This document shows positions 1 through 64,000 of a stretch of DNA of 64,000 nucleotides, one piece after another (the first letter of the stretch is position 1; every line of letters begins with the position of its first letter). The stretch comes from Singulisphaera acidiphila DSM 18658 (GTDB lineage: Bacteria; Planctomycetota; Planctomycetia; Isosphaerales; Isosphaeraceae), in NCBI RefSeq assembly GCF_000242455.2, contig NC_019892.1, positions 8,380,744 to 8,444,743 of the forward strand, given 5' to 3'. The notes beneath the pieces are model-generated. The model was not told the DNA's origin and did no database searches. It worked only from the letters and a program-made list of their open reading frames with translations. A program made the translations under genes and the position numbers.

Positions 1-1275
1 GAGGCTGTTCGTGCCCAGGCGATTGCCACCGTGTACGCTCACGCAGGCGCTTTCGCCCGCCGAGAAGAGGCCGGGAACAACGGTGCCGGCCGAGTCGCGG
101 AGGACCTGGCCGTGGACGTTAGTCGGGATGCCTCCCATCGCGTAGTGGGCGGTCGGCTGGATCGGCATCGGCTCCTTGATCGGATCGACGCCGAGATAGG
201 TCCGCGCAAAGTCGATGATGTCGGGCAGACGCTTCTCGACCCAGGCACTATCGACCGTCCCGCCGGTGGGGCTGGTCTTGTACTTGTTGATCGTCTCGGC
301 CCGGATGTCGAGGTAGACGAAGTCCTTGCCCCCGACTCCTCGACCCGCGCGAACCTCTTGATAGATCGACCGCGAGCAGACGTCGCGGCTGGCGAGGTCC
401 TTCAAGTTGGGGGCGTACACTTCCATGAAGCGCTCCCCCTTCCCGTTGAACATCACGCCACCGTCACCGCGACAGGCCTCGCTCAGCAGGATCCCGAGCC
501 GATAAATCCCGGTCGGGTGGAACTGGTAGAACTCCATATCTTCGAGGGGCAGGCCGTGGCGGTAGGCAATCGCCGGGCCGTCGCCGGTCAGGGCGAAGGC
601 GTTGGACGAGACCTTGAACATCCGGCCGAAGCCGCCCGTGGCCAGGAGCACGCTCTTGGCGTGGAAGGTATGCAGTTCCCCCGTGGCGATCTCGATGGCC
701 ACGATCCCGCGACACTCGCCATCCTCCATGATGAGGTCCAGCATGTGGTACTCATCAAAGAAGGTCACCCCTTGTTTGATGCACTGCTGGTAGAGCGTCT
801 GGAGGATCATGTGGCCGGTGCGGTCGGCCGCGTGGCAGGCGCGCATCACGGGGATCCGGGGCTTGGCCGCCTCGGTGCCCGGCGGAGCGGCCGGGTCGTA
901 GATCGGGTTCGGCTTGGTGTGGCCGCCGAACCGGCGCTGGGAGATCCGGCCGTCGGCCGTGCGATCGAACGGGAGCCCCATGTGCTCCAGGTCGTAGATG
1001 CACTCGACCGCCTCGCGACAGAGGATCTCGGCGGCGGTCTGGTCGACGAGGAAGTCTCCCCCCTTGATCGTGTCGTAGGCGTGGTTCTCCCAGGAGTCGT
1101 CCTCCAGGTTGGAGAGCGCCGCGGCGATCCCCCCCTGGGCGGCCCCGGTGTGCGACCTGGTTGGGTAGAGCTTGCTGACGACGGCGGTACCGACGTGCTT
1201 GCTCGACTCCAGCGCGGCCATCATACCCGCGCCGCCGGCGCCCACGATGATGCAGTCGAACCTGTGATAATTCAT
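1..1275 (-). CDS. sdhA: Succinate dehydrogenase flavoprotein subunit (partial, C-terminus off the left edge)
   Basis: This is the FAD-binding catalytic subunit of succinate dehydrogenase/fumarate reductase (complex II). It oxidises succinate to fumarate and passes electrons to the iron-sulfur subunit. The minus-strand reading frame opens with [20 protein letters not shown], a dinucleotide-binding GxGxxG fold. It continues with [14 protein letters not shown], where the His is the usual covalent FAD attachment site, then HPTGI, and near the left edge [10 protein letters not shown] and SVHGGNRLG, all typical of SdhA. About 425 residues are present; the family is usually about 580-650, so roughly the last quarter lies outside the window. 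It follows sdhC and sdhD in the same orientation, as in a normal sdhCDA(B) operon. An sdhB gene would be expected beyond position 1 but cannot be seen. Confidence 0.96.
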
Positions 1276-1340
1276 GGTCTTATTGGTGCGAGGACGATCG
1301 ATCCCCGCCCTTGGTGTCAGGCCCGAACGCCACTCGGCCG

Positions 1341-1811
1341 TCAACGGTCGCCGGAAGCGACCGAGGCGGTGACCGTCTGAGACTGTCCCTTGCGGGGATG
1401 CGCCTTGATGTACTCTTGGTCCTTCTCGAACATGAGAATGGCATAGCTGCCCATGCCCACCAGAACCGTGGCTACGGTCCAGATCAGCGTATGAACAACC
1501 ACGCGCCGACCAGGCCGGACGATATACTCGTCGAGGATCTGGCGGAGGCCGTTGAGGCCGTGAATCACCGCGAGGACAACCATCGCCAGGTCCCAGAGCC
1601 GCCAGAAGAAGCCACTGCCGGGCTTGGTCCAGCGATCCGCGACAAAAGCGTAGTTGATCGTCTCGACGTTGAAGAGGATGTGAACGATGAACAGGTGACC
1701 GAGCGCCAGCAGGACCAGCGTTAGGCCCGAGATCCGCATGAAATACCACGCGCCCAGTTCGAATCCACCGCTCGGTTTGACCCGCCGACCCCGACCCGAA
1801 CTTGCCACCAT
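1341..1811 (-). CDS. sdhD: Succinate dehydrogenase hydrophobic membrane anchor subunit
   Basis: A 156-residue integral membrane protein with three hydrophobic spans. It includes an [14 protein letters not shown] segment and a [15 protein letters not shown] segment, whose H-G-L-N-G-L-R pattern is the usual haem/quinone-site signature of SdhC/SdhD anchors. It would anchor SdhA/SdhB to the cytoplasmic membrane and help form the quinone site. It sits between sdhC (14 bases upstream) and sdhA (about 65 bases downstream) on the minus strand, which fixes its role better than its poorly conserved sequence does. A GGGG stretch lies a few bases before the ATG. The assignment as D rather than C rests on gene order and is the least certain part. 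Confidence 0.88.
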
Positions 1812-1825
1812 GGTCCCCTTCTCAA

Positions 1826-2347
1826 TTAAAGGCTCTGGTTCGTCTCAATTTTCGCAGGCATGCCCACCGGCTCCGGTTGATTCTCATACTCCGGCGCATG
1901 CAACAAGGGCAAGAGCACCCAGATGGACACCGGAATCATGATCGCCCAGAAGGCGATCGCAACCAAGAGGAAGAGCTGCCGCTGATACCGCACGCCTTTG
2001 GGCCAGAAATCAAACAGGACCACGCGGATCCCGTTGAGCGAATGAAAGAGGACGCAAGCGATCAGTCCCAGTTCGCCCAACCGGAAGGCCCAACGAATCG
2101 GCCAGTAGTACTGGCCCGACAGCGTGCCCCCGTACATCTCCATGGTATGATCATACCAGGCCGGGTTGACGACGACGAAGAACGTATCGGTAATGTGCGC
2201 GACCAGGTAGAGCAAGATCCCCAGCCCGGTCACTCGATGAAGTAACCAAGACCATTGGCCGAGCCCGCCACCGTAGCGCAGCCCCTCAACCATACGCGAC
2301 CAGAGCCCGCGACGGTAATACCGCGGACTTCGATATGTCTGTGACAT
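1826..2347 (-). CDS. sdhC: Succinate dehydrogenase cytochrome b subunit
   Basis: A 173-residue membrane protein, first gene of the sdh operon. An N-terminal basic stretch is followed by WSWLLHRVTGLGILLYLVAH, with the HR.TG motif of the SdhC family (His about residue 37), and by FHSLNGIRVVLFDF, the second conserved His/Arg motif. Three transmembrane segments are apparent, the last around WAIMIPVSIWVLLPLL. It would bind haem b and, with SdhD, form the ubiquinone or menaquinone site. The gene begins about 690 bases from the next upstream minus-strand gene, so an operon promoter should lie in that gap; no clear -35/-10 pair is visible. Confidence 0.9.
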   Translation of the reverse strand: MSQTYRSPRYYRRGLWSRMVEGLRYGGGLGQWSWLLHRVTGLGILLYLVAHITDTFFVVVNPAWYDHTMEMYGGTLSGQYYWPIRWAFRLGELGLIACVLFHSLNGIRVVLFDFWPKGVRYQRQLFLLVAIAFWAIMIPVSIWVLLPLLHAPEYENQPEPVGMPAKIETNQSL

Positions 2348-3037
2348 GGGAATCGGAATCCCGAGGAGGGCGGATCAATCAGAGTGGGCTTGAAAGCCCC
2401 TTCGCCTGGCCCAGGCGCATCGACAACGTCGTCGGGCAATCGACTCCTCAGCCACGGTGCCCGGGTCAGCCGAGATCCTCAATCGGCTTAACCTCAAGAT
2501 TTTGTAGAGGTATCGACGCGTGGGGTCAAGAGGGCAGTCCCAAATCAAACCAAGAAGACCATAGGCGAATTTCAACGTATCTCATGGCAAATAAACTACT
2601 TACACCCGGTTTTCGCCAGCCTTCGCAGAACTCCGGTTCGTTCGCAATTGGGTGCCCCGAGTTCCGTGCTTCGGCCCCCAGGTGAACCCACCAAAGTCCT
2701 TGCTCACGGGTTCCAGGGATACGATCCCCAGCAGCATCCACTCGTATCCAGGTGCGGTCCGAAGGGCAAACCGCTCCCCCCTACCCACCTCGGAAGCAGG
2801 CAGGAGGACAACCCGGGATGGCCGTGGCCCGTGAATAGGGAGTAAACCCTACCCTCCTCCGACTCGCTTAAAAAGCGAGTGAAGGCAATAGAAGGGCGGG
2901 CGGCCAGCGTGGCCGACCAAGATCCCGTGACCAATCAGGGGAGGGGAAACACGAGATCAGGATCAACCCGAACGGAGTCGGCGTGAAGGCCGAGGAAGGA
3001 GGGAGCCAGTCGGGCTGATTCGCAGCGATTGCGAGTC
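2348..3037. other. Intergenic region upstream of sdhC
   Basis: About 690 bases without a convincing gene. The short frames here have no ribosome-binding site or recognisable protein. The only structure I see is a small perfect inverted repeat at 2862-2880 (ACTCGCTT, three-base loop, AAGCGAGT), not followed by a T-run. It presumably holds the sdh operon promoter. Confidence 0.5.
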
Positions 3038-3313
3038 TCAGCGAGCGAGATGGATCTGGGTGGCCGAAAAGAACCCGCTGAGCGTCAAGCGCCCCACGGC
3101 GGCGACCGGGCTGCCGTGGCAGAGATTTTCACCCAGGTCTTCGAGCCAGCCCCGATCGGGGACGAGCGACGCCTCGGCTTCAACGATCATGAGGTCTTTG
3201 GGACGCCCATTGGGGGCCACCTGCAAGACCAGACGCGACGCATCACGCAATGCACCTGAGGGTTCAACCCAGGAATCAATGATTGCGCCCGTGACGACGA
3301 TTTCCGTATCCAT
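3038..3313 (-). CDS. Small hypothetical protein (91 aa)
   Basis: I do not recognise a named family. The chosen start at 3313 is preceded on the minus strand by GGGGAGGAGCAG, a strong Shine-Dalgarno about six bases from the ATG. An ATG much farther upstream at 3511 lacks such a site. The product begins MDTEIVVTGAIIDSW and ends SGFFSATQIHLAR. Alternating hydrophobic strands and a ...VAAVGRLTLSG... segment suggest a small all-beta, perhaps OB-like, domain, but this is only a visual impression. It has no signal peptide or membrane segment. It lies just downstream of rnpB on the same strand, with roughly 260 bases between them. Confidence 0.6.
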   Translation of the reverse strand: MDTEIVVTGAIIDSWVEPSGALRDASRLVLQVAPNGRPKDLMIVEAEASLVPDRGWLEDLGENLCHGSPVAAVGRLTLSGFFSATQIHLAR

Positions 3314-3571
3314 ATCCTGCTCCTCCCCGCCCGATGAAAGGCGAAGTTCGGAGGCACTGAGTTCTTGACCCGATGCATCCATCATAGCAGGGAAAGGTTC
3401 GTGAGACAAGGGATCATCTCGGGAATCGCGAGGACGATCAGGCGCGTTAGCTTGCAGAGTCTCAACATGTGTCCCACTCCGCCAAGGGAGCTTTGCCGTT
3501 GGCGGACGCAAACCGGTTTGTTTGCTGAGTTCAGTCGTCGTAAAAAGATCTCCGGCAGGATTGGCGAAGGA

Positions 3572-4027
3572 GGGATCGTGACGGACCTGTAAGCCGGATT
3601 CTGTCGGGGACGCGAACGTCCCCGGATGATCATTTCTCTGGGACGCCGGTTACCCGACGCCTCTAGCGACCTACCCGGAAGTCATCCGGATCGGGCAAAT
3701 CCGCCGTCGCCCTTCTTCCCTTGCGGTCAGTCAGGCGGCGTTGCTCCCTTATTTGGTCTTGCTCCCAGTGGGGTTTGCCAAGCCAAGCCGGTCACCCGGC
3801 CTGCTGGTGAGCTCTTACCTCACCGTTTCACCCTTACCCCGGCGAGCCGAAGCGCACCGTGGCGGTCTGTTTTCTGTGGCACTTTCCCTTCCCGAGATCA
3901 ATCGGGCGGTGGGCGTTACCCACCACCGCGCCCTACGGAGTCCGGACTTTCCTCTACGGCATGCCCTCAGATTGATGTTTCCATCAAATCCAAGCGCCGT
4001 GGCGATCATCCAGTCCGTCACGAACCC
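3572..4027 (-). ncRNA. rnpB: RNase P RNA (bacterial type A-like)
   Basis: This is the catalytic RNA of ribonuclease P, which removes 5' leaders from pre-tRNA. On the minus strand the 5' part carries GAGGAAAGTCCGGACTC (conserved region I) and GGGTAAGGGTGAAACGGTG, followed by GGTAAGAGCTCACCAGC. The 3' part ends ACAGAATCCGGCTTACAGG (conserved region V). The ends were set by the P1 helix: plus-strand 3577-3586 is perfectly complementary to 4013-4022, and pairing extends outward with one mismatch. The length of about 455 bases is within the range for bacterial type A RNase P RNAs with extra stem extensions. Frames reading through it are chance frames. An AT-rich stretch at about 4040-4190 lies upstream and probably carries its promoter. 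Confidence 0.95.
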
Positions 4028-4187
4028 ATCACTCATCATAACTCGCTGACGCCCCACCACCACCAAATTTCTTCAACATCACACAATTTCGCCCTCAAAA
4101 CCAAATCTCAGTCGCACACGACGCAGGCAAAACACAGAATTTATCCATCCAATTTACTCGTTTCAAATTTCCCATTTTAACTGCATG

Positions 4188-4200
4188 CCGTATACTAACA
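4188..4200 (+). promoter_or_regulatory. Possible -10 promoter element for the deacylase gene
   Basis: The segment around 4192-4197 reads TATACT, close to the sigma-70 -10 consensus, within an AT-rich stretch that stands out from the surrounding GC-rich DNA and lies about 36 bases before the deacylase ATG. No good -35 hexamer is visible at the right distance, so this is a weak call. Confidence 0.25.
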
Positions 4201-4232
4201 GGGATGTCCTCCCAACTTCAGAGGGACGCACC

Positions 4233-4730
4233 ATGTGTATCCGCGACTATCTCCAGAGTCATCACGTCTGGTTCGAGACGTTGCTGCACCCACCGGCCCC
4301 TTCGGCGTCCAAGCTGGCCCAAACCATCCATGTCTCCGGCCGATTCGTTGCCAAAGGGGTCTTGGTCCGTACGGAAGGGGCTTACGTCCTGGCGGTCCTC
4401 CCGGCGACCACCCGGATCGATATGGAGCGGCTGGCGCAGGCGCTCCAGGGCCAGTCTCCACGGATCGCGACCGAAGATGAGGTGGAACGGATCTTCGGCG
4501 ACTGTGAACGAGGGGCATTGCCGCCGTTTGGCCGGCCATACGGGCTGACGACTCTCGTCGACGCCAGCCTGGCCGGTGGTGCCGAGATCGTGTTTGTGGG
4601 GAACTCCCGGCACGAGGGAGTTCGGATGCGTTACCGTGACTACGAAGCGATCGAAACCCCGATTCGGACTCGGTTCGCGCTGGCGACGAGCCCGCGACAG
4701 CGGCGCAGCTCGCATCGCAAAGCCGGCTGA
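4233..4730 (+). CDS. YbaK/EbsC (ProX) family aminoacyl-tRNA deacylase
   Basis: A 165-residue cytosolic protein of the YbaK/ProX-like family, which hydrolyses misacylated tRNAs such as Ala-tRNA(Pro) or Cys-tRNA(Pro) in trans. Family landmarks are SGRFVAKGVLVR, where the Lys is the conserved catalytic/binding residue, and LPPFGRPYGLTTLVD followed by GNSRHEGVRMRYRDYEAI, the conserved C-terminal region. I chose the ATG at 4233, preceded by GAGGGACGC, over an in-frame ATG at 4185 that would add 16 non-conserved residues. It stands alone, with rnpB divergent upstream and the proline-catabolic gene convergent downstream. Which tRNA it edits cannot be told from the sequence. Confidence 0.85.
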   Translation: MCIRDYLQSHHVWFETLLHPPAPSASKLAQTIHVSGRFVAKGVLVRTEGAYVLAVLPATTRIDMERLAQALQGQSPRIATEDEVERIFGDCERGALPPFGRPYGLTTLVDASLAGGAEIVFVGNSRHEGVRMRYRDYEAIETPIRTRFALATSPRQRRSSHRKAG

Positions 4731-4762
4731 GGCCGGCGTCGAGAGCCTCGGCGTCCGGACTT

Positions 4763-7700
4763 TCAGACGCCGAGAGCCGCCTCGTTGGTCGGTACGGTCG
4801 CGGCTCCGTCGGACTCGGGGGCGAATCCACGTCTCATGGTATTCTCGGTGATGGTGCGGGTTAGGAGGAACTCGAGCAGGTAGTCGGTTCCGCCGGCCTT
4901 GGTGCCGATGCCCGAGAGCTGAAAACCGCCGAACGGCTGGCGATCGACGAGGGCGCCGGTGATCGGCCGATTCACGTAGAGGTTGCCCACCCGGAACTCC
5001 CGTTTGACGTGGTCGATGTTCGCCGGGCTTCTTGAATAGAGTCCGCCGGTGAGGGCGTAAACGGTACCGTTGGCGATCCGAAGCGCTTCATCGAGGTTGC
5101 AGGCCCTGAGAACCGCAAGGACAGGTCCGAATACCTCTTCCTGGGCGATTCTGGCGTCAGGGCGAACCCCGGCGACGATCAAAGGGCCGACATAGTTGCC
5201 TCGCGCGGCGAGCGAACCGACATCGACCGACAAGACGACATCACCTTCCCCCTCGGCAATCGTCTTATAGCCTTCGATCCGTTCTCGGGCCTTGGCGTCG
5301 ATCACGGGGCCGACCGCCGTGTCAGGATTGTCGGCCGGGCCAACGGGCAAGGCGCGGGCCGCATCGACAAGCCGACCGACGAAGGCGTCGTAGATGCCGT
5401 CGAGGACGATCACGCGTGAGCAGGCTGAGCACTTCTGCCCCGCATAGCCAAAGGCGCTCTGCAAGACACCAACGACCGCCTCGTCGAGGTCGGAGTCGTC
5501 GTCGACGATGATGGCGTTCTTTCCCCCCATCTCGGCAATCACCCGTTTGACGTGGTCCTGCCCGGGGGCCGGCTCGGCCGCCTTGCGGTTGATCTCGAGG
5601 CCGACGTCGCGCGACCCGGTGAAGGCGATCAGATTCACGCGAGGGTCATCCACGAGCGCTTTGCCGACGTCGCCAAAGCCGGGTAAGACGGTTAGTACGC
5701 CCTCGGGCAGGCCGGCCTCGCGAAGGACTTCGGCCAGGAGCAGCGCGATCCTCGGTGAGCGTTCGCTCGGTTTCAGTACGACCGTGTTCCCCGCAACCAA
5801 GGCGGCGACCGTCATCCCGGTCGGAATGGCGAGCGGGAAATTCCAAGGCGGGATTACGGCCGCAACCCCGCGTGCGATCCGTTCGATGGCGTTGGTCTCG
5901 CCCGGTACGTCGCGATGCCTCCCTTCGGCCAGCCTGATCATTTCACGGGCATAAAATTCGCAAAAATCGATGGCCTCAGCGACGTCCCCGTCCGCTTCGC
6001 GCCAAGGCTTGCCGCACTCATAAACTTCCCAGGCCGAGAGTGTCGAGCGTTTCGCCCGCATGAGCGAGGCGGCTTTGAGAAGGACCGAGGCACGGTCTAC
6101 AGCAGGGGTGGCCGACCACGCCCCGAATCGTTCCCGCGCGATCGAGATCGCATCGCGAGCATCCAAAGGCCGAGCCTGCGCGAACCGGCCGACGATCGTT
6201 TCGGACGCGCCCGGGTCGGTCGAGGTGAACTCGACCCCGGTAGCGACCTCGCGCCCGTTCAGAACGAGCGGGTAGAACCGGCCGAACTGATCGCGAACGA
6301 CACGGAGTGCTTCACTCATCGCAGCGCGGGCCTCGGGCCGAGTGAAGTCGACCGGAGGCTCGTTCTGGAACGGTGGCAAAGCCGGCGTGGCCGCATGGAC
6401 GGTCAACGACTCGGGCTTCCGTTGGGAAGGCTTGTTCCGGCCCCACATGGCTCCGACCTCCTCGGGATCGCGCAAGAGCTCCTCGACCTGAGCATGGTCG
6501 GTGAAGCTGGCCTTGAGGAACGACTCATTCGACGTGTTTTCCAACAGTCTGCGCACCAGGTACGCCATGCCGGGAAGCATCGCCCCATAGGGCGTGTAGA
6601 CGCGGACCCGCTTGCCGTCGGCCACCAAGGCGCGCTGAATCGGCTCGCCCATGCCGTGGAGCATCTGGATCTCGTAGGAATCGTCCGGCACGCCGTAAGC
6701 TTCGGCCGCCGCCATCGCCAGGGCCAGGCTCCGCACGTTGTGGCTGCCCAAGGCCGGGCGCAACTGTTCGTGGTGCTCCATCAGGAAACGGGCGGAACGC
6801 TCATAGCAGGCGTCGGTCTGCCACTTCTGGAGATAGACCGGGATCGGCCAGCCGAGTTGGCGGGCCAGGACCACCTCGTAGTCCCAGTACGCCCCCTTGA
6901 CGAGCCGGACGGTGACGGGAGTCCCCCGCTGCTTGACCCAATCACGCAGTGATCCCAGATCGGCCTCGGTCTCGGTCAGATAGCCTTGAATGACGATGCC
7001 GGCGTCAGGCCAGTCGCGAAACTCCGGCTCGGAGAGGACCGACTTGAAGATCGCCAGCGTCAGATCCTTGTGGGCATACTGTTCCATATCAACGTGAACA
7101 TAGGCGCCCAGCTCGCGAGCCGTCCGCAGGATTGGGCGAAGGCGATGGGCCACCCGGCGCAAGGTCGAGCGGTCGTAAAGCGCATCGAACCGGGCCGTCA
7201 GGCTCGTCAGCTTCAAAGAGAGGTTTACGCGAGGGATCGAGCCACGGTGGTCGCGGTCGATCTGGGGAATCTCCGGTTCAGCGGCCAAGGGACGCGACAG
7301 CCCGCGAATCAACTCAAGGCAGGTCTGCTGATAACGCTCGGCCTCATGCTCGCTGATCACCGCCTCCCCCAGGAGGTCGGCCGTGAACGCGATCCGCTGC
7401 CGCCGCAAGGCAAGGACGGTCTTGAGAGCTTCGTCAGGAGTCGCCCCCGCAATGAACCGATGCGCCATATGGGTGGCCCCGAACCGGGCCATGCCCGCCA
7501 AGGCGCGCTCCCCCAAGGTCCCCGCCGGGGCAAGCGCAACCGCAAGCCGTAGCCACCAGGGAACCCGATCTCCGGCCTCATCCAGATATTCCGCCAGATG
7601 CCGGCGGATCGCCGCCGGGGTCTTGAGGACCGGCATCGCATCAATGAACCGGAAGAGCTGGACCTTGACCAAGGGGTCGCCCAACGTCAGGTTCATCATC

Positions 7701-7834
7701 CGATCATCCCACCACCCACGTTCCCAGGGCTTGGGTCCCCCCCCGACCTTGGCAAACAGCACGCGGCCGATTTCGCGAGCCCGGCGTTCGATCAAGGTCG
7801 AGGTTGTATCACGACTTGCAGTTATCGAAGCCAT
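4763..7834 (-). CDS. putA: Bifunctional proline dehydrogenase / L-glutamate gamma-semialdehyde dehydrogenase
   Basis: A 1,023-residue fusion catalysing both steps of proline to glutamate. The N-terminal half is the FAD-dependent PRODH barrel, with VHVDMEQYAHKDLTL, VRLVKGAYWDYEV and GSHNVRSLALAMA. The C-terminal half, from about residue 500, is the NAD-dependent aldehyde dehydrogenase. It shows VIPPWNFPLAIPTGM, the AEMGGKNAIIVDDD general-base region, and GQKCSACSRVIVLDG with the catalytic Cys at about residue 802. There is no N-terminal DNA-binding domain of the E. coli PutA type, so it is a short, enzyme-only form. The start at 7834 (MASITASRD) is preceded by GGAGGG. An ATG 36 codons upstream adds an unlikely leader. 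It is monocistronic here. Confidence 0.95.
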   Translation of the reverse strand: MASITASRDTTSTLIERRAREIGRVLFAKVGGGPKPWERGWWDDRMMNLTLGDPLVKVQLFRFIDAMPVLKTPAAIRRHLAEYLDEAGDRVPWWLRLAVALAPAGTLGERALAGMARFGATHMAHRFIAGATPDEALKTVLALRRQRIAFTADLLGEAVISEHEAERYQQTCLELIRGLSRPLAAEPEIPQIDRDHRGSIPRVNLSLKLTSLTARFDALYDRSTLRRVAHRLRPILRTARELGAYVHVDMEQYAHKDLTLAIFKSVLSEPEFRDWPDAGIVIQGYLTETEADLGSLRDWVKQRGTPVTVRLVKGAYWDYEVVLARQLGWPIPVYLQKWQTDACYERSARFLMEHHEQLRPALGSHNVRSLALAMAAAEAYGVPDDSYEIQMLHGMGEPIQRALVADGKRVRVYTPYGAMLPGMAYLVRRLLENTSNESFLKASFTDHAQVEELLRDPEEVGAMWGRNKPSQRKPESLTVHAATPALPPFQNEPPVDFTRPEARAAMSEALRVVRDQFGRFYPLVLNGREVATGVEFTSTDPGASETIVGRFAQARPLDARDAISIARERFGAWSATPAVDRASVLLKAASLMRAKRSTLSAWEVYECGKPWREADGDVAEAIDFCEFYAREMIRLAEGRHRDVPGETNAIERIARGVAAVIPPWNFPLAIPTGMTVAALVAGNTVVLKPSERSPRIALLLAEVLREAGLPEGVLTVLPGFGDVGKALVDDPRVNLIAFTGSRDVGLEINRKAAEPAPGQDHVKRVIAEMGGKNAIIVDDDSDLDEAVVGVLQSAFGYAGQKCSACSRVIVLDGIYDAFVGRLVDAARALPVGPADNPDTAVGPVIDAKARERIEGYKTIAEGEGDVVLSVDVGSLAARGNYVGPLIVAGVRPDARIAQEEVFGPVLAVLRACNLDEALRIANGTVYALTGGLYSRSPANIDHVKREFRVGNLYVNRPITGALVDRQPFGGFQLSGIGTKAGGTDYLLEFLLTRTITENTMRRGFAPESDGAATVPTNEAALGV

Positions 7835-8342
7835 TGCGAACCCTCCGAGAAGGGAGGTGAGCGGGACCAGAAAGCCTCCCGTCACACCTATTCTACGGCG
7901 AAACAAGCCGCAAGGATCACGGATTCGGTGATGGCCACCCACCCATGGGCCAGATCGTTCCAGAACCCAAGGCCATCATTGAAGATCCCCTTCCCCTTGC
8001 ACTTCCGGGACCACGGCCACACCGCTCTTGAATTACACTCCCTGGGACCGCGGGCGCCCCCGCTCTTGAATTTCATGAAATTCAATCGTTTTTAATAAAT
8101 TGTGGGCGGATCGCCTGCGGTCCCAGGGAATGCCGATAGGGCCTGCGTCCCGAGCGGGAGCCTTGAGAAGAATCGCAAGTATAAAGTGAGCGGGAATCCA
8201 GCCAATCGAAAATTACTAAGTATTCGTGATCGTCCCTGATATGTTGACCTTGGGCCTCGATTCTCGGTAGGGTAGACACCATCTCATCTCGATCGGTCTC
8301 TGCGGTCCGACGTCGCCGGCTTGGCGACGCCAGCTCAGCTTC
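7835..8342. other. Intergenic region between divergent genes
   Basis: About 500 bases between the divergent PutA-like and SnoaL-like genes. It has no credible gene. It contains nested inverted repeats (listed separately) and must hold the promoters of both flanking genes. I see no clear -35/-10 pair. Confidence 0.5.
8040..8128. repeat. Nested inverted repeats (REP-like element)
   Basis: The outer arms CCCTGGGACCGC (8040-8051) and GCGGTCCCAGGG (8117-8128) are perfectly complementary. Between them lies a perfect 20-base palindrome at 8066-8085, TTGAATTTCATGAAATTCAA, followed by TCGTTTTTAATAAAT. The GC-rich outer arms suggest a dispersed REP-like repeat. The AT-rich palindrome inside could be a terminator or a protein-binding site. 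Confidence 0.55.
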
Positions 8343-9407
8343 ATGTCCACCATCTTATTGAGGCACGCCGCTATGAGAACGCCCATGACCTGGCTCGGAG
8401 CGATGGCCCTGACCTGCGCCGGAATGGTTATGGCCTCTGGAGACTCGCCGCCCCAGGCCCAGTCGAGCGACGCGAAGGCAAATGCGAAGCCGGCCGCCGC
8501 GCCCGCGTCTGAAGACGCTCCGGCCGCCAACCCGAAAGAGGCGGCGGTCCGTGAACAAGTTCTGGCATTTTCCAAGGCATTCAACGGCCCCGACGTTGAT
8601 GCGCTGATGGAACTGTTCGCACCCGACGCCGTGATCGTCGACCCTGCCGGGTCCGAGACGCGAGGCAAACCGGCGATTGGCGAGATGTACGCCGAGGAGT
8701 TTGAGAAAGTTCCGGGGCTCAAGCTCGAGTGCAACGTCGAGGCGGTCCGCTTCCTCACCGCCGACGTGGCGCGAGTCGAAGGTCTGTCGCGACTCTCATC
8801 GGGCACCGGCGACGCCAACGAGTTCACTCGCTTCAGCACGCTGGCCCTCCTCGTGGACGGGGCATGGCGAATCGCCGAGATCCGCGAATATGCGGCCCCC
8901 ACCGCGGACATCACCCCCTACGAGCGGCTCAAGGAACTCGAATGGATGGTCGGCGACTGGGTCGACGAGAGCGACGACAACAAGGTCAGCTCAAACATCC
9001 GCTGGGCCGACAACAAGAGCTTTCTGATCCGCACGTACAGCATCGAGATCCAGAGCGAGAAGGCCTCCTCGGGCACGATGTTCATCGGCTGGGATCCCCA
9101 AACGGCCCAGATCAAGTCCTGGGTCTTTTCCTCCGAGGGAGGACACGGCGAAGGACTCTGGACGCGGACCGGCGAGAACCAGTGGATCGTCAAGGCCCAA
9201 GGCACTCGCCATGACGGCCAGCCCAACTCGGCAACACAGATCCACACCATCCTGAATAAGGATGTGGTGTCGACCAGCTCGATCGATCGGATCATCGGCG
9301 GCCAGATCGCACCCGACATCACCGACGTCGTGATGGTCCGTAAGCCGCCTCAGTCTCAACCGCAGCCGAAGCCGCAGCCCGCCGAGGCCGGCAAATCGGA
9401 AAAATAA
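8343..9407 (+). CDS. Secreted SnoaL-like (DUF4440/SgcJ-EcaC-type) protein
   Basis: A 354-residue exported protein. The N-terminus has a signal peptide: MRTPMTWLGAMALTCAGMVM begins at an internal ATG at 8373, which may be the true start instead of 8343. A Pro/Ala-rich linker follows. Residues of about 60-190 form an NTF2-like cone, recognised from VREQVLAFSKAFNGPDVDAL and LMELFAPDAVIVDP with GKPAIGEMY. This is the pattern of the SgcJ/EcaC family, whose members are often called oxidoreductases without proof. Residues of about 200-340 resemble a DUF1579/lipocalin-like beta barrel (ELEWMVGDWVDE, SWVFSSEGGHGEG). No catalytic function can be assigned. The gene stands alone, with a palindrome after its stop. 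Confidence 0.75.
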   Translation: MSTILLRHAAMRTPMTWLGAMALTCAGMVMASGDSPPQAQSSDAKANAKPAAAPASEDAPAANPKEAAVREQVLAFSKAFNGPDVDALMELFAPDAVIVDPAGSETRGKPAIGEMYAEEFEKVPGLKLECNVEAVRFLTADVARVEGLSRLSSGTGDANEFTRFSTLALLVDGAWRIAEIREYAAPTADITPYERLKELEWMVGDWVDESDDNKVSSNIRWADNKSFLIRTYSIEIQSEKASSGTMFIGWDPQTAQIKSWVFSSEGGHGEGLWTRTGENQWIVKAQGTRHDGQPNSATQIHTILNKDVVSTSSIDRIIGGQIAPDITDVVMVRKPPQSQPQPKPQPAEAGKSEK

Positions 9408-9435
9408 CACGGCCGCATCCAACCACACCGTCGTT

Positions 9436-9478
9436 CTCCTTAGTGGTTCGCTCGGAGCTCCGAGCGAACCACAAGGAG
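9436..9478. repeat. Near-perfect palindrome between genes
   Basis: GTGGTTCGCTCGGAG at 9443-9457 abuts its exact complement at 9458-9472, giving a 30-base loopless palindrome. CTCCTTA and AAGGAG extend the arms with one base unmatched. It lies 30-70 bases after the stop of the SnoaL-like gene. There is no T-run, so it is more likely a REP-like or cruciform element than a standard intrinsic terminator. Confidence 0.55.
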
Positions 9479-9537
9479 CCCATAAATCCAGCCTCGACGC
9501 GTTTTGTCACCCCTACGGCTCCGCATAATTTTCGAGG

Positions 9538-12033
9538 ATGCCCATGTTTAATTCTCGGCAGACCATCCTCCTGCTTGCAGCGGTGACGGCCCTCCTCACC
9601 GAGCCCGTGCTGGTCCATGCCCAGCGCCCCGGTGGCGGTGGACGCCCCGGTGGTGGCGGACGCCCCATGGGTGGCGGCGGCATGGCACGCCCCATGGGTG
9701 GCGGCGGCATGGCACGCCCCATGGGTGGCGGCGGCATGGCACGCCCCATGGGTGGCGGCGGCATGGCACGCCCCATGGGTGGCGGTGGTATGGCGCGCCC
9801 CGGCGGTGCTGGCATGACAAGGCCCTCCATGCCCGTCAACCGGCCCGCCATGGGCGGAATGACCCGGCCCTCACCCGGCAACATGACCCGGCCCAACTTC
9901 GGCGGTGGTAACCGCCCTGGCCAGGGCGGAGGGGGCATTCAAAGACCAGGATTCGCGGGGGGCAACCGCCCAGGTTTCGGTGGCGGAGGCATCCAAAGGC
10001 CAGGACCCGCTCCAGGACAGGGCGGCGGGCCTCAGAGGCCAGGATTCGCGGGGGGCAACCGCCCGGGACAAGGCGGCGGGGGGATTCAAAGGCCAGGATT
10101 CGCAGGGGGCAACCGCCCAGGTTTCGGTGGAGGGGGCGTCCAAAGGCCAGGACTCCGCCCAGGGCAAGGCGGCGGTCTCGGTCCCCAAAGGCCACCAGGA
10201 TTCGCGGGGGGCAACCGCCCAGGCTTCGGCGGAGGGGGCGTTCAGAATCCCTGGCTCCCGGGAGGCAACCGCCCGGGTTTCGGCGGCGGCAGCCGCCCAG
10301 GACAGGGAGGCGGAGGCGTTCAAAATCCCTGGTTTGCGGGAGGCAACCGTCCAGGTTTCGGCGGCGGCAACCGTCCAGGACAAGGGGGCGGCGGCATTCG
10401 GAATCCCTGGCTCGCGGGAGGCAATCGGCCTGGTTTTGGGGGCGGGGGTATCAACAACCGCCCCTGGGGGTCGGGCAATAACATCGGGTCGGGTAACATC
10501 GGACAGATCGGCGATAGCCTCGGGATCGTCAGCCGGCCCAATTATGGGGGCAACACTTTCGTGGGCGGCAACAACTTTTACGGCGGCGGAGGGGGCGGCG
10601 GAGGCTATTCCTCGGGTTACAGTGGCGCACCGACCATCGTCAACAATAACGTGAACACCGTGACCGGCGGCAACGGCTATGGAGGTGGAGGTTACGGTGG
10701 GGGTGGGGGGTGGGGCGGAGGTTGGGGTGGAGGCGGAGGTTACGGCGGGGGTTGGGGCGGTAATCGCGGCTGGTCGTCCCCCTACTATGGCAACTGGTAT
10801 CGTGGCAGTTGGGGGGGAGGCAACGGATTCTTGACCGGTTTTGGTGCAGGGGCGCTGAGTTCCTTTGGACTTGGCTCCGCCTTCGGAGTCACGAACACCG
10901 CGCTCGGCTTCGGCGGCTTCGGCTATCCCACCGCCGGCTATGGGATGTACAACGCCTTCCCAACCTGGAGTGCGGCCGACTACACCGACTGGGGGATCGG
11001 TTCGGTGGCCAGCGACTGGCTCTACAGTGGCTATGCGAACCCCTACGCCTCAACGTTAATCACAACCCAGCCCGCGACGACGGCCGTCGTTTTCGACTAC
11101 TCCCAGCCGATCAACCTGGTCGCCACGGCTCCCGAGCCGTCGGTCGCCACGAGCACCGAGCAGATCTTCTCCGCCGCGCGTGACGCCTTCCATGCCGGGG
11201 ACTACACACGGGCGATCGAACTGGCCGACCAAGTGATCAAGCAGACCCCCAACGTCCCGGTGGTCCACGAATTCCGCGCCCTGGCCCTATTCGCCCTCCA
11301 GCGCTACGACGAGGCCGCAGCCGTCGAATACGCGGTGCTCACGGCCGGACCGGGGTGGAACTGGTCCACGCTCGTCGGCCTCTACCCCGACGTCGACACC
11401 TACACCAGCCAACTCCGCAACCTGGAAGCGTACGTCACGGCCAACCCCAACTCCCCCGCCGGGCGCTTCCTCCTGGCGGACCACTACATGGTTGAGGGGC
11501 ACAACGACGAAGCCTTGGCGCAATTCGAGCAGGTCACCAAACTCCAGCCCAAGGACCAGCTCTCGGCCTCGTTCGTCAAGGCACTCCAGAAGCCCGCCAA
11601 CCCTGAGCCTCAGGTCGCCGCTGCAACACCGGCTCAAGGGCAAGGCGTACCTCCAACCACACCCACCACGACCGCAACAGCGGCCACAACATCAACGTCA
11701 ACGCCCGCCGAGGACGCGACGGAGCCGGCCCCGACAAATCCACCGCCGCCTCCCCCGGCCGCCATGGCGGGAACCTGGAAGGCTCAACCCACACCCGACG
11801 TCTCCATCGCCCTGACGCTCAAGGAAGACGGCGCCTTCACCTGGGACGTCGACAACAAGGGTCAGAAGGAAACCCTCGAGGGTCAGGCGGCGTTCAAAGA
11901 CGGGACTCTCGCCCTGCTCCACACCGACGGCCCCCCCTTGGTCGGCAAGGTCACGCAGTCCGGCCCCGACAAATTCGTCTTCGCGCCCCCCGGAGCCAAT
12001 GATAAAGCGCCCGGCTTGACCTTCACACGATGA
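9538..12033 (+). CDS. Secreted glycine-rich TPR protein
   Basis: An 831-residue exported protein. A signal peptide (MFNSRQTILLLAAVTALL, from the second ATG at 9544, ending VHAQ) leads into five near-identical MGGGGMARP units. Many GGNRPG(F/Q)GGGG units follow to about residue 310, then an almost pure Gly/Tyr/Trp region (residues 340-430) and a hydrophobic stretch rich in FGxG. From about residue 535 a folded part begins, with tetratricopeptide-like helices (IFSAARDAFHAGDYTRAIEL and following). A Pro/Thr linker leads to a C-terminal lipocalin-like domain (GTWKAQPTPDVSIALTLKED). The low-complexity part suggests a surface or matrix role; the TPR part suggests protein contacts. No enzymatic motif is seen. 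Confidence 0.8.
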   Translation: MPMFNSRQTILLLAAVTALLTEPVLVHAQRPGGGGRPGGGGRPMGGGGMARPMGGGGMARPMGGGGMARPMGGGGMARPMGGGGMARPGGAGMTRPSMPVNRPAMGGMTRPSPGNMTRPNFGGGNRPGQGGGGIQRPGFAGGNRPGFGGGGIQRPGPAPGQGGGPQRPGFAGGNRPGQGGGGIQRPGFAGGNRPGFGGGGVQRPGLRPGQGGGLGPQRPPGFAGGNRPGFGGGGVQNPWLPGGNRPGFGGGSRPGQGGGGVQNPWFAGGNRPGFGGGNRPGQGGGGIRNPWLAGGNRPGFGGGGINNRPWGSGNNIGSGNIGQIGDSLGIVSRPNYGGNTFVGGNNFYGGGGGGGGYSSGYSGAPTIVNNNVNTVTGGNGYGGGGYGGGGGWGGGWGGGGGYGGGWGGNRGWSSPYYGNWYRGSWGGGNGFLTGFGAGALSSFGLGSAFGVTNTALGFGGFGYPTAGYGMYNAFPTWSAADYTDWGIGSVASDWLYSGYANPYASTLITTQPATTAVVFDYSQPINLVATAPEPSVATSTEQIFSAARDAFHAGDYTRAIELADQVIKQTPNVPVVHEFRALALFALQRYDEAAAVEYAVLTAGPGWNWSTLVGLYPDVDTYTSQLRNLEAYVTANPNSPAGRFLLADHYMVEGHNDEALAQFEQVTKLQPKDQLSASFVKALQKPANPEPQVAAATPAQGQGVPPTTPTTTATAATTSTSTPAEDATEPAPTNPPPPPPAAMAGTWKAQPTPDVSIALTLKEDGAFTWDVDNKGQKETLEGQAAFKDGTLALLHTDGPPLVGKVTQSGPDKFVFAPPGANDKAPGLTFTR
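9661..9795 (+). repeat. Five tandem 27-bp coding repeats
   Basis: A 27-base unit beginning CGCCCCATGGGTGGCGGCGG is repeated head to tail five times. The first four copies are identical and the last differs at two or three bases. Each encodes RPMGGGGMA. The repeat lies inside the glycine-rich gene and is in frame, so copy-number change would keep the frame. Confidence 0.9.
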
Positions 12034-12313
12034 CCCAGCAGAGGACCAGAGCCTTCGTATCATCTGGACCTGTTACGCAAAAGAGGATCAGGAATCGATA
12101 ATGGCATCGGTTCCTGTCCTCTTCGGAGACCGGGAATGGCGAACATTCCCTTCAACGAGCTCGTTTAATAAACATTTTTCCGACAGCATCCCCCTGGCAT
12201 CGCTCTCGATTCCGAGTCCGTCTGGCTCGACGACCTCGACACCACGCTTGGTCCGCATTAAGATTCGGCAAGTATTAAACAGCAAAGCCGAGATCAAAAA
12301 GCGGAGGTCGGTC

Positions 12314-13717
12314 GTGCCCCAGCCATCGCCAAGCCCTTGCCCCGGCCCTGGGCGGGTTTCCCGCCGCGAAATGATCGAGATCGGCTCCAGCCTGACCCTT
12401 GGACTCGGCCTGACCGATCTGCTCCGTGCCGAGGCGGGGGCCGCCCCCCGGGCACGGCGTCGCGCGCGTCCCGAGGGTCAGATAACGCCAACGGCCGACT
12501 CCTGCATCTTGATCTTCCTGAATGGCGGGCCCAGCCACCTCGACATGTGGGACATGAAGCCCGATGCCCCGGCCGAGATTCGCGGCGAGTTCCGACCGAT
12601 CGCCTCGAGTCTGCCTGGCGTCCAGGTTTCCGAGCACCTGCCCCTGTTCGCTCGCCAGGTGCACCTGGGGACCCTGATCCGCTCCGCGCACCATAGCGTA
12701 AACAACTCGCACGGGGCGGCCGTCTACACCGGCCTGACCGGCCACGATCGCGGCGAGGTCGGCGGACGGGCCCAGCCGACCGACAACCCTGCGATCGGCT
12801 CGGTCGTCGGGCTCCACCGGCCGCCCGAGACAGGGATCGTCCCCTTCGTCGCAATGCCGTACATCACGGCCGAAGGCGCGGGGGGACCGCCCCAGCCCGG
12901 ATTCTTCGGCGGCTGGCTCGGGCGAACGCACGACCCGCTCTTCGTCCTCAAGGATCCGAACGCCCCCGACTTCGCGATGCCCGAACTCTCGCACCCGGCG
13001 GGCGTCGACCTGGCGCGGTTCGCGAACCGGAGACAACTCGACAGTGTCCTCGGCACCCCTGAGGGGTACGCGCATGACTCGCGGCTCCGCGACGTCGATG
13101 GCTTTCGAGCACGCGCGTACGACTTACTCACCGCGCCGACGGCCCAGGACGCGTTCCGGATCGACCGCGAAGACCCACGGATCCGCGACCGCTACGGACG
13201 CAACATTTACGGCCAGAGCGTGCTCCTGGCCCGCAGGCTGGTCGAAGCTGGCGTCCGGGTCGCCAGCATCTCCTGGGCGCCTGACGCCAACGCCACCTGG
13301 GACACTCACGGCAACAACTTCCAAACCCTCAAAACAACCCTGCTCCCGCAACTGGATGCAGCGCTCTCGTCCCTGCTCGACGACCTCCAATCGCGAGGCC
13401 GGCTCGACCGAACCCTCGTCGTCGTCATGGGCGAGTTCGGGCGGAGCCCCAAGATCAATCCCGCAGCGGGCCGCGACCACTGGAATTTCGGCTACAGTCT
13501 GTTCCTCGCCGGCGGCGGGATCAAGGCCGGCCACATCCACGGCGCCAGCGACAAAATTGGCGCCCGCCCCCACCTCGACCCCGTCACACCGGCCGAGATC
13601 ATCGCCACGATCTACCAGTGCCTCGGGATTCCGGCCGACCTGCTCCTCCACGACCAGTTCCGTCGCCCCCTCACCGTCGTCCCCGAGGGCCGGCCGATCG
13701 CGTCCATCCTCGCCTGA
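12314..13717 (+). CDS. DUF1501 domain-containing exported protein
   Basis: A 467-residue member of DUF1501, a sulfatase-like alkaline-phosphatase-superfamily group very expanded in planctomycetes and of unproven function. I chose the GTG at 12314, preceded by GCGGAGGTCG. It gives an N-terminus with a twin-arginine-like SRREMIEIGSSLTLGLGLTD, the usual DUF1501 export signal. An ATG at 12101 would add 71 residues of unlikely sequence. Family landmarks are FLNGGPSHLDMWDMKPDAP near residue 60, THGNNFQTLKTTLLPQLDA, VVVMGEFGRSPKIN, AGRDHWNFGYSLFLAGGGI and the C-terminal PADLLLHDQFRRPLTVVPEG. The partner DUF1549/DUF1553 gene is not next to this copy, unlike the copy at the right edge. Confidence 0.85.
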   Translation: MPQPSPSPCPGPGRVSRREMIEIGSSLTLGLGLTDLLRAEAGAAPRARRRARPEGQITPTADSCILIFLNGGPSHLDMWDMKPDAPAEIRGEFRPIASSLPGVQVSEHLPLFARQVHLGTLIRSAHHSVNNSHGAAVYTGLTGHDRGEVGGRAQPTDNPAIGSVVGLHRPPETGIVPFVAMPYITAEGAGGPPQPGFFGGWLGRTHDPLFVLKDPNAPDFAMPELSHPAGVDLARFANRRQLDSVLGTPEGYAHDSRLRDVDGFRARAYDLLTAPTAQDAFRIDREDPRIRDRYGRNIYGQSVLLARRLVEAGVRVASISWAPDANATWDTHGNNFQTLKTTLLPQLDAALSSLLDDLQSRGRLDRTLVVVMGEFGRSPKINPAAGRDHWNFGYSLFLAGGGIKAGHIHGASDKIGARPHLDPVTPAEIIATIYQCLGIPADLLLHDQFRRPLTVVPEGRPIASILA

Positions 13718-13782
13718 ACCAAGGCCAAGCTGAGCCAAGCCGCCAATCATCGATCAGACGCCGCCCCAAGGAGAGATCGTCC

Positions 13783-14682
13783 GTGCCCCCGAAGATTTCC
13801 GCGTTCCCGAAATGCTACCTCGACGAGATCGCCGGCCAACGCTCGATGACCGTCTTCGACTGGATTACCGAGGCCCGATCGCTCGACGCCGACGGCCTGG
13901 AGATGTACGACGGCTTCTTCACCAGCCTGGACAACGCCTACATCGACCGCGTGGGCGACGCGATCCGCGCGGCGGGCTTCGCCATGCCCATGCTCTGCTG
14001 CTCGCCCGACTTCACCAATCCGGACGCCGACGCAAGGAAGCGGGCCGTCGCGCATGAAGCGGAATTGATCCGCGTGACGCGCCGACTCGGCGGGCCCGGC
14101 ACCGTCTGCCGGGTGCTCTCGGGCCAGCGCTATCCGGAGGTCGGCCGCAAGCAAGGACTCGAGTGGGTCGTCGCCTGCATCGAGGAACTGCTCCCGGTCG
14201 CCCGGGAGTGCGACGTCGTGCTCGGGTTGGAAAACCACTACAAGGACGGCTTCTGGCATCACCCCGAGTTCGCCCAAAAGCAGGATGTCTTCCTCGAACT
14301 GGTCGAGGCCATTCCAGAGCGACGGCACTTCGGCGTACAGTTCGACCCGTCCAACGCAATCGTGGCCGGGGACGACCCGATCGCGCTCCTGCGGGCCGTC
14401 GCCGATCGCGTGGTGAGCATGCACGCGAGCGATCGCTACCTCGCCGACGGAACCACGCTGGACGAGTTGCGTCAGGCCGACGGTACGCTCGGCTACTCGC
14501 CCCACCTCCTCCACGGAGTGACCGGCAAGGGGCTCAACGATTACCACACCATCTTCACCATCCTGGCCGAGCATGGCTATCGCGGCTGGATCAGTATCGA
14601 GGACGGGATGAACGGAATGGGAGAGATGGCCGAGTCACTGGCATTCCTCCGTATGATGATCAAACGATATTTCCCAGAGTGA
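13783..14682 (+). CDS. Sugar phosphate isomerase/epimerase (xylose isomerase-like TIM barrel)
   Basis: A 299-residue AP-endonuclease-2/xylose-isomerase-like TIM barrel. The GTG start at 13783 is preceded by AAGGAGAG at seven bases. Barrel signatures include DADGLEMYDGFF, VVLGLENHYKDGFWH (metal-binding Glu and Asn), HFGVQFDPSNAIVAGDD (Asp/Asn), VVSMHASDRYL and GWISIEDGMNGMGEMAESL. These supply the usual E-D-H-E divalent metal set. It would isomerise or epimerise a sugar or inositol derivative, but the substrate cannot be told. It starts 65 bases after the DUF1501 gene on the same strand, and the two may be co-transcribed. A strong hairpin terminator follows about 155 bases downstream. Confidence 0.85.
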   Translation: MPPKISAFPKCYLDEIAGQRSMTVFDWITEARSLDADGLEMYDGFFTSLDNAYIDRVGDAIRAAGFAMPMLCCSPDFTNPDADARKRAVAHEAELIRVTRRLGGPGTVCRVLSGQRYPEVGRKQGLEWVVACIEELLPVARECDVVLGLENHYKDGFWHHPEFAQKQDVFLELVEAIPERRHFGVQFDPSNAIVAGDDPIALLRAVADRVVSMHASDRYLADGTTLDELRQADGTLGYSPHLLHGVTGKGLNDYHTIFTILAEHGYRGWISIEDGMNGMGEMAESLAFLRMMIKRYFPE

Positions 14683-14837
14683 GACTGCCAGCAACGGCCA
14701 GGTCGCACTCAGGACGTCATCCTGAATCGCTTGGCACGAGGCCACCGAGACGGCTCGGCTCGGCCAGCCGGGAATGACTTCGCAAAACGCCACAGGCCCT
14801 CTGGCGATCACAGATCCGATTTGCCGGCGAAGCGCTC

Positions 14838-14880
14838 GCGTCAGACCATGAGGATTCATGGTCTGACGCTTACTTTTTTC
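14838..14880 (+). terminator. Intrinsic terminator
   Basis: The 14-base arm GCGTCAGACCATGA (14838-14851), a four-base loop and a perfectly complementary arm (14856-14869) are followed by TTACTTTTTTC. It would end plus-strand transcription from the isomerase gene, before the convergent DUF1559 gene. Confidence 0.8.
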
Positions 14881-14944
14881 CTATTCATCCCATTGATGCG
14901 ACAACCGCCTGGTCGAGACAAAACCGCCAAGCCAATCTCTGCGT

Positions 14945-16183
14945 TTACTGGGTGAACGCGTCCTGACTGAGCGGCATCTGGGTGCACCAGTAAGGGAGCT
15001 TACTCCCGGCCGGGGTGACGAGCTTGGCGTAAACACTGCCGGCGATCGAGCTCTTGAGGAATCGAGCCGAGCCGTCGCAGAAGACCGTGTTCACGCCCCC
15101 GGAGTGATTGCTCAACAGGTAGGGAAACGTCCCCTCGATCGTCAGCCGATACCCACCGTTGATGTTCTCGAACGAGCCGTCCTGATTGGCAAAGGCCCAT
15201 CCGGGCCCATCGGCGTCCGAGCTGGCGGCCAACCCGCTGCTGGTGCAATCCGGGGTGCTGCCAGTGCCGCACACGTTATCCGAGGCGGTGAACATGCAGA
15301 AGTTGGGCAGCGGGCAAGCCCAATTCGTCAGCAGCCCGCCTGAGACCGGTGAGCCTGTGGAGCTGCCGACCAGCATATTCTCACTCGCCATGAGAGTCGC
15401 GCTCGCCCCATCCTCGAGGTTGATCGGGCTCGTCTGAATATCCCAGGGATATCCCCCCTTGGCCGTTCCGAGAAACATCACACCCATCTTTTTGCAGGTG
15501 CTCTGGTTCAGCCCCCAGTTCGTCCGCTTACCGAGATCCGGCGCCTGGGGTCCCCAGGAAACAATCCCTCCGTTCCCACCGGCCGAATCACCATCGAACT
15601 TGTAACCCGTCCAAGACAGGGGCTCGGCATGCCAGCGTGCGAAGCCACCGTTGACGACATAACTGAGGTTCCCCTGCGACGTCTGGACCGTTGTGTCGTC
15701 AGGGCAAACCAAAATATCAAGGTTCGTTGACGACGACTTCAAATTCGACGGCATTCCCTGCTTCGTACTCGTGGAGCTCAAATAAAGCTGTTCATGATCC
15801 CAGGCATTGGCGAGATCCTTGCTGTCAATGTATGGCAGGACGTCCACCACCCAGTTGGAACGCATCGGGTTGTTCTTGGACAAGCTCCCCGGCTGGTTAA
15901 TCGACGTCCAGATCCAGGACGGAAACTCCGGATCCGTCGGATCCGCCAAATTGGCCCCGGGATTCTCCGCAAAGGTTCCGGCATTGGGAAACTTATTGAA
16001 CGTATTCAGAAAGCCAAGCAGCCCAAGGCCAACCTGTCGGAGATTACTCTGGCACTTCGCCCGCCTCGCCGCCGCGCGGGCCGAGCTCACCGCCGGCAAC
16101 ATTAACCCGACCAATACTCCGATAATCGCAATCACAACGAGCAATTCAATAAGCGTAAAGCCAACACGAAGACGTGAGCGCAT
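14945..16183 (-). CDS. DUF1559 protein with prepilin-type N-terminus
   Basis: A 412-residue protein of the planctomycete DUF1559 (SBP_bac_10) family. It begins [20 protein letters not shown], a type IV prepilin/pseudopilin cleavage motif (G|FTLIE) followed by the hydrophobic helix. Next come [16 protein letters not shown](V)GLGLL, the conserved start of the DUF1559 domain, and near the C-terminus the family's [16 protein letters not shown] motif. I chose the ATG at 16183 because GGGGAG precedes it and it puts the cleavage site eight residues in. An upstream ATG at 16237 spoils the prepilin leader. Such proteins are present in dozens of copies per planctomycete genome and are presumed extracellular, with no proven role. 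Confidence 0.92.
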
Positions 16184-16753
16184 GCAACTCCCCTTTCCCT
16201 GCCCGATCGGACGACCGCGGAACGCGGCCAACACCAACCTCGAATGGGTTGCTTACTCGGAATCGAGTGGATGCATGCTAGCAAGCTGTCAATAAAAAGC
16301 AACAGCATACCCCAGTAAAAAGGACACGTCATTGAAAGTGCGAAATCGCATGTTTCCTTTGGGAACTAAAACCTCGCACAATGTTTCTTTTGGACGAACT
16401 CCGTTAACATCAACAGTGGTAGACCGTCGCATGGCGTGGGGCTTGAAGTCACGGTCATCCCCTTGCTTTCGACCTGCCGGGGATCAGGTCACGATGGCCC
16501 ACAAGACGGTGCCAACTCGGCAGACCTCTTGTCGTCTGTTCGGGGCAGCCAGAAGCCGGCCTGACCTTGTTGGTGTGTGTTCCCGCAGCCGGGTTGGCAA
16601 CACGGTCGATGAGGAGGTCGCATCCGCAACTCATGGGAAAACCGCTCGTGCCGCGCGTGGGATCGTTGAAAAAAAGCGGTCCTGCTCAAACGGTTTTCGC
16701 TTGACGAGGGGCGGGTTTGCCTTGTAAAGTCCATCATTCACAATTTGGTGCGC
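16184..16753. other. Intergenic region between DUF1559 and the SAM-I leader
   Basis: About 570 bases without a gene I can support. The short frames on either strand have no ribosome-binding site and no recognisable protein. It presumably holds the promoter of the sulfur operon shortly before 16754, but I see no convincing -35/-10 pair. Confidence 0.45.
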
Positions 16754-16893
16754 ATCTTATCCAGAGTGGCTGAGGGACGGGCCCTACGACGCCACAGCAA
16801 CCGGTCTACCAATTGGTGGATGCTGGTGCTAACTCCTGCCCCAGCGTAGTCCGAGCCGGCAACGGTTCGACGCGCAGATGGGACAGATAAGAT
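16754..16893 (+). promoter_or_regulatory. SAM-I (S-box) riboswitch
   Basis: This 5' leader RNA senses S-adenosylmethionine. P1 is formed by ATCTTATC (16754-16761) with GATAAGAT (16886-16893), perfectly paired. Inside are the S-box consensus blocks: CAGAGTGGCTGAGGGACGGG, then CCCTACGACGCCACAGCAACC with the GCAACC core, then GGTGCTAACTCCTGCCCCAGC, which is the highly conserved GGTGCTAA(T/C)TCC(T/A)GC block, and a final GGGACAGATAAG matching the usual GA-GAGATAAG end. The aptamer lies about 200 bases before the start codon of the ThrC-type gene. The expression platform should be in 16894-17096, where T8 and T7 tracts occur at about 17006-17013 and 17044-17050. Confidence 0.93.
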
Positions 16894-17096
16894 AGTCTTC
16901 GGTGATTGCGTGCCTAGCCACGTCTCTCGCCATTGGCCTGCCTTATCCTCACTCCCATCGTCTCTTCAACGACTCTGGATATCGCGCACCGGGACGCCCA
17001 CTCGTTTTTTTTGAGGGGTCGTTCGTCCTCGACTCTCCGCCCTTTTTTTGGACTCGCCTGACCGCGAGCCGGGCTGGAGTTACAGGAGAATCGCCG

Positions 17097-18365
17097 GTGT
17101 CTGGAGAATTCGTCAGCGGGCTGAAGTGTCGTCTCTGTGGTAAGGTCTACCCCAAGGAAGCTCTCAACTTCTGTACCGAGGACTTCGGCCCGCTCGAAGT
17201 CGCGTACAACTACGAGGCGGTCGCGAAGTCCTTCACCAGGCAGGCGATTGAATCGCGTCCCAGGACGATGTGGCGCTATCGCGAGTTGCTCCCCGTGGAT
17301 GGCGAGCCGACCGTTGGCCGGCACGTGGGCGGCACCCCTTTGATCCGGGCCGATCGCCTCGCCAAGGCGCTTGGGCTCCGCGAGCTCTACGTCAAGAACG
17401 ACGCCGTCAATCATCCCTCGCTCTCGTTCAAAGACCGCGTCGTGGCCGTCGCGTTGTCGAAGGCGGTTGAGCTTGGCTTTGAGACGGTCGGATGCGCCTC
17501 GACGGGCAACCTCGCCGGCAGTGTCGCGGCCAATGCGGCCGCCGCGGGCTTGAATGCTTACGTCTTGATTCCCGACAACCTCGAGCAGGGCAAAGTCCTC
17601 GGCGCCACGATCTACGGGGCCAAGGTCATCGCGATCCAAGGCAATTACGACCACGTCAACCGCCTCTGCTCGCAGATCGCCTTTCGGTTCGGCTGGGGGT
17701 TCGTCAACGTCAACCTCCGCCCGTTCTACGCTGAGGGGTCGAAGTCGATGGGCTTCGAGATCGCCGAAGATATGGGCTGGCGGATTCCCGACCAGGTCGT
17801 CGTGCCGATGGCCGGCGGCAGCCTGATCGGCAAGCTCCACAAGTCGTTCAAGGAACTCGAGCGGCTCGGCCTGGTCTCGGGACCGGTCAATACCAAAATG
17901 TACGGGGCGCAAGCCACCGGCTGCAACCCCATCGCGAACACGGTCAAGACCGACGCCCTCCGGGTCAAGCCGGTTCGCAACCCGGACACGATCGCCAAGA
18001 GCCTCGCCATCGGCGACCCGGCCGACGGCTACTTCGCCTCGCAGCTCATCCGCGACACCGGCGGCTGGAGCGAAGACGTGGACGACGACGCAATCGTCGA
18101 TTCGATGCGACTCCTGGCCGAGACCGAGGGGATCTGGGCCGAGACCGCCGGCGGCGTGACCGTCGCCGTGGCTCGGAAGCTGATCGCCCAAGGCAAGATC
18201 GACCGTGACGCCTCGACCGTCCTCTGCATCACGGGCAACGGCCTCAAGACGCAGGAAGCCCTGATCGACAAGATCGCCCGGCCGGTCGTCATCAAGCCGA
18301 GCCTGGCGGAGTTTGAGGCCCTGGTCGGGGCCGAGTCGCCGGAGCTGGTCGCCACCGAGGCTTGA
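17097..18365 (+). CDS. thrC: Threonine synthase-type PLP enzyme, SAM-riboswitch controlled
   Basis: A 422-residue fold-type II PLP enzyme of the threonine synthase family, which normally turns O-phosphohomoserine into threonine. The GTG start at 17097 follows AGGAGAATCG. An N-terminal CxxC zinc-ribbon-like element (LKCRLCGKVYP, then FCTEDFGPLE) leads to VGGTPLIRADRLA and NHPSLSFKDRVVAVAL, with the PLP-binding Lys at about residue 112. CASTGNLAGSVAANAA is the phosphate/PLP loop, MAGGSLIGKLHKSF follows, and CITGNGLKT is near the C-terminus. It is first in a unit with a CysO/MoaD-like carrier, a MoeB-like activator and a cysteine desulfurase, all behind a SAM-I riboswitch. That context fits sulfur incorporation better than plain threonine synthesis (see findings). 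The substrate cannot be read from the sequence. Confidence 0.88.
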   Translation: MSGEFVSGLKCRLCGKVYPKEALNFCTEDFGPLEVAYNYEAVAKSFTRQAIESRPRTMWRYRELLPVDGEPTVGRHVGGTPLIRADRLAKALGLRELYVKNDAVNHPSLSFKDRVVAVALSKAVELGFETVGCASTGNLAGSVAANAAAAGLNAYVLIPDNLEQGKVLGATIYGAKVIAIQGNYDHVNRLCSQIAFRFGWGFVNVNLRPFYAEGSKSMGFEIAEDMGWRIPDQVVVPMAGGSLIGKLHKSFKELERLGLVSGPVNTKMYGAQATGCNPIANTVKTDALRVKPVRNPDTIAKSLAIGDPADGYFASQLIRDTGGWSEDVDDDAIVDSMRLLAETEGIWAETAGGVTVAVARKLIAQGKIDRDASTVLCITGNGLKTQEALIDKIARPVVIKPSLAEFEALVGAESPELVATEA

Positions 18366-18411
18366 CCGCAGCCGCTCGACACACGCCGTAGAATGAGGAA
18401 GGAAGATCGTT

Positions 18412-18441
18412 CGCCATCCCTCTTTTTTTTGAGGTATGGCG
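18412..18441 (+). promoter_or_regulatory. Hairpin with a T8 loop before the sulfur-carrier gene
   Basis: CGCCATCCCTC and GAGGTATGGCG pair with one mismatch around a loop of eight T residues. It lies about 75 bases before the sulfur-carrier start. A similar CTC-G-T8-GAGG arrangement lies in the ThrC leader. A second T7 tract (18488-18494) is just before the ribosome-binding site. Function is unknown; it could modulate read-through within the operon. Confidence 0.3.
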
Positions 18442-18515
18442 GACGCCGTTCGCCCTCACTTTGTAATGTCCGCCGTGCCTCAACGCCTTTTTTTCAGAAG
18501 CGAAGGATAGGAACT

Positions 18516-18788
18516 ATGCCGGTCGTCACGATCCCCACTCCGTTGCGTCCTCACACCGGCGGCCAAGCCCGGATCGATGCCCAGGGATCGACCGTGGCGG
18601 AAGTCCTCGGTGACCTCGGAGCGCGGTATCCCGAATTCCAGAAGCGGATCTTCGACGGCACCGGAGCGCTTCAACAGTACGTCAACGTCTACGTGAATAA
18701 CGAAGACATCCGCTACCTCGACGACCTCGCGACCGCCGTCGTCGAGAAGGACGTCGTCGACATCATCCCGGCCGTCGCCGGCGGCTGA
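18516..18788 (+). CDS. CysO/MoaD/ThiS-family sulfur carrier protein
   Basis: A 90-residue beta-grasp protein ending in the essential di-glycine (PAVAGG), on which a thiocarboxylate is built. The ATG at 18516 follows GAAGGATAGG. The line VTIPTPLRPHTGGQ near the N-terminus and VNVYVNNEDIRYLDDLATAV further on are strikingly like Mycobacterium CysO as I remember it, the carrier used by the CysM cysteine synthase, and closer to that than to the molybdopterin-synthase MoaD type. It follows the ThrC-type gene and precedes a MoeB/ThiF-type activating gene on the same strand. Its likely job is to carry sulfide as a C-terminal thiocarboxylate to the PLP enzyme. The carrier identity is secure, the acceptor is inferred. 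Confidence 0.92.
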   Translation: MPVVTIPTPLRPHTGGQARIDAQGSTVAEVLGDLGARYPEFQKRIFDGTGALQQYVNVYVNNEDIRYLDDLATAVVEKDVVDIIPAVAGG

Positions 18789-19116
18789 GTAACCGATCGC
18801 TCGGATGCGCCCGAGAGGAGCGAGACGCCGACCGCCAACGTCGAAAGACCCGGCGGCGGATCCCAATCTCGGGCAACATCCCTGTCCTCGAATCCAGCCC
18901 GGACCGACGATGCGAGCTCCATCGAGATAGCCTGTGCGGTCTCGACGATCATCCACGCCGGCCCTCGCTGTAACGGGTTTGCTCCCGGCCTTATTGGTTC
19001 GCGTTCTTGACCAAGGCCGTACCCTGGGGCAGTGAACGCGACAACGAATTGTCATCGTTCCATCTCTAATCAAGAGCGCGCCCCCTTTGCGGACGACCGC
19101 GACCAGGAATTTTCCC

Positions 19117-20163
19117 ATGCCTTCCGACGTAGCCGACCCGCTCGATCGCTATAGCCGTCAGGTCCGTTTCCCCGCCCTCGGTGAGTCGGGGCAACGCAAG
19201 CTGATGGAGAGCCGGGTCACGATCTGTGGCTGTGGCGCCCTCGGCACCGTCCTGGCCAACCACCTGGTTCGGGCGGGGGTGGGCCAGATCCGGATCGTCG
19301 ATCGCGACTTCATCGAGACGCATAATCTCCAGCGGCAGATCCTCTTCGACGAACAGGATGTGGCCGACAACCTGCCCAAGGCCGAAGCGGCCGCTCGCAA
19401 GCTTCGCCAGATCAACAGCGCCGTCACGATCGAGCCGGTCGTCACCGACATCGACCATACTAACATCCTCGACCTCGTGGGGGATGCCGACCTGATTCTC
19501 GACGGCACCGATAACTTCGAGACCCGCTACCTGATCAACGACGCGGCGGTCAAACTCAACAAGCCCTGGATCTTCGGCGGCGTGATCGGCAGCGAAGGGC
19601 AGACGATGACGATCATCCCGGGCAAGACCCCTTGCATCCGGTGCCTGATCGAAACCAGTCCGCCCCCCGGGATGACTCCCACCTGCGAGACGGCCGGCGT
19701 GCTCGGCCCGGCGGTCGCCGTGATTGCCTCGTTCGAGGCCGTCGAAGCCATCAAGCTGCTCAGCGGAGCGCACGATGCGCTCAATACCGAGTTGATCATG
19801 GTCGACCTCTGGGAGTGGTCGTTCCGCCGCCTCAAGGTGGCCGGACTGCTCGGCAAGGTGGACTGTCCCTGTTGCAGTCAGCGCAAGTTTGAATGGCTCG
19901 ATGGCGCCCTCGGCTCGCACACAACGACCCTCTGCGGGCGAAACGCCGTGCAGATTGCAACCCGCCGCTCCGAGCCCCTGAACTTCGCCGAGATGGCGAC
20001 GCGACTCGCCCCCTTGGGCGAAATCCGCCACAACAACTTCATGCTCCGATTCGCCACCGAAGGACATGAATTCACCGTCTTCCCCGACGGCCGGGCCATC
20101 ATCAAGGGAACCAACGATATCGCCAAGGCGCGCACGCTCTACGCCCAGTTCGTCGGAAGCTAA
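19117..20163 (+). CDS. moeB: MoeB/ThiF/HesA-family E1-like adenylyltransferase
   Basis: A 348-residue E1-like enzyme that adenylates the C-terminal glycine of a ubiquitin-like sulfur carrier. Landmarks are DRYSRQVRFPALGESGQRKL at the start, the nucleotide-binding loop TICGCGALGTVLANHLVRAG, VDRDFIETHNLQRQILF, the DGTDNFETRYLIND segment, and structural zinc Cys pairs CIRC and CPCC. TPTCETAGVLGP holds the candidate catalytic Cys. About 75 residues follow the core domain, but there is no rhodanese domain, so sulfur must come from another protein. The cysteine desulfurase encoded next is the obvious donor. The ATG at 19117 is preceded by AGGAA. The gap to the carrier gene is about 330 bases, long for an operon, but no terminator is evident. 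Confidence 0.92.
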   Translation: MPSDVADPLDRYSRQVRFPALGESGQRKLMESRVTICGCGALGTVLANHLVRAGVGQIRIVDRDFIETHNLQRQILFDEQDVADNLPKAEAAARKLRQINSAVTIEPVVTDIDHTNILDLVGDADLILDGTDNFETRYLINDAAVKLNKPWIFGGVIGSEGQTMTIIPGKTPCIRCLIETSPPPGMTPTCETAGVLGPAVAVIASFEAVEAIKLLSGAHDALNTELIMVDLWEWSFRRLKVAGLLGKVDCPCCSQRKFEWLDGALGSHTTTLCGRNAVQIATRRSEPLNFAEMATRLAPLGEIRHNNFMLRFATEGHEFTVFPDGRAIIKGTNDIAKARTLYAQFVGS

Positions 20164-20513
20164 CACTTCCGTGCGAAGCCCCGGAGGACACGACCGTCAT
20201 GTCCGCATTTTGCAGCCACGGAAGGGCGGTCGCTCCTAACAGGGGCGCAAGCCCTTGGGGACGGCAGGAACTCACATAAAGACGTTTTGCAGCCTCGCAA
20301 GGGCTGCAAAACGCAAACAAATCGAATGTCTTCCAGGGGTTTCCCCTCTGGCCAGGAACGGTCACCCCATCGGGGCTGTGGTGAACCCGCCCCAGGGGAA
20401 GGCCTCGCCGACGTTCTTTTCCTGAACTTCCAAAGTCGCCCAGGCCAACCTCTTTTCTCTTTGCGCCAAAATATGTCTCTGTAGCGAAAGCCCTCCTGAG
20501 ATCGGATCCGATC
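20164..20513. other. Spacer between the activating enzyme and desulfurase genes
   Basis: About 350 bases without a gene. It contains a strong perfect hairpin at 20283-20313 and GC-rich stretches resembling dispersed intergenic repeats. It has no T-run, so it does not clearly separate the desulfurase from the operon. Confidence 0.5.
20283..20313. repeat. Perfect 12-bp hairpin
   Basis: CGTTTTGCAGCC (20283-20294) and GGCTGCAAAACG (20302-20313) pair perfectly around a seven-base loop. It is followed by CAAACAAATC, so it lacks the T-run of an intrinsic terminator. It may be an mRNA-stabilising or REP-like element. Confidence 0.6.
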
Positions 20514-21662
20514 ATGATCTACCTCGACAACGCTGCCACGAGTTTTCCGAAGCCCGAGCCTGTCTATCAGGCCCTCGACAAGTTCGCCCGGACGAGCCTG
20601 GCCAACCCCGGACGGGCCGGGCACCGGATGGCCGTCGCCGCCGAGCGCACGTTGGACGACACGCGGCACGCCCTCAATCAGTTCTTTCGAGGCGAGAGTC
20701 CCGATCGCTGGATCTTCACGCTCAACTGTACCGATGGGTTGAACCTGGCGATCAAAGGGACCGTGAAACCGGGCGATCATGTCATCACGTCGGATCTTGA
20801 GCACAATTCAATCAGCCGGCCGTTGCGGGCGCTCGAGAAGGCTGGAGTGATCACGTTGACCCGGCTCGCTTCGGACGACGGCTATCTCGACCCGGAGGCC
20901 GTTCGGAAAGCACTGACGCCAAAGACGGCGCTTGTGGCCTTGACTCATGCCTCGAACGTCCTGGGAACCGTCCAGCCGATCGAGGCGATCGCCCCGATCG
21001 TCCGTGAGGCAGGCGCCCTATTCCTGGTCGACGCCGCCCAGTCGGCCGGTGTGATCGCGATTGACCTGCGGGCCACGCCGATCGACTTCCTCGCCTTCCC
21101 CGGGCACAAGTCGCTTTATGGACCGACCGGCACGGGGGCCCTCTACGTCGGTCCCCGGGCCAACCCCCGCCCCTGGCGCGAGGGGGGGACCGGCGGCGAT
21201 TCATCCAGCGAAACCCAGCCGACCCTCTTCCCCTACATCCTCGAAGGGGGAACCCCCAACGTGCTGGGGGTCGCCGGCCTTGCCGCCGGCATTGCCTGGG
21301 TCGCCAATCGCGGGGTTGAGGAGATCCGCCGGCATGAGGTCGCGCTGCTTCAGCGCGTCGTCGATTGGGCCGAGGGGACCGAAGGGTGGCGGATCACCGG
21401 CCGCTGGAATCCGGCAACGCACGTGGGAGCGCTCTCGCTGGTCGTTCCCGAGGCTCTCACGCCCCAAGATCTCGGCTCGATCCTCGACACGAGCTTCGAG
21501 ATCGCCGTGCGACCCGGCCTGCACTGTGCGCCTTACATCCATCGCGCCCTGGGAACCTTCCCGGACGGCACCCTCCGTGTCAGCCCTGGTCCGTTCACCA
21601 CGGACGAGGAGATCACGACGTTCCTCAACGCCCTGACCGAGATCACCGCGGGCGTTCTTTGA
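20514..21662 (+). CDS. Cysteine desulfurase / class V aminotransferase family
   Basis: A 382-residue fold-type I PLP enzyme that takes sulfur from cysteine to an enzyme persulfide. It begins MIYLDNAATSFPKPEPVYQA, the family start. Landmarks are NCTDGLNLAIKGTVKPGDHV, SDLEHNSISRPLRAL, LVDAAQSAGVIAIDL, and FPGHKSLYGPTGTGALY with the PLP Lys. Near the C-terminus is VRPGLHCAPYIHRALGT, whose Cys (residue 338) is in the position of the catalytic persulfide Cys of the SufS/Csd group. Located after the sulfur carrier and its activating enzyme, it probably supplies their sulfur. Its 3' end overlaps the convergent TPR gene by 20 bases. The ribosome-binding site is weak. Confidence 0.9.
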   Translation: MIYLDNAATSFPKPEPVYQALDKFARTSLANPGRAGHRMAVAAERTLDDTRHALNQFFRGESPDRWIFTLNCTDGLNLAIKGTVKPGDHVITSDLEHNSISRPLRALEKAGVITLTRLASDDGYLDPEAVRKALTPKTALVALTHASNVLGTVQPIEAIAPIVREAGALFLVDAAQSAGVIAIDLRATPIDFLAFPGHKSLYGPTGTGALYVGPRANPRPWREGGTGGDSSSETQPTLFPYILEGGTPNVLGVAGLAAGIAWVANRGVEEIRRHEVALLQRVVDWAEGTEGWRITGRWNPATHVGALSLVVPEALTPQDLGSILDTSFEIAVRPGLHCAPYIHRALGTFPDGTLRVSPGPFTTDEEITTFLNALTEITAGVL

Positions 21663-22809
21663 CCCCAGCCGGCTGAGCCGGTTCGACCTTGATCGCCTTG
21701 GAGGATTCCGGCTCCGAGCGAGCCTCACCGCTCGGCTGGCCGGAATCCTTCGTCGTTCCCTTTCCCTTGGTTTGTCCAGGGGCCGGCGAGGGTGAAGGCA
21801 ATGTCGGGGGGGCCAGGAACGGCAGAACGGTCTTGCGATGCCCTCCCTTCAGGTGGACAACAACCGGGTCCGGCGTCTTGCTCACCTGGATCGTCTTGGT
21901 CTCCTTCTTCTCGTCGGCCGTCCCTTCGTGAGTGATCAGTTCGAGGGTCGCCTCCAAGGCCGGCTTGTCCGGGTTGTTGTAGATCGTCTCGATCCGGATG
22001 GTGTAATCCCCATCGAAGCCGCGCGGGCAGACGTAGACACTCTCCGGATGTGAGCCATAGCCCTCTTTGATGACCGCGCCACCGAAGACGGTGCGCGGCA
22101 TGATGTCGCGAGCGGTGGCGCCGAGCGGTTCTTCGACCATCAAGCCGAGGCTGGCATCGCCCGTCCAGGTGAGTCTGACGAAGACATCGCGGTACTCAGC
22201 ATCAGTCACGCGCGCCAGGAGCGTTTCCGCCTCGGAGGTTCGCCCTTCTTCCCGCAGGCTCTTGGCCAAGGTCTCAGCCTGCTGCCGGGCGTCGCGTCGC
22301 ACCTTCTCATCGAACCCGGGCCAGCCCAGAGAGAAAAGCTTCTCGATGGCCATCGCCATGCGTTCCGGATCTTTTGTCTTCTGTGCCAGGTTGATCATCA
22401 TAATCAAGGGCTCAGACCGATGGGGGATCTTCTCGGCGGCCTCGTCCAGCAGTTTGCCGACCCGGTCGTATTCGCCGTTCAGAAGCATCACGTCCGCCAC
22501 ACTCACAAGATGGTTCGGGTTGTGGCTCCGCTGCGCCATGTCGGCCGCAAACCCCAGTGAGGTTTTGAAGTCCTTGTCTGACCCCTTGTTCATCTTGATC
22601 GCGAGCGCAAGCGCCTCGTACATCCAGGGCTCGGCATCCTTGCTGTGAAAAGTCAAGAAGCCCTTGAGCACGGCCTCCACATCCTGGCTCTTCTTATTGA
22701 GATTGAGAAGAGTCACCTTCTCCTTGAGATCCTTGGACGACTCCTGGTGGGTTCGATAGTAGTTCTGCCAGTATTGAGCCGTACTCGCCGACCGCTTCTG
22801 AGTCTTCAC
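21643..22809 (-). CDS. TPR protein with a DUF2135/YfaP-like beta-sandwich domain
   Basis: From the GTG at 22809 the product has 388 residues, but the true N-terminus is doubtful. In-frame, Pro/Lys-rich coding-like sequence continues upstream to an A9 run at 23018-23026 that overlaps the end of the preceding gene, with no good start codon (see findings). Residues 30-190 are helical TPR-like repeats (AEPWMYEALALAIKMNKGSD). Residues of about 205-320 match the YfaP/DUF2135 pattern: FVRLTWTGDASLGLMVEEP, FGGAVIKEGYGSHPESVYV and RGFDGDYTIRIETIYNN. The C-terminus is Pro/Ser/Lys-rich. It probably acts together with the preceding secreted protein. The beta-sandwich match is by pattern memory only. Confidence 0.7.
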   Translation of the reverse strand: MKTQKRSASTAQYWQNYYRTHQESSKDLKEKVTLLNLNKKSQDVEAVLKGFLTFHSKDAEPWMYEALALAIKMNKGSDKDFKTSLGFAADMAQRSHNPNHLVSVADVMLLNGEYDRVGKLLDEAAEKIPHRSEPLIMMINLAQKTKDPERMAMAIEKLFSLGWPGFDEKVRRDARQQAETLAKSLREEGRTSEAETLLARVTDAEYRDVFVRLTWTGDASLGLMVEEPLGATARDIMPRTVFGGAVIKEGYGSHPESVYVCPRGFDGDYTIRIETIYNNPDKPALEATLELITHEGTADEKKETKTIQVSKTPDPVVVHLKGGHRKTVLPFLAPPTLPSPSPAPGQTKGKGTTKDSGQPSGEARSEPESSKAIKVEPAQPAGVKERPR

Positions 22810-23009
22810 GCTCCCCTTGGGCGCAGGCGCGATCGGAATCAGAGCAGAAGGCGCATCCGAAGGCTTTGCAGGGGTAATCGTCAGCGGGGCATCACGGTCG
22901 GGCTTCCCAGCCGAAGTACGCGGGGAGGAAACGCGACCGGGACCAGGTGGCTTGACGCCACGCTGGTCCCGGGAAGGTTGGACAGTTGAAGGGGGCTGAA
23001 CGCCCTCAA

Positions 23010-24713
23010 TTAGCTGCTTTTTTTTTGCGAGAAGGCACCGGCTGCGTCGCCTGGCTGCGCGGGATCGGTCGCGGGAACGGACATCATGCCGCCCATGCCG
23101 CCCATACCGCCACCCATGCCACCGCCCATACCACCGCCCATGCCGCCGCCCATGCCGCCACCCATACCACCCATCATGCCGCCGCCCATACCACCACCCA
23201 TACCACCACCACCGCCGCCGCTGATGAGCGAGAGGGGGATGATCGCGAGGTCGGCGACCGGGTAGACGCGAATTTCGGTCGGCTGGTCTTCGGAGTCTTC
23301 ATTGGTGATCGTCAGCAAGCCGTCCTTCACCGTGTAGGTCAGGCCGAGTTGCTTGAGCATCAACCGAAGCGTCGTCTTGAGCGGCACACCTTCCAGGTCC
23401 AACGTCACGGGCGAAGTCATCGTCTTCTCGGCCTCTTGTAGGCCGACCGGGTCGACGTAGATCGGGATCCCGTTGTCGTTCGCACCCGTGGTCGCGCTCT
23501 TGATGTACTTCAGGACGTCTTCCAGCGGGGTCTCGTTGCCGAACGACATCGAGATCGGGTCATCCAGCTTGGCCAGGATCGACTTCGTCTTCGGGTCGCG
23601 ATCGAGCAAGTCGACCGCACGGCCGTAGCGGCGAATTCGCTTCTCGGACAGCACCCGCCACTGGTCGGCGTCGGGGTATTCGAGCGTAATCGTATCGGGG
23701 AACGGCACCGCAGCGCGATCGACATCCTGGAGCGAGAGCATGAAGCGGAACTCTTTGAGCTGCTCGAACGCCAGCTCCTGGGCCAGGAAGCCCACCGTCT
23801 CGGCCACGAACACACCTACGCGAGGGGTCGGATCGTTGGGGACCAAGGCCCGTGCCTTCTGGGCCAGCAGCCGCGCCTCATAGAAGGGGGCGGTGGCGGT
23901 CACGATGTCACCCAGGCCGCCGTTGTAGAGGATGTTGTAGGTCCCCTGCGCCATCAGACTGTCGAACTGGATCATCATCACGCTGACGGTCGCCTGATTG
24001 CGTTCGACGAGGTCGAGCGCCCGGATCCGCTGCTCGGCCGAAGCCTCGCGTCGGAGCCGTTCAGCCTGCTCCTGAACGATCCGCTCTTCAGCACGAACGG
24101 TAGAGAGAAGCTGGGACTGGATCCGGCGATCGAGGTCGTTGCGAACCGCTTCGGGAACGTCAGTAGCCGATCGCGCGACAGTCTGTGCCAACCGGAGTGT
24201 GGTGAGTGCAGCCTCGGGTTGCCCGGCGTTGACCAGATCGCGAGCAGCCTGCAGGCGCTGGTTGATGTCGGCGACGAGCTGCTGTCGAACGACGTCGGAG
24301 ACGCGGGCCGCTTCCTCGAGTGTGGCCTGGGGCTGGTGGCCGGCAGCGGGCTCGGTGACAGCCGGGACCGGATTGGCCGGGGCGATCACCTCGGCGGCGG
24401 CGGGCGGGGGCTCGGCCGGCGGCGCAGCGGGCGGGGCTTCGGCGGGCGGCGCCTCCACCGGGGCCTGGAAGGCAACCCGGATCTGGGACAGGGCCCGCTT
24501 GGCTTCGCCGTTGCGAGGGTCGAGTTCGAGAGCCTTGCGGTAGAACTTCTTCGCCTGCTCGGACGCGCCCTGCGCAAGCGCCTGCTGGCCGAGCTCGGTG
24601 AGCTGTTTCGGCAAGGGCGTCGTGTCGGCGGCTCGCGACGTGACACCGGTTAGGATCAGGCCGCTCAACGTCAACGGCCCGAGACCTCTCCACATCCTCG
24701 CGGTTTGGGACAT
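23010..24713 (-). CDS. Secreted TPR/STN-like protein with Gly-Met-rich tail
   Basis: A 567-residue exported protein. The ATG at 24713 (MSQTARMWRGLGPLTLSG) has GGAG about ten bases upstream and gives a signal peptide ending SRAAD; an ATG 24 codons upstream lacks this. A TPR follows (AKKFYRKALELDPRNGEAKR), then a Pro/Ala linker and helices. Next is an STN/secretin-N-terminus-like region (DPISMSFGNETPLEDVLKYI, then GVPLKTTLRLMLKQLGLTYT, VKDGLLTITNED). The tail, at residues of about 515-545, is a run of GGGM repeats. The stop codon lies immediately after a run of nine A residues. Such proteins are common in planctomycetes and may be parts of a secretin-like or periplasmic assembly, but that is a guess. 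Confidence 0.75.
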   Translation of the reverse strand: MSQTARMWRGLGPLTLSGLILTGVTSRAADTTPLPKQLTELGQQALAQGASEQAKKFYRKALELDPRNGEAKRALSQIRVAFQAPVEAPPAEAPPAAPPAEPPPAAAEVIAPANPVPAVTEPAAGHQPQATLEEAARVSDVVRQQLVADINQRLQAARDLVNAGQPEAALTTLRLAQTVARSATDVPEAVRNDLDRRIQSQLLSTVRAEERIVQEQAERLRREASAEQRIRALDLVERNQATVSVMMIQFDSLMAQGTYNILYNGGLGDIVTATAPFYEARLLAQKARALVPNDPTPRVGVFVAETVGFLAQELAFEQLKEFRFMLSLQDVDRAAVPFPDTITLEYPDADQWRVLSEKRIRRYGRAVDLLDRDPKTKSILAKLDDPISMSFGNETPLEDVLKYIKSATTGANDNGIPIYVDPVGLQEAEKTMTSPVTLDLEGVPLKTTLRLMLKQLGLTYTVKDGLLTITNEDSEDQPTEIRVYPVADLAIIPLSLISGGGGGGMGGGMGGGMMGGMGGGMGGGMGGGMGGGMGGGMGGMGGMMSVPATDPAQPGDAAGAFSQKKSS

Positions 24714-25258
24714 GATTGTTCGTCTCCAGAAGGGGATCCCGGCTTTACGTCCGGTACGAGCATGGCGATGCGTCAGTTTCATCAAAGAAAAGAGAACGAC
24801 CGTGGCTCGGCAATTCGGTTGGATTCAACCAGGGAGGCCCCACAAGATCGGTGAATGCTCACCAAAGCAGGCCGCCCCAAAATCAACGCAAGAGCAAGGC
24901 TGCGAGCGTCCTCCTACGGTTTCTCTTATTATGCCACATAGAACACCTTGAGGCACAAGTCAGGCCCTGCTCCAAATTGGGGCGATCCGAAATCATCGAA
25001 CGACCGCTCCCCACCACGGCGAGGCGTAGAGTCAACGTGCCAAGCTTCGATCACTTTTGACAGCGTTAGGGGGATGTTCTATCAACAGTTAGAGCAAATC
25101 CCGATCCGTCACTCAACGTGAAGGGTGCGACGGCTGAAGGGCTTGGTCGATTCTCATCAAACGCGCAAGAGACCCATCGAATCATCTCGAATCGGTGAAG
25201 CGCCTCGGAGAGACCCAAAACGACCGTGCCCCAGTCCGTGGAAAACTGAGAATTGGTC
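24714..25258. other. Intergenic region between divergent genes
   Basis: About 545 bases between divergent genes, with no gene I can support. It should carry the promoters of the STN-like gene (minus strand) and the basic small protein (plus strand). No riboswitch, tRNA or clear hairpin was recognised. Confidence 0.45.
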
Positions 25259-25693
25259 ATGCCTGATCGTCCTAAGAAGAAGACGCCACCGAAGTCGAAG
25301 AAATTCGATGCACCCTCCCTTCCGGAAGACGCAATTCTCCACGACCGCCGTGACGGGCCCAAACGGCGAGGCCGTGGGGAAGCGGATCCTGCAACGGCAT
25401 CAACCAAACCCGATCGCGGTCCCGCCCGGCCGCAGGTTAAGAAGGAGCGGCGAAGGCGGATCGATCCGACCACCTTCGAAAAGCAGTATACCGACGACGA
25501 GATCGAGTTCATGAATGCGATGCAGCACTTCAAGATGCAATCGGGCCGATCGTTTCCCACCTGTGGTGAAGTGCTCAAAGTCGCGAACGAACTCGGTTAC
25601 CGCAAAATGCTCGCCCTCAGGCTGATCCAGGGGATCGATGAGTCCGCACCTCGCTCCGAAGGGTCAAACGGATCCGCGCCGAATATCACCTGA
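25259..25693 (+). CDS. Small basic hypothetical protein (144 aa)
   Basis: I do not recognise a named family. The ATG at 25259 gives MPDRPKKKTPPKSKK, a Lys/Pro-rich disordered start, followed by more basic sequence to about residue 75. A compact C-terminal part then reads TTFEKQYTDDEIEFMNAMQH and SFPTCGEVLKVANELGYRK, which looks like a small helical, possibly helix-turn-helix-like, domain. It has no signal peptide. The very basic tail would suit nucleic-acid or ribosome contact, but that is inference. It is monocistronic, with a strong terminator 40 bases after the stop. Confidence 0.65.
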   Translation: MPDRPKKKTPPKSKKFDAPSLPEDAILHDRRDGPKRRGRGEADPATASTKPDRGPARPQVKKERRRRIDPTTFEKQYTDDEIEFMNAMQHFKMQSGRSFPTCGEVLKVANELGYRKMLALRLIQGIDESAPRSEGSNGSAPNIT

Positions 25694-25734
25694 ACCCATC
25701 CTCCTCAATACCCTGGGACGCCTTCGAAAAGAAA

Positions 25735-25796
25735 AACGCGAACGACCCGGTGCTGCGCGGCTAACCGGGTCGTTCGCGTTGATTTCTTTTTTTTCA
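25735..25796 (+). terminator. Intrinsic terminator
   Basis: The 17-base arm 25735-25751 (AACGCGAACGACCCGGT) is perfectly complementary to 25764-25780 around a 12-base loop. GATTTCTTTTTTTT follows. It ends the plus-strand small-protein transcript before the convergent gene at 25813. Confidence 0.92.
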
Positions 25797-25812
25797 GAAG
25801 ACGAGAAATTGG

Positions 25813-26649
25813 TCAGGGTGCGATGGTAACAACGGCAGGGCCGTGGATCAGGCTTGCCCAGGCCACCACCGCCTCACGAGTCAGACGGACGGCGTTCGTC
25901 AGGCGATTCTCGCTCCGAACCGCCTCATCAGCGGCAGCGGCAGAGTTCGAGCCTTGAATCCCGTCGGAGCTCCGGTTCGAGGCGTAGATCTCATCCGTGT
26001 CGAGGTCTTCGTTGACTCCGAACGTCTGATCGGCGTTCAAGCCTCGGACCGTGGCGGCCAGCATTGAGGCGTCCTGATCGAAACGGGTCACCGTATCCTC
26101 GATCACCCCCTCGAACACCAGATCAAGCGAATCGGTCACGTTCGAATCGGCCAGTTCAACCGGCTTGCTTGGAGTCGTCTCCTCGGCCCAACCCTCGAAC
26201 GCCAGTTCGGTCAAATCGACGCGGTTCGGCTCATCATCGGCGAGCGCGGCCGGTTCGCTGGGCAGGTCGATCGCAAGGGATCTCGACAGCTCCAAAGCCG
26301 CCAACTGATCGCTGTTCTTGACGAATTGATCCATCTCACGGGTTGTGCCCGCAAGGGCGTCTTGAGCGAAGGAAGCGACCGAATCATTAAGAACGCCGGC
26401 AAATTCCTCATCCGAGATGAGCGTGGGGGCACATGCGGAGGCGGGGGCAGCTAAGAGCGGTGAGGTCTCGGCGGGGTCGACTACGAGAACAAACGCCCCC
26501 GGGTCAGACAAGGTTGGAGTGTCCCATTCGGCGAGGTGGTCGTTTACCCAGTGTTGCGCGGAGCGGGTCATCGTATCGAGATCGCGCCGAGACGGCATGC
26601 TCAAACCTAGTCCGGCGACGAGACCGACCAAGATCAGGCGCAGCACCAT
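25813..26649 (-). CDS. Exported acidic hypothetical protein
   Basis: A 278-residue protein I cannot assign. The ATG at 26649 is preferred because GGAG lies about eight bases before it. It gives MVLRLILVGLVAGLGLSMPS, a signal peptide or membrane anchor; an ATG 11 codons upstream lacks a site. The rest is strongly acidic, rich in Asp, Glu, Ser and Ala, with no Cys-rich, catalytic or repeat motif visible. It looks loosely structured (for example FAGVLNDSVASFAQDALAGT and LDTDEIYASNRSSDGIQGSN). It converges on the terminator of the small basic protein gene. Confidence 0.6.
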   Translation of the reverse strand: MVLRLILVGLVAGLGLSMPSRRDLDTMTRSAQHWVNDHLAEWDTPTLSDPGAFVLVVDPAETSPLLAAPASACAPTLISDEEFAGVLNDSVASFAQDALAGTTREMDQFVKNSDQLAALELSRSLAIDLPSEPAALADDEPNRVDLTELAFEGWAEETTPSKPVELADSNVTDSLDLVFEGVIEDTVTRFDQDASMLAATVRGLNADQTFGVNEDLDTDEIYASNRSSDGIQGSNSAAAADEAVRSENRLTNAVRLTREAVVAWASLIHGPAVVTIAP

Positions 26650-26961
26650 CGGTCGTTCTCCGCGATATCGTAGAGTCGTCATTGCAGTTTGGTCCGTTCA
26701 ATGGGGTCGTCTGATGTCGTCCTTGGTGACCCATTGATCCTTCGGTGTCAAACAATATCGACAAGGCAGAGACGGACCTTTAGCGACTTCGGGGTATCCT
26801 GGCAAAGATTCCCATGCAAACAAGCCTCCGAGTGGGTCAAGGGGAGGGATAGTAGCGATTTCGCGTTGCCCGAGGGGGGGAAATCCGTAGGATGGCGGCG
26901 GATTCCGAGAAGGAGATCGGCGAAGTCGATTCGATCCACAAACAAAAAGGGATGGCCTGCG

Positions 26962-27945
26962 ATGGGCAAGACGGTCCTGGTGACAGGTGCGGGGGGGTTC
27001 ATCGGGAGTCACCTGACCGAGCGTCTGGTCCGTGATGGCCATACCGTGCGGATCTTGACCCGATATAACGGACGCGACGAGCGCGGACACATTGACAGTC
27101 TTCCGGCAGAGATCACGGGAGCACTCGAGGTGCACCGTGGTGACCTGAAGGATCCGGAGGCGGTCCGCAAAGCCGTCGAGGGACGAGCCTGGGTGTTCCA
27201 CCTCGGTGCGCTGATTGCGATCCCCTACTCGTACCAGAACCCGTACGACGTAGTGCAGACGAATGTGCTGGGGACGGCCCACGTGCTCGACGCTTGCCGC
27301 GCGAGTGGTGCGCTGGAGCGGGTCGTGCTGACGTCGACGTCGGAGGTGTATGGGACCGCCCAGGTCGTGCCGATTGACGAACGGCACCCATTGCGGGGTC
27401 AGTCCCCCTATGCCGCCACGAAAATTGCCGCCGACGCCTTGGGCGAAAGCTATCACCGCGCTTTTGGATTGCCTGTCACGATTCTCCGGCCGTTCAACAC
27501 GTTCGGGCCACGACAATCCGCGCGGGCGATCATCCCGACGATCATCAGTCAGGCTCTGACACGCCCTGTAGTTCGCTTGGGGAGCCTCGATCCCCGCCGC
27601 GACCTCACCTACGTCAAGGATACGGTCTCGGGTTTCGTGGCGATTGCCGGATGCGACGGAGCGCTCGGCCAAGCCGTCAACATCGGCCGTGGCGACGACG
27701 TCTCCATCGGGGAATTAGTCGAGAGGATCGCCGCGCGACTCGGAACACCGATCCGGGTCGAGACCGATTCCGAACGGATCCGCCCTCCGGCCAGCGAGGT
27801 CGGCCGACTCCTAGCCGGAACGAACCTCGCCAAGGAACTCTGGGGCTGGTCGCCGCAATATTCGCTCGACCAGGCACTCGACGAGACGATCGCCTGGATC
27901 CGCGACAACATCGCCCGATTCCGAGTCGATTCGTACACAACCTAA
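26962..27945 (+). CDS. NAD-dependent nucleotide-sugar 4,6-dehydratase (LegB-like)
   Basis: A 327-residue short-chain dehydrogenase of the extended epimerase/dehydratase type. It opens with the Rossmann motif TVLVTGAGGFIGSHLTERLV. Further on are VFHLGALIAIPYSYQNPYDV, VLTSTSEVYGTAQVVPIDE, the catalytic SPYAATKIAAD (YxxxK) and RPFNTFGPRQSARAIIPTII. This combination is the one I associate with LegB-type GDP/UDP-N-acetylglucosamine 4,6-dehydratases, the first step of legionaminic-acid or bacillosamine-like sugar synthesis. The ATG at 26962 fits the Rossmann start. No other sugar or glycosyltransferase gene lies nearby, so its pathway cannot be read from context. Confidence 0.85.
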   Translation: MGKTVLVTGAGGFIGSHLTERLVRDGHTVRILTRYNGRDERGHIDSLPAEITGALEVHRGDLKDPEAVRKAVEGRAWVFHLGALIAIPYSYQNPYDVVQTNVLGTAHVLDACRASGALERVVLTSTSEVYGTAQVVPIDERHPLRGQSPYAATKIAADALGESYHRAFGLPVTILRPFNTFGPRQSARAIIPTIISQALTRPVVRLGSLDPRRDLTYVKDTVSGFVAIAGCDGALGQAVNIGRGDDVSIGELVERIAARLGTPIRVETDSERIRPPASEVGRLLAGTNLAKELWGWSPQYSLDQALDETIAWIRDNIARFRVDSYTT

Positions 27946-28167
27946 AAAAAGAGCGATTTTCGTTCAGGCGGATCACGCGCCGAACGATCAAGGTGGCAGA
28001 GGTCCGCACTCGATGCCGAGGACCTGCAGACTGGGGGACGGGACGAGCACGCCCCCAGCCACCCGAGACGAGGATCAATCGCTCTCACCCCTCGTCTTCT
28101 TGTCGATCCACGGGCCCCATCGCCCGGGGTAGGCAGCAGCGCAACCGCGGCCGGCCGATTTCAGGCT

Positions 28168-28404
28168 TCATCGCCTGGCGGAGCCGTCATCCTTCACCAA
28201 CCAAACCGTATACTCATCAATCTCGGCGGGCAATCCTCGCCCTCGATTCTTGCAGGCCAGGCAATCCTTCGGGTGGCCTTCCGCAATCTCCCGTCCCGCC
28301 TCAAGATGTGGTCTTTCATTCGGTCGCTCCGCCTGCGAGGCAACAGCGAAGAACGCTCCCGAAATGAGCGTGAACCAGATCACGCCGTTGAAGACGTTAC
28401 GCAT
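28168..28404 (-). CDS. Small secreted CxxC protein (78 aa)
   Basis: I do not recognise a family. GAGGA lies seven bases before the ATG at 28404. The product starts MRNVFNGVIWFTLISGAFFA, a clear signal peptide ending around VASQA. The mature part of about 55 residues is hydrophilic and holds a single CLAC motif inside GHPKDCLACKNRGRG, which could bind metal or form a disulfide. It ends EYTVWLVKDDGSARR. It stands alone between unrelated genes. The reading is supported mainly by the ribosome-binding site and the signal peptide. Confidence 0.55.
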   Translation of the reverse strand: MRNVFNGVIWFTLISGAFFAVASQAERPNERPHLEAGREIAEGHPKDCLACKNRGRGLPAEIDEYTVWLVKDDGSARR

Positions 28405-28889
28405 GAAATATCCTCAGAATTTTCTAGCCGCTTGGGGTGGGCTGGCTGGTGGGTCAGTTGGTAGGCGAAGTCGGCGGGTACGATCCAAAAAGAACCCGGG
28501 GCAGGCTGAGGAGTCTCCCATATTGGCGCGATTCTTTCAACCGAAGTTCCGAATCGGCCCCCACGACGACATGGCACACCGCATGGACTCGTGCTGAGCG
28601 GACCACCCACCTGCTCTTTTTTCAATAAGCGGTCTTGGGGTCTGAGTCCCAGACGTCCCGACACCATCAGAATGTGGGCGGAGCCTCCGCGATCCCCAAA
28701 AGGAACAACCGCTGAGAAGAGCCGTTGCCAGGTTTCAATCGACTCACCCATCCCCAATTAGATCCAGACATTTTGTTTCTTTTCCTTTCGCCGGATTCCT
28801 ATTTTCAAGGCCATCCACGCCCTCGTTGACGCTATTAGTAAGTTAGGGGAAAGACTGACGTTCTCACGATTCAGCCAGGGAGTAATCCT
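28405..28889. other. Intergenic region
   Basis: About 485 bases between divergent small genes, with no gene I can support. The flanking genes should be transcribed from promoters here. I saw no riboswitch or tRNA. Confidence 0.4.
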
Positions 28890-29471
28890 ATGTCCATGCT
28901 GTCGAAAGTGGCTGCGCTGATGGTGGCCTTGACGGGTCTCTACGGGATCGCCGCGAAGGCCGAAGAAGGCCGAGGAAGCAGTGACCGGGACGGCGGTTCC
29001 CATCAGAGCAAGGCGCACCGAGGGGGGGGCCGCGAACGAGGAGAGAGCCGAGAGCACGGGTCTCGCGACCACGGCCGAAGCCGCTCTCACGCTGCTGGCC
29101 ACCATGGGAAATGGCACGGCGAAGCGCGGCATCACCATCGCCGAGGTGATGGCGAGCATCGCGGCGAAGCGAGGCACGATCATCGCCGTGGCGACGGCAA
29201 GCATCGCGGCGAAGCGCGGCATCACCATCGCCGAGGTGATGGCGAACACCGCAGCGTAGCGCGACACGATCATCGCCGAGGCGACGGCAAACACCGCGGC
29301 GGGGAAGCACGGGGGAGCAAGGTCGAGCGGACCAAGCACCGTGAGTGGGCCAAGGCCCGCGGCCGCCGCGACGGCGACGATCGCCAGAGCCACAACAGCA
29401 AGGGGCGGAAAGATCACGGCTCTCGCGGCCGGAGCCGGTCGCATGAGGACCGAGAGTCTCGCCGAAGCTAA
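28890..29471 (+). CDS. Exported His/Arg/Gly-rich repeat protein
   Basis: A 193-residue exported protein of low complexity. CAGGGAGTAATCC precedes the ATG. A signal peptide (MSMLSKVAALMVALTGLYGI, ending AAKA) leads to a highly basic mature chain made largely of His, Arg, Gly, Asp and Ser. The centre contains four 15-residue units of the type GEARHHHRRGDGEHR. About one residue in six is His, which suggests binding of nickel, copper or zinc, or of polyanions, at the cell surface. This is inference from composition. The complementary strand also has a long open frame, but only as a by-product of the repeat; the signal peptide and ribosome-binding site favour this strand. Confidence 0.65.
   Translation: MSMLSKVAALMVALTGLYGIAAKAEEGRGSSDRDGGSHQSKAHRGGGRERGESREHGSRDHGRSRSHAAGHHGKWHGEARHHHRRGDGEHRGEARHDHRRGDGKHRGEARHHHRRGDGEHRSVARHDHRRGDGKHRGGEARGSKVERTKHREWAKARGRRDGDDRQSHNSKGRKDHGSRGRSRSHEDRESRRS
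29118..29297 (+). repeat. Four tandem 45-bp coding repeats
   Basis: Four consecutive 45-base units, each beginning with or close to GGCGAAGCG, encode G-E-A-R-H-[HD]-H-R-R-G-D-G-[EK]-H-R. Odd and even copies differ at the same positions, suggesting an older 90-base duplication of a two-unit block. Confidence 0.85.
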
Positions 29472-29872
29472 GTCACAGGCCGGAAACTCACCGGAGATTC
29501 ATCTCCCGGTTTAGTGCAGCCGGCCCGGCCGCTGGAATCACTCCCAGGCGAATGAGAAAGAGAGGGAGCTCACTTCCCCGCTCGCCTGGGAAATTCCACT
29601 CTCCTGAGAATTGAAAAAAGAAACAACAGATTATCCACCGGCCGGGCATCTATCTCCATCCCTCCTTCAAAACCCGCCCGCTTGAGGATCACCTCAGCGA
29701 CCCACCAGGCGGAATTCACCCCGACGGGCTATCCGTTTCGGAACCGGTCGAGATTCAGACGCATCGGACGAGAGCTCCTGGACAGAAGTTTCCAGTGGGT
29801 TGCGGGGGGAGTCTGCCCTTCGATAAGATGAGGGGCTGACAGGAGTTCGACACCCGCCAGAGTTCCGACGAT
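29472..29872. other. Intergenic region with an inverted repeat
   Basis: About 400 bases without a gene. It contains an inverted repeat, GGAAT...TCCCAGGCGA (29534-29551) against TCGCCTGGGA.ATTCC (29582-29597), without a T-run. The promoter of the DHH phosphoesterase gene should lie in its right part. Confidence 0.5.
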
Positions 29873-30865
29873 ATGAGCATCGACTGGACCCCTCTTGCCG
29901 ATTTGATCGAGACCCATGACCGATTCCTCCTGACCACGCACGTCCGCCCTGATGGCGACGCGCTGGGATCGGAAGTCGGCATGGCGGGTCTGCTTCGGCA
30001 GCGAGGGAAGGATGTCCGGGTCGTCAACTCCAGCCGGACGCCCCCTCGGTACGACTTCCTCGACCCGCAAGAGGACTTCTTCGAGCACTTCGGCAGCCTG
30101 GCGAACCCAGCCGACCTGGCGGACCGCGAGGTCGCGATCATCCTCGACCTGTCAGCCTGGAGCCAACTGGGCGACATGGCGGACTTGATCCGCGACTTCA
30201 AAGGGCCCCGCGTGGTGATCGACCACCACGTCAGCCAGGATGACCTGGGAGCGCTCTTCCTCAAAGACACGACGGCCGAAGCAACGGGGACGTTGGTGGT
30301 CCAGGCCACGAAGGCGCTGGGAGGCACGTTCACGAAAGAGGTGGCGACCGGCCTGCTGACCGCGATCGCGATGGACACCGGCTGGTTCCATCACCCAAAC
30401 ACCAAACCCAGCACACTGCGGACCGTGGCGGATCTCGTCGAGGCGGGCGCCCCGATCAACGAGATTTACAGCCAGTTGTTCGAGCGAAGCAGCCTGGGCC
30501 GGCTTCGCTTGATGGGCGAGACCCTCACGGGCCTGAAAACCGTTGCGGGCGGCCGGATCGCCTATGCGACCGTGACGCGCGACAGTGTCGAGCGTTCCGG
30601 CGCGATCCCTCAGGACACCGAAGACCTGGTCGATTTCACGGTCAGTCTCAAAGGGGTCGAGGTCGGCATGCTCTTCTTCGAGCAGTCTCGCGGTGGCATC
30701 AAACTGAGCCTCCGGTCTCGCCAGGGCATGGACTGTGCCCGCTTGGCCGGTCTCTTCGGCGGTGGCGGCCACCGCGCTGCGGCCGGGGCCACGTTGCCTG
30801 ATCCCCTCGACGAGAGCATCGAGCGGGTCCTTGCCGCCGTCCAGCAGACCTTAAACATCGCCTAA
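29873..30865 (+). CDS. nrnA: DHH-family oligoribonuclease/pAp phosphatase (NrnA-like)
   Basis: A 330-residue DHH/DHHA1 phosphoesterase. NrnA-type enzymes degrade 2-5-mers of RNA and dephosphorylate 3'-phosphoadenosine 5'-phosphate. The metal-binding motifs are TTHVRPDGDALGSEVGMAG, VAIILDLSAWSQLGD, VVIDHHVSQDD (the DHH) and TAIAMDTGWFHHPNT. The C-terminal DHHA1 part is GGIKLSLRSRQGMDCARLAG followed by GGGGHRAAAGA. The length is typical. As pAp is produced when sulfate is assimilated through PAPS, a link with sulfur metabolism is possible, but the gene is about 8 kb from the sulfur cluster. It is alone, with the respiratory genes starting about 160 bases later. Confidence 0.93.
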   Translation: MSIDWTPLADLIETHDRFLLTTHVRPDGDALGSEVGMAGLLRQRGKDVRVVNSSRTPPRYDFLDPQEDFFEHFGSLANPADLADREVAIILDLSAWSQLGDMADLIRDFKGPRVVIDHHVSQDDLGALFLKDTTAEATGTLVVQATKALGGTFTKEVATGLLTAIAMDTGWFHHPNTKPSTLRTVADLVEAGAPINEIYSQLFERSSLGRLRLMGETLTGLKTVAGGRIAYATVTRDSVERSGAIPQDTEDLVDFTVSLKGVEVGMLFFEQSRGGIKLSLRSRQGMDCARLAGLFGGGGHRAAAGATLPDPLDESIERVLAAVQQTLNIA

Positions 30866-31027
30866 TCTGTCGCACTGTAGATCGTCGTCTGTCTCCCTCC
30901 CGTTCCGCGATAAGATCGAACGGACGCCGTCCGAAGCCCGCTGATCTCAAAAAGCGCTTCGGACCGCTCCTCCCTCCTGCCCCATTTGATCCTCGAACCC
31001 GCCTCGTCGTCGCTGGAGTTCCCCTTG

Positions 31028-31558
31028 ATGAACCGTCGTGACTTCTACCGCTACGGCACAATCGTGGTGGGCAACCTTGTCGGCCTCGGTCTGGCCATAC
31101 CAGGGGTTGCCTACGTCCTGGATCCACTTTTGAAGAAGAAGGCCGAAGGGGGAGGGTTCCAGGAGGTCGCAAAGCTCAGCGACCTCAAAGTGGGCGTCCC
31201 CATGTCGGTCCCGATCATCGAGCAGCGGCAAGACGCCTGGGTGAACTATCCCAAGGAAGCGATCAGCTCGATCTGGCTGGTTCGCCAGCCCCCTTGCAAC
31301 TCGAAGGAGACGGTGCTTGCCCTCTCGTCCGAGTGTCCCCACCTAGGCTGCGCGGTGAGCCTCGGGGAGGACGGCCAGAGCTTCTTCTGCCCGTGTCACA
31401 CGAGCAGCTTCGACCTCTGCGGCAAGGCGACGAACAAGATCCCGCCGCGCCCGATGGATGGGCTCGAGATCGAGCTCTCGAACGATAAAGACCCGAAGAT
31501 CAAGGTCAAGTTCCAGCGGTTCCGGGCCCAGTCCGAGGAGAAGATCCCCCTTGTTTAA
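31028..31558 (+). CDS. qcrA: Rieske 2Fe-2S subunit of a cytochrome bc-type complex
   Basis: A 176-residue membrane-anchored Rieske protein. The N-terminus MNRRDFYRYGTIVVGNLVGL is a twin-arginine-like signal anchor. The cluster ligands are in CPHLGC (Cys 103, His 105) and CPCHTSSF (Cys 121, His 124), with the disulfide cysteines in the same two boxes. It would take electrons from quinol and pass them to the cytochrome c domain of the next gene. Its stop codon overlaps the start of the cytochrome b/c gene by eight bases, so the two are translationally coupled. The ATG at 31028 is chosen because it begins the RRDF signal. Confidence 0.95.
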   Translation: MNRRDFYRYGTIVVGNLVGLGLAIPGVAYVLDPLLKKKAEGGGFQEVAKLSDLKVGVPMSVPIIEQRQDAWVNYPKEAISSIWLVRQPPCNSKETVLALSSECPHLGCAVSLGEDGQSFFCPCHTSSFDLCGKATNKIPPRPMDGLEIELSNDKDPKIKVKFQRFRAQSEEKIPLV

Positions 31559-33392
31559 CAAACTCGCCAACTGGCTTGACAATCGGACCGGCTACAAAGC
31601 CCTCGTTCACGAGGCGCTCGAAGAACCGATCCCCGGCGGCGCGCGCTGGCGGTACGTGTTCGGCTCGGCCCTGAGCACGACCTTCATGATCCAGCTGGCG
31701 ACCGGCCTGCTGTTAATGCTGTCGTACAGCCCGTCGTCCGCGACGGCCTGGGGAAGCGTCTTCTACATCAGCAACAAGATGTACGCGGGTTGGTTCGTCC
31801 GGGGGATCCACCACTTCGGGTCACAGGCGATGGTGGTCCTCCTCGCAATGCACTTGCTCCAAGTGCTCTGGGCGGGTGCCTACCGCAAGCCGCGCGAGGT
31901 CAACTGGTGGTTCGGCATGGCGCTGATGTTCCTCACCCTTGGCTTCAGCCTGACCGGCTACCTGCTCCCCTGGGACCAGAAAGGCTACTGGGCCACCAAG
32001 GTTGCCACCAATATCTCGGGCGGAGCCCCGGTGCTCGGCCCTGCCATCCAGAAGATCGTCGTCGGCGGCACCGAGTACGGCAACCAGACGATCACCCGGT
32101 TCTTCGGGCTGCACGTCGGCGTTCTCCCGACCCTCTTCTTCCTCTGCCTGTTCGCACACGTCGCCCTCTTCCGGCGCCACGGCCTGACTCCCCCGCGCAA
32201 TGCCGAGAAACTCGGGCGTGGCACGTTCTGGCCCGAACAGCTCTTCATGGACAGCGTCGCCAGCCTCGCCGTCTTCGGCGTCCTGCTCTATCTCGTGCTC
32301 AGCGAGGGGGGAGCCAATCTCGACGCCCCCGCCGATCCCTCCAGCGCCAACTACCCGGCGCGACCCGAGTGGTACTTCCTCTCGCTCTTTCAGATGCTCA
32401 AGTACTTCCCGGGCAATCGCGAGATCATCGGCACCATCATCATCCCGACCGCGATCATGGTGGTCCTGCTTCTGCTCCCCCTCTTCGACCGGGTCCTCCC
32501 GCGCAAGCTGGCCCACTTCCTGGCGTGCTGCTTCGTCTTCGCGCTGGTCGGCGGCGGCGGCTTCCTGACCGTGGAAGCAATGCGGTCCGACGCCGCGAAT
32601 GAAAGCTTCCAGGCCGACCGGGTCAAGGCCGACGAGGCCCGCCAGCGGGCGATCCTGTTGGCGAGCGAAATCGGTGTTCCTCCCGAAGGTGCCGCCTACG
32701 TCCTGCGCCACGACCCGCTGACCCACGGCCGTGCCGTGCTCGATAAGAAGTGCCTGAGCTGCCACTACTTCGACGGCAAGGGCCAACTCTCGAGCGACAG
32801 CAAGGGGCAGCCTGTCTCGACGCCGCAGGTCGCCTCCGACCTCAAGGATTATGGCTCCTACACCTGGATCCGCGGCCTCCTCGAGAACCCGCGAGCGGAC
32901 GCCTACTTCGGCAAGGTCCCGCAATGCGACGGGATGGCCGAGTGGAAGAAGGGGTCGAAGCTCACCAAGCAAGAGCTCGACGACGTCGCCCGGTTCGTCG
33001 CCTCGTTCGCCGAGGTCCCCGCCGACATGACTCCGGATGAGTGGGTCGACAGCCCAGGAGTCGCCAACCACCCCGGCTTGGAGGTCTTCAACAAAGACTG
33101 CAAGCAGTGCCATCTCGTGGTTGAGGGGATCGGCGAGGGAGGCTTTCGCGACGCTCCCAAGCTATTTGCCTGGGGCTCGCCGCAGTGGATCGCACGCATG
33201 ATCCATAAGCCGGGCGCTCCCGACCTGTATGGCTACCTCGAAAAGAAGGACCAGATGCCCGCGTTCACCAGCGAGCAACTCACCAAGAACGACGTCAACA
33301 TGCTCGTGCGGTATCTCCAGAACGACTACTTTGGGGCCAAAGCAACCTCCCCCGAGACGAAGGTCGCCGTAGGAAAATCCGCCCCTCATTGA
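31551..33392 (+). CDS. qcrB: Cytochrome b fused to a di-haem cytochrome c (menaquinol:cytochrome c reductase type)
   Basis: A 613-residue fusion. The likely start is TTG at 31551 (LFNKLANWLDNRTGYKALVH), after GAGGAG and inside the end of the Rieske gene; no ATG suits. Residues of about 1-215 are cytochrome b6-like, with YVFGSALSTTFMIQLATGLL, RGIHHFGSQAMVVLLAMHLL and LTGYLLPWDQKGYWATKV. Subunit-IV-like membrane segments follow, with ARPEWYFLSLFQMLKYFPG. From about residue 390 come two c-type haem sites, CLSCH (Cys 401) and CKQCH (Cys 517), each with a Met-containing downstream region. It carries electrons from quinol and the Rieske centre to outside acceptors. A strong terminator follows. Confidence 0.93.
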   Translation: MFNKLANWLDNRTGYKALVHEALEEPIPGGARWRYVFGSALSTTFMIQLATGLLLMLSYSPSSATAWGSVFYISNKMYAGWFVRGIHHFGSQAMVVLLAMHLLQVLWAGAYRKPREVNWWFGMALMFLTLGFSLTGYLLPWDQKGYWATKVATNISGGAPVLGPAIQKIVVGGTEYGNQTITRFFGLHVGVLPTLFFLCLFAHVALFRRHGLTPPRNAEKLGRGTFWPEQLFMDSVASLAVFGVLLYLVLSEGGANLDAPADPSSANYPARPEWYFLSLFQMLKYFPGNREIIGTIIIPTAIMVVLLLLPLFDRVLPRKLAHFLACCFVFALVGGGGFLTVEAMRSDAANESFQADRVKADEARQRAILLASEIGVPPEGAAYVLRHDPLTHGRAVLDKKCLSCHYFDGKGQLSSDSKGQPVSTPQVASDLKDYGSYTWIRGLLENPRADAYFGKVPQCDGMAEWKKGSKLTKQELDDVARFVASFAEVPADMTPDEWVDSPGVANHPGLEVFNKDCKQCHLVVEGIGEGGFRDAPKLFAWGSPQWIARMIHKPGAPDLYGYLEKKDQMPAFTSEQLTKNDVNMLVRYLQNDYFGAKATSPETKVAVGKSAPH

Positions 33393-33445
33393 GCCTCGCC
33401 AACGGGGGCTCAGGCCCTCTGAATCGAAAACAAGCGGATCGAGCC

Positions 33446-33490
33446 GACACCGGCCCCGGAAGTTTTTTCCGGGGCCGGTGTCATTTTGAT
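33446..33490 (+). terminator. Intrinsic terminator of the qcr operon
   Basis: GACACCGGCCCCGGA (33446-33460) pairs perfectly with TCCGGGGCCGGTGTC (33468-33482) around a loop containing several T residues. ATTTTGATC follows. It lies about 55 bases after the cytochrome b/c stop codon. Confidence 0.8.
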
Positions 33491-34015
33491 CACAAACGCG
33501 CCCTCGGATTCTCAAAAAAGGGGCAGTCGAGAGCGCCCTGTTCGCGGAGTGACGAGATGTTTGAACACTACCTCTGAGCAAGAATTACAAGGATCCGTAA
33601 CCCTGGCTTCCCCAAAGGCCGCGCTCGCGAAAAAGACGGGCAAACAGCAGGAAAACCGTGGATTTTTCTTGAGAACGTCTCAAGTCGCGGCTAGACTCGG
33701 TCGCACTGCCTGACACGAAGGCAAGACGCTAAAGCACGAATTTGCTTCCACTCTCGCGTCACACCTACTGAGACATAGACAAATTGATTTGGTCTTCGCA
33801 CATCCCTCAGGGTCCGCGCCCCTGCGGTTGTGCCTGGAGATCACGGGAAATTGCGGGCGCGACCGGTCGCCGTCTGACGGCATCGTCGCGCACTGGCTGA
33901 CGCCCCGGCTTGGCTCGTCGAATTCCGCGGTTCACGGAGGACTGTGGAAGCGCCCCGGGATGGTCATCGAATGGATTTCGCTGACGCCAACGCAACGCAA
34001 GGAAGGAAGCCCGCC
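33491..34015. other. Intergenic region upstream of the amidotransferase-like gene
   Basis: About 525 bases, somewhat AT-richer than the neighbourhood. I see no supported gene, tRNA or riboswitch. A promoter for the downstream gene is expected here. Confidence 0.4.
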
Positions 34016-34771
34016 ATGAAAGACCGACCTCTGATCGGGATCAACACTGACTATCGCGCCACCGCCAAGGGCCGCACCCCGCATAGCTACATGAACAGTG
34101 GGTACTTCGACTGCATCCTTTCCGCCAACGCACTTCCCGTGATGATCCCGCCGCTCATCAAGGAGCAAGACCTCGCCCCGATCCTCGAGCAGCTCGACGG
34201 CGTGCTCTTGACCGGCGGGGACGACCTCGACCCCAAGAAGATGGGACTCTCGCCGCACCCGGCCGTGACGGTCATGCCCGAACGGCGTGAAGCGTCCGAC
34301 CGCATGCTCTGCAAGCTGATCCAGCAGATGCGGATGCCCGTGCTCGGGATCGGCCTGGGGATGCAAGAGCTGAACGTCGTCAATGGCGGCGGCATCTACC
34401 TCCACCTGCCCGAAGACATGCCGCGAGGCATCCCCCACCGTGACCTCCAAGGCGGGGTCCACCGGCACACCGTGATCATGGAGCCGGGCAGTCGGCTGGA
34501 AGAGATCTACGGCCCCGGTGAAATCCGAGTCAACAGCTACCACCACCAGGGGATCCGCAAGCTCGCCCCGAACTTCCGGACCGGTGCGGTCGCCCCCGAT
34601 GGTCTGATCGAAGCCTACGAAGGCCGAGAGAAGGGCTGGTGGGTCGTCGGCGTGCAGTGGCACCCCGAAAACGAAGGGAATATTTCCCTCGACATGCAGC
34701 TCATCGAAGCCTTCACCACCGCAGCAGCCTCCTGGAACAGGGTCCCTCTCTCGCTGGCGAAAGCGAGCTGA
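34016..34771 (+). CDS. Class-I glutamine amidotransferase-like (peptidase C26/PuuD-like) protein without the catalytic Cys
   Basis: A 251-residue protein of the gamma-glutamyl-GABA hydrolase (C26) family, whose active members use a Cys-His-Glu triad. The start at 34016 follows AAGGAAGGAAG. The family frame is clear: PLIGINTDYR, DGVLLTGGDDLDPKKMG, PVLGIGLGMQELNVVNGGG, HRHTVIMEPGSRL, EIRVNSYHHQGI and VVGVQWHPEN with the triad His and Glu. The nucleophile position, normally in GICRGMQ, reads GIGLGMQ, so Gly 113 stands where Cys is expected. It is therefore probably not a normal hydrolase; it may be a binding protein or use other chemistry. It is monocistronic with a terminator after it. Confidence 0.85.
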   Translation: MKDRPLIGINTDYRATAKGRTPHSYMNSGYFDCILSANALPVMIPPLIKEQDLAPILEQLDGVLLTGGDDLDPKKMGLSPHPAVTVMPERREASDRMLCKLIQQMRMPVLGIGLGMQELNVVNGGGIYLHLPEDMPRGIPHRDLQGGVHRHTVIMEPGSRLEEIYGPGEIRVNSYHHQGIRKLAPNFRTGAVAPDGLIEAYEGREKGWWVVGVQWHPENEGNISLDMQLIEAFTTAAASWNRVPLSLAKAS

Positions 34772-34796
34772 CGAGGCGAGGTCGACCTGAGGAACG

Positions 34797-34838
34797 AAGC
34801 CCCTTTTTCTTTTTCCTGCAAAGAGAAGGGGCTTTTCG
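34797..34838 (+). terminator. Probable intrinsic terminator
   Basis: AAGCCCCTT (34797-34805) pairs with AAGGGGCTT (34826-34834), with further G-T pairs inside. It ends in CTTTTCGC. It lies 25 bases after the amidotransferase-like stop. The T-tail is short, so the call is moderate. Confidence 0.6.
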
Positions 34839-34860
34839 CTGCGCAAGGGCGAATCAAGGA

Positions 34861-35418
34861 TCAAGCCAGGTTGACCCGGGAAGGAGCGAGGGTCTCCCAT
34901 CGGCCAAAGTCATTCCGAGCCGGTCCCGAAAGATTGCCGAACCCGACCAGGCTCAAGCCACCGGGAATCCCCCGTGGGACGCTCTGCAGCCGACCGCTTC
35001 CCGAGACCTCGAGCGCCCCACCTTCAGGCAGAATGAACCGAAGCGAAGCCCGACCGCCAAAAACGGTGCCGACCACGGCGACCCGCTGCATACCCTGCTC
35101 AGGGTAAAAATATCCAAAAACCTGGATACGCCCGGTGACCCCGAGGACAAGCCGCCCTTCGAACGTGGTGCCCGCGTGCGGACCTCGCGTGATCGTCGCC
35201 TCAAACACACGGTAGGCGGCCAGGGGATTCGCCCGCGCTGGGGCCACTTCGGCGTGAACCGCCGCCCCCAAAGGTGGGCTCGCAGCCGCGTTCAAAAGGC
35301 AACGAGCCTCGCAAGTTTCGACCTCAGGGCGCAACGCACGCCTTCGAGGAGAATGGGAGCACGGCGCCGACGGCCGATCGGCCCCGTACGCGAATTGCCA
35401 CCTCAACACTCGCCACAT
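34861..35418 (-). CDS. Extracellular beta-rich protein with an LEPRxLL-like motif
   Basis: A 185-residue protein. The ATG at 35418 has GGAGG at seven bases; an ATG 13 codons upstream does not. The N-terminal part (MWRVLRWQFAYG) is followed by RRRALRPEVETCEARCLLNA. This resembles the LEPRxLL sequence at the start of many large secreted planctomycete proteins, presumed to act in export or anchoring. The rest is a single beta-rich domain (YRVFEATITRGPHAGTTFEG, VTGRIQVFGYFYPEQGM, RASLRFILPEGGALEVSGSG) with no catalytic motif. The motif match is imperfect and remembered rather than searched. Confidence 0.65.
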   Translation of the reverse strand: MWRVLRWQFAYGADRPSAPCSHSPRRRALRPEVETCEARCLLNAAASPPLGAAVHAEVAPARANPLAAYRVFEATITRGPHAGTTFEGRLVLGVTGRIQVFGYFYPEQGMQRVAVVGTVFGGRASLRFILPEGGALEVSGSGRLQSVPRGIPGGLSLVGFGNLSGPARNDFGRWETLAPSRVNLA

Positions 35419-35596
35419 CGGTGAACCTCCGAGGTGCCGATTCCTTGGCGGGCACAACCCACCAGTCTTTTCTTATAGGTTAGACTTCAGCCTGCCACAA
35501 CTTCAAGGGACAACAGGCTGAAGCCAACCCTCCAAGAGGGAACCGGCAACTCATTGGCATGGAGAGCTCCTGCGGAATCCGCCTGGGAAAAAGCGA

Positions 35597-35639
35597 AAAA
35601 AAAGCACGGCTCACCATCCGCAGATTGGTGAACCGTGCC
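35597..35639 (-). terminator. Intrinsic terminator for thiC
   Basis: Read on the minus strand, GCACGGTTCACCA and TGGTGAGCCGTGC pair over 13 bases with one G-T wobble around a nine-base loop. TTTTTTTTCGC follows. It lies about 80 bases after the thiC stop codon. Confidence 0.9.
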
Positions 35640-35720
35640 CTGGTTCCGGACTTTCAAGTGATCGCCCTCGGGTTCGTATCGCAAGGCGTTTGACCGCCCC
35701 GGATCGAACTCGAAGCCGGT

Positions 35721-37386
<1,666 letters not shown>

Positions 37387-38337
37387 ATGGCGGGAAGCCC
37401 AATCGTGATCTCACCTTCGGTGAGATCCAACCGGTGGCGTTGGAGTCTCATACTCCTGATCCCCGTGGCCGGCCTGGCTGGCGCGAGTTGGTGGCTGACA
37501 GCCCCACTCGAGGATATCGAAACGCTCCCCCCGCCGGTTTCCCACACCCGACCAATGACCGATTCGACAGGCCCCGCCCCAACCGCCACCATCGTGCATA
37601 ACGGGCCACCCGCCTGGCCCGATCAGCCGCTGGAGGGGGAGCCGGCGAAAACGCTCCTCCTGGAGACGCTCCTCGACGTCGGCAAACGCCTCGATCGAAT
37701 CGAAGGGTATACTGCCACGTTCCGAAAAACGGAACGCCTCCGTGGCATCCTGGGGGCCGAACAGACCCTTGCGATGAAGGTCCGCCAACGCCCCTTCGCC
37801 GTCTACTTCAAATTCCTGAACCCGCAGGCCGGGAAGGAAGTGGTCTACGCCGAAGGCCATCACGAGAACAAGGTGATCGCACACTCGACCGGGGTCTCGC
37901 GCTGGCTCGTTCCTCGGTTGGCCGTCCCCCCCGACCACCCGCTCGCCATGGCGGAAACGCGGCACTCCATCACCGAAGCGGGCCTCAGTAACCTGAACGA
38001 TAAACTGATCGCGTTTCGTCGCCTCGACCTCAAGGACGACAAGGCGATCACCATTCTCGACCGGATCACCGACAGCGACGGCCGCCCCTGGCTCCGCTCC
38101 GTTCATCGCCACCTCAACAAAGACGGCTCGCGCCCATTTTATCACGTCGAAGTCCTCTACGACGTGGAGTCGCGGATTCCCCTCAAAATCAGCAACTACG
38201 ACTGGCCCGAGCCCGGCCGTGAAGATCAGCTCGCCTTGGCCGAACGCTATTGCTATGACGACCTCAAGCTCGACGCCCCCCTCTCGTCCCTCGACTTCGA
38301 CCCGGCAAACCCGGCATACGCCTTTCACCGCTACTAA
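37387..38337 (+). CDS. DUF1571 domain-containing membrane-anchored protein
   Basis: A 316-residue protein anchored by an N-terminal segment WSLILLIPVAGLAGASWWLT. The ATG at 37387 has GGAG about ten bases upstream; an ATG 12 codons earlier is possible. The outer domain reads GYTATFRKTERLRGILGAEQ, MKVRQRPFAVYFKFLNPQAG, KEVVYAEGHHENKVIAH and VEVLYDVESRIPLKISNYDW, the pattern of DUF1571, an LolA/LolB-like beta-sheet domain frequent in planctomycetes. The function is unknown. A role in carrying lipid or another hydrophobic ligand across the periplasm is possible from the fold resemblance only. Confidence 0.8.
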   Translation: MAGSPIVISPSVRSNRWRWSLILLIPVAGLAGASWWLTAPLEDIETLPPPVSHTRPMTDSTGPAPTATIVHNGPPAWPDQPLEGEPAKTLLLETLLDVGKRLDRIEGYTATFRKTERLRGILGAEQTLAMKVRQRPFAVYFKFLNPQAGKEVVYAEGHHENKVIAHSTGVSRWLVPRLAVPPDHPLAMAETRHSITEAGLSNLNDKLIAFRRLDLKDDKAITILDRITDSDGRPWLRSVHRHLNKDGSRPFYHVEVLYDVESRIPLKISNYDWPEPGREDQLALAERYCYDDLKLDAPLSSLDFDPANPAYAFHRY

Positions 38338-38525
38338 ACCGCAATATTAAAGCCCCCCTCGGGCCACCCGTAACTTGGGATGACTCAGGTCCGCAAGTCG
38401 TTCGGCCGTGCGTTTGAAATCAGGCCCGATCGACCGGTTGGGATCTGGCCGTCTCGCTCCTCCTCTGGCATCGTGGTCGCTTCGGCTTTCGCGGACGAGA
38501 CCGGTTCCAAAGTGCGGGGCGATGA

Positions 38526-39611
38526 ATGAAGACCTATCGCATTGCGGTCGTCAGAGGGGATGGGATCGGCCCCGAGGTGATCGCCAGCGCGCTCGAAGTC
38601 CTCGCGGGAGCGAGGCGGCTGGTCGCTGGTTTCGGAGTCGAGCTCATCGAGGCTCCCGCCGGAGCCGAGACCTATCGGGAGCAAGGGGAGGCGCTCCCCG
38701 CATCGACGCTCTCGGCCTGCCGCGCGGCCGACGCGATCCTGCTCGGCGCTTGCGGGTTGCCGGACGTCCGCTATCCGGACGGCACCGAGATCATTCCGCA
38801 AGTGACTCTGCGGATCGAGCTCGACCTCTACGCCGGCATCCGCCCCGCGCGACGCCTCGAGGGCGTCCCAGGCGCACTGGCGGGTGATCCGGCCATCGAC
38901 CTCGTCATCGTCCGCGAGAGCACGGAGGGGATCTTCGCATCGCTGGGGGGCGGCATCGTCCTCGGCGACCAGCTTGCCACCGACACTCAAGTGATCACGC
39001 GGCGAGGGACCGAACGCGTCGTCCACTCAGCCTTCCGGTTGGCTCGCCGCCGCAGTCGCGCTCGGCCCCGGGTGACCTGCGTCGACAAGGCGAACATTCT
39101 CCGCTCGTTCGCCTTCTTCCGCCAGGTTTTCGATGAGGTGGCCGCTCTCTATCCCGACGTCAAAGCCGACCACCTCTACGTCGACGCCGCTGCGATGGAG
39201 CTCGTAAGGCGTCCGGAACATTTCGACGTGCTGGTAACCGAGAACCTCCTGGGCGACATCCTCTCGGACCTCGCGGCCGGGTTGATCGGCGGCCTGGGCG
39301 TTGCCCCTTCGGCCGACCTGGGTGACCGGCACGCCGTGTTCCAACCCTGCCACGGCACGGCTCCCGACCTGGCCGGAACGGGCGTGGCCAACCCCTTGGC
39401 CGCCATTCTCTCGGTCGTCATGCTGCTCGACCACCTGGCCGATACCCACGGCGACCCCGCCCCAGCGGCGGCCGCGCGACAGATCGAGCAGGCTGTGACC
39501 ACGGCTCTCGCCTCGGGCGAGGCTCGGACGGCCGATCTCGGAGGCAACGCCACGACCAGCGATGCCACCGCCGCCATCCTCCGCAAGTTCGGCTCATCCC
39601 ATCCAGCATGA
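38526..39611 (+). CDS. Isocitrate/isopropylmalate dehydrogenase family enzyme
   Basis: A 361-residue beta-decarboxylating dehydrogenase. Landmarks are IAVVRGDGIGPEVIASALEV, RIELDLYAGIRPARRLEG (substrate-binding Arg residues), VIVRESTEGIFASLGGG, CVDKANILRSFAFFRQVF, LYVDAAAMELVRRPEHFDV, VTENLLGDILSDLAAG and CHGTAPDLAGTGVANPLA. The NAD-preferring pattern fits 3-isopropylmalate dehydrogenase (LeuB) or tartrate dehydrogenase (TtuC-like), and the sequence alone does not settle which. The REST-G and CHGTAPD variants lean to the tartrate/isocitrate-like branch rather than classical LeuB. No leuC/leuD or other leucine gene is near. The ATG at 38526 is directly before the family start. Confidence 0.82.
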   Translation: MKTYRIAVVRGDGIGPEVIASALEVLAGARRLVAGFGVELIEAPAGAETYREQGEALPASTLSACRAADAILLGACGLPDVRYPDGTEIIPQVTLRIELDLYAGIRPARRLEGVPGALAGDPAIDLVIVRESTEGIFASLGGGIVLGDQLATDTQVITRRGTERVVHSAFRLARRRSRARPRVTCVDKANILRSFAFFRQVFDEVAALYPDVKADHLYVDAAAMELVRRPEHFDVLVTENLLGDILSDLAAGLIGGLGVAPSADLGDRHAVFQPCHGTAPDLAGTGVANPLAAILSVVMLLDHLADTHGDPAPAAAARQIEQAVTTALASGEARTADLGGNATTSDATAAILRKFGSSHPA

Positions 39612-39738
39612 GCCGAATCATCCCAGGGGCATCACACACGGACATGAAAATCCGATCGGCATTTGCAACAGAAAGCCATCGCTCCCACAGCAACGGCGTC
39701 GCTTCATCGCGACATCGAATCGCCACTGCCTGATTCGG

Positions 39739-42700
39739 TTATGATGCGACCTGATTTCGGCCGTTGTGCTTGGCCTGGTAGAGCGCGACATCGGCGGCCT
39801 CGATGAGTTGCTCAGCGGTGGCTCGTGGTGATGGCGTGGCTGCGGCAATCCCGATACTGACGGTCACGATCCCACGGGCGGCCCCCTCATTGGGGATTCT
39901 TAGTGCGGCGACCGCGGCGCAGGCCCGCGCGGCGACCTCGCGCGTTGTGACACTGTCGGCGTCCGGCAGGATGAGAGCGAACTCTTCGCCACCATAGCGG
40001 GCCACCAAGTCCGTGCCATGCCGGACACTTCCCTCCAGCGCCTCGGCGACGCGACGGAGGCAGGCGTCACCAGCGCGGTGGCCGTACCGGTCGTTGTAGA
40101 GCTTGAAATGGTCGATGTCGACCATCGCCGCACCGAGGGAGGTCCCAGGCCGCTCCGCCCGCTGCCACTCGGCCGCGAGCACCTCGTCGAAGCGGCGTCG
40201 ATTGGCCAACCCCGTCAGCGAATCGGTCGTGCTCAGCGCTTCCAGTCGGCGGTTCGCCGCCCCCAAGGCCTCGGTCCGCTCGGCCACCTTGCGCTCGAGC
40301 GAAGCATAGAGCAACGCATTATCCAGCGAAACCGCGAGTTGACCGGCGATCAGCATGACCGCGTCCATCCCTCCAGCCGAGAACGCGCCTCGACTGAGCC
40401 GGTTCTCCAGCAAGAGGATCGCCCGGAGGACCCCCTGGTTGAGGATCGGGACCAGCAACAGCGAACAGCATTCGAGGCCGGTGATATAGGGATCGCGAGC
40501 AAAGCGGTCGTCACGCGTCGCGTCCTCCACAAGAAGTGGCTCCTTCGTTCGCTCGGCATAGCGGAAAGCCGAGAGAGGGAGCAGGCCCCGCATACCGGCC
40601 TCGTCCACCGGAATGGGACTCTCGGCCTCGCCCGCGATGGGCGGCAGGCACCACCCTTGTGATGAAACATCGTCACGCAATATGACCAATACCTTGGTTG
40701 CTCCGGTCATAGCCCCAAGCAGCTCGCCAACTCGGGCCTTGAGCCGATCGAGACCCGTCTCCGAGCTCAATGCCTGCGAAGCTTGGAGAATGGCCAGCAT
40801 GTCGATCGCATCGGAAGAGACGCGACTGCTGCCGCGCGAGTCTCCCTTCTTTCGAGGACTGTCGACCATCCGCAGGAAGGGGTAGGCGTGCTCGAGCGCC
40901 CGCACCTTCGCAGTCGCCCCCCAATCCCGATAGAGCCGCCTCGCCTTGGCCAACAGCTTGCGACCGGTGTGCTCGAGCCCGTGCGCGAGATGGAACAGTG
41001 CGGCTCGCTCGGCGATGAGTGCCCGATGCCAAGGGCGCCGCCGAGTCGAGGCCTCGCGTTGCGCCACATCGAACGCGTAAGAGGCACCCCGAAAGTCGTC
41101 CACGACCCAGGCACGCTCAGCCTCGACCAACCGGAGCAGGTGCAGGAAGTTGCCGGGAGCATCCGAAGCGCGACGAGCTAACCAGTCCCGACACTCATCG
41201 AGCGCAACGAGCTTCGCCGCTCGCTCTTCCGGTTCGGCCGCCCGGGCGCTGTTCGCCAAGGCAAGGGCTTGAAGCCAATACGCCAGCGCGACGGTGTAGG
41301 TGCCTTCGATAGTGCCCAGCAACGGCATCGCCGAGGCGGCATGCTGAGCCAATCCCGGCTCGTCGTTGAACAAGGCAGCCGACACCGCTTGAGTCACATG
41401 AAAATAGCACGTTGCCATCGGGTTGCCGACCAGGCTGGTACGATACTCAGTCTCATTGAAGGAAAGTCCCGAAGCATCGGTCTCACCGCGAAGCGAGCGA
41501 AACAACTGCCGGGAGGAAACGAAACTGGCAACCGCATGGACGTTCCCGATTCGCTCGGCCAGCGCGATCGCGACTTCGGCTTCGGCGACGCAACGATCAA
41601 GTGTTGGCTCGCAATCAAAGAGAGTGCAAATCGAGGGGGCATAGGTGAAGCAAGCGTATTGCAGATCACCGCCGCGCATCAGCTCCTCGCGGGCCCGCTG
41701 CGCGTATTCGAGATTGTTTTCCAGGGGCTCGAACCAGTGCGCGGTGTGATACGCGAACAGGAAGCGAGCCTGGCCTGTTTCCGCCGGGAAGCCCAAAGAC
41801 TCGCCCACCGCCAGGACATTCCGCACGGCCTGGTAGCCGGTGCGATAGTCACCTCGCAGCAGGATAGTGACAAGCCCGGCGTGCCCCAAGGGACAGATGA
41901 GGGGTGCGCAAGGGCCATACTCGCCCCAGAGACGCTGGCCCTCGAGCACCAGCCAAGCCTGAATCATCCGATTGCAGAAGAAGGCTGCCGGCATCATCCG
42001 GTTGATGAGCCTGGCCATCGCGAACACGCGGGGGTCGTACTCCTCAGACCGCGGTTTCTCCTCGTAACCCGCGCCTTCCTCGGCCCATCGCCAAAACGCG
42101 CCCGCTCCCTCAGCGAGATCCGCGTCAAGATTCACCCCCCAGGTGCGCGCCCCGAGTCGACGTAACAGATCGAGGCCAATCTCCAAAGCTTCGCGCGACC
42201 GACCGCGATGGGAGAGGCTGCCAATCTGAACACAGGTAACTTCGACCAGGTCCAGCGGGGCATGGCCCCGACGCTCGATCGTGCGGTATAGGCTGTCAGC
42301 TTCATCGAGACATCCGAGGCTGTACAACGCCGCATGCCGTTCGATCTCGAGGGCCGCGAGTGCGGCCTGATCCGCAAGGGGCCCCAAGGGGCCGAGCATG
42401 GTCATCGCGGCCTCAAGAAAGTGCTCCGAGGTGACATGATTGCTCACGAGGCGTGCGCAAACCGCCGCATCGTGGAACAGGGTGGCAACCCGGCGGCGTT
42501 CGTCCAGATCGTGGATCGCCTCGACGGCCGGCAAGTATTGCTCGGCCGCATCGACGCCGTGGTCGGGGAGCGTCGCCAGCCGCCGCGCCAGGGTGAGATG
42601 CAAGGCGAGCCGCTCCGCCGAGTCGAGCCGCCGATATGCGGCTTGCTGTACTCGGTCATGGCGAAACCGGACCGCACCGGCGCGTTCGAAAGCCAGCCGC

Positions 42701-44922
42701 TGACCGCCGTTGTCCATCACCAGAAGCCCATCCTCGAGCGGCGGCCCGAGCCGAGCTTCCAACTCCGACGCGGTCAGACCACTGGCGGCCGCCAGCAGGT
42801 CGAGCCCTACCTCACCGGCGAGACAGGCCATGGTCTCGAGCAGCACACCCGAATCAAAGGGCAGCCGGTCGATCCGCGCCGTCAACAGATCCACCACCTC
42901 GCTCCGGCCGACGAAACGACGAACCGTCGCTTCGTTCCATCCCCACCCCTCAGGTCCGAGGCTCAGCGCACCGTCTTGCCGTAGCGCGTTGACCAGTTCC
43001 ACGGTGTCGTACGGATTGCCGCCGGTTCGATCGCCAAGCACGGCCGCCAGCCGGCTCGCCTCGGGCGGCCGCAGGCGGAGCATCTCCTCCAGGAGCGTTC
43101 CCAGGTCGGCAGGCGGCAGGTTTTGCAACCGGAGCCGTCGCGGTGCCGGGTCCAACCGCTCCCAACGGGAGAGCATCGGCGCAAGCGGATGTGCCGCATC
43201 GACCTCTCCATCGCGGTAGGCCCCCACGATCAGGATGCCCCGCAGCGTTTCATCCGCCAGCACGGCATCGATAAAGCGAATCGAAAGCGGGCCGGCCCAT
43301 TGCAGGTCGTCGAGAACAAGAATCACCGGGCGAGTCGGAGAAGCGACAGCACGCAGCAATTCCAACACCGCCTGGCGCAATCGTGCCTCGGCCTCAACCG
43401 GATCGCCGGGAGCAATCTCCGGCTCCGCACCCAGCAGAACCGCAAACTCCGGCAACAACCCCGTGATCAGCCCGGCGTTGGGCCCCAGCTCGCGGAGAAT
43501 CCGTGACCGCTGCTCAGCGAGTTCCGCATCCGGTTCAGCCAAGAGCAGGCGACCCAGGGCGTGTAAAGCCTGCATCACCCCAGCCGTGGTCGGATCGCGA
43601 CGATACTGATCGAACTTCCCCGCCGCGAACAGGCCGCGCCGCGCCGTCACCAACGGCCGGAGTTCATCGATCAAAACCGTCTTGCCGACGCCCGGCGCTC
43701 CCGCAATCAGGACGCCGCGCGCCCGGTCGTCGCCGAGGCCTTCGAAGACGCTCCGCAACGCCTCGATCTCAGACTCACGACCCACGAGCCGGGAAGGAGG
43801 CGAGAGCCGAATCGGAAAGTCGCGTTCCCCCAACGGGAAGGTGCCGTCCTCGCCCTGAACCTGGATCTCACACAGCCGAGAGAGATCATCCGCCAAGCCC
43901 GCGGCGCACTGGTAGCGTCGGTCAGGCTCCTTCTCAAGCAGGCGCATGATAATCTCGGACAGCATTCTCGGGACGAGCGGGTTCCGTTCAGCAGGCGGCG
44001 TTGGCACGCGCACCAGGTGGTCGCGGACGAGTTGGAGCGGGTCATTCCCCTCGAAAGGGGGCTGGCCGACGGCCAGTTCGTAAAGCGTCGCGCCCAAGGA
44101 GTAGAGGTCAGCACGCCGGTCCACCGCTCGGCCCGTCCGCCCCGTCTGCTCAGGGGCAAGATAGGCCAGCGTACCTACGATCTCACGATGGTGGACGAAA
44201 GCCGGCCGCTCCCCAACGAACGTGGTGGCGAGATCGAAGTCGATCAGCAAGGGGCGGCGGCCCGGCCCCGAGAGCAGGATATTGGCGGGGTTGATATCCC
44301 TATGCACCACTCTGTGCTGATGCAAGGCCGCGACGATCTGCGCCAGCCCCAACGCAAACTCGAGCAGTTCCGGCATCGCCATCCGGCCAACGCGAATCAC
44401 CTCGGCCAGCGACACGCCGGCCACATCCTCCATCCCGATCGCGTTCGTGAATTCGGCCACGGATACCAGTTGCGGCACGCCCCAAACACCGGCCAATCGC
44501 TCGAGGATCCCCAGTTCGTGCCGCCACCGCGCCTTCGCACTGGGACCAAGCAACTCCTTCACGATGAGGCTCCCCGCCCCATTCCGCAAAGGCAAGCGAA
44601 CCACCCGCGTGTGATCGCTCTCGTGGAGGATCGTGATCAGAGCACAGTCCGCGTCCGTGGCAGGGCTCATGGTTTCGAGGGGCACGGGCACCCCCCAGCC
44701 TTCGTCAGCCGGCATTGGGTTAAGTCGAGTCTCTACCATGAGATCAATCGCATCATCCACGTGGCCCCCACCTGGGTCGGATTGCTCCGGGGAATCGCGA
44801 TCTGATGTGGCCGTATCATCAAGCCGTTTCACTGGGCGAGCCATCCCTACACGCATCCAAGATATACTGCTTGTTAGAGCCGTCGTGACTCTCGTTACCT
44901 CACGGCACACTCGAAAAGCCAT
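39739..44922 (-). CDS. Multidomain Ser/Thr kinase - AAA ATPase - TPR - GAF - GGDEF signalling protein
   Basis: A 1,727-residue cytosolic protein (in-frame ATGs at 44856 and 44844 could be the start). Residues of about 95-350 are a protein kinase: VKELLG with Lys 122, HRDINPANILL (residues 207-217), DFD at 228-230 in place of DFG, then LAPEQTGR. Next is an AAA_16/STAND-type ATPase with the Walker A GAPGVGKT (408-415) and Walker B ILVLDDLQW. A long TPR-like helical region follows to about residue 1340. A GAF domain occupies about 1400-1540. The C-terminus is a diguanylate cyclase, with the GGEEF active site at 1644-1648. The residue four before LVARYGGEEF is His (HGTD), so the canonical RxxD inhibitory site is absent. 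It probably links a phosphorylation input to cyclic-di-GMP. Confidence 0.92.
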   Translation of the reverse strand: MAFRVCREVTRVTTALTSSISWMRVGMARPVKRLDDTATSDRDSPEQSDPGGGHVDDAIDLMVETRLNPMPADEGWGVPVPLETMSPATDADCALITILHESDHTRVVRLPLRNGAGSLIVKELLGPSAKARWRHELGILERLAGVWGVPQLVSVAEFTNAIGMEDVAGVSLAEVIRVGRMAMPELLEFALGLAQIVAALHQHRVVHRDINPANILLSGPGRRPLLIDFDLATTFVGERPAFVHHREIVGTLAYLAPEQTGRTGRAVDRRADLYSLGATLYELAVGQPPFEGNDPLQLVRDHLVRVPTPPAERNPLVPRMLSEIIMRLLEKEPDRRYQCAAGLADDLSRLCEIQVQGEDGTFPLGERDFPIRLSPPSRLVGRESEIEALRSVFEGLGDDRARGVLIAGAPGVGKTVLIDELRPLVTARRGLFAAGKFDQYRRDPTTAGVMQALHALGRLLLAEPDAELAEQRSRILRELGPNAGLITGLLPEFAVLLGAEPEIAPGDPVEAEARLRQAVLELLRAVASPTRPVILVLDDLQWAGPLSIRFIDAVLADETLRGILIVGAYRDGEVDAAHPLAPMLSRWERLDPAPRRLRLQNLPPADLGTLLEEMLRLRPPEASRLAAVLGDRTGGNPYDTVELVNALRQDGALSLGPEGWGWNEATVRRFVGRSEVVDLLTARIDRLPFDSGVLLETMACLAGEVGLDLLAAASGLTASELEARLGPPLEDGLLVMDNGGQRLAFERAGAVRFRHDRVQQAAYRRLDSAERLALHLTLARRLATLPDHGVDAAEQYLPAVEAIHDLDERRRVATLFHDAAVCARLVSNHVTSEHFLEAAMTMLGPLGPLADQAALAALEIERHAALYSLGCLDEADSLYRTIERRGHAPLDLVEVTCVQIGSLSHRGRSREALEIGLDLLRRLGARTWGVNLDADLAEGAGAFWRWAEEGAGYEEKPRSEEYDPRVFAMARLINRMMPAAFFCNRMIQAWLVLEGQRLWGEYGPCAPLICPLGHAGLVTILLRGDYRTGYQAVRNVLAVGESLGFPAETGQARFLFAYHTAHWFEPLENNLEYAQRAREELMRGGDLQYACFTYAPSICTLFDCEPTLDRCVAEAEVAIALAERIGNVHAVASFVSSRQLFRSLRGETDASGLSFNETEYRTSLVGNPMATCYFHVTQAVSAALFNDEPGLAQHAASAMPLLGTIEGTYTVALAYWLQALALANSARAAEPEERAAKLVALDECRDWLARRASDAPGNFLHLLRLVEAERAWVVDDFRGASYAFDVAQREASTRRRPWHRALIAERAALFHLAHGLEHTGRKLLAKARRLYRDWGATAKVRALEHAYPFLRMVDSPRKKGDSRGSSRVSSDAIDMLAILQASQALSSETGLDRLKARVGELLGAMTGATKVLVILRDDVSSQGWCLPPIAGEAESPIPVDEAGMRGLLPLSAFRYAERTKEPLLVEDATRDDRFARDPYITGLECCSLLLVPILNQGVLRAILLLENRLSRGAFSAGGMDAVMLIAGQLAVSLDNALLYASLERKVAERTEALGAANRRLEALSTTDSLTGLANRRRFDEVLAAEWQRAERPGTSLGAAMVDIDHFKLYNDRYGHRAGDACLRRVAEALEGSVRHGTDLVARYGGEEFALILPDADSVTTREVAARACAAVAALRIPNEGAARGIVTVSIGIAAATPSPRATAEQLIEAADVALYQAKHNGRNQVAS

Positions 44923-45128
44923 TCGATGCCGCCTCCGCCATCAAATAGCATAGGTTCCATTCACGTGCAAAATTATCAGGAAATCGCCCCCGTTTTTTCT
45001 TCTTCGATCCTGACTTTATGCGACTCCGCCAACCCGGACTCGAAGACGAGGACCGCGCATTGAACAGGACCGAGCGAGTCGGCAGACTCAACTTCGGTCG
45101 CTGGTCATCTCGACGGTGGGAGACACAC

Positions 45129-45290
45129 GTGAAGGTTCAGAGCCGATTTACGTTGAGTGGGTTGATGGTAGCAACCACTGGCATCGCCCTCTGCTTCGCC
45201 GCCCTCGAGGTGATTACCGGCGGCGTCCTCTCGACGGCCATCCTAAATCATCGCTCTCGGCCCATGCTCCACTCACTGGCAAACCCGTGA
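45129..45290 (+). CDS. Small single-span membrane protein (53 aa)
   Basis: From the GTG at 45129 the product begins MKVQSRFTLSGLMVATTGIA and continues with a hydrophobic span to ...EVITGGVLSTAIL, then a short basic tail. The RFTL.GLMVA start is a pattern often seen in small membrane proteins of planctomycetes, where RFTLR.LL-type starts lead a transmembrane segment. A longer frame from 45018 adds residues of unlikely composition. The product may be a truncated relic of a longer protein. No recognised function. Confidence 0.4.
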   Translation: MKVQSRFTLSGLMVATTGIALCFAALEVITGGVLSTAILNHRSRPMLHSLANP

Positions 45291-45640
45291 ACTCGCCGCA
45301 CCATTCTGGGCGCCCCACACCCAGGAACAGCAAGACTCCATCATCAAAAAAAACACAATACGAATCATCACAATATTTTTATTTATCACACATACACGAT
45401 GCTATACCCAAGGCACGTTCTATCAATTCCGGCATCGCTCTGGGCCAGGGTGGGGATTCGAGGCTGTTGATTGAGCGGCATCCCCTCGCCTGGCCGCTCC
45501 AATGCCATGCTTGCGGCCATCAAGCTCTAGCTGTTACACGCCCAAGAAAAGTGCCAGCGGCTTTCGACTTTGCCTGAAGGCACGGACCGGGCATTCGCCG
45601 AGGATCTCGTGGCCGAACTGTACAGGAGGCAGGTCGCCAC
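45291..45640. other. Intergenic region, AT-rich
   Basis: About 350 bases. The stretch at 45340-45420 is clearly AT-rich. The right end contains a frame ending LVAELYRRQVAT whose TGA overlaps the ATG at 45641. That frame has no start codon I can support and may be a remnant. Confidence 0.4.
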
Positions 45641-45787
45641 ATGACCACCCGCAACCCCAAAAGACGCCGCAATCCGACTCCAAAGCTCTGCGAACTCTTC
45701 GACCAATGCGGGTGTCGGATCAACTGCGCTAGCGGTCGCGGGACCTCGATATTGACATCAGCAACCACTATTCAAATTTATGATTAA
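45641..45787 (+). CDS. Possible small Cys-containing protein (48 aa)
   Basis: An ATG at 45641 is preceded by AGGAGG at 11 bases and overlaps, as ATGA, the stop of an upstream frame. The product MTTRNPKRRRNPTPKLCELF... is basic at its start and has four Cys residues in 13 positions (CELFDQCGCRINC). It ends 14 bases before the RNA-ligase-like gene, so it could be its leader partner. It matches nothing I know and may be spurious. Confidence 0.3.
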   Translation: MTTRNPKRRRNPTPKLCELFDQCGCRINCASGRGTSILTSATTIQIYD

Positions 45788-45801
45788 TAAGGAGAACGAC
45801 A

Positions 45802-46356
45802 ATGCAAAAAATCCCCACCATGTTCGAGCGAGATTGGAACGGCGACCGGAGCCGGGTGCTCAACCAGGTCCATCCCGGTTGCGAGTGGGTGGTTGCTGGC
45901 GAAGGCATCGCCACCCAGAAGATCGATGGCACGTGTTGCCTGATCCGCGATGGAGCTCTCTTCAAGCGGCAGGAGATCAAGCAGGGTCAGGCGATCCCTA
46001 CAGACTTCGAGGAATCGGGATTCGACGACGAAACCGGTAAGCGGGTGGGTTGGCGTCCGATTGGCGATGGTCCGGAGGACAAATGGCACCGCGAGGGTTT
46101 CGCCAACCTAGCCGACAAGGCCGATGGAACCTACGAGTTGGTCGGTCCCCACACCCAGAAGAACCCGGAGAAATACGAGCAAGACATCCTCGTACCGCAC
46201 ACAGTGGAAACGCTTGGCTTTTCCGACAATCCGCCGCGCAACTTCGATGGGCTGAAGGCCTATCTGGCCGAAAAGGACATCGAGGGGATTGTCTTCCATC
46301 ACCCAGACGGACGCCGCGCGAAGATCAAGAAGCGAGATTTCGGCTTGAAGCGATAG
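45802..46356 (+). CDS. RNA ligase-like nucleotidyltransferase (DUF5565-type)
   Basis: A 184-residue protein of the covalent nucleotidyltransferase superfamily (ATP-dependent RNA/DNA ligases and capping enzymes). The AMP-accepting Lys is in QKIDGTCCLIRDGALFKRQE (motif I KxDG, Lys 40). ADGTYELVGPH resembles motif III, EGIVFHHPDGRRAKI is motif IV, and the terminal KIKKRDFGL is motif V. AAGGAGAACGAC precedes the ATG. At this length it holds only the adenylation domain, without the OB-fold or helical domain of larger ligases. It would seal RNA ends or act in RNA repair, but no RtcB, end-healing kinase/phosphatase or nuclease gene is nearby. The gene lies in a less GC-rich stretch. Confidence 0.8.
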   Translation: MQKIPTMFERDWNGDRSRVLNQVHPGCEWVVAGEGIATQKIDGTCCLIRDGALFKRQEIKQGQAIPTDFEESGFDDETGKRVGWRPIGDGPEDKWHREGFANLADKADGTYELVGPHTQKNPEKYEQDILVPHTVETLGFSDNPPRNFDGLKAYLAEKDIEGIVFHHPDGRRAKIKKRDFGLKR

Positions 46357-47512
46357 CCAGCCGTCGGGATATGACACGGGCGGCCAGTCGAAGCTCGCCC
46401 GTTTGCTCGAGCGGGATTCCTCGATGATTCGTAGGAAGCTCGCAGGCAATCAGTCTGACGAACTGGCGACCCAACACGTCATGAAGCCGAGAGTTAATAA
46501 GCCACGAATAATCAACTACGCCCAAAGGGCGTGGTATTAGGAAGCCCCCCCGAGGGATCGTCTACGTGAGGTAGCCCCCGTTGGGGGCGTGGATGTTAGA
46601 AACGCAATACACAGCTCTCTGTCCCTCTCCTCCCGTCAACCGCAGTCCCGCGCTCGAAGCCTTTTCCGACCGATCCCGTGGGTGACTATTGAGGGTCAGG
46701 AAAGTAATGCACGCTGAGAGCTCGAAATGTTCGGAGAAAACAGGACCGGGGCGTGCATTACTTTCGTAAGCATCCGGCCAACCGCACTCTAGACGCATCG
46801 TGCGGCCAGAGGGGAGAACGTCTCGATCACTTTCTCCCTCTCGTGGAACCGATCAGGGGGACTTTGCCGGACCGACGTATCGCTGCGGCGATAGACGACA
46901 AGGGACTTGCCAACACACATATATCACTTAATACGGTCAATCTACAACGACGTCCGGGCTCCGTCGCATCGCATGTTTCGCTTCGACTTATCAATCACAT
47001 GACTTCCGGGTCCGCTGAACTGCAGCGTAGGTCGCCATGCCTCGGGCGCCAGGAGGACGTAAAAGCAATATTCGGACACTCCCACCGAATGTCTTTGGGA
47101 CGCGTCGGTGGCCCGAGGGTCGTGCTGACGGCTATCCGGGAGAGTAACGATCGTGGCCATCCCTGCAGTCGAGAACGATCGGGAGTGCCGTTGCGTCCAT
47201 CCCTTCGGGTCCACCAAGCTCTCGTGGACTACGACCCGCTGAGCTTTCTGAAGTGCGAGTGCCTGCGTATCGGCAAAGGCGGTACTCGGAGGCCGAGCGG
47301 TCCAACAGTTGAAGTAGAATGCGATTCGCTCGCCGGTTAGCCTCGCTGTGTAACCGGGCCTACGGGGAGGCGCTTCGAGCGAGTGATCGACGGTGATCGG
47401 CTTCCCGAGAAGGATGTGAACCAGGCGCTAGACTTCTCAACCGCCCCGCGCTGCACTTCCCCCCGTCGTTTACAACTGGAAGTCGTGCCAATCCCCTCGG
47501 AGCTCGCCATAG
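46357..47512. other. Long non-coding or relic region
   Basis: About 1.15 kb without a gene I can support. Open frames on both strands lack ribosome-binding sites and look like chance or decayed sequence. It contains small hairpins (ACGCCC/GGGCGT at 46517-46531; GCCCCC/GGGGGC at 46574-46588) of the REP type and a longer inverted repeat at 46700-46765. It is less GC-rich than most of the window. Confidence 0.5.
46700..46765. repeat. 15-bp perfect inverted repeat
   Basis: GAAAGTAATGCACGC (46700-46714) and GCGTGCATTACTTTC (46751-46765) are exact complements separated by 36 bases. There is no following T-run and no gene between them. It could be the ends of a miniature element or a binding site for a dimeric protein. 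Confidence 0.65.
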
Positions 47513-50050
47513 ATGTCGAAGTTCCTTATTCGGATCGCGCTCTTTCACTCGCTCTGGATTGTCCCGCCCAGCTCGCATGGGCAGCAAGTGCCCTCGACTG
47601 GTCCTTTCGTGGCGCCGCAGGCCAAACTGCAGTATGCGCCAGACCGGGACTATGACCTGCAGCATATCGCTGCTGACTTGACCATTGACTATGCGGAACA
47701 CTCCTTTCAAGGGAGTGTGGTCAACACCTTGGCTCCGCTCCGCGAGGGGGTGACGACCATTCAGTTCGACTGCGGCGAAAATCTGACCGTTACTGGCTGC
47801 GAAGTCGCAGGAAAGAAAGCCGTTTTCAGCCGGGAGGGGGACAAACTCAAGATCATCGCTCCTCAGCCGCTGCCGCCAGGTAAACCCGTTGCCTTGACCA
47901 TCCGCTACTTCGATAGCGGCAAGAAGGAACTGCCCAATTTCCGTTGGCTCAAGCCGACCGTCGCAGACCCACAGCGCATCGGGTTTTGGACCAACGGCGA
48001 ACCGTACTTCAACCGGCAGTGGCTGCCCACCTGGGACTACCCCAACGATTTCGCCACAACGGAGGTGCGAGTCACGGTACCAGCCGACTGGTACGTGATC
48101 AGCAATGGTATCCTCGATTCCGACACCCTCCGCGCGGACGGCAAGAAGCGCACCTTCCACTGGAAGATGGATCAGCCTTATGCCACCTATCTGATCTCGC
48201 TGGTCGGTGGACCGTTCGATATCAAGCCGGCCGATTGGCAGGGCATCAAATTGATGTATCTGGTTCCGAAAGGCAAAGGCGATCGGATCGACGATACTTT
48301 CGGCGACACGCCGGATATTCTCTCCTTCTTCTCCGACCGTCTCGGCGTCAAGTATCCTTGGCCAAAGTACGCACAGACTGCCGTCTACGATTTTCCCGGC
48401 GGCATGGAGAACGCGAGCGCGACAACTATCGGAGTACGAGACCTGGCCGACAGACGCAACGGCTATAAGACGAGTGTGCGCGGGGTCGCCCATGAACTGG
48501 CGCATCAATGGTTTGGCGACCTAGTCACCTGCGGACATTGGGGCGAGCTTTGGCTCAACGAGGGCTTTGCAGACCTCTTATGCGATGTTTACCTGGAACA
48601 TACACAGGGTACGAGCACCTATGACTACGCAGTTCATGGCTGGACACAGGCGTATATCTCCGAGAGCCGGCGATACAAACGCCCTCTGGCCACAAACCTC
48701 TATGCGGACTCATCCTCGATGCTCGACTCCCATTCTTATAAGAAGGGAGCCGCGATTCTTCATACTCTTCGCCGCGAACTGGGAGACAAGGCGTTCTTTG
48801 CGGGCCTTCACCATTACCTGACTCAACATCGCCACCAGCCCGTGAACAGTCACGTCCTTTGTCGCGCCATGACCGAAGCGACGGGCATCAACCTTGAAGC
48901 CTTCTTCGATCAGTGGGTCTATAAGCCTGGTCATCCCATCCTGGACTACACCTGGAGGTGGGACGAGGAGAACAAGCAGGTCGTCCTGATGGTCAAGCAA
49001 ACCCAGGACACAAAAGACGGGACACCCATCTATTCCATCAATGCGACGGTCGGCATGATCGGCCGGGGCGTCATGACACGGGCCAAGGTCAAACTCAATC
49101 AGTCGGAACAGGAAATTCACCTGGACGTGGCAAGAAAGCCGAATGCGGTGCTTTTGGATCCCGACCACGATTTTCTGCGCGAGATACCCGCGCTACACTG
49201 GGCGGCAGAGGAGTTGCCATCGATCCTCAATTATGCCTCGAACGCGGTAGATCGAGCGGAGGCCATGAACCGGATACTGGCAGAATCGCCTTCCGACGCG
49301 ATGGTGCAAGCGATAGTCGAAGCAGTACGCGCGGATCAGGGGCAGTTCGTCGTTTTCCGGGACATCAATCGTCTGGGGAAACTGAAACGGGAAGACCTGC
49401 GCCCGCTGTTTCTTGAGCAACTGGCTCACCCCAACATTGACCGGCGCACACAGGCCGTTCTTGCCTTGGGACAGTTGCCGAAACCTCAAGATGAGACGAC
49501 GACGAAGACTCTTCGCGGTCTGGTCAATGACAAAGAACTATACACGGTCGTCAGAGCGGCGATCTCGACACTCGGCAATTGGGATGCGTCCACGAATCGT
49601 GATGTTTTTCAGAATGCGACAAAACAGACGTCGCCATTGGACAGCATACGGCTGGTGGCTCTCGACGGGCTGACAAAGGCGGACGCGATGGAAGGGAAGG
49701 CTATATCCAACCCGTGTCCAGAGACGACTCGGACGGCGATGAAATTCCTCTCGGATCGTGCGAACGGCGTAAAGGACTCGCCCGTCATGGCGGCTCGACA
49801 GCGCGTCCTCTCTGCAACGGATCAAAAAGGCAACGCGACGATCGCAAGCATGCTGAAAGACCTTCACACCTTTGTCCCGCTCGCTTGTGACGAGGTAGAA
49901 ACATGCGGGATAGAAGAGAGTGGAGAACGGATTAGTCGAGTCGCATACTACAAAGTGGTCACTGGGCAGGAGGTATGGTATTTAAGGTTTTCCCTAACGG
50001 CGGAGGGAAAAGTCGCGTCCCTCCGTCCCCAAGACTCTAGTTTTCGATAA
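47513..50050 (+). CDS. M1-family zinc aminopeptidase with C-terminal HEAT-like repeats
   Basis: An 845-residue exported metallopeptidase. CGGAGCTCGCC precedes the ATG, and a signal peptide (MSKFLIRIALFHSLWIVPPS, ending SHGQ) follows. The M1 core has the N-terminal beta-saddle, the exopeptidase motif DFPGGMENASATTIG and the zinc motif HELAHQWFG (His 327 and 331) with Glu 350 in WLNEGFADL, giving HExxHx18E. Further conserved blocks are YKKGAAILHTLRRELGD and FFDQWVYKPGHPILDY. The last about 250 residues look like HEAT-type helical repeats (NIDRRTQAVLALGQLPK) rather than the usual ERAP1-C domain. It removes N-terminal residues from peptides in the periplasm. Codon choice is visibly less GC-rich than in the next gene. 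Confidence 0.93.
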   Translation: MSKFLIRIALFHSLWIVPPSSHGQQVPSTGPFVAPQAKLQYAPDRDYDLQHIAADLTIDYAEHSFQGSVVNTLAPLREGVTTIQFDCGENLTVTGCEVAGKKAVFSREGDKLKIIAPQPLPPGKPVALTIRYFDSGKKELPNFRWLKPTVADPQRIGFWTNGEPYFNRQWLPTWDYPNDFATTEVRVTVPADWYVISNGILDSDTLRADGKKRTFHWKMDQPYATYLISLVGGPFDIKPADWQGIKLMYLVPKGKGDRIDDTFGDTPDILSFFSDRLGVKYPWPKYAQTAVYDFPGGMENASATTIGVRDLADRRNGYKTSVRGVAHELAHQWFGDLVTCGHWGELWLNEGFADLLCDVYLEHTQGTSTYDYAVHGWTQAYISESRRYKRPLATNLYADSSSMLDSHSYKKGAAILHTLRRELGDKAFFAGLHHYLTQHRHQPVNSHVLCRAMTEATGINLEAFFDQWVYKPGHPILDYTWRWDEENKQVVLMVKQTQDTKDGTPIYSINATVGMIGRGVMTRAKVKLNQSEQEIHLDVARKPNAVLLDPDHDFLREIPALHWAAEELPSILNYASNAVDRAEAMNRILAESPSDAMVQAIVEAVRADQGQFVVFRDINRLGKLKREDLRPLFLEQLAHPNIDRRTQAVLALGQLPKPQDETTTKTLRGLVNDKELYTVVRAAISTLGNWDASTNRDVFQNATKQTSPLDSIRLVALDGLTKADAMEGKAISNPCPETTRTAMKFLSDRANGVKDSPVMAARQRVLSATDQKGNATIASMLKDLHTFVPLACDEVETCGIEESGERISRVAYYKVVTGQEVWYLRFSLTAEGKVASLRPQDSSFR

Positions 50051-50423
50051 TTCAGGCGACTAAACGTCTTCGGCCGCTGCCGCCCGGCGACGCGGCCTTA
50101 CCTGGCCATGAATCCCTACCACATTGGTGTCCTTCCGGCAGTCGTGTAAAAAGTGATCCTTTGGCGGCGGGCTAGTAGCCGCGTATCGAACCACGCCAGC
50201 GCAACCTCCTAATATGGGCGGCCGACGCCGTAATCCGGCTGCATGGCTCCCGAGCCGAGCTGACCGAGGCGGGGCGGGCATCCCGGTACCGGAAGGCTCT
50301 TGCCCCCGGCAAGCTTTGCGATGTAAAGTAAGTCCGGATTGGCTCCGGGCCCGATCGAGATCACGGCCCGACATCCGAAGCGGTTCGTAGACCCTTGCTC
50401 CGTGGATGCGGGAGGCCAACCCG
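50051..50423. other. Intergenic region
   Basis: About 370 bases between the aminopeptidase and permease genes, with no gene, RNA or terminator I can support. Base composition changes sharply across it, from moderate to very high GC. Confidence 0.4.
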
Positions 50424-52238
50424 ATGGCGACGCGTAGCTGGCTGGGGTTGGGCCCGGTCTTCGCCAATGAATGGCTGACGGCCTCGCGGCGCTGGCAGGG
50501 CTATGCGCTGCGGTCGTTGCTGGTCCTGCTCCTCTTGCTCGGCCTATCGGGCGTCTGGCAGGGGCACCACAACGGGGCGGGGGAGCTGTCGGTCCGGCAG
50601 CTTGCCGAGATCGGCCGGGGGTTCTACGCCGTGTCGACGCTGATCCTGCTCGGGCTGGTCGGCCTGGCGGCACCGGCGGCGGCGGCCGGGGCGATCTGCC
50701 TGGACAAGGACCGGGGAAATCTGACCCTGCTGTTCTCGACCGACCTAACCGACGCCGAGATCGTGCTGGGCAAGCTGGCGGCTCGGCTGGTGCCGGTGCT
50801 CGGCCTGATCGCCTGCGCCGCCCCGGTGCTGTCGCTGGCGACGCTCCTCGGCGGCGTCGACCCGGCGATGCCGACCGGTACGATCCTGGTCTGCCTGGCC
50901 TGCGGCGTCTTCGGCTGCACGCTGGCGCTGACGCTGTCGGTCTGGGGCCGGAAGACGCACGAGGTGCTGCTGGCGACCTACGCCTTCGGCATCTTCTGGC
51001 TGCTGTCGGCGCCGATCTGGGCGGGCCTGGTCTGGATGCTGCCCTGGTGGGCCCGGCCGGCCTGGCTGCCGGGCTCCCTGGCCCTGCTGCCCTACAACCC
51101 CGTCTTCCTCGCGCTCTCCCCGCTCAGTGCCGGTCGCCCGCCGGGGCCGGGGCCGATGGGGCTGGGGTCGCAGGCCCGATTCTGCGCGCTCGGGCTCCTG
51201 ACCTCGGCGCTACTGGCCGCCGCGGCGACCTGGCGAATCCGGGCGGTGGTCATCCGGCAGGCCGGCCGGGGGGCGGCAACGCGCCGGGCGAACCACCCGG
51301 CCGGGGCCCGCCGAGGCCCGCTCGCCCAACTCGCCCGCCTGCTGCTCTCGCCGTCACTCGACGGCAACCCGGTGCTCTGGCGCGAGTGGCATCGGCGGCG
51401 GCCGTCGCGCTGGTCGGTCGCCGTCTGGGGCATCTTCGGCGTGCTCTCGGGTGGGTTCAGCCTCTGGGTGATCGTCGAGGCGCTCAACCGCGCCTTGCCT
51501 GGCACCCCCGGCATCGGCGGGGTGATCAGCGGCGTGCAGGTGTCCGCCGGGCTTCTGCTCCTGAGCATCTCGGCCGTGACGAGCCTGGCCGAGGAACGCC
51601 AGCGAGGCAGCCTCGACGTGCTGCTGGCCACCCCGCTGTCGACCCGGTCGATCGTCCTGGGCAAGTGGTGGGGCGCCTTCCGCGGCGTACCACCGCTGAC
51701 GGTGTTGCCGGTGCTCATCGCCGCGGCGATGGCGACGCACACCGGGTTCGCCCTCGGCCCGGTGCTGATCGGCGGCCTGGTCGTCGCCTACGGCGCCGCG
51801 ATCACGAGCCTCGGCCTGGCCCTGGCCACCTGGCTGCCCCGGATGGACCGGGCCATCGGCCTGACCGCCGGGCTCTACGTCGTCGTGCTGATCGCGGCCG
51901 TCCCGGTCGGGATGACCTTCTTCAGCAACGGCCCCAACGGGGCCGGTCCCGGCCTCGCCTCGGCCAGCCCGTTCTGGGGCGTCGGCTTCTCCAGCGCCAT
52001 GTTCGGCGACAATGCCGGGCCGGGCCACGAGATCGGGAGACACGCCACCTGGCTCGTCCTCTGGATCGTCGCTTACGGCCTGATCGCGTTCGGCTTGCTG
52101 CTGGCGACGCTGAAGACGTTCAACCGCTGCCTCAGCCGCTTCGACGGCCCGGCGCCCGGCGGGGTCAGCTCGACGAACGCAGGGCCGCTCGATTGCGGTT
52201 CGCCGGTGGCCGCCTCGGCCCGTTCCTTCAGGCGGTAG
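50424..52238 (+). CDS. ABC-2 type transporter permease
   Basis: A 604-residue multi-span membrane protein. The ATG at 50424 has GGAGG at eight bases. It is built as two similar halves. Each has the ABC-2 pattern in which a cytoplasmic E-x-x-x-G-x-L-x-x-L loop follows a helix: CLDKDRGNLTLLFSTDLTDA at about residues 100-120 and LAEERQRGSLDVLLATPLST at about 395-415. About twelve hydrophobic spans are visible. It would work with a separate ATPase, which is not encoded nearby. The normal end seems to be ATLKTFNRCLSRFDG. The last about 29 residues (from about PAPGG) are read from the antisense strand of an insertion-sequence remnant, so the C-terminus is altered. Confidence 0.85.
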   Translation: MATRSWLGLGPVFANEWLTASRRWQGYALRSLLVLLLLLGLSGVWQGHHNGAGELSVRQLAEIGRGFYAVSTLILLGLVGLAAPAAAAGAICLDKDRGNLTLLFSTDLTDAEIVLGKLAARLVPVLGLIACAAPVLSLATLLGGVDPAMPTGTILVCLACGVFGCTLALTLSVWGRKTHEVLLATYAFGIFWLLSAPIWAGLVWMLPWWARPAWLPGSLALLPYNPVFLALSPLSAGRPPGPGPMGLGSQARFCALGLLTSALLAAAATWRIRAVVIRQAGRGAATRRANHPAGARRGPLAQLARLLLSPSLDGNPVLWREWHRRRPSRWSVAVWGIFGVLSGGFSLWVIVEALNRALPGTPGIGGVISGVQVSAGLLLLSISAVTSLAEERQRGSLDVLLATPLSTRSIVLGKWWGAFRGVPPLTVLPVLIAAAMATHTGFALGPVLIGGLVVAYGAAITSLGLALATWLPRMDRAIGLTAGLYVVVLIAAVPVGMTFFSNGPNGAGPGLASASPFWGVGFSSAMFGDNAGPGHEIGRHATWLVLWIVAYGLIAFGLLLATLKTFNRCLSRFDGPAPGGVSSTNAGPLDCGSPVAASARSFRR

Positions 52239-52420
52239 TAATCGAGGCCGAGCGCCACGGCGGTGCGACTGACCCCATGCGCCTTTGCCAGCCGAGTGGC
52301 CATCGCCCAGAGCGCTTGCGGGATCCGGCCGCCCAGCTTCCGCTACCCCCGCCACGCCTGAAACCAGCTCTGCCCATGCACCAGATCGGGCGATAACTGC
52401 CCACGCTGACTCGTGCCCAT
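52150..52420 (-). pseudogene. Remnant of an insertion-sequence accessory (IS66-type) gene
   Basis: Read on the minus strand from an ATG at 52420, the product is MGTSQRGQLSPDLV... up to FQAWRG, then an in-frame TAG. It continues KLGGRIPQALWAMATRLAKA, HGVSRTAVALGLDYYRLKER and QSSGPAFVELTPPGA before running into unrelated sequence. This is the small helix-turn-helix-like accessory protein I remember beside IS66-family transposases in planctomycetes. It is broken by the stop codon and truncated at its C-terminal end, where it meets the 3' end of the permease gene. No transposase is present. The exact junction, about 52150, is an estimate. Confidence 0.7.
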
Positions 52421-52437
52421 CCCATGTATTGGACAGG

Positions 52438-54030
52438 TTATTCGGGCGGGCCTCCTGAGCGAAGCCGACTTCCTTCCGACGGGCGAGTGAGCGGCTGCGA
52501 CGCATCAAGTTGCGACCGATCTGCCTTGTCGAGCAGGACAACGCGGCCCTTGGCAAGCCCCGTGGGAATGCCCCAGTAGTTTCGCCGGGCATCGACATGG
52601 GTTCTCGATGCGGCAATGGTAATCTCGGACGCACCGTTGTCCCGGATCGTATTGTTGCGCAACCGCACCTGGTATTCGCCTTCGTCGGATGAGATTCCAA
52701 ACTCAGAGCCGGTATTGCCGAGCCCGATGCCGGCCTTAATCGCCTTCTCCACGACCGAGTTACGAACGGAGAGCCGGTAACGCCCCTTGGCGAACGGGCC
52801 CGGGGCGAAGACCGTCGGCGCCAGCCAGATGTTCTGCGCTTCTCCTCGGAACCCGTCCACGAAGCCGACGTCGCGGATGATGCTTCCTTCCACGTCGATC
52901 GAGACGACACTCTCGTGAGCCCGCGCGGGATCGGACGGAGGCAAGTTGAGGATCGTGCCTTCGATATTCATTTGCCCCGCTTTCTCGATCGTGGAGTCGC
53001 GAATCTCGATCGCGACCGTCGCGGGAACTCGCGCCGCCACGGCGACGACACCGTCCTGCCCCACCTCGCCCATCGTCGAGCGCTCGATCCGGGCCTTGGC
53101 CTTCGCTTCGGCGCTGGCGAAGACAAGGACGTTGCGGCCTTGTGGACTCAGCCGCCCCCTGACGTCAGCATCCGCCATTTCCAGTGACATCTCCGAGGAT
53201 CGCCCGTCGGCGAGGGCCGTCACTCCGATGTCGAACAGCGGGGGTATCAGAGCGCCGCCTTCGACGCGGATGTGACTAACGACCAGACGACTTCGCCCTC
53301 CCTTCAGCGCGAACGCGCCGATGCCGATGCCGGTGGCTCTCGTGGCAGTGCAATGGAGGACGCGATTCTCGACCGCCTTGCCAGGCTGGGCTGCGATGAA
53401 CAGAATCCCTCCGTGCGAGATCCGACCGAGCACGTTCGTAACGGCAGTGGTGAAACCGGCGGATTGATTGGCGTCCTCCACTTCAACTCCAAGAAGCGAG
53501 GTGCCGGACACGTCGACACCGAGGACGCCGCTCGCCTTGGTGCGTTCGATGCGTACGTCGAGGACCCTGCTGTCGTCGGCCAGCACGACGCCGTTGCCAC
53601 CATGCTGGTCGCCATCCGTGTTCGTGATCGACGGTTTCCGGTCGCCCTCGATGAGCCCCATGAGTGTCTGGCCCACCTTGAGCGCCACGCCGCCGTCAAA
53701 CGGCGTCTCGCCGGGCATCAGGATGATGATATCACCCGGCTTTGTCGCCGCATCAAGCGCGGCCGATGAGCCGATCGGACTTGCTCCGCTCATCCCATCA
53801 CCGGTCGCCTTGGAACGGGCAAACCAAACGGCGGCAAGCGCAGGTGCCGACGTGCTTGCCGTCAGGCAGCTTGTCATCAGGAAAATCAACAAACGCGAGA
53901 TCGGTTTCGCTGAGGTGATGAAAGACGTCACAGCAGAGCGGCTCCTGATCGACGGGCTTTCGCAAGGTGGGAGCAGACTCGTGGACGCCAGCGTATTTTG
54001 CGGCCTGGCGGCAATATACCTCGAATCCAA
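52438..54030 (-). CDS. Secreted right-handed beta-helix protein
   Basis: A protein of up to 530 residues. The start is uncertain: the frame opens at 54030, but the export signal is the hydrophobic ISRLLIFLMTSCLTASTSAP at about residue 45-65, so a later start is likely. The mature part is a parallel beta-helix of the pectate-lyase/NosD type, recognised from repeating short strands such as SRVLDVRIERTKASGVLGVD, VAIEIRDSTIEKAG, YRLSVRNSVVEKAIKAGIGL and YQVRLRNNTIRDNGASEITI. DIIILMPGETPFDGGVALKV near its start is the usual opening strand. No pectate-lyase catalytic residues were identified, so polysaccharide binding or cleavage is only a possibility. The next gene upstream, on the same strand, may be its partner. 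Confidence 0.75.
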   Translation of the reverse strand: MDSRYIAARPQNTLASTSLLPPCESPSIRSRSAVTSFITSAKPISRLLIFLMTSCLTASTSAPALAAVWFARSKATGDGMSGASPIGSSAALDAATKPGDIIILMPGETPFDGGVALKVGQTLMGLIEGDRKPSITNTDGDQHGGNGVVLADDSRVLDVRIERTKASGVLGVDVSGTSLLGVEVEDANQSAGFTTAVTNVLGRISHGGILFIAAQPGKAVENRVLHCTATRATGIGIGAFALKGGRSRLVVSHIRVEGGALIPPLFDIGVTALADGRSSEMSLEMADADVRGRLSPQGRNVLVFASAEAKAKARIERSTMGEVGQDGVVAVAARVPATVAIEIRDSTIEKAGQMNIEGTILNLPPSDPARAHESVVSIDVEGSIIRDVGFVDGFRGEAQNIWLAPTVFAPGPFAKGRYRLSVRNSVVEKAIKAGIGLGNTGSEFGISSDEGEYQVRLRNNTIRDNGASEITIAASRTHVDARRNYWGIPTGLAKGRVVLLDKADRSQLDASQPLTRPSEGSRLRSGGPPE

Positions 54031-54064
54031 TGCATCAAGGGGATCGATTGACTCGCTGCGGATT

Positions 54065-54691
54065 CTACCAAACCTGTCGCTCGGTGATCATCTCCGACAG
54101 CGAACGATTCAGTCGCTCTTTGGAGATTATGTGAACCGAGGCACCAAGAAAGTCTGCGACCGTGTTGCCATCCAGCTTTCCACCAGAACCGGCCAGGATA
54201 TCCAAGAACTCCTGAAAATAATGCGGGTCTTCGTAGGGGCGACGAATGAACGTAATGTCGGAATGACCACCGTTGGCCTGATACGCTCTCGTGGTCACCG
54301 CATACCTGAGGCTCTCCTGATGTCGGGATTCGAGAAATCGCCGCAGGTCTTTGTGATCCCGTAAGGTTTGGACCTGCGACAAAGGGCTGGCCAGTTCCCT
54401 GACTGTCTCGGGCAACCAGAAGTGAAGCTGCTTGGAACGGACGACAATGCCTGCACCAGGATAGTCGTCGCCGATGACCCCCTGATCCGGTCGAGTCAAA
54501 TAGGAATCTAGCCAGATCAGCCCCATCATCACCGAGGCGAGGAGGATGAGCATCCCGGTCTTTTCGCCCCAGACACGAAGAAAACGCAGGAGCCAGCGAA
54601 AGACCGTGAAACCTTCCCTGCGGTCAACGGTTTCGGACGCCGTCGGGAGGATCAGCGATTGTCCCTTGCAGGCATTGTATAATCGGATCAT
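54065..54691 (-). CDS. Hypothetical single-span membrane protein
   Basis: A 208-residue protein I cannot assign. After about 45 residues, including a basic stretch FTVFRWLLRFLRVWGEKT, there is one membrane span (GMLILLASVMMGLIWLD). An extracytoplasmic domain of about 140 residues follows (LHFWLPETVRELASPLSQVQ, DITFIRRPYEDPHYFQEFLD). There are no Cys pairs or catalytic motifs. It lies 34 bases upstream of the beta-helix frame on the same strand, so the two are probably co-transcribed. Confidence 0.6.
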   Translation of the reverse strand: MIRLYNACKGQSLILPTASETVDRREGFTVFRWLLRFLRVWGEKTGMLILLASVMMGLIWLDSYLTRPDQGVIGDDYPGAGIVVRSKQLHFWLPETVRELASPLSQVQTLRDHKDLRRFLESRHQESLRYAVTTRAYQANGGHSDITFIRRPYEDPHYFQEFLDILAGSGGKLDGNTVADFLGASVHIISKERLNRSLSEMITERQVW

Positions 54692-55033
54692 GGCAAAGAT
54701 TCAACGGGGCCGCGGGGTTGGGAACTCACCCTCTATCTCTTGAACCGCGAGGCACGTCTCCGACGAGACATGAGGATCGGCGATTTCCCACCAAGGCGGC
54801 GTCCGATAGACTCGTCTCCTCTCCGATTTGCTCGCGATGGACGGCGGTTTGCCCTGGAATCCTCACGCTCCTTGTTGACCGGCTTCGGCCCTTGATTTTT
54901 GTGATCCTTTGTCCCGTACACGAGCGCTGGCGCGGTTTATTACATTTAAGAGAGGTTCGCGCGATAGCACGGCGGCTTTCGATTTGCGAACCGATCTGCC
55001 TGAAATCACTGATGACGGGAACGGTGTCCTGAT
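54692..55033. other. Intergenic region between divergent units
   Basis: About 340 bases between the minus-strand membrane protein and the plus-strand sigma factor gene. No gene or RNA was recognised. It should contain the promoters of both units. Confidence 0.4.
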
Positions 55034-55669
55034 ATGTCCTGCAACTCGAGTGAGACGAACCGATTGCTCGAGCAGGCGGCCCTGGGCGATCAACAGGTAC
55101 TGGAAACGCTTTTGGTGCAACACCGCCAACGGCTCCGCCGCATGATCGCCGTGCGGCTCGATCAGCGGCTCAGAAAGCGGGTCGACCCTTCGGATGTGAT
55201 CCAGGAGGCCTACCTGGAGGCCTCGGCTCGATTGACGAACTACCTGCGCTCTCCCACGATGCCCTTCTTCTTGTGGCTCCGGTTTCTCACCTGCCAGAAG
55301 ATGGTCACGTTGCACCGGCACCATCTGGGTGTCCGGATGAGAGACGCCGACCAGGAGGTGGCGTTCCGCCCCGGCACGTTTCCCGAAGCCTCCTCAGCCG
55401 CGTTGGCGGCCCATTTCTTGGACAACGGCACCCGCCCCAGCGAAGCCGCGATCCGTGCCGAGATGAAGGACCGGGTCCGGAGAGCCCTCGACGGCATGGT
55501 CCCGCTCGATCGCGAAGTGCTGGCGATGCGACATTTCGAGCAGTTGAGCCGCGCGGAAATTGCGGTGGTGCTCGACATTTCCGAGGCCGCGGCCGGTAAG
55601 CGATACCTCCGCGCACTTGAGAAGCTAAAGCAAATTTTGAGTGCATCCGGCAGCGACTGGAAGGGCTGA
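55034..55669 (+). CDS. ECF-type RNA polymerase sigma factor
   Basis: A 211-residue sigma-70 family factor of the ECF group. Region 2 is at about residues 20-95, with RKRVDPSDVIQEAYLEASAR, the core-polymerase and -10 contact helix. Region 4 is at about residues 145-205, with LDREVLAMRHFEQLSRAEIA and VVLDISEAAAGKRYLRALEK, the -35 helix-turn-helix. No anti-sigma gene is adjacent. A membrane-spanning Ser/Thr kinase begins five bases after the stop codon, the arrangement known for planctomycete sigma factors linked to protein kinases, so its activity is probably set by phosphorylation. The ATG at 55034 follows the family start (MSCNSSETNRLLEQAALGDQ). Confidence 0.92.
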   Translation: MSCNSSETNRLLEQAALGDQQVLETLLVQHRQRLRRMIAVRLDQRLRKRVDPSDVIQEAYLEASARLTNYLRSPTMPFFLWLRFLTCQKMVTLHRHHLGVRMRDADQEVAFRPGTFPEASSAALAAHFLDNGTRPSEAAIRAEMKDRVRRALDGMVPLDREVLAMRHFEQLSRAEIAVVLDISEAAAGKRYLRALEKLKQILSASGSDWKG

Positions 55670-55674
55670 TCCCA

Positions 55675-58600
55675 ATGAGCGAGCAGTCCTCCGAATTCGA
55701 CCCGGTCGAGGACTTGGTCGATGAATTCCTGGAGCGATACCGACGGGGCGAACGGCCGTCGTTGACCGAATTCGCCGAGGAACATCCCGCACACGCCGAG
55801 CGAATCCGATCGCTCATCCCGGCCATGCTGGCCATGGAAGAGTTCGGCCCCGGAAGCGAGGTCGGTACGCAGTCCGGCCGATCCGCGTCGCTCACCCGAA
55901 TGCCCCAGCGGCTAGGTGATTACATCCTCATTCGCCCCATCGGGTCGGGCGGTATGGGGGTTGTGTATGAGGCAATCCAGGAATCGCTAGGCCGACACGT
56001 GGCCTTGAAAACCATCACGTCCCATCAGCCTAACGACGCGACCCGCCTCGAACGCTTCCGCCGCGAGGCTCTCGCCGCCGCGCGGTTGCAGCATACCCAC
56101 ATCGTCCCCGTGTTCGGAATTGGCGAGCACGACGGCGTTCACTTCTACACCATGCAGTTCATCGAAGGACAGGGGCTGGATCTGGTCCTTCGCGAAGGCG
56201 ATCGGCTGCGGCGTGAACCGGTTAACGGTGATGTCACTGCCGATGCGACGAGCGACCTGGCCTGGTGCCTCCGTCACGGCCGTTTCCTCCCTCAGTCGCC
56301 CCCCGAAGTGGCCTCATCATGGGAAGCAAGACCGCAGGCCCCAACTACGCGCATTACCCGATCCGGTCTGCCTCACCAGGCCGAGGCCCGATACCTGGAT
56401 AGCGTGGCTTGGCTCGGCGTTCAGGCTGCCGAGGCTCTCGAGTACGCTCACCGGCAGGGCGTCCTCCACCGTGACATCAAACCCTCCAACCTTCTGCTGG
56501 ACGCCCAGGGACATCTTTGGGTTACTGACTTCGGATTGGCGAAAACTCAAGACGACGACGAGTTGACGCAGACCGGCGACGTCGTCGGAACATTGCGGTA
56601 CATGGCGCCGGAGCGGTTCAACGGCTGGTCCGACCCCCGGAGCGATATTTTCGCCCTGGGGGCGACGTTGTACGAACTCTTGACGTTCCGGCCGGCCTTC
56701 AATGAGTCGGACCGGATCAAGCTGGTCGATCGCCTCCTGCACGGCAGCCCGACACCGCTTCGCCAGTTCGACCGGAAGTTTCCGCGCGACCTGGAGACCA
56801 TCGTCCTCAAGTCGCTCGCCAACGCTCCAGCCGAACGCTACGCAACGGCCGGCGAGTTGGCGGAGGACCTAAGACGGTTCGTCGCCGGCCGACCGATTCT
56901 CGCCCGCCGATCCAGCGGGATCGAGCGGGGCTGGCGTTGGTGTCGCCGTAATCCGGCGGGGGCCGGGATGGTCGTCTTCGTGGCGACGGTGCTAGCGGCC
57001 GCCGTGGCGATGTCCATGATCTACGCGAACAACCAAGGCAGGGCGGCGAGCCAGGTCCGGGCCCTGGCGGCCGACCTGGCCGAGGAGCGAGAAAGCCTTC
57101 GGAAGTCACTGGCCGAATCCCGGCGCATCCTGACCCTGCGCAACTTCGATCGCGGCCAGGCGGCCTTCGAGAAGGACCAGGTCAGCCCCGGCCTCCTCTG
57201 GATGATGGCGACCTGGCGGTCGGCCATCGACGCGGGTGACCCTGCTTGGCAGCATGTCGCCCTCGCCAACGTATCCGCCTGGAGCGATAACCTTCCCCGC
57301 CTCCGCGGGCTTCTCTCTCACGAAGGCCCCGTCGAATCCGCCGTCTTCAGTCCGGACGGCACGACCATCCTCACCGGTGGCGACGACTTCACGGCGAGGC
57401 TCTGGGACGCAGACTCGGCCCAGCCGATCGGGAGCCCCTGGCTCCACCCAGGCACGGTCCATTCCGTGGCGCTCAGCCCCGACGGCAAGACCGCACTCAC
57501 CGGCGGCGACGACGGCATAGCGAGACTCTGGAGTGTTCCAGACGGACAACTCATCGGCCCCCCCCTTCGGCACGCAAGGGGAGTCCTTTCCGTGGCATTC
57601 AGCCCGAACGGCAAGACCGTACTCACCACCGGTCTGGATAAGGTAGGGCGACTCTGGAATGCCACCACCGGCAAACAAATCGGACAGTCCCTCGTGTTTC
57701 AGCATGAGAACAGTTCCGTTGCGTTTGATCCAAGCGGCGAGTTGGTCGCCACCGCGGACAGAGACTACACGGTTCAGCTCTGGGACGCCTCCAACGGGAA
57801 GCCGAAGGGGCCGCCCCTCCAACACAATGGCCAGGTCATGGCCGTGGCGTTCAGTCCCAACGGCAAAACTCTCCTCACCGGGTGTTGGGGCGGCCATGTG
57901 CAGGTTTGGGAAGTGGCCACCGGCAAAGCGGTCAATCACGAGTTAAGACCGCATAGAGGTCATGTCCGGGCAATTGCTTTCAGCCCCGATGGTCGAACCT
58001 ACGTGACGGGCAGTGAGGACAAGTCGGCACGGATCTGGGATGCGGCAACGCATAAATCCCTCGGCCCTCCCCTCGTTCACCAAGGGCCGGTCGTGGCCGT
58101 GGCGTTCCGCGAGGATGGCCGAGACCTCCTGACCGCCAGCAGCGACCATACCGTGCGAGTCTGGGACGCCAAGACCTGCCGATATCCCAAGACCACGCTG
58201 ACAATACCGGCGGCTGGGCAAGCCGTCGCGTTTCATCCTGACGGGCTGTCTTTCCTTGGAGCGAACGCGAACAGCCCAGGTACAGCACAGCTCTGGGACA
58301 TCAACACAGGACGCAAAGTCGGGCAAACCATCCAGCCGCAAAGCAGAGTCAGAAGCGTCGCGTGCAGCCTCGATGGTAAATTCCTTCTGGTCGGCGGTAA
58401 CCCGACGGAACTTTGGGACACGTCCACCGCCCCCCCCACAGGACGCTTCTTCCGGCACCCAGGAGGCGCCGACGTTGTGGCGTTTCACCCTGGCGGCAAG
58501 ATCGTCGCCACAGGAGGAGCCGACCGGACAACCCGCTTGTGGAACGTCACCAACGGTGATCCGATCGGCTCGCCGACCCGCCACCCCGGCTCGGTCGATG

Positions 58601-59271
58601 CCCTGGCGTTCAGCCCCGACGGCAAGACCTTTGTCACCGGCCTTGATGCGGGCACCGCACAGGCGTGGGATGTCACGACCAGGAAACCCGTCGGAAAGGC
58701 CCTGCGGCACCCGGGCGCAGTCAGTGCCCTCACGTTCAGCCCCAACAGCAAGACCATCGTCACAGGATGCGAAGACGGCATGGCCCGCTTGTGGGACACG
58801 AGCACCGGCGAACTTCGCATTCCACCGCTCCCGCACAACGCCTGGGTCTTTGCCGTGGCCTTCAGCCCCGATGGGACGACGGTCCTCACCGGGAGTCGGG
58901 ACCAAACCGCGCGGCTGTGGGATACCGCCACCGGCCAACCGGTCGGGCCACCGCTCTTACATCAGGGTCAGATCTGGGCCGTCGACTTCGCGCCCGATGG
59001 CAAATCGATTCTGACCGGAGACACCAGCGGCACAGCGCGGGTTTTCACGATCGCCCGGGCGTTACCCAACGATCCGGAACAGGTCGCCACCTGGATCGAG
59101 TTTCTCACGGGGTTGAGACTCGATGCGGCCCAAGGATCCCTCCTGCCCCTCGACAACGCGACCTGGCGGGCGGCGCGAGACCGCCTGAAGCAGTCGGACA
59201 GCCCGGTCAAGGATGGGGGCAAAAGCCCAGGCTCGAGTCACGGGGGCTCACTCAACCGGGGTCGCCGATGA
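55675..59271 (+). CDS. Membrane Ser/Thr protein kinase with 14 WD40 repeats
   Basis: A 1,198-residue kinase. The N-terminal about 70 residues (DLVDEFLERYRRGERPSLTE) are the conserved pre-kinase segment of planctomycete sigma-linked kinases. The kinase domain has the loop IGSGGMGVVYEA (from about residue 87), VALKTI, HRDIKPSNLLL (His about 265), DFGLAKT and APERF. One membrane span (VVFVATVLAAAVAMSMIYA) lies near residue 430-448. From about residue 545 I count fourteen WD40 units of the AFSPDGKT.LTG type, enough for two seven-bladed propellers outside the cell. It would sense an external ligand and phosphorylate the sigma factor encoded immediately upstream. The sigma-kinase pairing is family knowledge; the ligand is unknown. 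Confidence 0.93.
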   Translation: MSEQSSEFDPVEDLVDEFLERYRRGERPSLTEFAEEHPAHAERIRSLIPAMLAMEEFGPGSEVGTQSGRSASLTRMPQRLGDYILIRPIGSGGMGVVYEAIQESLGRHVALKTITSHQPNDATRLERFRREALAAARLQHTHIVPVFGIGEHDGVHFYTMQFIEGQGLDLVLREGDRLRREPVNGDVTADATSDLAWCLRHGRFLPQSPPEVASSWEARPQAPTTRITRSGLPHQAEARYLDSVAWLGVQAAEALEYAHRQGVLHRDIKPSNLLLDAQGHLWVTDFGLAKTQDDDELTQTGDVVGTLRYMAPERFNGWSDPRSDIFALGATLYELLTFRPAFNESDRIKLVDRLLHGSPTPLRQFDRKFPRDLETIVLKSLANAPAERYATAGELAEDLRRFVAGRPILARRSSGIERGWRWCRRNPAGAGMVVFVATVLAAAVAMSMIYANNQGRAASQVRALAADLAEERESLRKSLAESRRILTLRNFDRGQAAFEKDQVSPGLLWMMATWRSAIDAGDPAWQHVALANVSAWSDNLPRLRGLLSHEGPVESAVFSPDGTTILTGGDDFTARLWDADSAQPIGSPWLHPGTVHSVALSPDGKTALTGGDDGIARLWSVPDGQLIGPPLRHARGVLSVAFSPNGKTVLTTGLDKVGRLWNATTGKQIGQSLVFQHENSSVAFDPSGELVATADRDYTVQLWDASNGKPKGPPLQHNGQVMAVAFSPNGKTLLTGCWGGHVQVWEVATGKAVNHELRPHRGHVRAIAFSPDGRTYVTGSEDKSARIWDAATHKSLGPPLVHQGPVVAVAFREDGRDLLTASSDHTVRVWDAKTCRYPKTTLTIPAAGQAVAFHPDGLSFLGANANSPGTAQLWDINTGRKVGQTIQPQSRVRSVACSLDGKFLLVGGNPTELWDTSTAPPTGRFFRHPGGADVVAFHPGGKIVATGGADRTTRLWNVTNGDPIGSPTRHPGSVDALAFSPDGKTFVTGLDAGTAQAWDVTTRKPVGKALRHPGAVSALTFSPNSKTIVTGCEDGMARLWDTSTGELRIPPLPHNAWVFAVAFSPDGTTVLTGSRDQTARLWDTATGQPVGPPLLHQGQIWAVDFAPDGKSILTGDTSGTARVFTIARALPNDPEQVATWIEFLTGLRLDAAQGSLLPLDNATWRAARDRLKQSDSPVKDGGKSPGSSHGGSLNRGRR

Positions 59272-59329
59272 AGCCCGGCCTTGGCCGCGAGAAGCCACTG
59301 TCAATCTTCGCAACACGCTGGTTTCAGGC

Positions 59330-60580
59330 TTAGCGCAAATCGGCATCGAATTCAATTCGCTGGCCTCGAACCAACCGATCAGACTCAATGGTCAGTATCG
59401 GTGCGCCGCCGCCAGCCGTGACTTGGAACGTTCGCGACTGCGTGGGCAACAGTCCCCTGAGCGAATCCTGCGACCGGACCCCATTCACGGCCGGGAAAGC
59501 ATCGTGATAAATCGGTGCGATCCCCGTGTTCTGGATCGTCACGACGGCGCGGCTTGCCGATGCCACGAACTGGGTGACGCGAAACCGGTAACCGCAGGCC
59601 AGTCCCGCCTCGCGGATTCGTTCAGGATTCTGAAACCGCGGTTGATCGTCGCCGATGATGAACGACACATGGAACTTCGCGGCCTGTTGGGGGAACGCCA
59701 CGCCGTGAGGCCCCGCTGGCGACAGCGCAGCCTTTTGATCCCTCGGATCGAAGAAGCTGAACTCTCCGCCCGCTGGAGCGACCTTCCACCGGTCTCGTCC
59801 CAGTCGATTCCAGTTCGGTTCGTTCTCCTGTCCGTGCCGGGCGTGGTTGAAGGAGTCGTCGAACACTCCGAACGGCAACGCAAGGAGTTTCTTGTCGGCC
59901 GCGAAGGGAGCGTGATCACCGGCCGCATCCACCGAAATCATCCAGGGAGTTTGGTGAAATCCTTCGTTCAATCGCTCGGCGAACTCGCGTTGAAACTCCA
60001 CGGAAGGGAATGTCTTCCCCAGTTTCATTGGGCCATCATAGATGTGGTACTCGGACCAGAGGCCGAATCCCACCTGCACGAACGCCAAGCGAGGGTCGTG
60101 GTCGTATTTCTCGGCGAAACGACCGAAGAACTCCAGAACGAAACGGCGGAGTTCCGGATGCGACCAGTCGGGAAACCCGGTGCGTTTCTTCTCGCTGTTG
60201 GCCACCGTCTCGCGATAGTCCGGAAGCGACTTGATGTAGGCGGGAACACCGGTCGGTTTGCCCACATACGTGTCATGCCAGCGGAGGACCGCCTGGTGCT
60301 TGCGGCCGGCAACCGCATCCAGAATCTTCTCGACCGGCGCCCAGTGATATTCCCCCTGCTCGCCGACGATTTGATCATAGCTCAGGTAGCTGAATTCGAG
60401 TTGGATTGGCGCAGTGCGAGTCTCCTCGTTGGCTGTCCACAAAACAATACCTGTCATCGGTTGAACATTTGCAATTTTCGACTTTAGTGGAATCGCCTGC
60501 AGGTCGTCTGCGAAACTGATCGTCGAAACGAATCCCACCCACAGCCCCAACAGTCCCGACAGAGAGCTTCGACAATTCAT
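59330..60580 (-). CDS. Secreted TIM-barrel-like protein (DUF4832-type)
   Basis: A 416-residue exported protein with signal peptide MNCRSSLSGLLGLWVGFVST ending SFA. The N-terminal two thirds read like a glycoside-hydrolase barrel, as in DUF4832-containing proteins: ETRTAPIQLEFSYLSYDQIV, QAVLRWHDTYVGKPTGVPAY, HPELRRFVLEFFGRFAEKYD and LAFVQVGFGLWSEYHIYDG. The Glu in GLWSEYH is at a position typical of a barrel acid/base. The last about 100 residues form a beta-sandwich (YRFRVTQFVASASRAVVTIQ). It converges on the kinase gene end. The substrate is unknown, and the family call is from memory. Confidence 0.7.
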   Translation of the reverse strand: MNCRSSLSGLLGLWVGFVSTISFADDLQAIPLKSKIANVQPMTGIVLWTANEETRTAPIQLEFSYLSYDQIVGEQGEYHWAPVEKILDAVAGRKHQAVLRWHDTYVGKPTGVPAYIKSLPDYRETVANSEKKRTGFPDWSHPELRRFVLEFFGRFAEKYDHDPRLAFVQVGFGLWSEYHIYDGPMKLGKTFPSVEFQREFAERLNEGFHQTPWMISVDAAGDHAPFAADKKLLALPFGVFDDSFNHARHGQENEPNWNRLGRDRWKVAPAGGEFSFFDPRDQKAALSPAGPHGVAFPQQAAKFHVSFIIGDDQPRFQNPERIREAGLACGYRFRVTQFVASASRAVVTIQNTGIAPIYHDAFPAVNGVRSQDSLRGLLPTQSRTFQVTAGGGAPILTIESDRLVRGQRIEFDADLR

Positions 60581-61249
60581 TCGTACACCTTTATTCCGAC
60601 ATAATCACAATCAAAAATTTTAACTCAGCAACTCCTATCGGAAACTCATCTCTATCGCAAGCTTCAGACCAAATCCAGCTCAACGACCACGCCGCCTGAT
60701 CAGTATCAACGACGAATTGCTCAACCGCAATGCTAAAGCGATTGGACATCTCCCCGTCGGATCGCATAATGCGTGCTGACGTGGTGAGAGAGCAGATCAC
60801 CCCAGCCTAAAATGAGGGGAATCCCCCCGTGCGAACCGCCGGTCGAGTGCCGATGCGAGTCGGGAGAACCACTGGCACGGCAAGGGGTAGTCCTGGTATG
60901 CTCGCTGGTCGGAGAGGCCGGCGGCCTGACCTGTCTTGCCTGTCGACTTGGCCGAGAGACGTACTTTCCCGTCCCTCATAATTCGATGTGCAACTGCGGT
61001 CCCCGCCGAATCAAATCGTCAGCAGCCCAGATGCATGAAATTCCGGAAAGTACAGGTCGGACCAAAGCGCACAATATTCGATGGCCGTCCTCGTGAAAGA
61101 GCCGAAGCCCTTCGTATATTACCTGGCGTGAATCCTTTGTATTCCTGTTTGCCTCGATCTTTATTCGGGCCCGCGTATGAGATGGCCCCAAGACCGGTTA
61201 TCATGATGAGCTGGTATCGTTGGACATCCGAACCCGGGAGCTACCGAGC
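60581..61249. other. Intergenic region
   Basis: About 670 bases, with frames of up to about 95 codons on both strands. None has a ribosome-binding site or a recognisable product. The right-hand part carries the promoter and leader of the DUF1549 gene. Confidence 0.4.
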
Positions 61250-63376
61250 GTGCGATCGACCCTCCGATGGATGGCCTGCTTCGTTGCCCTCCTGCCTCCC
61301 CTCGCCGGCGCTGCGGGCGACGAAGCGGCAGAACTCTGGGTGTTGAAGCCTGTCGTCCGCCCGGAGGCCCCTTCTGGGCGGACCGTGTCGTCGAACCCAA
61401 TCGACGCGTTCATCGCGGAGGGATACGAGGCCGGGGGCCTCAAGCCGGTCGGAGCAGCCGACCGGCGGACGCTGCTCCGTCGGGTCACTCTCGACCTGGT
61501 CGGGCTCCCTCCCACGATCGAGGAACAGGAGGCGTTCCTCCACGACGATTCACCGGGCGCCTATGAGAAGGTGGTCGACCGGCTCCTCTCCTCTGAACAG
61601 CACGGGGTCCGCTATGGCCGGCACTGGCTTGACGTCCTGAGATACGCCGACGTTGACGAGCGGATGATCGCCGCTCCGGGCATCCACCACTGGCGCGACT
61701 GGGTCATCCGTGCCCTCAACGACGACCTCCCCTACGACCAGTTCGTGCGGGCACAGTTGACAGGCCATCGTTCCAAGACACGGACCCAGATGTCGACCAC
61801 TGGGGTCCGCTCTCGCATCGAGGCCCGCCCCGACGACCAGTTCGCGCTCGGGTTCCTGGCGCGGGGGGCGGTCTTTCGCGACGGCAAGGACTCGCGGGAA
61901 TTCCCGATCGTCGCCGTCGAGACGGTCTCCACCGCCTTTATGGGCCTGACCGTCGGCTGCGCCAAGTGCCATGACCACATGTATGATCCGATCAAGCAGA
62001 GCGACTTCTATGCCATGAAGGCGCTTTTTGACCCGCTTGTGCTGAGGAAAGTCACCCTCGCCACCGCCGCCGAGGTCGTCGCCGCCGGGCGGGCGACTGA
62101 CGAGGTCGACAAGAGGCGGGCGGCGATCGAAGGGCCCATCGAGGCCCTGGTCGCCCCCTACCGGGCGAGGCTCCGCGAGGATCGTATCGCCATGCTCCCG
62201 GCCGACGTCCAGGCCGTCATTCGGAAGCCCGAACCGGTCCGCACGGCCGCCGAGCAGAAGATCGCCGACAACTATTTCCCGGTACTCCGGATCGACACCG
62301 GCAACATCGAGGCGACCCTATCCGAGGCCGATCGGCGTACCTACCGCGACTTGCAGGAGAAGCTCTCCCGAGTCGGCGACCGACGAGGCACGTCTCTCCC
62401 GGCGTTCTGGACCGTGGAGGTCGACCCGAAAAAAGCTTCGGAAAAGAGCTACGTCCTGACCAGCGGCGACCCTGACCGGCCCGAACCGGAGAACGAGGTT
62501 GCCCCCGGCTGGCCGTTCGCCCCGGCGAGGGTCGAATTCCGAGAAGGGAGGGTCGAGGCCTTCTCCGACTGGCTAACGGCAGCCGAGAACCCGATGTTCG
62601 CCCGGGTGGCCGTGAACCGGCTCTGGCAATGGCACTTCGGCGAGGGCTTGCACAAGACCCCGAGCGACTTCGGGATCATGAGCGAGTCGCCGAACCATCC
62701 GCACCTCCTGGACTGGCTGGCCGCCGAATTCGTCGCCCGCGATTTCCGGATGAAAGAAATCCACCGGCTGATCGTCACCTCGGATGTCTACAAGCTGGCC
62801 TCGGAGGTCGACCCGAGCCGTTCGGCGGCCGAGATGGCGGCCGACCCGGAAAACGCCCGCCTTTGGCATTTCCCCCTCCGTCGCCTCGAGGCCGAGCCGA
62901 TCTGGGATGCAGTCTTCTTCGCGGCCAGGGACCTGGATGTCACGGTCGGCGGGCCGTCGTTCGACGTGGGGGAGCGCCGGGGTAGACGAGGGCCCGCCCG
63001 CCGAGGGGCCTTCATGATTCGCGGCTATGCGACCAACCGGGACGTCGTGCCGAACTTCCTCCAGGCGTTCGACGTCGATGACGGCCGCGCTCCTTGTCCC
63101 CTCCGCACCCGAACCGTGACCGCACCGCAGGCCCTGTTCCTGATGAACAGCGAGGTCATCGACGGGGCTACCGCGAAATTCGCCGAGCGGCTGAAGCAAG
63201 AGTCCGGCGGCGACCTCGGCGTGGCGGTCAACCTCGGTTACCGGGTGGCCGTCGCCCGCCCCCCTTCGGCGAGGGAACGGGACGTCGCCCTGGAGTACTT
63301 GCAGGGGGATGCGGCTCGGCTCAAGGGCTTCGCTTGGCTGCTGTTCAACCTGGACGAGTTCCTTTACGCGAGGTGA
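61250..63376 (+). CDS. DUF1549/DUF1553 domain-containing exported protein
   Basis: A 708-residue protein of the planctomycete DUF1549-DUF1553 family. The GTG at 61250 (VRSTLRWMACFVALLPPLAG) starts a signal peptide and follows GGGAGCTACC. The DUF1549 part is recognised from NPIDAFIAEGYEAGGLKPVG, RRVTLDLVGLPPTIEEQEAF, YGRHWLDVLRYADVDE and GCAKCHDHMYDPIKQSDFYA, a CxxCH that could bind haem c. The DUF1553 part has VAVNRLWQWHFGEGLHKTPS, FRMKEIHRLIVTSDVYKLAS and TVTAPQALFLMNSEVID. A cytochrome-like domain found in longer members is missing. It is followed, with only six bases between, by a DUF1501 gene, the standard pairing. The role is unproven; polymer breakdown is often suggested. Confidence 0.93.
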   Translation: MRSTLRWMACFVALLPPLAGAAGDEAAELWVLKPVVRPEAPSGRTVSSNPIDAFIAEGYEAGGLKPVGAADRRTLLRRVTLDLVGLPPTIEEQEAFLHDDSPGAYEKVVDRLLSSEQHGVRYGRHWLDVLRYADVDERMIAAPGIHHWRDWVIRALNDDLPYDQFVRAQLTGHRSKTRTQMSTTGVRSRIEARPDDQFALGFLARGAVFRDGKDSREFPIVAVETVSTAFMGLTVGCAKCHDHMYDPIKQSDFYAMKALFDPLVLRKVTLATAAEVVAAGRATDEVDKRRAAIEGPIEALVAPYRARLREDRIAMLPADVQAVIRKPEPVRTAAEQKIADNYFPVLRIDTGNIEATLSEADRRTYRDLQEKLSRVGDRRGTSLPAFWTVEVDPKKASEKSYVLTSGDPDRPEPENEVAPGWPFAPARVEFREGRVEAFSDWLTAAENPMFARVAVNRLWQWHFGEGLHKTPSDFGIMSESPNHPHLLDWLAAEFVARDFRMKEIHRLIVTSDVYKLASEVDPSRSAAEMAADPENARLWHFPLRRLEAEPIWDAVFFAARDLDVTVGGPSFDVGERRGRRGPARRGAFMIRGYATNRDVVPNFLQAFDVDDGRAPCPLRTRTVTAPQALFLMNSEVIDGATAKFAERLKQESGGDLGVAVNLGYRVAVARPPSARERDVALEYLQGDAARLKGFAWLLFNLDEFLYAR

Positions 63377-63382
63377 TCCGGC

Positions 63383-64000
63383 ATGGGTGGTCCGCTCTTC
63401 CCTTGCGGCCGAGTCTCTCGACGCGGATTCCTGCATCAGGCCGGCGGCGGCTTCTTCGGAGTCGCGATGGGCGCGCTCTGGGCCGAGGCGGGCGAGATCC
63501 AGGACGCGGACCTGCATGGGCCGCACTTCCCGCCTCGTGCGAAGTCGGTCATCTTTCTGTTCATGTGCGGCGGCGTCAGCCACATCGACACCTTCGACCC
63601 GAAGGACAACAAATGGGCGGGCAAGCTGATCGACGCAGTCGGCTTCGGCGACAACAACGCGGCGATGCGCCGGCCGGTCATCGCCTGCCACCGGACGTTT
63701 ACCCGGCACGGGCAATCGGGAATTCCGGTCTCGGACTGGTTCCCCCACGTCGGGGGCGTGATCGATGAAGTCGCCGTGGTCCGCTCGATGTGGTGCCACG
63801 AGGGGAATCACTTCCCGGCCGTGATCGAGACTTGCACCGGACACCGGGGCCGCGCTTTCGACCACCCGACCTTCGGAAGCTGGGTCTCCTACGCGCTCGG
63901 GACAGCCAACAAGAACCTGCCGACGTTCGTGAACCTCGGCCGGGCGTCCTCGCCCGTCCAGTTGACCGGCGGCTACCTCGGCGCAGGGGCGGCGGCCACC
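63383..64000 (+). CDS. DUF1501 domain-containing exported protein (partial, runs off the right edge)
   Basis: The first 206 residues of a DUF1501 protein, cut by the window end. It begins MGGPLFPCGRVSRRGFLHQA, a twin-arginine signal (SRRGFL), then FFGVAMGALWAEAGEIQD and the family landmarks SVIFLFMCGGVSHIDTFDPK, VDWFP-like SDWFPHVGGVIDEVAVV, RSMWCHEGNHFPAVIETCTG and FGSWVSYALGTANKNLPTFV. It starts six bases after the DUF1549/DUF1553 stop codon and is certainly co-transcribed with it. Full members are about 440-480 residues, so about half is missing from view. Confidence 0.93.
   Translation, partial: MGGPLFPCGRVSRRGFLHQAGGGFFGVAMGALWAEAGEIQDADLHGPHFPPRAKSVIFLFMCGGVSHIDTFDPKDNKWAGKLIDAVGFGDNNAAMRRPVIACHRTFTRHGQSGIPVSDWFPHVGGVIDEVAVVRSMWCHEGNHFPAVIETCTGHRGRAFDHPTFGSWVSYALGTANKNLPTFVNLGRASSPVQLTGGYLGAGAAAT

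Follow-up and report, generated by a model that had tools for sequence, protein, structure and literature searches.

A minimal RLIG1-family RNA ligase gene in the chromosome of Singulisphaera acidiphila DSM 18658, most likely gained from a phage

Introduction

The RLIG1 family of RNA ligases (Pfam PF17720, DUF5565), which includes human RLIG1 (C12orf29), and its bacterial members have already been described. For the RLIG1 of Yasminevirus (PDB 9c6l/9c6m), the available text of PMC11494293 reports active-site mutants with lowered adenylation, several of them also with lowered ligation. According to the same text, several of the homologues tested, from bacteria and from viruses, are active ligases which join tRNA halves, so that this kind of enzyme is already known, and the viral enzymes were proposed to counter host immunity. 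The accessible part of PMC10364804 places tRNA genes and genes for RNA-related domains near bacterial DUF5565 genes. As far as their available text goes, the published homologue sets (n=390 and n=395; PMC10364804, PMC11494293) may include the gene described below; among the matches listed in a literature search for RLIG1, C12orf29, DUF5565 and planctomycete RNA ligase, no title dealt with this gene.

Proteins of similarly minimal size are annotated as RNA ligases in Cellulophaga phage phi10:1 (YP_008241976.1) and Mycobacterium phage Collard (gp74), and are 42% and 49% identical, respectively, to the protein studied here over nearly its full length. Both phage genes sit in dense phage operons, whereas the present copy is chromosomal and lies between ordinary genes. 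From what is accessible of PMC11494293, our guess is that the "C. phage" protein used there is the phi10:1 ligase.

The DNA analysed, referred to as the window, is a 64-kb stretch of the genome of Singulisphaera acidiphila DSM 18658 (assembly of 9.76 Mb in four contigs). In a first-pass annotation made from the sequence alone, an orphan, minimal RNA-ligase-like protein of 184 aa was described in it, possibly phage-derived and possibly accompanied by a 48-aa Cys-rich partner. The relationship of this protein to the known RNA ligases, its distribution and its surroundings are reported here.

Family assignment and catalytic residues

The 184-aa frame is present at 45802-46356 on the plus strand and is more than a chance reading frame. 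It matched the Pfam family PF17720 (RLIG1, DUF5565) at 7.1e-8 and 32.1 bits, above the curated cut-off of 25, and the PHROGs family phrog_14301, "RNA ligase", at 5.2e-59 across residues 1-184; NCBIfam gave no match at E up to 1. Among the sequences of solved structures the chains of Yasminevirus RLIG1 (9c6l) alone stood out, at 2e-13 with the single sequence and at 5.9e-24 with a 13-row profile, the following matches lying above E 0.05. The gene encodes a stand-alone nucleotidyltransferase of the RLIG1 family, to which it adds a member. The term "orphan" holds for the gene context, but not for the protein, which belongs to RLIG1.

Motif I reads K40-I-D-G, in agreement with the KxDG pattern. 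Besides motifs I, IV and V, which the first-pass annotation had correctly recognised, the residues of motifs Ia, III and IIIa could be placed, and the active-site set comprises K40 (motif I), D42, R56 (Ia), E112 (III), H133 (IIIa), E161 (IV) and K174 (V). These residues align with K73, D75, R89, E174, H195, E240 and K253 of the Yasminevirus enzyme, a pairing counted by hand after the chain numbering had been shifted by one residue. Relatives were taken from genome contigs (80 of 167 confirmed) and from viral contigs (80 of 338); a filter on length and start left 139, of which 70 were aligned together with the window copy. All 71 members of this alignment (A2) match Pfam RLIG1; K40, R56, E112, H133, E161 and K174 are invariant in it, and D42 is conserved at 90% or more.

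Predicted fold

The AlphaFold2 model of the ligase, built with 71 sequences, had a mean pLDDT of 95.9 and a pTM of 0.85. The structure prediction and profile search that the first-pass annotation had recommended both led to RLIG1: the model, which matched 9c6l in Foldseek at 3.0e-12, superimposed on it with Z 18.9 and an rmsd of 2.0 Å over 178 aligned residues, followed by the Rnl families with Z of 9.0 for Naegleria Rnl, 8.5 for T4 Rnl1 and 7.6 for T4 Rnl2. With the Yasminevirus enzyme it shares the nucleotidyltransferase core, the catalytic residues and the lack of a separate RNA-binding domain, at about 20-27% identity in structural alignments. The deposited Yasminevirus chain has 277 aa against 184 aa here, the loops between motifs Ia and III and between IIIa and IV being shorter in the S. 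acidiphila protein. Human RLIG1 belongs to the same Pfam family, and the fold comparison refers to the Yasminevirus chain.

The Rnl enzymes have the nucleotidyltransferase fold in common with the model at 14-19% identity in structural alignments. T4 Rnl2 has an extra domain. According to the descriptions available, T4 Rnl1 carries an additional domain for RNA binding, and in Naegleria Rnl an OB domain is found at the N-terminus, neither of which occurs in the window ligase; the whole 184-aa model aligns inside residues 73-250 of Rnl1, which sets it apart from the T4 Rnl1 family with its RNA-binding domain. The Pfam scan and the predicted structure thus agree on a minimal fold over the 184 aa, and the earlier statement that the protein has no extra domain is borne out. 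The best match of the model in BFVD was S0A2F6 (TM 0.90 on the target), a protein of phi10:1 which, at 166 aa, equals the phi10:1 ligase gene product in length.

Phage relatives and distribution

The relatives of the ligase in phages and viral contigs showed 33-66% identity. They were placed in an unrooted, "quick" tree of 158 rows, in which 30 of the 155 inner branches were starred and from which 25 of the 183 ligase-bearing records had been kept out as duplicates, repeated loci or short sequences. The copies of three genomes of the host family, namely the window and the genomes G029 and G033, formed a clade with 99% support, the nearest row outside it being an Acidobacteria contig (91%) and not a viral one. 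This clade was nested in a set of 23 rows, 16 viral and seven cellular (SH-aLRT 88%, the set being drawn open). Over the whole tree the label changed between viral and cellular 25 times, compared with about 52 changes after shuffling. The interleaving of viral and cellular rows supports repeated exchange with phages. Since the tree is unrooted, it does not prove transfer from phage to host; a phage is the most likely source of the gene, the direction being the part that we infer. The matches in Pfam, PHROGs and PDB, the fold and the tree all support the first-pass description of a minimal RNA-ligase-like protein, possibly phage-derived. A relative with 54% identity was also seen on a contig titled Thermoplasmata archaeon (L036); this copy may be genuine, whether archaeal or viral, or may result from an error in binning.

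Within the host family the ligase was found in three of 45 genomes (its own, G029 with 83% and G033 with 79% identity), while RtcB was found in 44 of the 45; the ligase gene is accessory and RtcB is core. A class-wide search gave seven ligase-bearing genomes out of 297, the S. acidiphila genome counted; nine genomes had matched, and G156 and G269 were left out as short partial matches, the frame in G269 not reading as a ligase. The frame is full-length in all three family genomes, and pairwise comparison of the three copies gave dN of 0.105-0.125, dS of 0.53-1.21 and dN/dS of about 0.09-0.22, which indicates purifying selection and, as far as the sequence tells, a working gene.

Genomic setting

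The Pfam-scanned neighbours of the ligase are a protein of 1727 aa with protein kinase, AAA, GAF and GGDEF domains, an M1 peptidase, an isopropylmalate-dehydrogenase-type enzyme and an ABC-2 transporter protein. The 1727-aa protein (39739-44922; its AAA domain of the AAA-16 type) has orthologs in G038 (80% identity), the one genome of the same genus that was compared, and in G029 (58%). G038 has this kinase neighbour and lacks both the ligase and the M1 peptidase. The DNA similarity between the window and G038 ends at 44998 and resumes at 50159, elsewhere in G038, and for the segment 44999-50158, with the ligase and the M1 peptidase, no DNA counterpart was found there except for the 182-bp repeat described below; this comparison, which past the gap scored 40 of 277 first-look candidates, may miss small matches. 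The GC content of 45001-47000 is 0.565-0.569. The locus had been described as a less GC-rich stretch, and the low value is real; it is not unique, since of the 64 bins of one kb into which the window was divided seven, both ligase bins counted, are at or below 0.569.

The neighbours scanned are ordinary, and PADLOC at E up to 0.1 was blank for the ligase, the 48-aa frame and the M1 peptidase, in line with the earlier remark that no RNA-repair or defence gene adjoins the ligase; a defence system at the locus was rejected on the PADLOC result. No end-healing enzyme was recognised among the Pfam-scanned neighbours. For a repair operon of the Pnkp1-Rnl-Hen1 type, in which a kinase/phosphatase and a methyltransferase are encoded with the ligase, the comparison covered these neighbours. 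Rfam gave no match at E up to 1 within 44900-47600, and a structured RNA beside the ligase was likewise rejected.

In a survey of 168 loci (85 cellular and 83 viral, near-copies included), with genes called by a crude longest-frame script, the commonest neighbour family occurred at eight loci and was lineage-bound. Such lineage-bound neighbours were an exonuclease in Flavobacterium and a viral family read as DNA methyltransferase-like. Neither the 16 window frames within 8 kb of the ligase nor the frames around the G029 and G033 copies had a family in common with another locus. As raw counts, with no enrichment claimed, tRNA genes lay within 8 kb of the ligase at 22 of 85 cellular and six of 73 viral loci. 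In four Flavobacterium loci (L099, L090, L097 and L084) the ligase is found near a Band-7 protein, an RNase T-like exonuclease and a calcineurin-like phosphoesterase, together with two families without a Pfam match; this neighbourhood is possibly an RNA-repair cluster.

Downstream of the ligase, two repeats were observed. A non-coding element of about 182 bp with sharp ends (46506-46687) begins 150 bp 3' of the gene and, read by eye, contains three apparent GC-rich hairpins; it has no match in Rfam. It is present six times in the S. acidiphila genome and once in G038, and these further copies share 84-87% identity with that of the window. The initial ~90 bp of the element also match in four more family genomes (six of 45 altogether); in G017 several of the copies lie close to the ends of contigs. 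The element looks like a MITE or the end of an insertion sequence. It is adjoined by a 24-nt inverted repeat (46691-46774), 83% complementary, one arm of which has a 29-bp relative elsewhere in the genome.

Proposed function and alternatives

The reading that we favour, with a probability of about 0.85, is that the gene encodes an ATP-dependent RLIG1 ligase acting on 5'-phosphate and 3'-OH ends, that it mends cut RNA, that it was gained from a phage and that the 48-aa frame does not belong with it. By homology, Lys-40 would be adenylated by ATP with a divalent metal; the AMP would then be handed to the 5'-phosphate of the broken RNA, and attack by the 3'-OH would seal the break, all steps taking place in one nucleotidyltransferase domain. 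Activity, substrate and role are putative. The likeliest job would be the repair of enzymatically cleaved RNA, and tRNA broken within its anticodon loop is the leading candidate, because several homologues join tRNA halves (PMC11494293, available text) and tRNA genes lie near DUF5565 genes (PMC10364804, available text). The window itself contains no pointer to tRNA repair, there being no tRNA gene in its 64 kb and no RNA-repair gene among the scanned neighbours. The ligase would act beside the core RtcB, which joins other kinds of ends, as a phage-derived gene retained under purifying selection in few planctomycetes. It is tempting to go one step further and to regard it as a domesticated phage anti-ribotoxin ligase, a stand-alone shield of the host against tRNA-cutting toxins or defence nucleases which would repair tRNA by borrowing end-healing enzymes encoded elsewhere and by joining ends that RtcB cannot; this more specific proposal is speculative and must be called doubtful.

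Alternatively, the protein could serve the cell in the general repair of damaged RNA and could have resided in the host lineage for a long time, viruses having picked up their copies from hosts. The Flavobacterium neighbourhood fits such a role, as do the tRNA genes and RNA-related domains reported around DUF5565 genes and the observation, in the available text of PMC9931718, that human RLIG1 keeps RNA intact under oxidative stress. We nevertheless consider it unlikely, given the presence of the ligase in just three of 45 family genomes, which share no neighbour family within 8 kb, the failure to find either the gene or its surrounding segment in G038, and the 25 label changes by which viral and cellular rows are interleaved.

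It is still less probable that the gene is a phage counter-defence gene left over from a decayed prophage and without a present function in the host. Phage relatives of the ligase are known, a cellular row of the 23-row set (L029) lies on a contig that also has a DnaB helicase and a phage integrase, no functional partner was recognised adjoining the ligase, and a dispersed repeat is found in its 3' flank. A remnant of this kind is, however, difficult to reconcile with dN/dS of 0.09-0.22 and full-length frames in three genomes, and no phage family was detected by Pfam in the five larger window neighbours (four of them with matches) or in ten frames around the G029 and G033 copies (five with matches).

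The 48-aa frame upstream

The favoured reading leaves out the 48-aa frame with four Cys (45641-45787, plus strand). All of its reported features were found in the sequence: its stop, TAA at 45785-45787, lies 14 bases 5' of the ligase ATG, and it is linked by an ATGA at 45641-45644 to another very short open frame (45531-45644, plus strand). The latter has no ATG, its possible starts being TTG at 45570 or GTG at 45609, which would give 24 or 11 codons, and it contains two short, weak DNA matches to other sites of the genome (49 and 32 nt). The AGGAGG noted earlier is present and stands 5' of the 48-aa frame; the ligase has a separate AAGGAG, its likely ribosome-binding site being AAGGAGAA (45789-45796, plus strand).

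The frame gave no match in Pfam, NCBIfam or PHROGs at E up to 1. In a tblastn search of the collected loci, 183 of them ligase-bearing, the best non-self match had E 0.26, the only ones below 0.2 being the window itself and its own-genome copy. A hit to the frame in a search of its own genome (48% over 31 aa, E 0.014, with one stop) was read as chance because it lies opposite a longer frame. Among the 45 family genomes the sole non-self match was in G039 (35% over 31 aa, E 0.005), a genome without the ligase, so the co-occurrence in homologues that the first-pass annotation had proposed to look for was not found. By blastn (E up to 1e-3) the similarity between the window and G029 begins at 45790, and that with G033 at the ligase ATG; the ligase DNA is 78-79% identical, and nothing upstream of it is common to the three genomes. 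The GC content by codon position is 0.42/0.58/0.58 in the 48-aa frame as against 0.64/0.40/0.73 in the ligase.

Of 3000 Markov sequences, 16% contained a frame at least 40 aa long that ended within 30 nt; such a frame occurred with four Cys in 2.1%, with a ribosome-binding-site-like word in 0.6% and with both in none, the features having been picked after the frame had been seen. At real ligase loci, 51 of 154 have some frame of 25-90 aa ending within 40 nt of the ligase start, and at eight of the 154, among them the window and G029, there is one that has at least four Cys. The frame in G029, of 41 aa and with four Cys, ends close to the ligase start and gave no match to the window frame. Just 5' of the ligase in two viral contigs (L132 and L179) there are small Cys-rich frames with CxxC-like pairs, zinc-ribbon-like by eye, which do not match the 48-aa frame either.

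A Cys-rich partner was rejected on the grounds that the ligase loci searched showed no related upstream frame, that the similarity ends at the ligase start and that the composition is not gene-like. The 48-aa frame looks like chance sequence and is most likely no conserved gene, with a small probability that it is a lineage-specific leader. That it forms with the ligase a translationally coupled operon, in which a Cys-rich peptide would act as a sensor of oxidation or metals or as a regulator of the ligase, is very improbable: the AGGAGG, the ATGA overlap, the 14-base gap, the joint rarity in Markov sequences and the 4-Cys frame of G029 speak for it, yet the features were selected post hoc, frames near the ligase are common, the one in G029 gave no match, and the DNA around the copies with 83% and 79% identity is similar to the window only from the ribosome-binding site or the ATG onward.

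Significance

A bacterial gene without a name is now placed in the enzyme family of human RLIG1. Its 184-aa version, with the known catalytic residues, is a handy minimal model for what the family repairs. The patchy, phage-interleaved distribution of the ligase beside the near-universal RtcB fits the proposal, in the available text of PMC11494293, that the viral enzymes counter host immunity, and makes the copies retained by hosts open to testing.
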